Positions 1-46,076 of a DNA stretch of 46,076 bases are shown here, piece after piece (the first letter of the stretch is position 1; every line of letters starts with the position of its first letter). Origin of the DNA: Rubrivivax sp. (GTDB lineage: Bacteria > Pseudomonadota > Gammaproteobacteria > Burkholderiales > Burkholderiaceae_C); the NCBI GenBank assembly GCA_020848515.1, contig JADLIA010000100.1, positions 1 to 46,076 of the forward strand, in the 5' to 3' direction. Made by a program: the position numbers and the translations under genes. The notes under the pieces were generated by a model that had not been told where the DNA came from, did not search any database, and saw only the letters and a program-made list of their open reading frames with translations.

Positions 1-1464
1 CAGCGGCAGGCCATTCCGCTGGCGCTGCAGGCGCACCCCGAGGGCGCCAACGACCTGATGGTCAGCAGCCAGACCGGCAGCGGCAAGACGGCGGCCTTCC
101 TGCTGCCGGTGCTGCACACCCTGCTGGCCATGCAGCGCGACGCCGAGGCGCGCGACAAGGCCGCCTGGGACGCCCAGGTGGCCGAGGCCCTGGCGCGCGG
201 CGAGGCGCCGCCCAGGAAGCCGCGCCGCAAGAACCCGCTCAACCCGCGCCAGTTCAAGCCCGCCGTGCCGGGCGCGCTGGTGCTGTGTCCCACGCGCGAG
301 CTGGCGCAGCAGGTGGCGCGTGACGCCATCGACCTGGTGCGCCACTGCCGCGGCCTGCGCATCGCCAACGTGGTGGGCGGCATGCCCTATGGCCAGCAGA
401 TCGCCCAGCTGCAGAACGCCGCCCTGGTGGTGGCCACGCCGGGTCGCCTGCTGGACTTGCACCGCGGCGGCCAGATCGTGCTCGATCAGGTGCGCTTCCT
501 GGTGGTGGACGAGGCCGACCGCATGCTCGACCTCGGCTTTGCCGACGCCCTGGCCGAAATCCACCAGCTGACCGCCCAGCGCCAGCAGACCATGATGTTC
601 AGCGCCACCTTCGCGGCGCCGATCCAGCAACTGGCGATGCGCGTCATGCACGACGATGGCGCGCGCGTGCAGAAGGTGCAGGTGGCCACGCCGCAGCAAA
701 GCCACGCCAACATCCGCCAGGAGCTGTACTGGGCCGACAGCCCCGAGCACCGCCGTCGCCTGCTGGACTACTGGCTGCGCGATCCGTCGATCGGCCAGGC
801 CATCGTGTTCGCCTGCACCCAGATCGAATGCGACCAGCTGGCCACCGACCTGCAGCAGGCCGGCTTTGCCGCCGTGGCGCTGCACGGTGCGCTCAGCCAG
901 GCGCTGCGCAACCGCCGCCTGCGCGCACTGCGCGAGGGCCAGGTGCAGATTCTGGTGGCCACCGACGTGGCGGCGCGCGGCATCGACGTGCCCAGCATCA
1001 CCCACGTCATCAACTACGGCCTGCCGATGAAGGCCGAGGACTACACGCACCGCATCGGCCGCACCGGCCGCGCCGGCCGCGACGGCCTGGCGGTGACGCT
1101 GGCCGAGTTCCGCGACCGCCGCCGCCTGGCCGACATCGAGACCTATACGCGCCAGCATTTCCGCCCGCTGGTGGTGGCCGGGCTGGAGCCGACCAAGCAC
1201 TTCCCACCCGTCACCGAGCCGCGCGCGCCGCGCAAGCCGGCGCCGCGCGATGCCGGCGCCGGGCGCGGCAAGGGGCCGCGTGGTGCCAGCCGTCCCCATC
1301 GGGATCATCAGGGTGATTTCAGCCCTGCCGCCCGACTGGCGGGCGCGGGCAGCTCTCAAAAGAAAAGCGCTCCGGCTCGACCGGCACGCCCGGCGCCGGC
1401 CGCCGGCCGTGGCCGCGCCGGCGCTGCCGCGCGCCCCTACGCACCGGGGCGCGCCGGCCGCTGA
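1..1464 (+). CDS. DEAD/DEAH-box RNA helicase (RhlE-like), 5' end outside the window
   Basis: Motifs SSQTGSGKTAAFLLP, PTRELAQQ, VVDEADRMLDLGF, SATF, HRIGRTGRAGR; basic low-complexity C-terminus. Frame is open upstream of the listed ORF start (QRQAIPLALQ...). Confidence 0.95.
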   Translation, partial: QRQAIPLALQAHPEGANDLMVSSQTGSGKTAAFLLPVLHTLLAMQRDAEARDKAAWDAQVAEALARGEAPPRKPRRKNPLNPRQFKPAVPGALVLCPTRELAQQVARDAIDLVRHCRGLRIANVVGGMPYGQQIAQLQNAALVVATPGRLLDLHRGGQIVLDQVRFLVVDEADRMLDLGFADALAEIHQLTAQRQQTMMFSATFAAPIQQLAMRVMHDDGARVQKVQVATPQQSHANIRQELYWADSPEHRRRLLDYWLRDPSIGQAIVFACTQIECDQLATDLQQAGFAAVALHGALSQALRNRRLRALREGQVQILVATDVAARGIDVPSITHVINYGLPMKAEDYTHRIGRTGRAGRDGLAVTLAEFRDRRRLADIETYTRQHFRPLVVAGLEPTKHFPPVTEPRAPRKPAPRDAGAGRGKGPRGASRPHRDHQGDFSPAARLAGAGSSQKKSAPARPARPAPAAGRGRAGAAARPYAPGRAGR

Positions 1465-1467
1465 GCC

Positions 1468-1983
1468 ATGCCGGACGCGCTGGCCGGCCTGCGCGGGCCC
1501 ATCGCACCGCTGACCGGTGTCGACGTGGCGGCGCTGCTGCAGGTGCAGGCGGCGTGCTACGGTGACGCGCTGCTCGAAGGCGCCGCGGTGTATGCACGCC
1601 GACTGGCCAGCCCGGCGCACTGCGGCCTGGGCCTGCACGCCGAGGGCCGGCTGCTGGCCTACCTGGCGGCGTACTGGTCGGTGCGCGGCGCCGTTACACC
1701 GCTGCATGGCGACTTCGCGCCCCACGCCGATGCCGATACGCTGTATCTGCACGATCTGGCCGTGCGGCCCGACCACGCCGGACAGGGCCTGGGCCAGCGC
1801 TTGCTGGGCGCCGCCTGGCACCAGGCCCGGGTGCGCGGTGTGCGCCACGCGGCGCTGGTGTCGGTGCAGGGCACGCGCGGCTTCTGGCGGCGCCAGGGCT
1901 TCGCGCCCGCTGCCGCCCAGCCACCGGCGCTGGCCAGCTATGGCGCCGATGCGCTTTACATGACGCGCACGCTGGACGGTTGA
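1468..1983 (+). CDS. GNAT-family N-acetyltransferase
   Basis: LYLHDLAVRPDHAGQGLGQRLLGAAWHQARVRG resembles the GNAT acetyl-CoA-binding motif A; immediately follows the helicase. Confidence 0.85.
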   Translation: MPDALAGLRGPIAPLTGVDVAALLQVQAACYGDALLEGAAVYARRLASPAHCGLGLHAEGRLLAYLAAYWSVRGAVTPLHGDFAPHADADTLYLHDLAVRPDHAGQGLGQRLLGAAWHQARVRGVRHAALVSVQGTRGFWRRQGFAPAAAQPPALASYGADALYMTRTLDG

Positions 1984-1992
1984 ATCGTTTGG

Positions 1993-3420
1993 TCAGTCGC
2001 GCGCGGCCAGCACGCGCCCCGGGTTCATGATGCCCTGCGGGTCCAGCGCCTGCTTGATGGCGCGCATCAGCGTCAGCGCCACCGGCGACTTGTAGCGCGG
2101 CAGCAGGTGCGCCTTCAGGCTACCGATGCCGTGCTCGGCGCTGATCGAGCCCTGGTGCCGCGCCACGGCGTCGAACACCAGGGTGTTGACGCGGGCTTCC
2201 TGCTGGCGCATGAACTGGGCCGCATCGCCGCCTTCGGGCGCCTGCACGTTGAAGTGCAGGTTGCCGTCGCCCAGGTGACCGAACACGACCAGCCGCACGC
2301 CGGGGATCTCGGCCGTCAGCAGGGCCTCGGTCTCGGCCACGAAGTCGGGCACGCGCGACACCGGCACGGCGATGTCGTGCTTGATGTTCAGGCCTTCCTC
2401 GGCCTGCGCCATCGGGATGCTCTCGCGGATGTGCCACAGCCCTCTGGCCTGGGCGATGCTTTCGGCCACCACGGCGTCGCTCACGCAGCCGGCTTGCAGC
2501 GCGGTTTCCAGCAGTTGCTCGAACTGGGCGCGCGCGTGCGCCTCGCTTTCCAGGTCGGCGCTGTCCAGCAGCACGCACCAGGGGGTGTCGCGCCACAGCG
2601 GCACGCGCATCTGAGGGTAGTGCCGGTCGACCAGGCCGAGGGCGAACTGGCCCATCACCTCGAAGCCGGTCAGCCCCGCGCCCAGGTGGCGGTGCGCCAG
2701 CCCGAGCAGTTCGAGCGCCGCCGCCAGCGAGGGCACGGCGGCCCAGGCGGTCAGCGTGGCGGCGGGGCGCGGGTAGAGCTTCATCGTGGCGGCGGTGATG
2801 ATGCCCAGCGTGCCTTCGCTGCCGATGAACAGGTCGCGCAGGTCGTAGCCGGTGTTGTCCTTGCGCAGGCCCGACAGGCCGTCCCAGACCTCGCCCTGCG
2901 CGGTGACCACCTCCAGGCCCAGGCACAGCTCGCGCGTGTTGCCATAGCGCAGCACCTGCGTGCCGCCGGCATTGGCGCCCAGGTTGCCGCCCAGCATGCA
3001 GCTGCCTTCGGAGCCCAGGCTGAGCGGGTACAGCAAGCCCGCGTCCTCTGCCGTGGCCTGTAGTTTCTGCAGGATGCAGCCGGCCTCGGCCGTGAGCGTC
3101 AGGTTGGCGCGGTCGATGGCGCGCACCGCGTCCATGCGGCCCAGGCTCAGCAGCAGCTGGGTGCCGCTGTCGTCCGGCACCGAGCCGACCGACAAGCCGG
3201 TGTTGCCACTTTGCGGCACGATGGCTACGCCGCGCGCGGCGCAGGCGCGCACCACGGCGGCGACTTCGGCCGTGCTGCCCGGGCGCACCACGGCCAGCGC
3301 GCGGCCCCGCACGCGGCGGCGCCAGTCCTGCTCGTAGGCCGTCAGGTCACCTTCGGTCAGCACATGGGCCGCGCCCACCGTCTGGCGCAGCTGATCCAGC
3401 AAGGGGGTGTCGGTGGTCAT
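1993..3420 (-). CDS. FAD-binding oxidoreductase, GlcD/D-lactate dehydrogenase-like
   Basis: PQSGNTGLSVGSVPDDSG, LGGNLGANAGGTQVLRYGN, IGSEGTLGIITAATMKL, FGHLGDGNLHFNV, SAEHGIGSLK. Confidence 0.92.
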   Translation of the reverse strand: MTTDTPLLDQLRQTVGAAHVLTEGDLTAYEQDWRRRVRGRALAVVRPGSTAEVAAVVRACAARGVAIVPQSGNTGLSVGSVPDDSGTQLLLSLGRMDAVRAIDRANLTLTAEAGCILQKLQATAEDAGLLYPLSLGSEGSCMLGGNLGANAGGTQVLRYGNTRELCLGLEVVTAQGEVWDGLSGLRKDNTGYDLRDLFIGSEGTLGIITAATMKLYPRPAATLTAWAAVPSLAAALELLGLAHRHLGAGLTGFEVMGQFALGLVDRHYPQMRVPLWRDTPWCVLLDSADLESEAHARAQFEQLLETALQAGCVSDAVVAESIAQARGLWHIRESIPMAQAEEGLNIKHDIAVPVSRVPDFVAETEALLTAEIPGVRLVVFGHLGDGNLHFNVQAPEGGDAAQFMRQQEARVNTLVFDAVARHQGSISAEHGIGSLKAHLLPRYKSPVALTLMRAIKQALDPQGIMNPGRVLAARD

Positions 3421-3430
3421 GTCAATAACT

Positions 3431-3480
3431 CCTGAATTGATAGCTGCCAGCGCTTGCCGGGCAAGCGCTGGATGCCGAAA
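3431..3480 (+). repeat. Short palindromic dispersed repeat (SPR) copy
   Basis: TGAATTGATAGCTGCCAGCGCTTGCCGGGCAAGCGCTGGATGCCGAAA; 12-bp perfect stem CCAGCGCTTGCC/GGCAAGCGCTGG. Confidence 0.85.
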
Positions 3481-3888
3481 TCAATGCGAAACCGCGGGGC
3501 CGGCGGCGGCCGCGCGCGCCGCTCGCTGGCGCAGCCGCACCTGCGCCGCACAGGCGGCGAACAGCAGCAGCACCAGCGCCACCTGCGCCAGGGCGCAGCG
3601 CGCCGACACACCGTGGTCGCTGGTGGCGCGCACCACGCCTTCGACGAAGTACAGCCAGACGAACAGCGCCAGGCCGCGACAGGTCTGCATGCGATAGCGC
3701 AGCAGCCCGGGCAGCGCCAGCGCCAGCGGCAGCACCTTCAGGGCCAGCCACGAGCCGCCCGGGCGCAGCGGCGCCAGCCACAGCTCCCACGCCAGGCCGA
3801 GCGCCATCAGCGCCAGCAGGCTGGCGACGGCGACGATGCGGGTGGCCTGCACGGCAGGTGAGGGGTGGGCGGGCATGGGCGGTGGCAT
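3481..3888 (-). CDS. DUF2069-type small membrane protein
   Basis: Four hydrophobic segments; the pattern LRYRMQTCRGLALFVWLYFVEGVVRA resembles DUF2069 proteins. Start chosen at MPPPMPAHP. Confidence 0.7.
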   Translation of the reverse strand: MPPPMPAHPSPAVQATRIVAVASLLALMALGLAWELWLAPLRPGGSWLALKVLPLALALPGLLRYRMQTCRGLALFVWLYFVEGVVRATSDHGVSARCALAQVALVLLLFAACAAQVRLRQRAARAAAAGPAVSH

Positions 3889-3898
3889 CATAACGAGC

Positions 3899-5143
3899 AT
3901 GCAGTTCGATGCGCTGGCGGCGCGGGCCCAGGCCTTTCTGACCGAGCTCACCGACTTTCCGGTGCGGCCCACCGCGCACACGCTGTGGCAGCGCTTCCGG
4001 CAGGACCGGCTGGGCCTGACGGCCAGCGCGCTGACCTTCACCACGGTGCTGGCGCTGGTGCCCTTCGTGGCCGTGGCGCTGTCGGTGTTCACCGCCTTTC
4101 CGGCCTTCGGGCAGTTGCAGCAGGCGCTGCAGCAGTGGTTGATCGACAGCCTGATCCCGGCCAGCATCGCCGACAGCGTGATGGGCTACCTGACCCAGTT
4201 CGCCGGCCAGGCCAGCGAGCTCGGGCTGCTGGGCTTTGCCGGGCTGACCCTGGTGTCGCTGTCGCTCATGCTGACCATCGACAAGACGCTCAACCAGATC
4301 TGGCGCAGCAGCCAGACGCGCCCGCTGAGCCAGCGCATCCTGGTGTACTGGACGGCGCTGACGCTGGGGCCGCTGGTGATGGGCGCCAGCCTGGCCATCA
4401 GCTCCTACGTGGTGACGGCCTCGCGCGGCTGGCTGCCCGACCTGCCGGGCAGCGTGGACGCGGCGCTGGCGCTGCTGCAGCTGCTGCTGATGGTGGGCAG
4501 CCTGACGCTGCTGTACCGCCTGGTGCCGAACACGCCGGTGCGCTGGCGTCACGCGCTGGCCGGCGCGCTGTTCGTCAGCGTCTGCCTGGGGCTGGCGCGG
4601 CAGGGACTGGGGTGGTACCTGACGCGCATGCCCACCTATTCGGTCATCTACGGTACCCTGGCCACGCTGCCGATCCTGCTGCTGTGGATCTACCTGGGGT
4701 GGCTGATCGTGCTGTTCGGGGCCGTCATCGCCGCCTACCTGCCCAGCCTGCTGTCGGGCGTGGCGCGGCGCGGCGGCGGGCCGGGCTGGGACTTCCGGCT
4801 GGCGCTCGAGCTGCTGCAGGCGCTGGCCGCCGCGCGCGATGGCGCCGGGCGCGGTCTGACGCTGCCGCAGCTGGCGCAGGCGCTGCGGGTGGACGCTCTG
4901 CAGCTGTCTGCGGCCATGGCGGCGCTGACCGGGCTGGACTGGGTCGGCCAGCTGGGCACCCGCAGCGAAAACGAGGAGCCGCGCCATGTGCTGCTGATCG
5001 AGCCGCGCCGCCAGCTGCTGCGCCCGCTGGTGGAGCGCCTGCTGCTGGCGCCCGACGAGGCGCTGGCCGGCTGGTGGGCGCGTGGCCTGCGCAGCGAGGC
5101 GACGGTGGCCGATGTGCTGTCGCCGGCGGCCACCGATTCATGA
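3899..5143 (+). CDS. YihY/BrkB-family inner membrane protein
   Basis: LTASALTFTTVLALVPFVAVALSVF, multiple TM segments, YGTLATLPILLLWIYLGWLIVLFGAVIAAYLP typical of YihY. Start at MQFDALAARAQ. Confidence 0.9.
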   Translation: MQFDALAARAQAFLTELTDFPVRPTAHTLWQRFRQDRLGLTASALTFTTVLALVPFVAVALSVFTAFPAFGQLQQALQQWLIDSLIPASIADSVMGYLTQFAGQASELGLLGFAGLTLVSLSLMLTIDKTLNQIWRSSQTRPLSQRILVYWTALTLGPLVMGASLAISSYVVTASRGWLPDLPGSVDAALALLQLLLMVGSLTLLYRLVPNTPVRWRHALAGALFVSVCLGLARQGLGWYLTRMPTYSVIYGTLATLPILLLWIYLGWLIVLFGAVIAAYLPSLLSGVARRGGGPGWDFRLALELLQALAAARDGAGRGLTLPQLAQALRVDALQLSAAMAALTGLDWVGQLGTRSENEEPRHVLLIEPRRQLLRPLVERLLLAPDEALAGWWARGLRSEATVADVLSPAATDS

Positions 5144-5160
5144 GAAACATGGCCTGAGCC

Positions 5161-5195
5161 GGCGACCAGCAAGCGCCAGCAGCTATTATTTTTGA
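5161..5195 (-). repeat. SPR copy (half)
   Basis: Minus strand TTCAAAAATAATAGCTGCTGGCGCTTGCTGG. Confidence 0.75.
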
Positions 5196-6289
5196 ACTGA
5201 AGGACGCACTTCGCCCAGCCTGCCGCGGGGCGCCTGGGGCGCCGCGGCCGGTGCCGCCAGCAGGCGGCGCACTGGCGCTGGCAGCCCCAGCGCCGGCCAT
5301 TCGTCGGCGCCGAACCAGCGCCCGTCGGCGTGGCGCAGATCGGTGGCGCGCAGCCGCACGCTGACCGGGTGCAGGTCCAGGTCGCGGTGCGTCAGCACAT
5401 GGCGGCGCGGCGGCTCGGTGACGGCCTGCCCGTGCACCCGCGCCGGCAGGCTCGCCAGCAGGGTCGCCCGATCGTCGAACAGCGGCAGGCAGAACAGGCG
5501 CGCCCAGATGCCGTGCTCGGGCCGCTGCTGCAACCACACGCGGCCCTGCGCGTCGCGCGCCAGCAGCAGCCACAGCTCGAGCCGCTGGCGCGCCACGCGC
5601 CGGCGCTTGACCGGGTAGCGCTCGGGCTGGCCTGCGGCGGCCGCCACGCAGAGGTCGTGCAGCGGGCAGCGCGGGCAGTCGGGGCGGCGCCGGTGGCACA
5701 CGCTGGCACCCAGGTCCATCAGGCCCTGGGTGTAGACCGGCATGGCGCGCCGCAGGTCGGTGCGCGGCAGCAGGGCCTCGGCCTGCACCCACAGGGCCTG
5801 CTCGTGGCGCGCCAGCGCCAGGTCGTGGCCAAAGCCCAGGGCGCGCGTCAGCACGCGCTTGACGTTGCCGTCCAGGATGGCCGCGCGCTCGCCGAAGCAG
5901 AACGCCGCGATCGCCGCCGCCGTCGAGCGGCCGATGCCGGGCAGCCGCGCCAGCTCGGCCGCGCTGGCCGGAAAGCGCCCGCCATGGTGCGCCACCACGT
6001 CGCGCGCGCAGCGGTGCAGGTGGCGCGCACGGCGGTAGTAGCCCAGGCCGCTCCACAGGCCCAGCACCTCGTCCTCGCTGGCCGCGGCCAGCCGTTCGAC
6101 GTCGGGAAAGCGCGCCAGAAAGCGCGGGTAGTAGGCCAGCACCGTGGTCACCTGGGTCTGCTGCAGCATGATTTCCGACAGCCACACGCGATAGGGATCG
6201 CGCGTGCCTTGCCAGGGCAGGTCGTGGCGGCCTTGGCGGCGCTGCCAGGCCATGACGCGCGCGGCCAGCTCGGCGCCGCCGCCGTTCAC
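5186..6289 (-). CDS. mutY: A/G-specific adenine glycosylase MutY
   Basis: DPYRVWLSEIMLQQTQVTTVLAYYPRFL, LPGIGRSTAAAIAAFCFG, four-Cys FeS cluster region CHRRRPDCPRCPLHDLC. GTG start overlaps the upstream TGA (GTGA). Confidence 0.96.
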   Translation of the reverse strand: MNGGGAELAARVMAWQRRQGRHDLPWQGTRDPYRVWLSEIMLQQTQVTTVLAYYPRFLARFPDVERLAAASEDEVLGLWSGLGYYRRARHLHRCARDVVAHHGGRFPASAAELARLPGIGRSTAAAIAAFCFGERAAILDGNVKRVLTRALGFGHDLALARHEQALWVQAEALLPRTDLRRAMPVYTQGLMDLGASVCHRRRPDCPRCPLHDLCVAAAAGQPERYPVKRRRVARQRLELWLLLARDAQGRVWLQQRPEHGIWARLFCLPLFDDRATLLASLPARVHGQAVTEPPRRHVLTHRDLDLHPVSVRLRATDLRHADGRWFGADEWPALGLPAPVRRLLAAPAAAPQAPRGRLGEVRPSVQK

Positions 6290-8259
6290 GCCGGGACGAC
6301 CTCGGTCAGCTCCGGCGGGGCGGTGTCGGCAGCGTCGGTGGCGCTGGCGCGGCGCAGCTCGTGCCCCAGCTCGCGCAGGCGCTGGGCCGTGGCCTGCAGG
6401 GCCTGCTGCTCCTGCTGGAGGTCGTGGATGCGCTGGTCCAGGCTGCCGGCCGCGTCCTGGATGCGTTCGACCGCGTCGATGCGGCGACCGTAGGCGCGTC
6501 GCCGCTCGCGCAGCTGGGTGTCGAGCTGGCTGGTGGTGGCCTTGTTCCACAGCTCGATGTCGCCCAGGGCGGTTTCGAAGATCGAGCGCACCCGCGTCAG
6601 CAGCGCACGCACCAGCTTCTCGGAGAAGCCGGCGCGCGCCAGCTGGAGCATGTGACCCACGCCCAGGTAGCGCAGGTGGCTGCGCTCGACCGCGTCCAGG
6701 TCGCTGACAAAGCGCTCCATGGCGGGCGGCTCGGCGGCCTGCAGCGCAAACCCGTAGTCGGTGTTGAGCTGGACAAACGCCGCCTTCAGCATGGCGTGGA
6801 TCTCGCCTTCCAGCGCCTGCACCTGCCGGATCACGCCGCGCAGCCGCTCAAAGCCGTCGGCGTAGGACTTCTTGATGCCGAGCTTCAGGCCCGGCTCGCG
6901 CAGGGCGGCGTTCAGCTCGGCCAGCTCGCGCTTGATCGACGCATTGCCCAGCAGCTGGAACACCTCGCGCAGCAGCTTCAGGTGCACCGAACGCACGGCC
7001 AGCACGCTGGCGGCGCTGCGGTCGAAGTCGGCCTTCTCCTGCTCGATGCGCAGGCGCATCTGGTGGATCACCTGGTGGTTCTTGCCGCGCAGGCCGTTGA
7101 GCTCGATGGTCTGGTCGGACAGCTCGCGCCCGCGCATGGCCAGGGTGCGTTCCGCCTCGGCCTGGGCACGGGCCACGCCGGCACCGATGGCGTCGTGCAG
7201 CATGGCGTGGCGCGCGCCCAGCACCTGCTGGCCCAGCAGATCCTCGAAGTGCGGCAGGCGGCTGTCGGCCAGCAGGGCCGCATCGCCGCGCACCTTGGCC
7301 AGCAGGCCCTTCTGCGCCGACAGCGCCAGCACCTGATCGTCCTGCAGCGCCAGGGTGCGCGCGGTGTCGGCGCATTGGCGGGCGATCTGCGCTTCGATCT
7401 GCGCCGGCGTGCTGAGCTCGTCCCACAGGGCGTCGATCTTGTTCAGCACCACGAAGCGCGAACTGCTGCTGTCCTGCATGGTGGCCACATGCTCGCGCCA
7501 GATGCCGAGGTCGGACTTGGTCACTCCGGTGTCGGCCGCCAGGATGAACACCACGGCCTGCGCCTGCGGGATCAGGTTCACCGTCAGCTCGGGTTCGGCG
7601 CCGATGGCGTTCAGCCCCGGGGTGTCCAGCACCACCAGGCCCTGCCTGAGCAGCGGGTGCGCCATGTTGATGAGGGCATGGCGCCAGCGCGGCACCTCCA
7701 CCAGGCCCTGGGCGTTGACCGGCGGGTTGTCTTCCGGGCGGTCGTCGTGCCAGAAGCCGAGCGCACGCGCCTGCGCCTGGTCGACGTAACGCACCTCGGA
7801 TACCTTCTCCATGGCACTGGCCAGCTGCTGCGGGTCGTTCACGTCCAGATCGACCCGCGTCCACTGCTCCGGCGCCATGCGCCATTCCATCAGGGCCTGG
7901 GGCTGCAGGCGCGTTTCGATCGGCAGCAGGCGCAGGCAGGGCGGCAGCTCGGCGTCGTAGGCCAGCTCGGTCGGGCACATGGTGGTGCGCCCGGCGCTGG
8001 CCGGCATGATGCGGCGACCGTAGCCGGCAAAGAACACCGCATTGATCAGCTCCGACTTGCCACGCGAGAACTCGGCCACGAAGGCCACCATCACCTTGTC
8101 GGAGCGCAACTGCTCGACCAGGCGCTGCAGGCTTTCGTCGGTCGCGTCGTCCAGCAGGCGCTGCTGCCGCAGCCAGGCCGCCAGGTTCTTCAGGCGCGAA
8201 CTCATTTCGCGCCGCCATGCCCCGTGCCTGTCGAACTGTTCGCTGAAAGCCGCCACCAT
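6286..8259 (-). CDS. Dynamin-family GTPase
   Basis: P-loop FVAEFSRGKSELINAVFF, switch TTMCPTEL, LVVLDTPGLNAIGAEP (DxxG), VVLNKIDAL (NKxD), coiled-coil C-terminal half. Confidence 0.9.
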   Translation of the reverse strand: MVAAFSEQFDRHGAWRREMSSRLKNLAAWLRQQRLLDDATDESLQRLVEQLRSDKVMVAFVAEFSRGKSELINAVFFAGYGRRIMPASAGRTTMCPTELAYDAELPPCLRLLPIETRLQPQALMEWRMAPEQWTRVDLDVNDPQQLASAMEKVSEVRYVDQAQARALGFWHDDRPEDNPPVNAQGLVEVPRWRHALINMAHPLLRQGLVVLDTPGLNAIGAEPELTVNLIPQAQAVVFILAADTGVTKSDLGIWREHVATMQDSSSSRFVVLNKIDALWDELSTPAQIEAQIARQCADTARTLALQDDQVLALSAQKGLLAKVRGDAALLADSRLPHFEDLLGQQVLGARHAMLHDAIGAGVARAQAEAERTLAMRGRELSDQTIELNGLRGKNHQVIHQMRLRIEQEKADFDRSAASVLAVRSVHLKLLREVFQLLGNASIKRELAELNAALREPGLKLGIKKSYADGFERLRGVIRQVQALEGEIHAMLKAAFVQLNTDYGFALQAAEPPAMERFVSDLDAVERSHLRYLGVGHMLQLARAGFSEKLVRALLTRVRSIFETALGDIELWNKATTSQLDTQLRERRRAYGRRIDAVERIQDAAGSLDQRIHDLQQEQQALQATAQRLRELGHELRRASATDAADTAPPELTEVVPA

Positions 8260-8355
8260 GCCACTCCGGATCGTTGGGACCATATTACATGGTGTAACCC
8301 GGCTTGGCATGGTCACGACGCGCGACCGGGTCCGCGGGTCGTGAGCAAGTTCGCG

Positions 8356-9171
8356 TCAGGCGCGCTGGCAGCGGGGGCAGAAGTAGGTGGAACGCTGGCC
8401 CTGGCGGATCAGCCGCACCGGTGTGGCGCATTGCAGACAGGGTTGCCCGGCGCGCCCATAGACCGCGGCTTCGAGCTGAAAGTGCCCGCTCTCGCCGGTG
8501 GCGCTGGAAAAGTCGCGCAAGGTGCTGCCGCCGCGCTCGACCGCCCGCGCCAGCACCTGCCGCACCGCCGCATGCAGGCGGTCGGCGCGGGCGCGCGACA
8601 GCCGGTCGGCGCGCACGGTGGGCCGGATGCCGGCCTGAAACAGCGCCTCGGAGGCGTAGATGTTGCCCACGCCGACCACCACGTCGCCGGCCAGCAGCAC
8701 CTGCTTGATCGGCGCACGGCGGCCGCGCAGTCCGGCATGGAAGGCCGCCGGATCGAACCGCTCGCCCAGCGGCTCCATGCCCAGCGACGCCAGCAACTTG
8801 CGCGCCGGGTCGAGCTGCAGGCTGGCCGACCACACCACGGCGCCGAAGCGGCGTGGGTCGTGCAGGCGCAGCGTGCCGTGCGTGGTCACCAGGTCGAAAT
8901 GATCGTGTCGCCCCGGCGCCGCCGGTGCGGCGTCAAAGCTCAGGCTGCCCGACATGCCCAGGTGCAGCAGCAGCACGCCCTGATCGAGGTGCAGCAGCAG
9001 GTACTTGCCGCGCCGCCGCACGTCCTGCACCGTGCGGTCCTCCAGCTGCTCCGGGGCACAGCCCAGCGGCCAGCGCAGCGGCAGACCGGGGCGCGCGGCC
9101 AGGATGCGCGCGTCGCGGATGCGGTCGGCGAAGCTCAGCCGCGTGACTTCGACTTCAGGCAGCTCCGGCAT
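8356..9171 (-). CDS. mutM: Formamidopyrimidine-DNA glycosylase (Fpg/MutM)
   Basis: N-terminal [31 protein letters not shown]-terminal zinc finger [25 protein letters not shown]. Confidence 0.97.
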
Positions 9172-9221
9172 GGCGTTCGGGGCGGGCAGTGGCATCGCTG
9201 GGCATCATTTATTATGGATCG

Positions 9222-10979
9222 ATGATGCGGTTTCAACGGCTACTTGGCGGGGCGGTGCTGGCGTGTGCGGCATGGGCGGCCGCCGCCCAGGCTCCTGCTG
9301 CACCACAGGCCGGCGCTGCCCAGGCGGGCGTGCCCGAGACCTCGCGTCTGAACGCCAGGCTGCTGTACGAGCTGCTGCTGGCCGAGCTGCTGGCGCGCGA
9401 GGGCGAGGCCCAGCAGGGCGCCGCCTACATGCTGAACGCGGCCCGGCGCACGGGCGACGAGGCCTTGTTCAAGCGCGCCACCGAGCTTGCCATCCAGTCG
9501 CGCGCCGGCCCTGCGGCACTGGAAGCCACGCGGGCCTGGCGACAGGCGTTCCCGGATTCGGCCCAGGCCGGCCAGTACGAGCTGCAGGTGCTGATCGTGC
9601 TCGGTCGGGTGGCCGAGACCGAGGAGCCGACGCGGCATTTCCTGGCCACCCTGCCGGAGGCCGAGCGCCTGAGCTTCATCACGGCGCTGCCCGCGCTCTA
9701 CCAGCGCGTGCCCGACAAGGCCGAGGCCGCACGCGTGATCGAGCGCGCGCTGGACGGCGCGCTCAGCCAGCCGGCGCTGGCGCCGGCGGCCTGGACCAGC
9801 ATCGGCCGGCTGCGTCTGCAGGCCGGCGACAAGGCCGGTGCGTTGGCGGCCGCGACCCTGGGCCAGAAGGCCGACGCATCCTCGGAGTGGCCGGCCCTGC
9901 TCGGGCTGCAACTGATGGGCAGCGGCGAAACCCAGGCCGAAGCCCTGGTCGAGCGCCATCTGTCCACTGCGCAGGCGCGGCCCGAGCTGTTCATCGCCTA
10001 CGCGCGTGCGCTGATCGAGCAGGGCCGCGGAGGCGACGCCCATCGCCAGCTGGACCGCCTGATCGCGCGGGCGCCGGAGCACCCGGAGGCCTGGCTGGTG
10101 CGCGGGGCGCTGTATGCCGACGAGCGCAAGGACGCCGAGGCCGAAGCCGACCTGCGCCGCTACCTGAGCCTGCTGGAGGCCACACCGGCGACGCCGGACG
10201 CCGAGCCGCCCGAAGGCAGCGCCCACGCCCGCATGATGCTGGCGGGCATCGCCGAGCGGCGCGGCGAGCTGACGCAGGCGCAGCAGTGGCTGGCCTCGGT
10301 CGATTCGCCCGAGCAGGCACTGGCCGTGCAGACGCGCCTGGCGCAGATCCTGGCGCGCCAGGGTCGGCTGGAGGAGGCGCGCCAGTCCATCCGTGCGGCG
10401 CCCGAGCGCAGCCCCGAGGATGCCCGGCTCAAGCTGCTGGCCGAAGCCCAGTTGCTGCGCGATCACGGCCAGCCCGGGCAGGCCTACGAACTGCTCAACG
10501 GCGCGCTGCAACAGACCCCCGACGAGGAAACCCTGCTCTACGAAGCCGCCATGGCGGCCGAGCGCGTGGGAAGGTTCGAGGTGATGGAACGCCTGCTGCG
10601 CCGCCTGATCGAACTCAAGCCCGGCGCCTCGCACGCCTACAACGCGCTCGGCTATGCGCTGGCCGATCGCAACCTGCGCCTGCCCGAGGCCAGAACCCTG
10701 ATCGAGAAGGCGGTGCAGCTGTCGCCCAACGACGCCTACATCCAGGACAGCCTGGGCTGGGTGCAGTTTCGACAGGGCAACCTGCGCCAGGCACGCCAGA
10801 CCCTCGAAGCCGCCTTCCGCAAGCGCCCCGACGCCGAGATCGCCGCCCACCTGGGCGAGGTGCTGTGGATCCTGGGCGAGCGCGAGGCCGCGCTGCGCGT
10901 GTGGCGCGAAGGCCAGCGCCTGGAGGCCGACAACGAGACGCTGCGCAAAACCCTGCTGCGTCTGCGGGTGCGGCTGTGA
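9222..10979 (+). CDS. TPR-repeat protein with signal peptide, upstream of lolB
   Basis: N-terminal signal-like segment; repeated TPR-like helices such as AYNALGYALADRNLRLPEARTLIEKAVQLSPNDAYIQDSLGWVQFRQGNLRQARQTLEAAF. Confidence 0.88.
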   Translation: MMRFQRLLGGAVLACAAWAAAAQAPAAPQAGAAQAGVPETSRLNARLLYELLLAELLAREGEAQQGAAYMLNAARRTGDEALFKRATELAIQSRAGPAALEATRAWRQAFPDSAQAGQYELQVLIVLGRVAETEEPTRHFLATLPEAERLSFITALPALYQRVPDKAEAARVIERALDGALSQPALAPAAWTSIGRLRLQAGDKAGALAAATLGQKADASSEWPALLGLQLMGSGETQAEALVERHLSTAQARPELFIAYARALIEQGRGGDAHRQLDRLIARAPEHPEAWLVRGALYADERKDAEAEADLRRYLSLLEATPATPDAEPPEGSAHARMMLAGIAERRGELTQAQQWLASVDSPEQALAVQTRLAQILARQGRLEEARQSIRAAPERSPEDARLKLLAEAQLLRDHGQPGQAYELLNGALQQTPDEETLLYEAAMAAERVGRFEVMERLLRRLIELKPGASHAYNALGYALADRNLRLPEARTLIEKAVQLSPNDAYIQDSLGWVQFRQGNLRQARQTLEAAFRKRPDAEIAAHLGEVLWILGEREAALRVWREGQRLEADNETLRKTLLRLRVRL

Positions 10980-11473
10980 AGGCCGCCGTCCGGCGCCTCG
11001 GCGGCGCCCTGTGTGCTATTTTAATGATAGCTGGTTGCGCACACCAGACGGGCGCAAACGCCCCATTTGACTCGCAAACCAGCCATTGGAGCGGGCGCCT
11101 GGGGCTGACCGTGGCGTCCGAGCCGCCGCAGTCGTACTCGGCCGGTTTTGCGCTCAGCGGCAACGCCCTGGTGGGCGAGCTGATGCTCACCTCGCCCCTG
11201 GGCAGCGCCCTGGCCGTGATGCGCTGGCAGCCCGGTCAGGCGCTGCTGCAGCAGGGCGAGCAGACCGCCCGCTTCGAATCGCTCGACGCGCTGGTGGAGC
11301 AGGTCACCGGCACGCCGCTGCCGGTGCGCGCGCTGTTTGGCTGGCTGCACGGTCAGCCGCAGTCGGTGCCCGGCTGGCAGGCCGACCTGAGCGGTCTGCC
11401 CGACGGGCGGCTGTTCGCCCAGCGCCTGATGCCCCTGCCCACGGCCGAATTGCGGCTGGTGCTGGACCGCTGA
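10976..11473 (+). CDS. lolB: Outer-membrane lipoprotein insertion protein LolB
   Basis: GTG start overlapping the upstream TGA; lipobox LMIAGCAHQ; WSGRLGLTV, LTSPLGSALAVMRW, PVRALFGWLHG; located before ispE. Confidence 0.9.
   Translation: MKAAVRRLGGALCAILMIAGCAHQTGANAPFDSQTSHWSGRLGLTVASEPPQSYSAGFALSGNALVGELMLTSPLGSALAVMRWQPGQALLQQGEQTARFESLDALVEQVTGTPLPVRALFGWLHGQPQSVPGWQADLSGLPDGRLFAQRLMPLPTAELRLVLDR
11012..11045 (+). repeat. SPR copy (partial) inside the lolB signal peptide
   Basis: GTGCTATTTTAATGATAGCTGGTTGCGCACACC. Confidence 0.6.
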
Positions 11474-11487
11474 GGCGCGGAACCGGG

Positions 11488-12345
11488 ATGCGCGCGTTCT
11501 ACGACCTGCCGGCGCCGGCCAAGCTGAACCTGTTCCTGCACGTCACCGGCCGGCGCGCGGACGGCTATCACCTGCTGCAATCGGCCTTCATGCTGATCGA
11601 CTGGTGCGACACCCTGCACGTCGAGCGGCGCGCGGGCGGCGCCCTCAGCCGCCAGGACCTGGGGCCGACCCTGCCGGCCGACGATCTGATCCTGCGCGCC
11701 GCGCGCGCCTTGCAGCAGGCCAGCGGCTGCGCCGAGGGCGCGCACATCATGGTGCACAAGCGCATTCCGGCACAGGCCGGACTGGGCGGCGGCTCGTCCG
11801 ACGCCGCCACCACGCTGCTGGCGCTCAACCGCCTGTGGCGCCTTGGCCTGAACCGGGCGCAGCTGGCGCGCATCGGTCTGGCGCTGGGCGCCGACGTGCC
11901 GTTCTTCCTGCATGGCACACATGGCTGGGTGGAGGGCATCGGCGAGCGCATCCGCACGCTGCAACTGCCGCCGGCGCGTTTTGTTGTGGTGAAGCCGCCG
12001 CAGGGGCTGGAAACGGCAGCGATTTTTCGCGACCCGGCCCTGAAGCGAGACAGCAAACCTGCTATAATCGCAGGCTTTGCTGCAGACCCGTATGGCTTTG
12101 GCCACAACGACCTGCAGCCGGTTGCCGAGCGGCTTTGTCCGCAGGTTGGCCAGGGGCTGGCGCTGCTTGCGCAGCATGGCCTGCATGGCAGAATGACCGG
12201 CTCGGGCAGTGCGGTGTTCGCTCCGGTGGTGCCAGGCGCCATGACCGGCGTGACCGAGGTGCAGGTTCCGCCCGACTGGGGCTTGCGCTGGTGCAGCAAT
12301 CTGGAGTTCCACCCCCTTGGCGGTTGGGCGCCAGGTGAAGTTTGA
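11488..12345 (+). CDS. ispE: 4-diphosphocytidyl-2-C-methyl-D-erythritol kinase IspE
   Basis: PAPAKLNLFLHVTGRRADGYHLLQS, IPAQAGLGGGSSDAATTLLALN, MTGSGSAVFA (GHMP kinase motifs). Confidence 0.96.
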   Translation: MRAFYDLPAPAKLNLFLHVTGRRADGYHLLQSAFMLIDWCDTLHVERRAGGALSRQDLGPTLPADDLILRAARALQQASGCAEGAHIMVHKRIPAQAGLGGGSSDAATTLLALNRLWRLGLNRAQLARIGLALGADVPFFLHGTHGWVEGIGERIRTLQLPPARFVVVKPPQGLETAAIFRDPALKRDSKPAIIAGFAADPYGFGHNDLQPVAERLCPQVGQGLALLAQHGLHGRMTGSGSAVFAPVVPGAMTGVTEVQVPPDWGLRWCSNLEFHPLGGWAPGEV

Positions 12346-12384
12346 AGGGGGTTGGCCCGGTGGTATGGGGTCGGTTTCCTGTGT

Positions 12385-12461
12385 AGGGGAGTAGCCAAGT
12401 CGGTTAAGGCACCGGATTTTGATTCCGGCATGCGAGGGTTCGAATCCTTCCTCCCCTGCCA
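12385..12461 (+). tRNA. tRNA-Gln (TTG anticodon), CCA encoded
   Basis: Acceptor AGGGGAG/CTCCCCT, GGTTCGAATCC T-arm, anticodon loop ATTTTGATT, 3' GCCA; between ispE and prs. Confidence 0.95.
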
Positions 12462-12547
12462 AATGACTGTGACCGGGTGGCGTGCCAGCAGGCACGCCAT
12501 TTCGGCTTCTTGCCGTACCGTTTCAGTGTCATTCCGCCGGAAAGCGC

Positions 12548-13525
12548 ATGCAGCCCTCTGACCCTTCCGATTTCCTGGTGTTCACCGGCAACGCCAACCC
12601 GACGCTGGCCGCCGAGATCGCCAGCAGCCTCGGCATCAGTCTGGGCGCGGCCGATGTGGGGCGCTTCTCCGACGGCGAGGTCACGGTCGAGATCAAGCAG
12701 AACGTGCGTGCGCGCGACGTGTTCGTGGTGCAGTCCACCTGCGCGCCGACCAACGACAACCTGATGGAGCTGCTGATCATGGTCGACGCGCTCAAGCGCG
12801 CCTCGGCCGAACGCATCAGCGCCGTGATTCCCTATTTCGGCTATGCGCGCCAGGACCGCCGGCCGCGTTCCACCCGCGTGCCGATCTCGGCCAAGGTGGT
12901 GGCCAACATGCTGCAGGCCGTCGGCGTCAACAGCGTGCTGACCATGGACCTGCACGCCGACCAGATCCAGGGCTTCTTTGACATTCCGGTCGACAACATC
13001 TACGCCTCGCCGGTGCTGCTGGGCGATCTGCGCCAGCAGAACTACGAAGACCTGCTGGTGGTCAGCCCCGACGTCGGCGGCGTGGTGCGCGCGCGCGCGC
13101 TGGCCAAACAGCTCAACTGCGACCTGGCCATCATCGACAAGCGCCGCCCCAAGGCCAACGAGAGCGAGGTGATGCACGTCATCGGCGACATCGAGGGGCG
13201 CAACTGCGTCGTCATGGACGACATGATCGACACCGCCGGCACCCTGGTGAAGGCGGCCGAAGTGCTCAAGCAGCGCGGCGCCAAAAAGGTCTACGCCTAC
13301 TGCACGCACCCGATCTTCTCCGGCCCCGCCATCGAGCGCATCGCCAAGGGCAGCGCGCTCGACGAAGTGGTGGTGACCAACACCATTCCACTCAGTGCCG
13401 CGGCGGCGGCATGCCCCAAGATTCGCCAGCTTTCCGTGGCGCCGCTGATCGCCCAGACGATCCAGCGCATCGCCCGCGGAGAGTCGGTGATGCGTCTGTT
13501 CCAGGAGCAGGAAAACCTGTTCTGA
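12548..13525 (+). CDS. prs: Ribose-phosphate pyrophosphokinase
   Basis: [79 protein letters not shown] (PRPP motif). Confidence 0.98.
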
Positions 13526-13619
13526 GGAACCATTCGAGGTTCGCGCGGCCACCGTGGTGGCGGTGAACCGTTTTCAACCCGGGTCGCACTGGTCGCGGTC
13601 GGCCCACAAGGAGTACGTC

Positions 13620-14237
13620 ATGAAATTCGTCGCTTTCGAGCGCAGCAAGCAGGGAACGGGTGCGAGCCGCCGTCTGCGCAATGCCGGCAAGGTGCCGGGC
13701 ATTGTCTACGGCGGTGAGGGTGAGCCCCAGCTGATCGAGCTGGACCACAACGCGCTGTGGCACGCCATCAAGAAGGAAGCCTTCCACTCGTCGGTGCTGG
13801 ACATGGAGCTGGGCGGCAAGACCGCCAAGGTGCTGCTGCGCGATGTGCAGGTCCATCCCTACAAGCAGCTGGTGCTGCACGTCGACTTCCAGCGCGTGTC
13901 GGCCAAGCAGAAGATCCACATGAAGGTGCCGCTGCACTACCGTGGCGAGGAAGAGTCCAACGCCGTCAAGCTGGACAAGTGCCTGATCAACCACATCCTG
14001 AACGAGCTCGAAATCAGCTGCCTGCCGGCCGACCTGCCGGAAGCCATCGAGGTCGATCTGTCCAAGCTGGAAAAGGGTGCGACCGTCACGCTCAAGGACA
14101 TCGCGCTGCCCAAGGGCGTTGAACCGGTGCTGCGTGGCCACAGCGCCGAAGATACGGTGCTGGTGTCGGTGGTGACCCCGGCGGCCGAGGCGGCTGAAGG
14201 CGAAGCCCCGGCGGCCGCCGAAGGCGACAAGAAGTGA
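13620..14237 (+). CDS. rplY: 50S ribosomal protein L25/general stress protein Ctc
   Basis: [44 protein letters not shown]; Ala/Glu-rich C-terminus; follows prs. Confidence 0.96.
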
Positions 14238-14276
14238 TCGTTGCGCGCGGGCTCAGCCTGCCGTGATGACCACCGA

Positions 14277-14301
14277 CGGCCCGCGGACAGCGGGCCGTTT
14301 T
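14277..14301 (+). terminator. Rho-independent terminator after rplY
   Basis: CGGCCCGC-GGACA-GCGGGCCG followed by TTTTC. Confidence 0.8.
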
Positions 14302-14351
14302 CATGGGCGGTCCTGCGGGCCCGGCTGTGGTCACGTCGATAATCGCAACCC

Positions 14352-14999
14352 ATGATCAAGCTGTTCGTCGGCCTGGGCAATCCCGGCCCGGAATACGCTG
14401 CCACGCGCCACAACGCCGGCTTCTGGTGGATCGACCAGGTGGCGCGGCAGCTGGGCGTGCGGCTGGTGCCCGAGCGCGCCTTTCATGGTCTGGTGGCGCG
14501 CGCCAGCGTGCAGGGCGCCAGCGTGTGGCTGCTGCAGCCGCAGACCTTCATGAACCTGTCGGGCAAGTCGGTGGCGGCGCTGGCGCGCTTCTACAAGGTG
14601 GCGCCGCAGGAAATCCTGGTGGCGCACGACGAGCTGGATCTGCCGGCCGGCGAGGCCAAGCTCAAGCAGGGCGGCGGCCACGCCGGTCACAACGGTCTGC
14701 GCGACATCCATGCGCAGCTGGGCAGCAGCGACTATTGGCGCCTGCGGCTGGGCATTGGCCATCCGGGAAACCGGCAGGAGGTGGTCGGCTGGGTGCTGAA
14801 GAAGCCGCCGCTGGACGAACAGATCGGCATCGCACAGGCCATAGATCGCGCCGCGCGCGCCTTTGCGCTGCTCGCGGCCGGCGACATGACGGCGGCCACG
14901 CAGGCCATCCACACCTCCAGGCCACCACGCCCCAAGCCACCGCGCAAGCCGCCGCCTTCCCCGGCCGACGCCGGTGCCAGCGAGCGGCCCGATGTCTAG
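14352..14999 (+). CDS. pth: Peptidyl-tRNA hydrolase
   Basis: [67 protein letters not shown] stop lies within the end of the 190-bp repeat. Confidence 0.97.
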
Positions 15000-15185
15000 C
15001 AGACTGTCGGACCTGGAAATCGCCGGCTGCAGATCGACCGCAGCGCCCCTTTCTTGGCTTCGCCGCGTTTCGAGAGCGCCGCCTTTTTCCCCAATGGCTC
15101 GGCTGTTGGGCTGCCTATCCGGCAACAACGGGCCTCGCTGGGGCCGATGCGCGCTGTCGGCGCTCCAAGTCCGACAGCCTCCTGG
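14996..15185 (-). repeat. MITE-like dispersed repeat, copy 1 (inverted relative to copy 2)
   Basis: CTAGCAGACTGTCGGACCTGGAAATCGCCGGCTGCAGATCGACCGCAGCG ... GCTCCAAGTCCGACAGCCTCCTGG; matches the reverse complement of 25590-25781 along its full length, with mismatches. Confidence 0.9.
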
Positions 15186-15436
15186 TCGCAGGTGCTTCGC
15201 GCGCGTCGCATGCCTGCCCGGGGTGGTCTGCGGCGCCGCTCAGGGGCGCCATGGCTTCGGCACTGTCTGCGCCTGGCGTCGTGCATCCCATGCCCATCCG
15301 TGGCGCGCCGCAACGTGGGGTCGGGTTCCTCCTCGTTCTGGCGCAGCCTGGGGGCGGCCGGGTGTCCCCATGGTGTGCCGCCGTATCCAGGCGTCACCGA
15401 CCGAACTTTCGCCGCGCTGCGTCGCTCAGAGTCACC

Positions 15437-16096
15437 ATGAAACCTTGCCCCATGCATGTTCCTAGGCTGTCCGCGGTCGCCTTGGTGTGGTTCGCCCTCG
15501 GGGCGCCGGTGGCCCGCGCCGACGGGTTGCAGAACCTGGACGCCTTCATTCGCCACAGCCGCAGCGGCAGCGCGGATTTCACGCAGACCGTGACGGCACC
15601 GGCCAAGCCGGGTCAGCCGGCGCGGGTCAAGACGTCCAGCGGTCGCTTCGAATTCCAGCGTCCGAGCCGGTTCCGGTTCGACTACCAGAAGCCGTTCGTG
15701 CAGACCATCGTCGCCGACGGCAAGACGCTGTGGCTGTATGACGCCGACCTCAACCAGGTGACGCAGCGCGCGCAAGCGCAGGTGCTGGGGCAGACGCCGG
15801 CGGCGCTGATTGCCGCCGCGCCCGATCTGCGTGCGCTGCAGGCCGAGTTCACGCTGGCGGCGGCGCCGGACCGCGACGGCCTGCAATGGGTCAGCGCCAC
15901 GCCGAAGCAGCGCGACGGTCAGCTGCAGCAGGTGCTGGTCGGCTTTGACGGCGAGCGGCTGGCCGCCCTGGAGATCGTCGACAGCCTTGGCCAGCGCTCG
16001 GTGCTGAAATTCGGGCGGATCGAGGTCAACCCGGCCTTGCCGGCCAGCACCTTCGAGTTCAAGCCCCCGGCCGGCGCCGACGTGCTGCGCCAGTGA
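15437..16096 (+). CDS. lolA: Outer-membrane lipoprotein carrier protein LolA
   Basis: Signal peptide; GSADFTQTVTAP, SSGRFEFQRPSRFRFDYQKPFVQTIVADGKTLWLYDADLNQVT. Confidence 0.95.
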   Translation: MKPCPMHVPRLSAVALVWFALGAPVARADGLQNLDAFIRHSRSGSADFTQTVTAPAKPGQPARVKTSSGRFEFQRPSRFRFDYQKPFVQTIVADGKTLWLYDADLNQVTQRAQAQVLGQTPAALIAAAPDLRALQAEFTLAAAPDRDGLQWVSATPKQRDGQLQQVLVGFDGERLAALEIVDSLGQRSVLKFGRIEVNPALPASTFEFKPPAGADVLRQ

Positions 16097-16118
16097 GCCC
16101 GCCGCAGGGTCACCCGCG

Positions 16119-16991
16119 TCACAGGCGGTAGAAGCTCTGGATGGCGTCCCAGGCCTGGGCGGGTGTGTCCACCACGCGGTACAGCTGCAGGTCCTCGGGC
16201 GCGATGGCGCCTTCTTCCACCAGCATGTCCAGGTTGAGCAGGCGGCTCCAGTAGCTGCTGCCGCACAGCACGATCGGCACCGGCCTGGCTTTGCGCGTCT
16301 GCACCAGGGTCAGCACCTCGAACAGCTCGTCCAGGGTGCCGAAACCGCCCGGAAAGACCACCAGCGCCTTGGCGCGCATCATGAAGTGCATCTTGCGCAG
16401 CGCGAAGTAGTGGAACTTGAACGCCAGGTAGGGCGTGACGTAGGCGTTGGTGTGCTGTTCGTGCGGCAGCGCAATGTTCAGACCGACCGAGGGCATGCCG
16501 ACGTCGTGGGCGCCGCGGTTGGCCGCTTCCATGATGCCCGGGCCGCCGCCGGTGCAGATGAACAACCGGTCCTCGGCGCGCTGGCGCTCGCTGTGGGTGG
16601 CCACCAGCCGTGCGAACTCACGCGCCTGGGCGTAGTAGACGGCGTTGCGCACCGCCAGCTCGGCCGCGGCAAGGGCGGCGGCGTCGCCGCTGGTGCGGGC
16701 GCTGGCGAGCTGCTGCGCCGCTTCGTCGGGCGCGACGAAGCGTGCGCTGCCATAGACCACCACGGTGCTGTGCACGCCGGCGGCGCTCAGGTCGAGGTCG
16801 GGCTTGAGCAGCTCGAGCTGAAAGCGCACACCCCGGGTTTCGGGGCGCAGCAGGAATTCGGGGTCGGCAAAGGCCAGGCGGTAGGCCGCCGGTTCGAGCG
16901 GGGTGCCGTTCTGCGCATGTGCCTGCAACGTGGCCCAGGCGTCCTGGATCGAGGTGAGCGACGACGTCTTGATGTCTTGCGTGGTTTCCAT
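16119..16991 (-). CDS. LOG-family protein (lysine decarboxylase-like; PGGxGTxxE motif)
   Basis: CTGGGPGIMEAANRGAHDVG, MMRAKALVVFPGGFGTLDELFEVLTLVQTRK. Confidence 0.93.
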   Translation of the reverse strand: METTQDIKTSSLTSIQDAWATLQAHAQNGTPLEPAAYRLAFADPEFLLRPETRGVRFQLELLKPDLDLSAAGVHSTVVVYGSARFVAPDEAAQQLASARTSGDAAALAAAELAVRNAVYYAQAREFARLVATHSERQRAEDRLFICTGGGPGIMEAANRGAHDVGMPSVGLNIALPHEQHTNAYVTPYLAFKFHYFALRKMHFMMRAKALVVFPGGFGTLDELFEVLTLVQTRKARPVPIVLCGSSYWSRLLNLDMLVEEGAIAPEDLQLYRVVDTPAQAWDAIQSFYRL

Positions 16992-17212
16992 GGGCGCGAT
17001 CTTATTGAACCTGTCAGCAGCCGTTGACCGCCTGCCATCGTATGGCTTCGGTATCGTGAAGTTTGAACCTGGTCCACTGAACCTGGTGCTGAAAACACTG
17101 AAATCGGATCGGCGCTGTCCGCCCGATACGGGCACGCTGTGGCGTTGCCAATGCTCTCCACAGCACGGGCTGTTGCTGCGCCTTGCGCCTTGCATCGCCT
17201 CCCGTCGACAAC

Positions 17213-17238
17213 AAAAAAGCCCCGGGCGGGGCTTTTTT
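17213..17238 (-). terminator. Terminator of efp (symmetric, possibly bidirectional)
   Basis: AAAAAAGCCCCGGGCGGGGCTTTTTT. Confidence 0.85.
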
Positions 17239-17259
17239 GGGGGTGCACGCTGGCCTGCG

Positions 17260-17814
17260 TCAGACGCGGCGGCGGTATTCGCCGGTGCGGGTGTCGATCT
17301 CGATCCTGTCGCCCTGGTTGACGAACAGCGGCACCGCGACCTCGAAGCCGGTGGCGATCTTGGCCGGCTTGAGCACCTTGCCCGAGGTGTCGCCCTTGAC
17401 GGCCGGCTCGGTCCAGGTGATTTCGCGCTCGACGCTGGTGGGCAGCTCGACCGAGATGGCCTTGCCGTCGTAGAACACCACTTCGACCGCCATGCCGTCT
17501 TCCAGGTAGCTCAGGGCGTCGCCCATGTTGCCGGCCTCGACCTCGTACTGGTTGTACTCGCCGTCCATGAACACGTACATGGGGTCGGCAAAGTAGGAAT
17601 AGGTGCATTCCTTGTGGTCCAGGATGACCTGGTCCATCTTGTCGTCGGCCTTGAACACCACTTCGGTGCCCATGTTGGACAGCAGGGCCTTGAGCTTCAT
17701 GCGCACGGTGGCGGCGCCGCGGCCGCCGCGGGCGTATTCGGTCTTGAGGACGATCATCGGGTCCTTGCCGTGCATGATGACGTTGCCGGCACGGATTTCC
17801 TGGGCGAGTTTCAT
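17260..17814 (-). CDS. efp: Elongation factor P
   Basis: [41 protein letters not shown]...; Arg at position 32 by direct count, matching the EarP-modified class. Confidence 0.97.
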
Positions 17815-17948
17815 GGCTGTGATTCCAGTGTGTGAGGTGAGCGTGGGCCGCTCGTGCACTGGCTGTGAGAAAGGGCGTGCGCGCGGCGGCAGCGTGGCAA
17901 AAGACAGCCGCGCTCACGACTTGGCAGCTGATTTTGCAAAGCCTTGAA

Positions 17949-19124
17949 TTATAACGTTTGCCGCGCCACGAACCGCAGCAGCTGGGTGGCCAGATCGGTC
18001 TGCGCGTGCAGGCGCTGGCGGGCCGCCTGTACGCCGCGGCGCCAGGCGGGCAGGTCGGGGGCGGGCAGGGTGCCACCGTCGATGCCGTTCCAGGCGAGGT
18101 GGAACTGGCGCAGGCTGGCCGGCGCTTCCAGCCAGTCCAGAAAGGCGCGCAGCTTGGCGTGGTGGGCGTTGTCCTCGGGTTGCGGGTAGATGTGCCAGAC
18201 CAGGGGCTGGCCGGCCCACAGCGCACGCACCAGCGAGTCTTCGCCGCGCACGAAGTTCAGGTCGCAGGCCCACAGCAGTTCGTCGTAGGCGATTTGCGTG
18301 AACCGCGGCAGGTATGAAATCGATAGCTGCTGGCGCTGACTGGAAGGGCGCTGCAGCCGGTTTTCCTGCTCAAGCACCTGCTCCACCGCCTGCCTGGCGC
18401 GGCCGGCGGTGACCAGCAGGCGCGTCGGTTCGGGCGAGCCGCGCAGCTGCGCGATCCAGGTCGCCAGCGCGGGGGGCTCGTAGCAGAACAGCGAGATCAG
18501 CCGCTCGCCTTGCCAGTCGATGCCTTGCCCGGCCAGCCAGGCGCGGCGATCGAAGGCGGCCTGGCGCGCCGGCAGGTCGTCTTCGCGCAGCAGCCCACCG
18601 GTGGCCGGGGTGAAGCCGGGGTAGAAGAACCACTTGGTCCAGCCGCGGGCGGGCCCCTGCAGCACCGGCGAGGGCAGGCCGTGCATGCGCTCGACGTACC
18701 CCTCGGCGCTCAGGTCCTCGAGGTTGATCCATACCGGTGGTTTCAAGCCTTTGTGGTTCGCAGCGCTTATCCTTTCAGCGCCGGCAGCTATGAATTCAGT
18801 AGCAATCTGGCAGCCGAAGGCTTCCACCCAGACATCGGCCGGCGGCAGCCCGGCCAGCCGCATGGGGTCCAGCGGTCGCGTCCACGGCAGCACCTGCACG
18901 CCGGTCGGGCGTGTGGCCGCGGGCGCCATCCAGTCCAGCGCGCGCGCGTCGTCCACCCACAGGCGCACCTGCTGCGCACGCGCCGCCAGCGCCGTCGCCA
19001 GGCGCCAGCAGACGCCCAGGTCGCCGTGGTTGTCGATGACCTGACAGAAGATGTCCCAGCGCAGCGGGGGGTGGGGTTCGGGCACGCTGGCATTGTGGGG
19101 CAAGGCCCGCCGTGGCGGCGCCAT
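17949..19124 (-). CDS. earP: EF-P arginine rhamnosyltransferase EarP
   Basis: [82 protein letters not shown]; adjacent to efp. Exact start uncertain. Confidence 0.94.
18312..18359 (+). repeat. SPR copy inside earP
   Basis: TATGAAATCGATAGCTGCTGGCGCTGACTGGAAGGGCGCTGCAGCC. Confidence 0.7.
18755..18803 (-). repeat. SPR copy inside earP
   Basis: Minus strand GCTACTGAATTCATAGCTGCCGGCGCTGAAAGGATAAGCGCTGCGAACC. Confidence 0.75.
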
Positions 19125-19149
19125 GGCGTGGCTTCGTACACTGCGCACC

Positions 19150-21126
19150 ATGACCGATGCCCCGGCGCGCGACGACGCGCCGCCCCCGCCACCCGCCGCG
19201 CCGCGCCACCGCCCCGAGCTGCTGGCGCAGGTGGCGGCGCTGCCCGGTCTGCCCGGCGTGTACCGCTACTACGATGCGGCCGACAACGTGCTGTACGTGG
19301 GCAAGGCGCGCAACCTCAAGCGCCGCGTCAGCAGCTACTTTCAGAAAAACCACGGCGGCACGCGCATCGGCCACATGGTCGGCAAGATCGCGCGGCTGGA
19401 AACCACCGTGGTGCGCTCCGAGGCCGAGGCGCTGATTCTGGAAAACAACCTGATCAAGCAGCTGGCGCCCAGATACAACATCCTGTTTCGGGACGACAAG
19501 AGCTACCCCTACCTGAAGATCACCGGCAGCGAAGGCGTGCCGGACCGCGGCGAGGGCGCGCCCCGACCCGAGGCCTACGCGCGCATGACCTACTACCGCG
19601 GCGCCACCGACCGCCGCAGCCGCTACTTCGGTCCCTATCCCAGTGCCTGGGCGGTCAAGGAAACCATCGAGCTTTTGCAAAAGGTGTTTCGCCTGCGCAC
19701 CTGCGAGGACACGGTGTTCGCCCATCGCACGCGGCCCTGCCTGCTCTACCAGATCAAGCGCTGCACCGCGCCCTGCGTGCGGCTGATCGGCCAGGCCGAC
19801 TACGCCGCCGACGTCGCCCAGGCCGAGCGCTTTCTGCGCGGCCAGACGCAGCAGCTGCTGACCGAGATGGAACGGCGCATGATGGCGCACGCCGACGCGC
19901 TGGAGTTCGAGCAGGCGGCGGCGATCCGCAACCAGATCCAGTCGCTGTCGCGCGTGCTGCATCAGCAGGCGGTGGAGGTGGGTGGTGAAGCCGACGTCGA
20001 CATCATCGCCGTCAAGGTGCAGGGCGGACGCGCCTGCGTCAACCTGGCCATGGTGCGCGGTGGGCGCCACCTGGGCGATCGCGCCCACTTTCCCAGTCAG
20101 GTCGAAGATGCGCACGCACTGGCCGGCGAGCGCGAGGACGCCGAGCTCACCAGCGTCGAGGCGCAGGTGCTGGACGCCTTCATCGCCCAGCACTACCTGG
20201 CGCTGCCGACGCCGCCCCAGCTGATCACCAGCGAACCGGTGACGCGCACGCTGCTGCAGGCCTTGTCGGACAAGGAAGAGCGCAGGATCAGCGCCACCCA
20301 TGCGCCGCGCGGCCAGCGCCGCGTATGGCTGGAGATGGCGCAGCAGAACGCCGCCCTGCAGCTGGCGCGCCTGCTGGCCGAAGAAGGCTCGCAGCAGGCG
20401 CGCACGCGGGCGCTGGCCGAGGCGCTGGAGCTGCCGACCGAGGCGCTGGATCAACTGCGCATCGAATGCTTCGACATCAGCCACACCGCGGGCGAGGCCA
20501 CGCAGGCCAGTTGCGTGGTGTTCGAAGGCCATCGCATGGCCAGCAGCGAGTACCGGCGCTACAAGATCGACGGCATCACCCCCGGCGACGACTACGCCGC
20601 CATGCGCCAGGTGCTGCAGCGGCGCTACGGCAAGATCGCCGAGGCGCTGCGCGAACAGGGCAACGCCGCCTCCGTGCGCATGCCCGATCTGGTGCTGGTC
20701 GATGGCGGCAAGGGCCAGGTCAGCGTGGCGCGCGAAGTGTTCGAGGCGCTGGCGCTCGATCTGTCGCTGATCGTCGGCGTCGAAAAAGGCGAAGGCCGCA
20801 AGGTCGGGCTGGAAGAGCTGGTGTTTGCCGACGGCCGGCCCAAGGTCTATCTGGGCCACGACTCGGCCGCGCTGATGCTGGTGGCGCAGATCCGCGACGA
20901 GGCGCACCGCTTCGCCATCACCGGCATGCGGGCGCAGCGCGCCAAGGTGCGCGTGGGCGGCAGCCAGCTGGAAGACATCCCCGGCGTCGGGCCCCGCAAG
21001 CGTGCGCGCCTGCTGCAGCGCTTTGGTGGCGTGCGCGGGGTGGAGGCCGCCAGCATCGACGATCTGGCCACGGTCGAAGGCATCTCGCGTGCGCTGGCCG
21101 AGGACATCTACCGTGCGCTGCATTGA
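19150..21126 (+). CDS. uvrC: Excinuclease ABC subunit C
   Basis: [32 protein letters not shown] (GIY-YIG), [33 protein letters not shown], Hh[15 protein letters not shown]. Confidence 0.98.
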
Positions 21127-21165
21127 CCGGATTGCGCATCAAATCGGCATCTGGCGCAGGGGTAG

Positions 21166-21198
21166 TAAGCGCAGGCAGCTATCGTTTACATAGCATGC
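21166..21198 (-). repeat. SPR copy (half) between uvrC and pgsA
   Basis: Minus strand TATGTAAACGATAGCTGCCTGCGCTTACTACC. Confidence 0.7.
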
Positions 21199-21253
21199 AG
21201 GGGCTTGGCGGAGCACGCTGCGTGCCCGCAAGCCGCGTGACACAATCGCCGCC

Positions 21254-21820
21254 ATGTTCTTCACCCTGCCCACGCTGCTGACCTGGACGCGCATCGTCGC
21301 GATTCCGCTCATCGTGGGTGTGTTCTACCTGCCTCTGTCCGCGCCGACCGCCAACCTGGCGGCCACCGTGATGTTCATGGTGTTCGCCTGGACCGACTGG
21401 CTGGACGGCTTTCTGGCCCGCAAGCTGAACCAGACCTCGGCCTTCGGCGCCTTTCTCGACCCGGTGGCCGACAAATTCCTGGTCTGCGCCAGCCTGCTGG
21501 TGCTGGTGCACCTGCAGCGCACCGACGTGTTCGTGGCGCTGATCATCATCGGACGCGAGATTGCCATTTCTGCCCTGCGCGAATGGATGGCTAAGATCGG
21601 CGCCAGCAAGAGCGTGGCCGTGCACATGGTGGGCAAGCTCAAGACCGCGGTGCAGATGGTGGCCATCCCGTTCCTGCTGTACGACGGCGTGCTGCTGGAG
21701 CGCATCGATGCGCGCTGGTGGGGCAACCTGCTGATCTGGGTGGCGGCGGTGCTCACCGTGTGGTCGATGGTGTACTACCTGCGCAAGGCCCTGCCCGAAA
21801 TCCGCGCCCGCGTGCAGTGA
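21254..21820 (+). CDS. pgsA: CDP-diacylglycerol--glycerol-3-phosphate 3-phosphatidyltransferase
   Basis: LPTLLTWTRIVAIPLIV, CDP-alcohol phosphatidyltransferase motif DWLDGFLARKLNQTSAFGAFLDPVADK. Confidence 0.95.
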   Translation: MFFTLPTLLTWTRIVAIPLIVGVFYLPLSAPTANLAATVMFMVFAWTDWLDGFLARKLNQTSAFGAFLDPVADKFLVCASLLVLVHLQRTDVFVALIIIGREIAISALREWMAKIGASKSVAVHMVGKLKTAVQMVAIPFLLYDGVLLERIDARWWGNLLIWVAAVLTVWSMVYYLRKALPEIRARVQ

Positions 21821-21827
21821 CGCCCGC

Positions 21828-22745
21828 ATGAACCCTTCTTCCCCGGACGCCAGCGGCGCCACGTTGATCCGCCTGATGCCGGCCGTCTTCGTCGTCATCT
21901 GGGCCACCGGCTTCATCGTCGCGCGCTACGGCATGCCGCATGCGCCGCCGTTCAGTTTTCTGCTGTTGCGCTACGCGTTTTCGGTGGCCTGCTTCCTGCC
22001 GTGGATCGTCCTGGCCCGTGTGGCCTGGCCGCGCACCGGCCTCGAATGGCTGCACCTGGGCGTCACCGGCGTGCTGATGCACGGCGGCTACCTGGGCGGC
22101 GTGTGGGCGGCGGTCAAGGGCGGCATGGGTTCGGGCCTGTCGGCGCTGATCGTCGGCATTCAGCCGGTGCTCACCGCCGTCTGGCTGGCGGGCATGGGTG
22201 GGGCCGGCGCCCGCGTCAGCGCGCGCCAGTGGAGCGGGCTGCTGCTGGGCTTTGCCGGGCTGGTGCTGGTGGTGTGGCGCAAGCTGACGCATGGCGCGCC
22301 GGGCGACCACGTCACCGCCACCAACCTGGCCTGGGCGGTGCTGGCCCTGGTCAGCATCACCGCCGGCACGCTCTATCAGAAGCGCTTCGTGCGTCCCTGC
22401 GACGTGCGCACCGCCAACACCGTACAGCTGCTGGCCGCAGCCCTGGTGACGGCGCCGCTGGCCTGGCTGGAGCCTGAATCCGTGCGGTGGAACGGCCAGG
22501 TGGTGGGGGCGCTGGCCTGGTCGGTGCTGGGCCTGACACTGGGCGGCAGCTCGCTGCTGTACCTGCTGATTCAGCGCGGCGCGGCGTCCAGCGTGGCCAG
22601 CCTGATGTATCTGGTGCCGCCTACCACGGCGGTGATGGCCTGGGCGCTGTTCGGTGAGCCGATCGGCGTCACCACGCTGGCCGGCATCGCACTGACGGCC
22701 TTTGGCGTCAGTCTGGTGGTGCGGCCCGCCGCCGGCAGGCCCTAA
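21828..22745 (+). CDS. DMT (EamA) family transporter
   Basis: About ten hydrophobic segments; [58 protein letters not shown]. Confidence 0.88.
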
Positions 22746-23056
22746 GCTGGTCGGCCCAGGCTCGGCCGCTGTGCCCTGGGCGGCACAGGCACCAGTCAAA
22801 AATCACGTCCAGCCGTTGTAGCGGCGCAGCGGCAGACCGGATTTTCCCCCGGTGGCCTGGGCAATTGAGTCTAGAATGCGTCCCTCGCCGTCTGGGGATT
22901 GCGTCAGCGCAGAACCAGTGTCACGTGGGTGACCGTGTGATTGAAACGCCCTGCTGCGGCGATGGGCCAAGCAAAGGAAAACCGGGTTGGACCGGCTTGC
23001 CAGACACGCATGCCGTTCTGGCCTGGTCCTTGAATTTTTTCGAGAGGGACACATTC

Positions 23057-23329
23057 GTGAACAAGACCGAGCTGATCGAGCACATCGCCAAGAATGCGGA
23101 CATTTCCAAGGCCGCCGCCACGCGTGCCCTGGAGGCGGCCATCGGCGCCGTCAAGACCACGCTGCGCAAGGGTGGAACGGTGTCGCTGGTGGGTTTTGGC
23201 ACCTTTGCCGTGGGCAAGCGTGCGGCGCGCTCGGGCCGCAACCCCCGCACGGGCGCAACGATTAAAATCAAGGCAGCCAAGGTACCCAAGTTCCGTCCCG
23301 GCAAGGCCTTGAAGGACGCGCTGAACTGA
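23057..23329 (+). CDS. HU-family nucleoid protein
   Basis: GTG start; [89 protein letters not shown]. Confidence 0.96.
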
Positions 23330-23348
23330 TGCCATGTCGGTCCGGCTG

Positions 23349-23424
23349 GGGTGCTTAGCTCAGTTGGTAGAGCGGCGCCCTTACAAGGCGTAGGTCGGCG
23401 GTTCGACCCCGTCAGCACCCACCA
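23349..23424 (+). tRNA. tRNA-Val (TAC anticodon), CCA encoded
   Basis: GGGTGCT acceptor/AGCACCC, CTTACAA anticodon loop, GGTTCGACCCC T-arm, ACCA end. Confidence 0.96.
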
Positions 23425-23445
23425 GCATCCTCCACCGATTGCAGC

Positions 23446-23472
23446 AAAGGCGAACCCCGGTTCGCCTTTTTC
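23446..23472 (+). terminator. Terminator after HU gene/tRNA-Val
   Basis: AAGGCGAACC-CC-GGTTCGCCTT followed by TTTTC. Confidence 0.8.
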
Positions 23473-23508
23473 GTTTTTACGCCACCGCGTACACCGAGAG
23501 TCTCGCGC

Positions 23509-25431
23509 ATGTTCGATTTCGTTCGCCGGCACACCAAGCTCATCATGGGCGTGCTGTTCCTGCTGATCATTCCGTCCTTCGTGCTGTTCGGCATCGAGGG
23601 CTACACCCGTTTCAACGATGGTGCCACGAAGGTGGCCACGGTCAACGGTCAGCCGGTCACCCAGATGGAATGGGACAGCGCGCATCGGCTGGAGATCGAC
23701 CGCCTGCGGCAGGGCAACCCGAACCTGGACCTGAGCCTGCTCGATTCGCCAGCGCTCAAGTACGCGACGCTGGAGCGGCTGGTGCACGAACGTGTGCTGG
23801 CCGCCGCGGCCGCCGACGAGCATCTGATCGCCACCGACGCCCGCCTGGCGGCTGAACTGCAGCGCGACCCCACCATCGCCAGCCTGCGCCGCGCCGATGG
23901 CACCCTGGACATGGAGCGCTACCAGCAGCTGCTGGCCGCCCAGGGGCTGACGCCGGCCGGCTTCGAAGCCAATGCGCGACACGAGCTGTCGTCGCGCCAG
24001 GTGCTGGGCGGGGTGTCCGAGACCGGGTTTTCCAGCGCGGCCCAGGCCCAGGTCGCCATGGGGGCGTTTCAGGAGCGCCGCGAAGCCCGCGTGCAGCGCT
24101 TTGCCCCGGCCGAGTTTGCCGACAAGGTCCAGCCGACCGACGCCGATCTGCAGAGCTACCACCAGACCCATGCGTCGCGCTACCAGGCGCCGGAAACCGC
24201 CAGCGTGGAGTACCTGGTGCTGGACCTGGAGAGCCTGAAGAAAAGCGTCAGCGTGAGCGAGCAGGACCTGCGCACCTACTACGAGCAGAACGCCGCCAGC
24301 TTCGGTACGCCGGAGACGCGGCGCGCCAGCCACATTCTGCTGAGCGCGGCGCGCGACGCACCGGCCGCCGAGCGCGAAAAGGCCAAGGCGGCGGCCACCG
24401 CCCTGCTGGCGCAGCTGCGCCAGGCGCCCGACAGCTTTGCCGAGCTGGCGCGCAAGTCCTCTCAGGACGACGCCAGCGCCGTCAGCGGCGGCGATCTGGG
24501 GCGCTTCGAGCGCAACAAGGGCATGGATCCGGCCATCGCCCAGGCCGCGTTCGGGCTGGCCAAGGTGGGCGACATGAGCGAAGTCGTGGAAAGCGATTTC
24601 GGCTTTCACATCGTACGGCTGACCGAGATCAAGGCGGCCGAGGTGCCGCCGTTCGAGAAGATGCGGGCCCAGCTGGAAGACCAGTTGCGCACGCGCCTGG
24701 CGCAGCAGCAGTTCAGTGAAATGGCCGACGAGTTCCGCAACCTGGTGTACGAACAGTCGGACAGCCTCAAGCCCGCGGCCGACAAGCTGCACCTGACCAT
24801 CCAGACGGCCGACAAGCTGTCGCCCACGCCGGCGCCGGGCGCCAGCGGGCCGCTGGCCAACCCGAAGTTCCTCGGCGCCCTGTTTGCCGCCGACGCCGTC
24901 GACAAGAAGCGCAACACCGAGGCCATCGACCTCGGCGGCAACCAGATCGCCTCCGGCCGCATCGTGTCGCACACCCCGGCGCATGCGCGCGCCTTCGACG
25001 AAGTCAGGACCGAGGTGCGTCAGGCCTTCGTGCGTGAACGCGGCGCCGAACTGGCGCGCCAGGAAGGTCAGGCCCGTCTGAAGGCCTGGACGGCGCAGCC
25101 GGCATCGGCCACCTCACTGGGTGCGGCGTTGGTGCTGTCGCGCGACGAACCCCAGGGCCAGCCGATGGCGCTGGTGGAGGCAGTGCTGCGGGCCGACCCC
25201 GCCAAGCTGCCCGGTTTCGTCGGCGTCGACCTCGGGGCGGAAGGGTTTGCCGTCGCACGTGTCGACAAGGTGCTGGCTGCGCCGACCCAGAGCGCCGAGC
25301 AGACGGCCCAGAGCCGGGCGCGCTACGACCAGCTGTGGGGTCTGGCCGAGGCCCGCAGCTACTACGAGTTGCTCAAGGCGAAGTACAAGGCCCAGATCCT
25401 GGTCCCGGCCCCTGCCCCGACGGCGCGTTGA
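23509..25431 (+). CDS. ppiD: SurA N-terminal/parvulin-type peptidyl-prolyl isomerase, PpiD-like
   Basis: N-terminal TM anchor (LIMGVLFLLIIPSFVLFGI), parvulin core ASHILLSAARDAPAAER...SFAELARKSSQDDASAVSGGDLGRF...ESDFGFHIVRLTEIK; downstream of the HU gene. Confidence 0.92.
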   Translation: MFDFVRRHTKLIMGVLFLLIIPSFVLFGIEGYTRFNDGATKVATVNGQPVTQMEWDSAHRLEIDRLRQGNPNLDLSLLDSPALKYATLERLVHERVLAAAAADEHLIATDARLAAELQRDPTIASLRRADGTLDMERYQQLLAAQGLTPAGFEANARHELSSRQVLGGVSETGFSSAAQAQVAMGAFQERREARVQRFAPAEFADKVQPTDADLQSYHQTHASRYQAPETASVEYLVLDLESLKKSVSVSEQDLRTYYEQNAASFGTPETRRASHILLSAARDAPAAEREKAKAAATALLAQLRQAPDSFAELARKSSQDDASAVSGGDLGRFERNKGMDPAIAQAAFGLAKVGDMSEVVESDFGFHIVRLTEIKAAEVPPFEKMRAQLEDQLRTRLAQQQFSEMADEFRNLVYEQSDSLKPAADKLHLTIQTADKLSPTPAPGASGPLANPKFLGALFAADAVDKKRNTEAIDLGGNQIASGRIVSHTPAHARAFDEVRTEVRQAFVRERGAELARQEGQARLKAWTAQPASATSLGAALVLSRDEPQGQPMALVEAVLRADPAKLPGFVGVDLGAEGFAVARVDKVLAAPTQSAEQTAQSRARYDQLWGLAEARSYYELLKAKYKAQILVPAPAPTAR

Positions 25432-25457
25432 GTCGCGGCCCCGTCGACCCATGCATG

Positions 25458-25481
25458 AAAAGCGCCATCGGCGCTTTTTTT
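25458..25481 (+). terminator. Terminator after ppiD
   Basis: AAAAGCGCC-AT-CGGCGCTTTTTTT hairpin plus T-tract. Confidence 0.8.
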
Positions 25482-25589
25482 GCGACAGAGCACGGGCGGG
25501 CCTTGTGCGTCAGGCTCAGCCGGATCGAAGGCGGGAGCATCGTTGCCCGCGGCGCTGCAGGTGTCGCGCGCTCAGTGGCGATTGGTCAG

Positions 25590-25781
25590 CCTAGGAGGCT
25601 GTCGGGCTTGGAGCGCCGAAAGCGAAGATCGGCCCCAGCGAGACCAGTTCTTGCCGGATTTGCAGCCCAATAGCCGAGCAATTGGACAAAAAGCCGGTGC
25701 TTTCGAAGAGCGGCGAAGCCAAAAATGGGCCGCTGCGGTCGATTTGCAGCCGGCGATTTCCAAGTCCGACAGCCTCCTAGG
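25590..25781 (+). repeat. MITE-like dispersed repeat, copy 2
   Basis: CCTAGGAGGCTGTCGGGCTTGGA ... TCCAAGTCCGACAGCCTCCTAGG terminal inverted repeat (1 mismatch); flanking CTAG on both sides; no ORF. Confidence 0.9.
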
Positions 25782-25792
25782 GTCAGAGGCCA

Positions 25793-25828
25793 GAAAAAGC
25801 CCATGACCCTTTGTGCAGGGCCATGGGC
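25793..25828 (-). terminator. Terminator of tRNA-His (minus strand)
   Basis: On the minus strand GCCCATGGCCCT-GCACAA-AGGGTCATGGGC followed by TTTTT. Confidence 0.75.
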
Positions 25829-25838
25829 GCCGATTCGG

Positions 25839-25915
25839 TGGGGTGGCTGATGGGACTCGAACCCACGACGACAGGAATCACAATCCTGGACTCTACCAAC
25901 TGAGCTACAGCCACC
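25839..25915 (-). tRNA. tRNA-His (GTG anticodon), G-1 and CCA encoded
   Basis: Minus strand GGTGGCTGTAGCTCAGTTGGTAGAGTCCAGGATTGTGATTCCTG...GGGTTCGAGTCCCATCAGCCACCCCA. Confidence 0.96.
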
Positions 25916-26038
25916 ACTGAGAACCGTTGATTATAGGACATACGGTATGCGCGCGTGGCTGGCCTTCGGGGTGAGATCCTCCCATCCTGCGTCGATCCGC
26001 TCTAGACTGGCGCTGCCACCATCAAGCGGAGACACAGA

Positions 26039-26950
26039 ATGCTGAAATCCGATCACCTGAACGACGCCCAGGCGCTGCTGAACCTGAACGATCTGCCGGC
26101 GGCGCCGTCGCGCCGGCGCGCGCTGAGGCTGGGCGTTGGCATGGGCTACGCCGCGGCCGCCCTGCCGGTGATGGCGCAGACCGCCATCCGCACCCCCACC
26201 GACGGCCTGACCGTGGGCGAGGTGAACATCGACGTGGCCGGCTTCAGCATGCCGGCCTTTCGCGCCCAGCCGGCCGGCAGGAGCGGGCTGCCGGTGGTGC
26301 TGGTGCTGTCGGAAATCTTCGGCGTGCACGAGTACATCGCCGACACCGCCGTGCGTCTGGCGCGTGCCGGTTACCTGGCGATCGCGCCCGAGTTGTTCGT
26401 GCGCCAGGGCGACGCGCAAAGCTATGGCGAGATGGCCAAGCTGATGAGCGAGGTGATTGCCAAGGTGCCCGATGCTCAGGTGATGGGCGATCTGGACGCC
26501 ACCGTGGCCTGGGCCGCGCAGCATGGCGGCAACTCCGACAAACTGGCCGTCACCGGTTTCTGCTGGGGCGGGCGCCAGACCTGGCTGTTTGCCGCCCATC
26601 ACCCCAAGGTCAAGGCCGGCGTGGCCTGGTATGGGCGCCTGGTCGGCACCGCCACGCCGCTGACGCCCCGCCACCCGGTGGATGTGGCGGCGCAGCTGAA
26701 GGCGCCGGTGCTGGGCCTGTATGGCGGCGCCGACACCGGCATCCCGCTGGACACGGTCGAGCAGATGAAGGCCGCGCTGGCGGCCGCCGGCACGCAGGGC
26801 AACGCTGCGGCCAGGGGTTCGGCGTTCGTGGTCTACCCGGATGCGCCGCACGCCTTCCATGCCGACTACCGCCCGAGCTTTCGCAAGGAAGCGGCCGAGG
26901 ACGGCTGGAAGCGCGCGCTGGCCTGGTTCAAGCAGCACGGCGTGGCCTGA
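26039..26950 (+). CDS. Dienelactone hydrolase family protein with Tat-like N-terminus
   Basis: SEIFGVHEYIADTAVRLARAGYLAIAPELF, nucleophile motif GFCWGGR, PDAPHAFHADYRPSF; N-terminal PSRRRALRLGVGMGYAAAALPVMAQ. Confidence 0.92.
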   Translation: MLKSDHLNDAQALLNLNDLPAAPSRRRALRLGVGMGYAAAALPVMAQTAIRTPTDGLTVGEVNIDVAGFSMPAFRAQPAGRSGLPVVLVLSEIFGVHEYIADTAVRLARAGYLAIAPELFVRQGDAQSYGEMAKLMSEVIAKVPDAQVMGDLDATVAWAAQHGGNSDKLAVTGFCWGGRQTWLFAAHHPKVKAGVAWYGRLVGTATPLTPRHPVDVAAQLKAPVLGLYGGADTGIPLDTVEQMKAALAAAGTQGNAAARGSAFVVYPDAPHAFHADYRPSFRKEAAEDGWKRALAWFKQHGVA

Positions 26951-27077
26951 GGTGCCCGAGGCGATCGCCGGCGCCCTGCCTTGCGCGCCACCGCAGGCGC
27001 ACGCATCGTGGGCCTGGTCGGCTGGCAGCAGGGTGTGCGGTGGATCGGCGCCGGGCAGAACGAAAAAGGCTTGCGAG

Positions 27078-27114
27078 GCGCGTCAGGCAAGCGCCAGACG
27101 CTATTGATAATATA
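27078..27114 (-). repeat. SPR copy (half)
   Basis: Minus strand CTATATTATCAATAGCGTCTGGCGCTTGCCTGACGCGCC. Confidence 0.65.
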
Positions 27115-27288
27115 GTGCAGAGTTTCGCGCCATATGGAACATCAAACCGTGTCTTTTCGCCCATGATGTCTCGTTGCAAATCCGCGCCATAGCGGAGCTG
27201 CTGCTGTGGTTTGCGCCTCATCCTGGCCAGCAATCCACCGGTTTTGTTTGTTCCATCCAGCACGCAACGCCACACGAGCCATCGGGCT

Positions 27289-28149
27289 TCAGCCGCGTGC
27301 CACCGGCAGCCCTGGGGTGCGGCACCACTCGCTCCAGCTGCCGGCGTACAGCGCCGCCGGGGCATAGCCGGCCAGCTCCATGGCCAGCAGGTTGGGCACG
27401 GCGCTGACGCCGCTGCCGCAGTGGTGCACCACGCCGGCCGGGTCGCGGCCGGCCAGCAGGGCGTCGAATTCGGCGCGCAGCTGGGCCGGCGCCTTGAAGC
27501 AGCCGCGCCCATCCAGGTTGTCGACGTAGGGGCGGTTGAGCGCGCCGGGGATGTGGCCGGCCACCGGATCGAGCGGCTCCTCGTCACCGCGAAAACGCGC
27601 GGCGGCGCGGGCGTCGATCACGGTCTGCCCGGGCTGGCCCAGCCCGGCCTGCACCTCGTGAACGTGCAGCAGGCGGCGCCGCGGTGGCTGCAGCTGGAAC
27701 CGGGTGGCGGGGTGCTCGGCCGCCGGGCCGGAGGCCACCGCGCCGCCCGCCGCCAGCCAGGCCTGCAGGCCGCCGTCCAGCACCGCCACCGCGTCGTGAC
27801 CCGCCCACTTGAACATCCACCACAGGCGGCCGCAGTAGTTGCAGCCGTTGCGGTCGTACACCACCGCCTGCATGGGGTTGGCAAAGCCGACCGCGGACAG
27901 CCAGGCGGCAAAGCGCTCACGCGGGGGCAGCGGGTGGCGCCCGCCGTTGATGGCCTCGGCCGGCGGGTGGGCGCTGAGGTCGCGCTCCAGATGCGCCTGA
28001 CGGCTGCCGGCGATGTGCTGTTCGGCAAACATGGCGTCGGCCCGGGCCGGGTTGCCCAGTTCGCCGCTGCAGTCGAACACCATCAGCGGCGCGCCGCTGG
28101 CCTGCAGCGCCTGAAGTTCGGCGACGGTAATGAGGTGGGTATAGGTCAT
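27289..28149 (-). CDS. Tandem-rhodanese sulfurtransferase (SseA-like)
   Basis: HIAGSRQAHLERDLSA, VVYDRNGCNYCGRLWWMFKWAGHDAVAVLDGGLQAWLAAGG, CGSGVSAVPNLLAMELAGY active loop. Confidence 0.93.
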   Translation of the reverse strand: MTYTHLITVAELQALQASGAPLMVFDCSGELGNPARADAMFAEQHIAGSRQAHLERDLSAHPPAEAINGGRHPLPPRERFAAWLSAVGFANPMQAVVYDRNGCNYCGRLWWMFKWAGHDAVAVLDGGLQAWLAAGGAVASGPAAEHPATRFQLQPPRRRLLHVHEVQAGLGQPGQTVIDARAAARFRGDEEPLDPVAGHIPGALNRPYVDNLDGRGCFKAPAQLRAEFDALLAGRDPAGVVHHCGSGVSAVPNLLAMELAGYAPAALYAGSWSEWCRTPGLPVARG

Positions 28150-28163
28150 GGGTCAGCCTGGGT

Positions 28164-29051
28164 TCAGTGACTTTCAGCCGGCGGGTTGGGCAGGGCTCGG
28201 GCGCGCAGCACGGTGGCCGCGATGCCGCTGGCGACGATGGTGGCCATGCCCAGCCAGCCGATCAGCGGCAGCTGATCGCCGAACAACAGCAGGCCGAACA
28301 GGGCCGCGAACACGATGCCCGAGTATTGCAGGTTGGCCACCACCATGGTGGCGCCGCGGGTGTAGGCGCGTGTCATGCACAGCTGCCCCAGCGCCGCCAG
28401 GATGCCAACCGGCAGCAGCCACAGCGCCTGCACGGTATGGAGCGGATGGGTGTCGAAGAACTGCATGCCGATGCCACCCGCCAGCGCCGCGCCGAGCGAG
28501 AAATAGAACACCGTGCGCGCCTCCGGCTCGCCGACGCGGCCGAGCGCCGCCACCTGGATGTAGGCCAGCGCCGACATCAGGCCCGACAGCAGCCCGATCA
28601 GCCCGGCAAACAGCTGGTTCTGCTCCAGCGTGGGGCGCAGCATCATCACCACGCCGGCAAAGCCGGCCATCACCGCCATCACCAGCGGGCCCTGGCGGCG
28701 GATGTCGGCCAGCTGCCCCATCAGCAACGTGCCGCCGACCAGGAAGGCCGCCACCCAGACGCCGCTCATGTAGTTCAGCGTCATGGCGGTGGCCAGCGGC
28801 AGGTGGGCGATGGCGTAGAACCAGCACACCAGCGCCGACACGCCGACCACGTTGCGCCACACGTGCATCATGGGCACGCTGGTGTGCAGGCGCACGCCGC
28901 GCGAGCGGCACAGCGCCCACATGAACAGCACGCCGATGGCGCCGCGATAGCACACGATCTCCAGCGGCCCGAAGTAGGGTGAGGCGAACTTGATGCACAC
29001 GCTCATAAGGGCGAAGAAGAGCGAGGCGGCGACCATCCAGGCGGCTTGCAT
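28164..29051 (-). CDS. DMT (EamA) family transporter
   Basis: Ten hydrophobic segments; FALMSVCIKFASPYFGPLEIVCYRG; LQYSGIVFAALFGLLLFGDQLPLIGWLGMATIVASG. Confidence 0.88.
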   Translation of the reverse strand: MQAAWMVAASLFFALMSVCIKFASPYFGPLEIVCYRGAIGVLFMWALCRSRGVRLHTSVPMMHVWRNVVGVSALVCWFYAIAHLPLATAMTLNYMSGVWVAAFLVGGTLLMGQLADIRRQGPLVMAVMAGFAGVVMMLRPTLEQNQLFAGLIGLLSGLMSALAYIQVAALGRVGEPEARTVFYFSLGAALAGGIGMQFFDTHPLHTVQALWLLPVGILAALGQLCMTRAYTRGATMVVANLQYSGIVFAALFGLLLFGDQLPLIGWLGMATIVASGIAATVLRARALPNPPAESH

Positions 29052-29069
29052 GGCGTGTGATTATCAGAC

Positions 29070-29133
29070 AAAAATGCCTGCAGCGCTTGTCCCATGTGCG
29101 CCAGCAGCTATCAATAAAATAGCGCCTGGGGCG
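29070..29133 (-). repeat. SPR copy (full length)
   Basis: Minus strand GCGCTATTTTATTGATAGCTGCTGGCGCACATGGGACAAGCGCTGCAGGCATTTTTG. Confidence 0.85.
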
Positions 29134-29171
29134 TTTGCCGCCAGGCGCCGCGGGCTCAGGGTGCCGCGCGC

Positions 29172-30308
29172 TCAGGTGGTGACGCGCATGCCCATGGCAC
29201 GCCGGTACCACTCGTGGAAGTGCTGCATGCCGTCTTCCATCGGGCTCTGGTAGGGGCCGACTTCGTTGTCGCCGCGCAGCATCAGGGCCTTGCGGCCGGC
29301 GTCCATGCGCTCGGCGATCTCGTCGTCCTCGATCGCGGTTTCCATGTAGGCGGCGCGCTGGGCCTCGACGAACTCGCGCTCGAAGCAGGCGATCTCTTCG
29401 GGGTAATAGAACTCCACCATGTTCAGCGTCCTGTCCACGCCCGTCGGGTGCAGGGTGGAGACGGTGAGCACATGCGGATACCACTCGACCATGATGTGCG
29501 GGTAGTAGGTCAGCCAGATCGCGCCGCGCTCTGGCAGCCGGCCTTCGCGGTACTTCAGCAGCACCTCGTGCCACTTGCGGTAGACGTCCGAGCCCGGCTT
29601 GCCGAAGCTGGGCGCCACGCCCACCGTCTGCACCGAGTACTCGCGCCCGAACTGCCACTTCAGGTCGTCACAGGTGACGAAGTTGCCCAGGCCGGGGTGG
29701 AAGGGGCCGACGTGGTAGTCCTCCAGGTAGACCTCGATGAAGGTCTTCCAGTTGTAGTTGCACTCGTGCAGTTCGACGTGATCGAGCACGTAGCCGTCGA
29801 ACGACAGGTCCTTGGCGGTGGTCATGCCGGCCAGGTCGGCGGCGATGTCGCGGCCGTTGTCATCGAACAGCAGACCGTTCCACTGGCGCAGCGGGTAGTT
29901 GCTGAGGTTCAGGCAGGGGTCGCGCTCGAAGTGCGGTGCGCCCAGCAGCTCGCCGCGGCTGGAATAGGTCCAGCGGTGGATGGGGCAGACGATGTTGCCG
30001 CCCGCATGGCCCTTGCCTTCGGCCAGCAGGTTGCCGCGCCCGCCCAGCATGATGGCCTGGCGGTGGCGGCAGCAGTTGGAGACCAGCTGGATCTGGCCCT
30101 GCGCGTCGCGCAGCAGCGCGCGCCCGCCGGCTTCCTGCGGCAGCACGAAATAGTCGTGGGCTTCGGGTACCGCCAGCGCGTGCCCCACGTAGCGCGGGCC
30201 GGACTCGAAGAGCAGCTTCTTTTCGCGCTCGTACAGCGCCGGATCGAAATAGGAATGGACGGGAAGTTGACTTGCCGCCTGCTGTAACTGAAGACTCAAA
30301 TCAGACAT
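29172..30308 (-). CDS. Rieske-type aromatic ring-hydroxylating dioxygenase alpha subunit-like protein
   Basis: Rieske motif CCRHRQAIML...CPIHRWTYSSRGELLGAPHF; mononuclear Fe region NWKTFIEVYLEDYHVGPFHPGL. Confidence 0.92.
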   Translation of the reverse strand: MSDLSLQLQQAASQLPVHSYFDPALYEREKKLLFESGPRYVGHALAVPEAHDYFVLPQEAGGRALLRDAQGQIQLVSNCCRHRQAIMLGGRGNLLAEGKGHAGGNIVCPIHRWTYSSRGELLGAPHFERDPCLNLSNYPLRQWNGLLFDDNGRDIAADLAGMTTAKDLSFDGYVLDHVELHECNYNWKTFIEVYLEDYHVGPFHPGLGNFVTCDDLKWQFGREYSVQTVGVAPSFGKPGSDVYRKWHEVLLKYREGRLPERGAIWLTYYPHIMVEWYPHVLTVSTLHPTGVDRTLNMVEFYYPEEIACFEREFVEAQRAAYMETAIEDDEIAERMDAGRKALMLRGDNEVGPYQSPMEDGMQHFHEWYRRAMGMRVTT

Positions 30309-30548
30309 GGTGTGCCGATGTTGAAGACTCCCCCTATGAAGGGGCAGGAAGTAAGCGCCTGGCATCCGAGGATATTGCGCGCGCGAACCCGCGCGCCACG
30401 CGCGCCGGGGAACCTTTTATTTTAGCCGCCTTGCCGCGGCCGGCCCCGGGCTGGCCCCGGGCCGATCGGTCGGTGGGCCGGTGGCCTGGGCGACGGGCGG
30501 CCCGCGCCTTGCCGCCGCCGCCTAAAATAGGCGCTTTTGTTCGCGCAC

Positions 30549-30788
30549 ATGAGCCGAAAAGCCGCTTCCGCTCCGGCCCAGCCTGCCAGCTATGGCGAGG
30601 CGGTGCAGCAGCTTGAACAACTGATCGCCGGGCTCGAATCCGGCCAGCTGCCGCTGGAAGATCTGCTGAGCCATTACCAGCGTGGCACGGAGCTGCTGCG
30701 CTACTGCCGCGACCGCCTGCAGGCCGTCGAAGACCAGGTGCGCGTGCTGGACGAGCGCGGTGACGTGAAACCGTGGATGCCGGAGTGA
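30549..30788 (+). CDS. xseB: Exodeoxyribonuclease VII small subunit
   Basis: [55 protein letters not shown]; precedes ispA. Confidence 0.96.
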
Positions 30789-31681
30789 ACGCGCGCGATT
30801 TCCCGACCTGGTCCGACAGGCTGCTGACGCGCGTCGAGCAGGCGCTGGTGGACTGGGTACCGGTCGATGCGCCCGCCGGCCTGGGCGAGGCCATGCGCTA
30901 CGCCGTGCTCGACGGCGGCAAGCGCCTGCGGCCGCTGCTGGTGCTGGCCGCCGCCGAGGCGGTGCAGGGGCACGCCGCAGCGGCGCTGCGCGCGGCCTGC
31001 GCGGTGGAATTGATCCACGCCTACTCCCTGGTGCACGACGACATGCCATGCATGGACAACGACGTGCTTCGCCGTGGCAAGCCGACGGTGCATGTGCGCT
31101 TCGGCCAGGCCCAGGCCCTGCTGGCCGGCGACGCCTTGCAGGCGCTGGCGTTCGAGCTGCTGACCCCCGAGGGCGATGAGGTGCCGGCCTCCATGCAGGC
31201 GGCACTGTGTGGCCTGCTGGCGCGCGCCGCCGGTGCGACCGGCATGGCGGGAGGTCAGGCCATCGACCTGGACAGCGTGGGGCGCGTGCTGACCGAGGCG
31301 CAGCTGCAGGCCATGCACCGGCTGAAGACCGGCGCCCTGCTGCAGGCCGCCGTGCACATGGGCGCGGCCTGCGCCACGCCGGCGCTGCCGGCCCACACCC
31401 GGGCCGCACTGGACCAGTACGGCGCGGCGCTTGGTCTGGCCTTTCAGGTGGTCGACGACATCCTCGACGTCACCGCCGATTCCGCCCAACTGGGCAAGAC
31501 CGCCGGCAAGGATGCCGCGGCCGACAAGCCCACCTACGTGTCCCTGCTGGGACTGACCCAGGCCCAGGCCCTGGCGGCGCAGTTGCACACCCAGGCGCAC
31601 CAGGCGCTCGACGCCAGCGGCCTGACTGCGCTGGCGCCGTTGCGCTGGCTGGCCGACCGCGTGGTCAAGCGCGAGAACTGA
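30785..31681 (+). CDS. ispA: Polyprenyl (farnesyl) diphosphate synthase
   Basis: [16 protein letters not shown], first DDxx[10 protein letters not shown], second [12 protein letters not shown] start overlaps the xseB stop. Confidence 0.96.
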
Positions 31682-31683
31682 CG

Positions 31684-33588
31684 ATGTCCCAAGCCCTGCT
31701 CGAATCCATCCACAGCCCGGCCGATCTGCGCCGCCTGCCGCGCGCGCAGCTCAAGGGCCTGGCGGACGAACTGCGCGCATGCGTGCTGACCAACGTGGCC
31801 CGCACCGGCGGCCACCTGAGCTCCAACCTGGGCACGGTGGAGCTCACCATTGCGCTGCACTACGTGTTTCAGACGCCACACGACCGGCTGGTGTGGGACG
31901 TCGGCCACCAAACCTATCCGCACAAGATCCTGACCGGGCGACGCGAGCGCATGCCCACGTTGCGTCAGCTGGGCGGCATGTCCGGCTTTCCGCGCCGCGA
32001 CGAAAGCGAGTACGACACCTTCGGCACCGCGCATTCGTCCACCAGCATCTCGGCCGCGCTGGGCATGGCGCTGGCGGCGCGACAGAAGGGCGAGGACCGC
32101 CACGCGGTGGCCATCATCGGCGACGGCGCCATGACCGCCGGCATGGCTTTCGAGGCGCTCAACAACGCCGGGGTCGAGCGCGACGCCCGCCTGCTGGTGG
32201 TGCTCAACGACAACGACATGTCCATCAGCCCGCCGGTGGGCGCGCTCAACCGCTACCTGGCGCAGCTGATGAGCGGCCACTTCTATGCCGCCGCCAGGAG
32301 CGTGGGCAAGACGGTGCTGGGCACGGTGCCGCCGCTGTTCGAGCTGGCCCGGCGGCTGGAGCAGGGCGCCAAGGGCATGGTGGTGCCGGCCACGCTGTTC
32401 GAGAAGTTCGGCTTCAACTACATCGGTCCGATCGACGGCCACGATCTGGATTCGCTGATCCCGACGCTGGAAAACATCCGCGACCTGATGCGCGACAAGG
32501 CCGGGCCGCAGTTCCTGCACGTGGTCACCAAAAAGGGCCAGGGCTACAAGCTGGCCGAGGCCGATCCGGTGGCCTACCACGGCCCAGGCAAGTTCGATCC
32601 GGCGGTGGGCCTGGTCAAGCCCAGCGCCCCGGCAGCGCCCACCTTCACCCAGGTGTTCGGGCAGTGGCTGTGCGACATGGCGGCGCACGACCGCAAGCTG
32701 GTGGGCATCACCCCGGCCATGCGCGAAGGTTCGGGCATGGTCGAATTCCACAAGCGCTTTCCGGACCGCTACTACGACGTCGGCATTGCCGAGCAGCATG
32801 CCGTCACCTTTGCCGCCGGTCTGGCCTGCGAGGGCCTCAAGCCGGTGGTGGCCATCTATTCCACCTTCCTGCAGCGCGCCTACGACCAGCTGATCCACGA
32901 CGTCGCCATCCAGAACCTGCCGGTGGTGTTCGCGCTGGATCGCGCGGGCCTGGTCGGTGCCGATGGCGCCACCCATGCCGGCAACTACGACATCGCCTTT
33001 CTGCGCTGCGTGCCCAACGTCAGCCTGGCCTGCCCGGCCGACGAACGCGAGTGCCGTCAGTTGCTGACCACGGCCTACGAGCAGAGCCATCCGGTGGCGG
33101 TGCGCTACCCGCGTGGTGCCGGAGCCGGCGTGGCACCGCTGGCTCAGCTGACCGGGCTGCCGTTCGGCAAGGGTGAAGTCCGGCGCCAGGGCAAGGGGGT
33201 GGCCATCCTGGCGTTCGGCACGCTGCTGTACCCCGCGCTTGCCGCCGCCGAACGGCTGGACGCCACGGTGGTCAACATGCGCTGGGTCAAGCCGCTGGAC
33301 GCCGAGCTGCTGCTGCAGGTGGCAGCCAGCCACGACGCGCTGGTGACGATCGAGGAGGGCGCCATCATGGGTGGTGCCGGCAGCGCCGTGGCCGAGGCGC
33401 TGGCCGCGGCCGGGGTGGTCAAGCCGCTGCTGCACCTGGGCCTGCCTGACCGCTTCATCGAGCACGGCGATCCGGCGCGACTGCTGGCGCTCGAGGGCCT
33501 GGATGCCACTGGCATCGAGGGTTCGGTGCGCTCGCACCTGGGCTCGTGGCTGATGCCGCCTCAGCGCAACCTGAAAGCGGTCAGCTGA
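31684..33588 (+). CDS. dxs: 1-deoxy-D-xylulose-5-phosphate synthase
   Basis: [79 protein letters not shown], full-length TPP enzyme. Confidence 0.98.
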
Positions 33589-33704
33589 CCATTCAGGAGC
33601 GCCACGGCGCCCGGCGATCCGATCAAGTGAATGCCCTAATGGCTGGCGCGGTTTACAAGCCGCTACACTCGACCGGTTGTTCTTTTTTTTGAGGAGTACG
33701 CAAC

Positions 33705-34787
33705 ATGGATCGTCGTTCCCTGATCAAGCGTGCCGGCATCGCCGGGGTGCTGGCTGCCGGCGTGGCGCCGGCGGTGCATGCGCAGGCGGCCGTGCGTTGG
33801 CGCATAGCCACCAGCTTTCCGAAGTCGCTGGAGACCCTGCATGGCTGCGCCGTGAAGTTCTCCGAAACCGTCAAGGCCCTGTCGGGCGGCAAGTTCGAGG
33901 TCTCCGTGCATGCTGCGGGCGAGCTGGTGCCGGCCTTTGGCATCGTCGACGCCCTGGCCGACGATTCGCTGGAAATGGGCGAGACGGCCTCGTACTACTA
34001 CACCGGCAAGCACCCGGCATTTGCCTTCGGCTGCGCCGTGCCGTTTGGTTTCACCGCCCAGCAGATGCAGGCCTGGAAGCGCCACGGCAACGGCCGCAAG
34101 CTGATGGACGAGTTGTACGACAAGTACAACTTCTTCGGCCTGAGCGCCCTCAGCACCGGCACCCAGATGGGCGGCTGGTACCGCAAGGAAATGAAGACCC
34201 CGGCCGACTTCAAGGGTCTGAAGATGCGCCTGGGTGGCGGCGTGTTCGGCGAGTCCATGGCCAAGCTGGGCGTGGTGGCGCAGAACATGCCGGTGGGCGA
34301 GGTGTACCAGGCCCTGGAAAAGGGCACGCTCGATGCCGTGGAGTTCGTCGGCCCCTACGACGACGAGAAGCTGGGTTTCAACAAGGTCGCCAAGTACTAC
34401 TACTACGGCGGCTGGTGGGAAGGCAGCGCGGAGCTGGAGTTCTTCATCAACAAGAAGGCGTTTGCCAAGCTCTCGCCCGAGAACCAGGCCATCGTTCGCG
34501 CCGCTGCCGACGTGGCTTATGCCGATGGCACCTCCAAGTACATGCACCTCAACCCCATCTCGCTCAAGCGTCTGGTGGGCTCGGGCACGCAGCTCAAGCG
34601 CTTTCCCAAACCCGTGGTGGAAGCCGGCTTCAAGGCCGCGCAGGCGGTCTATCAGGAGCACAGCGGCAAGGACGCCCTGTTCAAGAAGATCTACGAAGAC
34701 ATGCGCGCCTTCCAGCGCGACCAGATCCTCTGGAACCGCATCTCCGAGCTGGCGTTCACCCAGGACATGAGCACGCTGAAGATCTGA
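33705..34787 (+). CDS. TRAP transporter substrate-binding protein (DctP family)
   Basis: MDRRSLIKRAGIAGVLAAGVAPAVHAQAAVRWRIATSFPKSLETLHGCAVKFSETVKALSGGKFEVSVHAAGELVPAFGIVDAL; DFKGLKMRLGGGVFGESMAKLG. Confidence 0.95.
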   Translation: MDRRSLIKRAGIAGVLAAGVAPAVHAQAAVRWRIATSFPKSLETLHGCAVKFSETVKALSGGKFEVSVHAAGELVPAFGIVDALADDSLEMGETASYYYTGKHPAFAFGCAVPFGFTAQQMQAWKRHGNGRKLMDELYDKYNFFGLSALSTGTQMGGWYRKEMKTPADFKGLKMRLGGGVFGESMAKLGVVAQNMPVGEVYQALEKGTLDAVEFVGPYDDEKLGFNKVAKYYYYGGWWEGSAELEFFINKKAFAKLSPENQAIVRAAADVAYADGTSKYMHLNPISLKRLVGSGTQLKRFPKPVVEAGFKAAQAVYQEHSGKDALFKKIYEDMRAFQRDQILWNRISELAFTQDMSTLKI

Positions 34788-34837
34788 GTGTCAGGGTCTG
34801 GCGCACCCCGGTGTAATTGCCGGGGGGCACAAAAAAA

Positions 34838-34866
34838 ACCGCAGCCTGTCAAGGGCTGCGGTTCTT
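34838..34866. terminator. Bidirectional terminator between convergent TRAP genes
   Basis: AAAAAAAACCGCAGCC-TGTCAAG-GGCTGCGGTTCTTT. Confidence 0.8.
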
Positions 34867-34875
34867 TCATGCCGC

Positions 34876-36738
34876 TCAGGATGACGGCTTGCCGGCCGCG
34901 CGCTCCAGAGCCTTCACGGGGTCGTCGTCCTCTTGGCCCTGGTTGCCCTCCTGGCCTGCCTCTGGTGAGGACGGGTCGGCGGGAGCTTCCAGGCCTTCGA
35001 TGGCGGGTGATTCTTCGCTGCTGCTGCCCGGCTCCTGGGTACCGATGCCGTCTTCCCGGCCCTCGCCCAATCCTTCGGCCTCGCTGTCCTGGTTGAGCTG
35101 CTCGAACATCTGCTCGCCCACGGCCTTCATGTCCACGTCGACTTTCTTGTCCAGGTTGCTGGTCACCAGGCCGGGGAAGGCGATCAGGATGGCCACCATG
35201 GTCAGCTGCAGCACCAGGAAGGGGATGGCGCCCTTGTAGATCTGCATGGTGGTCACGGGCTCGATGGTCTTGCCCGTCACATGGTCCACATAGGGCTTCT
35301 CGGGTGCGACCGAGCGCAGGAAGAACAGCGCAAAACCAAACGGCGGGTGCATGAAGGAGGTCTGCATGTTCACCGCCAGCAGCACCCCGAACCAGATCAG
35401 GTCGATGCCCATCTTGTCGGCAATCGGCGCGAGCAGCGGGACGACGATGAAGGACAGCTCGAAGAAGTCCAGGAAGAACGCCAACAGGAAGATCATCACG
35501 TTGACGAAGATCAGAAAGCCGATCTGCCCTCCGGGCAGCTTGGCCATCAGGTGCTCGACCCACACCGGCCCGTCGGCCGCCTGGAACACCATGCTGAAGA
35601 TGGTGGCGCCGATCAGGATGAACATCACGAACGACGACAGCTTGGTGGTCGTGCCCAGTGCCTGCTTGAGCAGGTCCATGTTGATGCGCCGGCGCATGGC
35701 AGCCATGATCAGTGCGCCCATGGCGCCCATGGCGCCGCCTTCGGTGGGGGTGGCCACGCCCAGGAAGATGGTGCCCAGCACCAGGAAGATGAGCAGCAGC
35801 GGCGGAATCAGCACAAAGGTCACGCGCTCGGCCAGTTGCGACAGCAGCCCCATGCGCGTGATGCGGTTGACGAGCGCGATCAGCCAGGCGACGAAGGTGC
35901 CGCCGCACATGGCGACGACGATCTTTTCGTCGGTGGGCACGAACTCGACGGGCGTGCCCTGCCACCAGGTGTGCACGGCCTCCATGTTCCTGGCCAGCAC
36001 CACGGCCACGGCCGTGGACAGCAGGGCCAGCACGCCCAGCGAGCGGTAGCCCGAATGGCCATTGGGCTCGCGGAAGGTGCGGGCCTCGGGCGGCAGGGCC
36101 GGCACCATGCTGGGCTTGAAGATGGCCAGCGCAAACACCCACAGGATGTACAGGCCCATGAGCGCAAAGCCGGGGATGAAGGCGCCCTTGTACATGTCGC
36201 CCACGCTCTTGCCCATCTGGTCGGCCAGCACGATCAGCACCAGCGATGGCGGGATGATCTGCGCCAGCGTGCCCGAGGCGGCGATCACGCCCGAGGCCAG
36301 GCGTCGGTCATAGCCATAGCGCAGCATGATGGGCATGGAGATCAGGCCCATGGAGATCACCGATGCGGCCACCACGCCGGTGGTGGCGGCCAGCATGGCG
36401 CCCACCAGCACCACGGCCAGCGCCAGGCCGCCGCGCAGCGGGCCGAACACCTGGCCCACGGTCTCGAGCAGATCCTCGGCCATGCCGCTGCGCTCCAGAA
36501 TCAGCCCCATGAGGGTGAAGAAGGGCACGGCCAGCAGGGTCTCGTTGCTCATGATGCCTATGAGGCGCTGCGGCAGCCAGGAATAGATGGCGCTGGTGAA
36601 CACCCCCAGCTCCACGCCCACCAGGGCAAAGAACAGACCGGCCGCGCCCAGGCTGAAGGCCACGGGAAAGCCCAGAATCAGGAACACGATCAGCCCGGCG
36701 AACATCACCGGGGCAAAGTTGGCAGCGATGAATTCCAT
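34876..36738 (-). CDS. TRAP transporter large permease (DctM family) with acidic C-terminal extension
   Basis: FLILGFPVAFSLGAAGLFFALVG, PFFTLMGLILERSGMAEDLLETVGQVFGPLRGGLALAVVLVGAMLAATTGVVAASVISMG, GVATPTEGGAMGAMGALI. Confidence 0.95.
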   Translation of the reverse strand: MEFIAANFAPVMFAGLIVFLILGFPVAFSLGAAGLFFALVGVELGVFTSAIYSWLPQRLIGIMSNETLLAVPFFTLMGLILERSGMAEDLLETVGQVFGPLRGGLALAVVLVGAMLAATTGVVAASVISMGLISMPIMLRYGYDRRLASGVIAASGTLAQIIPPSLVLIVLADQMGKSVGDMYKGAFIPGFALMGLYILWVFALAIFKPSMVPALPPEARTFREPNGHSGYRSLGVLALLSTAVAVVLARNMEAVHTWWQGTPVEFVPTDEKIVVAMCGGTFVAWLIALVNRITRMGLLSQLAERVTFVLIPPLLLIFLVLGTIFLGVATPTEGGAMGAMGALIMAAMRRRINMDLLKQALGTTTKLSSFVMFILIGATIFSMVFQAADGPVWVEHLMAKLPGGQIGFLIFVNVMIFLLAFFLDFFELSFIVVPLLAPIADKMGIDLIWFGVLLAVNMQTSFMHPPFGFALFFLRSVAPEKPYVDHVTGKTIEPVTTMQIYKGAIPFLVLQLTMVAILIAFPGLVTSNLDKKVDVDMKAVGEQMFEQLNQDSEAEGLGEGREDGIGTQEPGSSSEESPAIEGLEAPADPSSPEAGQEGNQGQEDDDPVKALERAAGKPSS

Positions 36739-36761
36739 GGTGCAGATGCTCCGCGTGCGCG

Positions 36762-37358
36762 TCAGTGGGTCTGGCTGGCGCTCTGCTGCTGGCGCAGCGC
36801 GTCCGCGAGCTCCTGCTCGGCGGTCTTGTCCAGGGCCTTCACGGTCGGATCCGGCCCCTGGCCGCGCAGGAAGGCGATGCACTTGATCAGCTCCGACCAG
36901 CCCTGCAGCAGCAGCAGCACGAAGCCGATCGGCAGCGCCGCCCACACCGGCCAGCGGATCAGGCCGCCGGGGTTGGGTGACATCTCGCCGGAGGCGATCC
37001 GTTCGAACACGATCGGCGTGCTCATCCACAGCACGATGACGCAGACCGGCGTCAGGAACAGCACATAGCCCAGGATCTCGATCCACAGCTGCACGTTCTT
37101 GGGCAGGCGGCTGTTGAGCACGTCGATGCGCACATGCTCGCGGTGCAGCAGCGTGTAGCCCGCGGCGGCCAGAAACGACCAGGCGAACAGATACCACTGC
37201 ACCTCGAGGAAGGCGTTGGAGCTGGTGTCGAAGGCCTTGCGGACCACCGCGTTCAGCGCGCTGATGATGGTGGCACCGAAGATCAGCCAGATGACGAAAC
37301 GACCGAGCGAGGCATTGAGCCAGTCGACGGCACGCGAAAACTTGAGCAGCGCTTGCAT
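36762..37358 (-). CDS. TRAP transporter small permease (DctQ family)
   Basis: Four TM segments; EVQWYLFAWSFLAAAGYTLLHREHVRIDVL; directly upstream of DctM. Confidence 0.93.
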   Translation of the reverse strand: MQALLKFSRAVDWLNASLGRFVIWLIFGATIISALNAVVRKAFDTSSNAFLEVQWYLFAWSFLAAAGYTLLHREHVRIDVLNSRLPKNVQLWIEILGYVLFLTPVCVIVLWMSTPIVFERIASGEMSPNPGGLIRWPVWAALPIGFVLLLLQGWSELIKCIAFLRGQGPDPTVKALDKTAEQELADALRQQQSASQTH

Positions 37359-37513
37359 CGGGATCTCCGTGAGGGGGCGTGGTGCGCAGGGTGGGCGCGA
37401 CCAGGGGCGGCGGTAACCGGGTGGGCCATGCCGCAGACAGATCGCAGGCGATTGTAATGAGGCCCCTGGGGCGGCGCCGTATAGCATCGGCACGGTCTGC
37501 GCCATTCGACACC

Positions 37514-38254
37514 ATGAGCACCCTGGCCGAAAGCGCGCGCGCCGCGCTGCAACTCATCGCTTCGCTGGACCCGTTGCTGTGGTCGGTGGTGGGCCGATCG
37601 CTGGCGGTCAGCGGGCTGGCCTGCCTGCTGGCCTGTGGGGTCGGGCTGCTGGCCGGTGCATCGCTCGCGGTGGCGCGCTTTCGCGGGCGCGAGGCCGTGC
37701 TGACGCTGCTGCACACCCTGCTGGCCCTGCCGTCGGTGGTGGTCGGGCTGCTGGTGTATCTGCTGCTGTCGCGCAGCGGCCCGCTGGGTTTTCTGGGTTG
37801 GCTGTTCAGCTTTCAGGCCATGGTGCTGGCGCAGGCGGTGCTGGTGGTGCCGGTGATCGCCGCGCTCACGCGCCAGACGGTGGAAGACGCCGACCTCCGG
37901 CATGGCGAGCAGCTGGCGTCGCTGGGTGCCGGCCCTTGCCTGCGCGGGTTGCTGCTGGCCTGGGACGAGCGCTGCGCCCTGCTGATGGTGCTGATGGCGG
38001 CGTTTGGCCGGGCGGTGTCGGAGGTGGGCGCAGTGATGATCGTCGGCGGCAACATCGACGGCTTCACGCGGGTGATGACCACCGCCATCGCGCTGGAGAC
38101 CAGCAAGGGCGATCTGCCGCTGGCGCTGGGCCTGGGCATGGTGCTGCTGTCGGTGGTGCTGCTGCTCAACGCCGCCATGGCCGGCCTGCGCCATTGGCGA
38201 GCGCGCACCGACGCTCTGGCCCCCGGCGCGGTGCAGGGACGGTGGGCCGCATGA
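37514..38254 (+). CDS. ABC transporter permease, tungstate TupB-like
   Basis: ALPSVVVGLLVYLLLSRSGPLGFLGWLFSFQAMVLAQAVLVVPVIAALTRQ...FGRAVSEVGAVMIVGGNIDGFTRVMTTAIALETSKGDLPLALGLG. Confidence 0.88.
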   Translation: MSTLAESARAALQLIASLDPLLWSVVGRSLAVSGLACLLACGVGLLAGASLAVARFRGREAVLTLLHTLLALPSVVVGLLVYLLLSRSGPLGFLGWLFSFQAMVLAQAVLVVPVIAALTRQTVEDADLRHGEQLASLGAGPCLRGLLLAWDERCALLMVLMAAFGRAVSEVGAVMIVGGNIDGFTRVMTTAIALETSKGDLPLALGLGMVLLSVVLLLNAAMAGLRHWRARTDALAPGAVQGRWAA

Positions 38255-38994
38255 GCCGTCCCGCCGGCCCCCCGGGCGCAGCGGCGCCGCTGATCCGCCT
38301 GCAGGATGTGGGCGTGCGCTTCGGCCGGGTGCAGGCGCTGCAGGGCGTGGGGCTGGAGATCGCCGCCGGCGAGTGCGTGGCCCTGATCGGCGGCAACGGC
38401 AGCGGCAAGAGCACGCTGCTGCGGGTGATCCACGGTCTGATCGCGCCGACCGAGGGCCAGCTGGTGGTGCCGGCGCGCCGGGCGCAGGCGATGCTGTTTC
38501 AGCGCCCCTGGATGATGCGCACCACGGTGCTGCGCAACGTCGCGCTCGGGCTGTGGCTGCGCGGCCTGCCGTGGCGCCAGGCGCAGGAGCGCGCGTTGCG
38601 GGCGCTGGAGCGCGTGCAACTGGCCGAACTGGCGTCGCGCCGCGCGCCCGGCCTGTCGGGCGGGCAGCAGCAGCGCGTGGCGCTGGCGCGTGCCTGGGCG
38701 CAGCAGGCGCAACTGCTGTTGCTGGACGAGCCCACGGCCAGCCTGGACCCGCACGCCAGGCTCGAGGTCGAGGCGCTGATGCGCGCGTTCACCGGCACGG
38801 CGCCCGACGCGGCGCCGTTGACCATGGTGTTCGCCAGCCACCACCTGGGCCAGGTCAGGCGCCTGGCGCAGCGGGTCATCTGTCTGGACCAGGGGCGCGT
38901 GCTGGCCGATCTGCCTGTGGCACAGTTCTTCGACCACGCGCGGCTGAGCTCGGTGGCGCCGGTGGCGGCGGCCTTCGTGCAAGGAGAAATGTGA
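38251..38994 (+). CDS. ABC transporter ATP-binding protein, TupC-like
   Basis: Walker A GGNGSGKSTLLRVIHGL, signature LSGGQQQRVALARAW, Walker B LLLLDEPTASLDP; ATGA overlap with the upstream permease. Confidence 0.9.
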   Translation: MSRPAGPPGAAAPLIRLQDVGVRFGRVQALQGVGLEIAAGECVALIGGNGSGKSTLLRVIHGLIAPTEGQLVVPARRAQAMLFQRPWMMRTTVLRNVALGLWLRGLPWRQAQERALRALERVQLAELASRRAPGLSGGQQQRVALARAWAQQAQLLLLDEPTASLDPHARLEVEALMRAFTGTAPDAAPLTMVFASHHLGQVRRLAQRVICLDQGRVLADLPVAQFFDHARLSSVAPVAAAFVQGEM

Positions 38995-39821
38995 TGCAAA
39001 AATTCAGAAACTTTTGGCCTCTGGCGCTTTTGCAGACTGCGCTGGCAGCTATCTTAACGATAGCATTTCCGGTGGCCTGGGCGCAAACCATCGTGATGGC
39101 CTCGACCACCTCGACCGAACAGTCGGGGTTGTTTGCCCACCTGCTGCCGCAGTTCCGCCAGGCCAGCGGCATCGACGTCAAGGTGGTGGCGGTGGGCACC
39201 GGGCAGGCGCTGGACATCGCCCGGCGCGGCGACGCCGATGTGCTGTTCGTGCATGACCCGAAGGCCGAGGAGCAGTTCGTCACCGACGGCTGGGGCCTCA
39301 AGCGCCACCCGGTCATGTACAACGACTTCGTCCTGGTCGGCCCGCGCAGCGACCCGGCCGGGGCGCGCGGCCGCGACATCGTGCAGGCCATGCGGCAGTT
39401 GGCGGGGGCGCACGCGCCCTTCATTTCGCGCGGCGACAAAAGCGGCACCCACAGCGCCGAACTGCGCTACTGGGCCCAGGCGGGCCTGACCGAAGCGCGC
39501 GGGCGTGGCTATCGCGAATGCGGTTGCGGCATGGGGCCGGCGCTGAACATGGCTGCCGCCAGCGGCGCCTACGTGCTGGCCGACCGGGGCACTTGGCTCA
39601 ACTTCAGGAACCGGGCCGACCTGGCAATCCTGGTCGAAGGCGACCCGCGCCTGTTCAATCCCTACGGCGTGCTGGTGGTCAACCCGGCACGCCACCCGCA
39701 GGTCAAGGCCGCCGAGGCACAGAAGTTTGTCGACTGGGTGACGTCGCCCGCCGGTCAGGCCGCCATCGCCAGCTACCGCATCGGGGGCCAGGCGTTGTTT
39801 TTCCCGGACGCGCGACCTTGA
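38994..39821 (+). CDS. ABC transporter substrate-binding protein, tungstate TupA-like
   Basis: IVMASTTSTEQSGLFAHLLPQFRQASGIDVKVVAVGTGQALDIARRGDADVLFVHDPKAEEQFV; PFISRGDKSGTHSAELRYW; TTSTEQSGL is typical of TupA/WtpA-type proteins. Confidence 0.9.
   Translation: MQKFRNFWPLALLQTALAAILTIAFPVAWAQTIVMASTTSTEQSGLFAHLLPQFRQASGIDVKVVAVGTGQALDIARRGDADVLFVHDPKAEEQFVTDGWGLKRHPVMYNDFVLVGPRSDPAGARGRDIVQAMRQLAGAHAPFISRGDKSGTHSAELRYWAQAGLTEARGRGYRECGCGMGPALNMAAASGAYVLADRGTWLNFRNRADLAILVEGDPRLFNPYGVLVVNPARHPQVKAAEAQKFVDWVTSPAGQAAIASYRIGGQALFFPDARP
39009..39066 (-). repeat. SPR copy (full length) encoding the TupA-like signal peptide
   Basis: Minus strand GCTATCGTTAAGATAGCTGCCAGCGCAGTCTGCAAAAGCGCCAGAGGCCAAAAG. 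Confidence 0.8.
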
Positions 39822-39907
39822 GGCGGCGTCTGACCCCCTGAACAGGTGACTGGACTCGCAGAAAATGAAATAATAAGTATCCAGTTACACTTTCAGGAGG
39901 GTTGGTC

Positions 39908-41107
39908 ATGGCATGTTTCCCTTCCTGGCGGACGCTCTGCCACCATGCGTTGGGCGTTGCGCTTGGCCTGCTGCTGCTGCCGGCGCAGGCCCAGATCCGG
40001 GTGTCGATCAATCCGGGCGACCAGATCGAGGCCGATCGCGTGGGCATCTTCAACGCCTGGAAGGGCGCGCTGGATGCCGGGCTGCGCAAGGCCGGCGCCA
40101 GCGCGGCGCAGGCCCGCTTTTCCAGCGACGCCACGGCCGACATGAATGCCGGCCGCGCCAACGTGTTCGACCTGATGGTGGGGCCGGCGCCGGTCATCGG
40201 CAGCGCCGTGCGCTACGGCTACGTGCCGGTGGTCGGCGCCACCCAGAAGGCGCGCGCCGTGCTGGTGGCGGCCGAGGGCAGCGCCATCGCCGACTGGGCC
40301 CAGAGCAAGGGCAAGCGCCTGGGCATGCCGGGCCAGGACAGCGTGGTGACCTATCTGCTGCGTGGCGAGGTGCAGGCCGGCAACACCACGCTGGCACGCC
40401 AGTACCCGTCGATCTACCAGACACGCTACCAGGACGCCCTGCTGACCTGCCTGGAGCTGCGCCGCTGCGACGTGGTGGCGGTGGAGGAGGTCGTGGCCAA
40501 GCGCTGGGCGGCGAGCGGCAAGAAGGTCAAGGTGGTCTGGCAGAGCCGCGAGGTGCCGGGTCTGAGCGTGGCGCTGCACAAGGACGCCCAGGTGTCGGCC
40601 GACACCCTGCGCAGCGCGCTCATGGCCGAGCTGGCCAGGCTCGATGCCTTTGGCTACACCGGCACGTTGACGGTCAAGGATTTCGAGTACGTGTCCACGC
40701 TGGGCTACTTCACGCCGCGCACCCTGGAAGGCGCGACCCTGATCGAAGACCCGGCGCAGGTGGAGTCGCTGCTGGCCGCTGGCGCGCGCTATATCGACGC
40801 ACGCAACCAGGAAGAGTTCGCCGCCGGCCATGTGCCGGGCGCCATCTTGGTGCCGTACGTCGAAAAGAGCGCCAAGGATCCGGGCTACGACCCCAAGCTG
40901 GATCAGTTCGACCTCCAGCGCCTGGGCGACAACAAGGCGCAGCCGCTGGTGTTCGGCTGCAACGGCCCGGAATGCTGGAAGAGCTTCAAGGCCAGCCGCG
41001 CCGCCCTGCAGGCCGGCTACACCAAGGTGTACTGGTTCCGCACCGGTGTGCCGGCCTGGCGCAGTTCGGGCCGCCCGCTCGATCGTGGTGACGCCAAGGC
41101 GGGCTGA
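39908..41107 (+). CDS. Periplasmic PhnD-like binding domain fused to a C-terminal rhodanese domain
   Basis: Signal peptide; RVSINPGDQIEADRVGIFNAWKGALDAGL...NVFDLMVGPAPVIGSAVRYGYVPVVGATQKARAVLVA; C-terminal YIDARNQEEFAAGHVPGAILVPY...PLVFGCNGPECWKSFKASRAALQAGYTKVYWFRTGVPAWRSSGRP. Confidence 0.82.
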   Translation: MACFPSWRTLCHHALGVALGLLLLPAQAQIRVSINPGDQIEADRVGIFNAWKGALDAGLRKAGASAAQARFSSDATADMNAGRANVFDLMVGPAPVIGSAVRYGYVPVVGATQKARAVLVAAEGSAIADWAQSKGKRLGMPGQDSVVTYLLRGEVQAGNTTLARQYPSIYQTRYQDALLTCLELRRCDVVAVEEVVAKRWAASGKKVKVVWQSREVPGLSVALHKDAQVSADTLRSALMAELARLDAFGYTGTLTVKDFEYVSTLGYFTPRTLEGATLIEDPAQVESLLAAGARYIDARNQEEFAAGHVPGAILVPYVEKSAKDPGYDPKLDQFDLQRLGDNKAQPLVFGCNGPECWKSFKASRAALQAGYTKVYWFRTGVPAWRSSGRPLDRGDAKAG

Positions 41108-41115
41108 ACGGGGCG

Positions 41116-42222
41116 TCAGTCGAGCACCGCCACGCCCTTGATCTGGGCATACACCGACTGCCCGGGCGCCAGCGCCAGCGCCTCGGCCGATTTGCGCGTG
41201 ACGCGCGCCAGCAGCGGTGTGGCGCCGAGGTCCAGCGCCACCAGCACCTGCGCCGGGCCGTCTTCGGCCAGCGAACGCACGCGGGCCGGCAGCACGTTGA
41301 GGATGCTGGTGTCGTGCGCGGCGGACAGGCACAGGCTGACGTCACGCGCCTGCACCCGCAGGCGCACGCGCTGGCCCGGCGTGCGCGGCGGGGTGCCGGC
41401 GCTGTGCACGCAGTGCAGGACACCGTGATCGAACGCCACCTGCAGCAACTGGTAGTGCGGGTCGAAGCTCAGCACCTGTGCGCTCACCAGCGCGCTGGCG
41501 GCATCGCCCTGGGTGCGCGCCACGTCCGGGCGCGTCAGCAGCGCCTCGACCGGGCCGTGCGCGACGACCTCGCCATCGCGCAGCAGCACCAGGTGGTCGG
41601 CCAGGCGGATCACTTCGTCGAGCGCATGGGTGACGTACAGCATCGGCAGGCGCAGCTCGCGCGTCAGCCGCTCGAAGTAGGGCAGCAGTTCGGCCTTGCG
41701 TGCGGCATCCAGCGAGGCCAGCGGCTCGTCCATCAGCAGCAGGCGCGGGCTGGTGGCCAGCGCGCGCGCGATCGCCACCCGCTGGCGCTCGCCGCCCGAC
41801 AGCTGCGCCGGGCGGCGTGCCAGCATGGGGCCCAGGCCCAGCAGCTCGATCGCCTGCGGCAGCGCCACGCGCCGCTCGGCGGCGGGCACGCGCTGCAGAC
41901 CGAAGTCCAGGTTGCCCTGCACCGTCAGGTGCTCGAACAGGCTGGCTTCCTGAAACACCAGGCCCAGCGGGCGCCGGTGGGTGGGGCGCCAGATGCGGTG
42001 CGCGTCGTCCTGCCACACGTCGCCGCCCACCGCCACGCGCCCCGGTGACGGCCGCGTCAGCCCGGCCACGGCGCGCAGCAGCGTGGTCTTGCCACAGCCC
42101 GAGGGGCCGAACAGCGCCGTCACGCCCTGGCCTGGCAGGCGCAGCTCAACCCCGAGCCGAAAGCCGCTGCCCATGCGCACCTGGGCGCGCAGTTCGATGT
42201 CGTGGCCGGTGCCCTGCGTCAT
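41116..42222 (-). CDS. modC: Molybdate ABC transporter ATP-binding protein
   Basis: Walker [46 protein letters not shown]-terminal TOBE/Mop-like domain ([27 protein letters not shown]). Confidence 0.94.
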
Positions 42223-42905
42223 GCCGGCGCCTTGCGCGATTGCGTCAGGTGCAGGGTCAGCAGCACCAGGAAGCTGAACACCAGCATGCCGCCGGCCAGC
42301 CAGTGCGCCTGGGTGTATTCCAGCGCCTCGACATGGTCGTAGATCTGCACCGAGATGACGCGCGTCTGGCCGGGGATGTTGCCGCCGATCATCAGCACCA
42401 CGCCAAATTCGCCCAGGGTGTGGGCGAAGCCCATCACGGCGCCGGTCAGGTAGCCCGGCCGCGCCAGCGGCAGCGCCACATGCAGGAACGCATCCAGCGG
42501 GCTGGCGCGCAGCGTGGCCGCGGCCTCCAGTGGGCGGCGGCCGATGGCTTCGAAGGCGTTGACCAGCGGCTGCACCACGAAGGGCAGCGAATACACCAGC
42601 GAACCCAGCAACAGGCCCCAGAAGCTGAACGCCAGCGTGCCCCAGCCCAGCGCCTGCGTCAGGCGGCCCAGCGGACCCTGTGGCCCCAGCATGACCAGCA
42701 GATAAAACCCCAGCACCGATGGTGGCAGCACCAGTGGCATGGCCACCAGCGTGCGCACCGGCGTGCGCAACCAGGCCAGCGCGCCCGCGTCGCCGCGCGC
42801 CAGCCACCACGCCAGGGGCGTGCCCAGCACCAGCAGGATGCAGGTGGTGGCCAGCGCCAGCTCGATCGAGAGCCGGACGGCGGCAAGGCTGGTGGCGTCA
42901 AGCAT
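42219..42905 (-). CDS. modB: Molybdate ABC transporter permease
   Basis: [92 protein letters not shown]. Confidence 0.95.
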
Positions 42906-42952
42906 GGGGCAAAGCAAATGCTCAGGCGGCGCCGGGGCGCCGCCGTAACTCA

Positions 42953-43010
42953 TGTTTTGATAGCTGTTGGCGCTTGATGTGCAAGCGCCGAAGGCCCATT
43001 TTGCCTTGAA
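42953..43010 (+). repeat. SPR copy (full length) between modB and modA
   Basis: TGTTTTGATAGCTGTTGGCGCTTGATGTGCAAGCGCCGAAGGCCCATTTTGCC. Confidence 0.85.
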
Positions 43011-43014
43011 GGGC

Positions 43015-43833
<819 letters not shown>

Positions 43834-43841
43834 AGTCTAAC

Positions 43842-45011
43842 TCAGGGAACGAAGGGATTGGCGAACTCGGGGCGCGCAAGCATGCGGTCGTCCGTCAGCG
43901 CACGCAGGAAGGCCACCAAGTCGGCCTGGTCCTGCGCGTCGATGTCGATCTGATCGATCCGCGGATCCTTGTACGGGTTGGCGCGGCCGTCGCCTTCGTA
44001 CGGGCCGTTGCCGAGCACGCGGCCGCCGGCGGCATGCAGCGCCACCACCGCTTCCAGCGTGGCGACGCTGCCGTCGTGCAGGTAGGGTGCGGTCAGCGCG
44101 ACGTTGCGCAGGCTGGGCGCGCGGAACCTGCCCATGTCCTCGGGCCTGCCGGTGAATTCGAGCAAACCCCGGTTGTTGGTCGGGTAAGCACCGGTGCCGC
44201 CGATGTTGAACAGGCCGATGTTGTAGAACCCCGGCTCGCCCACGCGGCCCTGGGCGCTGACGAACGCACCGCCGCCCAGGTTGGGGCCGCTGTGGCACTG
44301 CGCGCAGAGCGCGCGCTCGCCGAAGAACAGGCGCTGGCCGCGCTGCTCGCTTTCAGTCAGCGTGGCCGTGCCGGCCAGCGCCTGGTCGTAGCGGCTGCCG
44401 GCCGCCACCAGCGTGCGCTGGAAGGCGGCGATGGCCTTGATCACGTTGTCCCAGTGGATGGGCATCGCTTCGCCGCCAAAGGCCTGGGCGAAACGCGGCG
44501 GGTAGCGTGCGTCGTCCTTCAGGCGCTGCACGATGGCGTCGCGGTTGGTGTCGTTCACACCCATCTCGACCGGCTGCTCGCCGAACAGGGGCGTGTGCAT
44601 CTGCTGCTCCAGCGTGCGCGGCGCCGGGTTGCTCCAGTCCAGCGTGGCCTGGTAGGCGGCGTTGACCAGGCTGGGTGCGTTGCGCGGGTGGTTCTGCCCG
44701 GTGGCGCCGCGCGCCACGGCGCGGCCGTCGGCGAAGGCCAGGTTGACGGCGTGGCAGCCGGCGCAGGACAACGTGTTGTTGACCGACAGGCGCACGTCGT
44801 AGAACAGGTGGCGCCCCAGCTCCACCTTGGCTGCATTCATCGGGTTGTCGGCCGGCACCAGGGGCGGCGCCAGGCCTGCCGGCAGTGACCAGGCCCAGGC
44901 TGGCGGCACCGGCGGCGGTCCTGCATCGGCGCTGTCCCCGCCGCCGCAGGCGGCAAGCGACAGCAGGGCAAGTGCGGCAGCGACGCGAGCGCGCAGCGGT
45001 GTGTGCGTCAT
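43842..45011 (-). CDS. Di-heme cytochrome c peroxidase/MauG-MbnH-like lipoprotein
   Basis: Two CxxCH hemes (CAGCHAVNLAFADG, CAQCHSGPNLGGG); lipobox LSLAACGGG; PLFGEQPVEMGV; RAPSLRNVALTAPYLHDGSVATLEAVV. Confidence 0.9.
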   Translation of the reverse strand: MTHTPLRARVAAALALLSLAACGGGDSADAGPPPVPPAWAWSLPAGLAPPLVPADNPMNAAKVELGRHLFYDVRLSVNNTLSCAGCHAVNLAFADGRAVARGATGQNHPRNAPSLVNAAYQATLDWSNPAPRTLEQQMHTPLFGEQPVEMGVNDTNRDAIVQRLKDDARYPPRFAQAFGGEAMPIHWDNVIKAIAAFQRTLVAAGSRYDQALAGTATLTESEQRGQRLFFGERALCAQCHSGPNLGGGAFVSAQGRVGEPGFYNIGLFNIGGTGAYPTNNRGLLEFTGRPEDMGRFRAPSLRNVALTAPYLHDGSVATLEAVVALHAAGGRVLGNGPYEGDGRANPYKDPRIDQIDIDAQDQADLVAFLRALTDDRMLARPEFANPFVP

Positions 45012-45038
45012 GGTGGGTTCCTCGTGGGTATCGAACGT

Positions 45039-45061
45039 CGTTATTCACCGATAGAATAGCG
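45039..45061. promoter_or_regulatory. Second Mo-box-like inverted repeat in the divergent promoter
   Basis: CGTTAT-N11-ATAGCG, sharing CGTTATTCA with the modA-proximal site. Confidence 0.35.
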
Positions 45062-45099
45062 CATCACTCCACCTTCACCACGATAGAAAAGGACGAACC

Positions 45100-46074
45100 A
45101 TGAACATGACGGCACGGCAGGACACGGACTCTTTCTGGGCGCGCGCGCGGCGCGGGCTGCTGGTGGCTACCGGGTTTGCCTTGCTGTCGCTTGCCGCCTG
45201 CGGCGGTAACGGCGACGACGAGGTGGCCGACCGTGGCCCGACCACCATCGAGGTCCAGGCCAAGCTCAACGGCCTGTACTGGGATGCGCAGGCATCGCGT
45301 CTGTACCTGACCGACGACGAGGCAAACGTCAATGCCATCAGAATCTGGGACGGCGACGACAAGTTCTCCGTGGCGCACCAGCTGCCGGCCATGGAGGCCA
45401 ATCAGCGTCACTCGCTGGGCCAGCTCACGCGCGCTGCGGACGGCACGCTGTACGTCACGCGCTTCGGCTTCGGCAGCTACGGCACGGTGGTCGCCGTGCC
45501 CAAGTCGGGCCAACCCTACAACCTGACGGGACTGGCCGGCGACCGCCGGCGCATCGCCATCACGCCCACGGCCGACGGCAAACTGATCGACGGCTGGTTC
45601 CGGGGTGGCGGCGCGCCCGGACCGAGCGGCGTGATCAGCGAGCTGACCGTGGCCGCCGGCGGGCAGGCCAGCGAGCAGGACCTGATCACGGGCCTCAGCA
45701 AGCCTGCCGGGGTGGCGGTGGTGGGCGACCAGCTGTTCGTGTCCGACCAGGGCACGGGCAAGGTGCTGGCCTATTCGCTGGCCGCCGTGCGGGCGCAGCC
45801 GGCGAAGGCCGAGGATGGGCGCGTCGTTGCCGAGTTCATCTCCGCCGACAGCATCGATCTGATGACGGCCGGGCCCGATGGCACGCTGTTCTTCGGCGGC
45901 GGCGCCGGCACGCTGTACGCGGTGGCGCCGGACGGCAAGGTCAGGACGCTGGCCAGCGGCTGGCCCGGCATCCGCGGCGTGGCCTACGACGCGCAGAACA
46001 AGCGCCTGTTCGCGGCCGTGACGGCGCCCAACGCCGCCAGCCCGGCCACCATCCGCATCGTGCCGATCGATTGA
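45100..46074 (+). CDS. Beta-propeller (SMP-30/NHL-like) lipoprotein
   Basis: Lipobox LSLAACGGNGDD; repeated blade-like units (LNGLYWDAQASRLYLTDDEAN, LTRAADGTLYVTRFGFG, LSKPAGVAVVGDQLFVSDQGTGKVLAYSL, MTAGPDGTLFFGGGAGTLYAVAPDGKV, IRGVAYDAQNKRLFAAV). Confidence 0.8.
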   Translation: MNMTARQDTDSFWARARRGLLVATGFALLSLAACGGNGDDEVADRGPTTIEVQAKLNGLYWDAQASRLYLTDDEANVNAIRIWDGDDKFSVAHQLPAMEANQRHSLGQLTRAADGTLYVTRFGFGSYGTVVAVPKSGQPYNLTGLAGDRRRIAITPTADGKLIDGWFRGGGAPGPSGVISELTVAAGGQASEQDLITGLSKPAGVAVVGDQLFVSDQGTGKVLAYSLAAVRAQPAKAEDGRVVAEFISADSIDLMTAGPDGTLFFGGGAGTLYAVAPDGKVRTLASGWPGIRGVAYDAQNKRLFAAVTAPNAASPATIRIVPID

Positions 46075-46076
46075 AC

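Follow-up and report, generated by a model that had tools for sequence, protein, structure and literature searches.

Two copies of a dispersed two-palindrome DNA motif in the earP gene of a Rubrivivax sp.

Introduction

The earP gene of a Rubrivivax sp., encoding the EF-P arginine rhamnosyltransferase (17949–19151, minus strand), contains two stretches that look like copies of a repeat. How did they come to lie in the reading frame of an enzyme? An earlier note on this DNA had described them as in-frame insertions in tolerant loops. We have examined them in the window, by which we mean the whole 46,076-nucleotide stretch of DNA that was analysed, in the rest of the genome, and in related bacteria.

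Results

The earP product has 400 amino acids and matches Pfam EarP over the whole protein (E = 9.2e-121; 403.8 bits, with a cut-off of 25), and it matches solved EarP structures at 1e-70. The invariant acidic residues of P. putida EarP, D13, D17, and E273, are located in the DNxGD and RGEDS motifs (PMC5615199). In the EarP alignments, both of these motifs are aligned and invariant. The frame remains open across both repeat segments, as had been claimed.

A covariance model was built from an ungapped 63-column alignment of 25 copies of the motif from the same genome, including the first of the two earP copies. The model matches earP at 18750–18812 (site 1; plus strand, antisense to earP; 59.8 bits, E = 9.3e-18) and, in the opposite orientation, at 18302–18364 (site 2; minus strand, sense to earP; 44.6 bits, E = 9.3e-13). 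The copy at site 2 is outside the training set and still gives this E value. The two segments originally noticed, 18755–18803 and 18312–18359, fall inside these matches and belong to one repeat family. The motif is about 55 bp long and has the layout AAA...GCGC-N11-GCGC-N3-CAGCTAT-N8-TAGC, which is two adjacent imperfect palindromes at a fixed distance. The sequence GATAGCTGC is observed five times in the window, compared with 0.24 expected, and 430 kb of the genome yield 117 matches above 10 bits to a 63-column weight matrix, where reversed and block-shuffled controls yield none. Part of the encoded peptide (F-I/V-A; L-x-I-x-x-L-P) occurs in outgroup EarP too, which might suggest that ordinary EarP codons resemble a repeat by coincidence. 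However, motif-bearing genomes use rare codons of low GC3 here. Coincidence was ruled out by the E values of 9e-18 and 9e-13 and the zero matches in the reversed and shuffled controls, and we give it a negligible probability.

The window contains 11 copies by the covariance model at E ≤ 4e-5. A copy lies just upstream of the called gene 1993–3420 (minus strand), at 3419–3481 (minus strand, E = 1.1e-17). Intergenic copies are found at 29070–29132 (plus strand, E = 6.2e-17), 42939–43001 (minus strand, E = 4.3e-14), and 11006–11068 (minus strand, E = 2.7e-13). Two further copies lie just downstream of uvrC (19150–21126), at 21141–21203 (plus strand, E = 1.6e-11), and between convergent genes, at 27063–27125 (plus strand, E = 1.3e-08). 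A gene probably encoding a substrate-binding protein (38994–39821, plus strand) has a copy at its 5′ end, at 39011–39073 (plus strand, E = 1.1e-12); with translation from an ATG near 38994, this copy would supply the hydrophobic core of the signal peptide (MQKFRNFWPLALLQTALAAILTIAFPVAWAQ). Weaker matches are seen near the C-terminus of the ORF 58–1464 (plus strand), at 1315–1377 (plus strand, E = 1.2e-06), and across the 3′ end of the gene 5186–6289 (minus strand), at 5145–5207 (plus strand, E = 4e-05). The window also carries an inverted repeat of 188 nt, with arms at 14996–15183 and 25593–25780 that are 86% identical; the second arm is near a tRNA gene (25842–25914), and a third, diverged copy is found in L124 at 18647–18834.

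The whole genome, in an incomplete assembly, has at least 150 copies of the motif, and the 96 copies in 430 kb correspond to about 220 per Mb. With placement resting on the seeded codon-based gene call made in this analysis, 23 of the 96 are wholly in genes, 15 lie across gene ends, and 58 are intergenic, in a genome where 90% of the DNA is coding. Most in-gene copies are read in one of only two frames out of six, with 13 of 18 sense copies at offset 1 and 10 of 13 antisense copies at offset 0, although stops are often absent from the remaining frames as well. The encoded peptides are rich in alanine. At a survey threshold of E ≤ 1e-6, 53 of the 151 genomes sampled from the window's family have the motif; another 59 genomes of the order, of which 58 represent 49 other families, have none. 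The copy number within the genus, counted up to 150 per genome, is bimodal, with at least 78 copies in 15 genomes and 0–32 in 14. Exact matches to GCGCTTN7AAGCGCN2GCAGCTAT, some in several copies, are also found in 43 stretches from viral contigs of IMG/VR (L433–L475), where they may lie in viral DNA or in host flanks.

With two inverted repeats, the motif could form hairpins that act in transcripts, as a terminator or in RNA stability or regulation. Many copies lie near gene ends, mostly with convergent or co-oriented neighbours, and intergenic copies have convergent neighbours in 13 cases vs divergent neighbours in 2 (p = 0.007). However, the loop lengths are fixed, the inner stem pairs are often broken, and both orientations occur in genes. 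Covariation was tested twice: among 196 copies, there is none at any stem pair, the observed pairing being the expectation from column composition, and dependence between columns is confined to adjacent or near-adjacent bases. No Rfam family matches the motif. The RNA-structure reading was rejected for lack of covariation, and a role in transcripts is very unlikely. Rigid spacing together with the absence of stem covariation is what is expected for a DNA–protein site rather than for an RNA hairpin.

What do the two copies encode in EarP? Both lie between conserved blocks (VWVEAFGC and others), as the earlier note had stated. In the AlphaFold model of EarP (mean pLDDT 88.5), site 1 corresponds to the helix 96–112 and the loop after it, and site 2 to the strand 254–258 together with a loop in which residues 246–249 have a pLDDT below 50. 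The sites do tolerate change; at site 2, the loop is poorly ordered, and two relatives (G168 and G169) have extra repeat residues. However, the assignment to tolerant loops is incomplete, since the element also covers the helix and the strand, which is part of the core. The extra residues at the site 2 position number about 39 in L087 (G168) and about 56 in L088 (G169), and they resemble other common repeats (TPALPQRGRE; FPRKQES..DSRLRGNDEG).

The lengths of both sites were compared in 98 EarP sequences. The site 1 stretch is mostly 18 amino acids in outgroups within the family, typically 22 in motif-bearing genera, and 26 in the window's genus, a difference of +4 to +8, whereas the element would encode 19–21 amino acids. 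The measured span of site 2 is typically 37 amino acids in motif-bearing proteins vs 26–36 in outgroups. In alignments with the P. putida and P. aeruginosa orthologues, site 1 has 8 additional residues, and site 2 has no gap. Thus, the description of the segments as in-frame insertions is right only in part: site 1 has a partial gain in length, and site 2 has none relative to Pseudomonas.

At least 12 other genera share both copies, with codons, orientation, and frame all the same, and the copies are thus old; the site 1 copy is present in about 20 genera. In 80 named EarP records, 16 have both copies, 8 have one, and 56 have neither. The copies are found in Ottowia beijingensis, several Polaromonas, Acidovorax, Diaphorobacter nitroreducens, and some Rhodoferax and Curvibacter, and they are missing, among these 80 records, from Delftia acidovorans, Variovorax paradoxus, the Limnohabitans records shown, and Comamonas composti. 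This distribution suggests that both copies arose in earP when the clade was young and that most have been retained since. The first acquisition may have been by point changes, or by a partial insertion with deletion.

The motif is also found in other conserved genes. In recN, it lies over the conserved PRAI(E/D)RVASGG, and PRAI(E/D)RVASGGELSR aligns without gaps even with Deinococcus RecN. The codons in motif-rich species are GCT ATT GAA AGA GTA GCA TCC and similar, with the rare AGA, GTA, and GCA, whereas motif-poor species write the same stretch mostly in GC-ending codons. In this genome, only 0.7% of valine codons are GTA, and only 0.4% of arginine codons are AGA. For the in-gene copies taken together, the core has a GC3 of 51%, and the flanking codons have one of 89% (p = 5e-55). 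An SbmA-like transporter and a formate dehydrogenase-like subunit have the motif at the same codons throughout the genus, and in motif-less species, the corresponding stretch is about equal in length. One in-gene copy lies in a large protein of the close relative G155, which we take from its sequence to be alpha-2-macroglobulin-like; G000 does not have this copy, and the length there is the same (GFKSPTGADLTGAKSYQFNSGGPF vs GFQSPTGAPWTGARSYSFHTGGPF). Hence, in recN and in this G155/G000 gene pair, the motif is there without insertion. The result is different for FemAB, where the left half of the motif covers the ancestral P-I-A-S-S-L codons and the motif-bearing proteins are about 12–14 residues longer than 30 sequences from other families. 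The added length of FemAB (+12 to +14) and of earP site 1 (+4 to +8) indicates that some insertion has occurred, and this counts against maintenance in situ as the full account. Also counting against it, the excess of identical codons in the motif regions is modest, and FemAB has none.

A mobile palindromic element inserted in frame, as implied by the earlier note, like a Rickettsia palindromic element or an intragenic REP, would be a selfish cassette in two tolerant places, either decaying or being domesticated. The motif is indeed dispersed, palindrome-bearing, and present in many copies, about a quarter of them in genes in open frames, and FemAB and earP site 1 exceed the outgroups in length. 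However, in comparisons of G165 with G174 (about 90% identical), where few copies can be aligned, and of G000 with G155 (87–94% identical), the alignable copies keep their places, and apart from some sites that are too diverged to judge, no clean insertion or excision is seen. The length is also unchanged in recN and, relative to Pseudomonas, at earP site 2. The core is strongly constrained: in 45 ungapped directed comparisons of orthologous copies, the mismatch is 0–7% in core columns 29–32, 36–41, and 52, 30–45% in many spacer columns, and 13.8% in the flanks. This is not the pattern expected of dead insertions, although homogenisation between copies by gene conversion could also keep the core alike. 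Furthermore, FemAB and FdsB have each gained about 28–30 amino acids, cleanly and in frame, from another repeat, which is GC-rich and about 75 bp long (L134, 11603–11719, and L128, 2139–2255, on contigs C174 and C21 of this genome); events of this kind can thus be detected here. The FemAB and FdsB copies of that repeat are 85% identical, lie in opposite orientations, and are not in near relatives. We therefore consider a mobile element unlikely.

The scores at six in-gene sites track genome copy number (Spearman 0.84, 29 genomes, kinship ignored), and genomes that lost the motif family lost the motif in every gene tested. This genome-wide pattern fits the loss of a putative trans-acting factor. 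It also fits a DNA uptake sequence, for which motif-bearing DNA would be taken up preferentially and recombination would spread the motif in place by substitution. Like the uptake sequences of Neisseria and Haemophilus, the motif is restricted to a clade, has copies in genes, and appears to have spread by substitution in situ (recN and the G155/G000 pair). However, known DNA uptake sequences have cores of 9–12 bp and occur about once per kb, while the motif, at about 55 bp and about 220 per Mb, is much longer and sparser. Uptake is, in our estimation, quite unlikely.

Discussion

The only direct precedent that we found in the literature is a 2017 survey of spaced motif pairs (PMC5217627), in which the pair GCTTAT(N)5AAGCG of Acidovorax ebreus TPSY, with 114 copies, 94% of them intergenic, is listed as unexplained. 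By its published description, this pair is the inner palindrome of our motif, with identical spacing and in the same clade. In agreement, GCTTAT and AAGCG at exactly 5-base spacing are present in A1 members, such as L034, and the majority of copies lie between genes or at their ends. The pair ATAGCT(N)22CAAAAG of Polaromonas naphthalenivorans CJ2 (125 copies, 18 in genes) we infer to be a variant of the motif. The same survey gives Rhodoferax ferrireducens as the genome with the most spaced motif pairs, and it finds that the pairs are often between convergent genes (PMC5217627). Thus, the motif family is partly on record, without a name or function. The survey reports the pentamer pairs only; the full length, the two-palindrome layout, the core constraint, the codon effect, and the conserved in-gene positions are added here.

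Rickettsia palindromic elements are insertions of about 150 bp in protein genes (reviewed in PMC10969869). The motif is similar in being dispersed, palindrome-containing, and located in genes in open frames (23 of 96 wholly in genes), but it is shorter. Its length change is absent in recN and, relative to Pseudomonas, at earP site 2, and FemAB and earP site 1 show a partial one. REP/BIME sequences with RAYT transposases are short, abundant, and palindromic, and they lie mainly between genes, with some in genes (PMC3733652, PMC2817692). The motif has these features too, but the REP end tag GTAG/CGTC is not found in it, column 50 being split between A and G inside the second palindrome, and unlike REP, it has a conserved core and fixed spacing without compensatory stem changes. 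Hence, membership in either class fails on the features tested, clean insertion for the Rickettsia elements and the tag and compensatory stems for REP.

The explanation that we favour, and consider probable, is that the motif is a DNA site of fixed geometry maintained in situ, most likely bound by a putative protein. Binding and the role of the motif are what we infer from the sequence comparisons. A putative DNA-binding protein, specific to one part of the Comamonadaceae, would recognise the motif, and its role may be REP-like, in the organisation or topology of the chromosome. The motif would then be kept where it stands by selection acting on the DNA itself, and in coding DNA it would be fitted into the existing frame by codon choice and tolerated changes of residues. 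More tentatively, and with somewhat less than an even chance of being right as a whole, we propose a site of about 55 bp with two palindromes, present in hundreds of copies per chromosome, that serves a putative DNA-binding system, overrides codon choice, as in recN and earP, and decays genome-wide where the system is lost.

Repeats within bacterial genes are usually taken as insertions. Here, a genome-wide DNA signal has seemingly been imposed on existing codons, including those of the recN signature region, even where this means using rare codons. Since one genus holds both motif-rich and motif-poor species, the putative binding factor should be findable by comparison of gene content. If this proposal is correct, a DNA signal at the level of the chromosome shapes part of the protein sequence and the codon usage in these bacteria.
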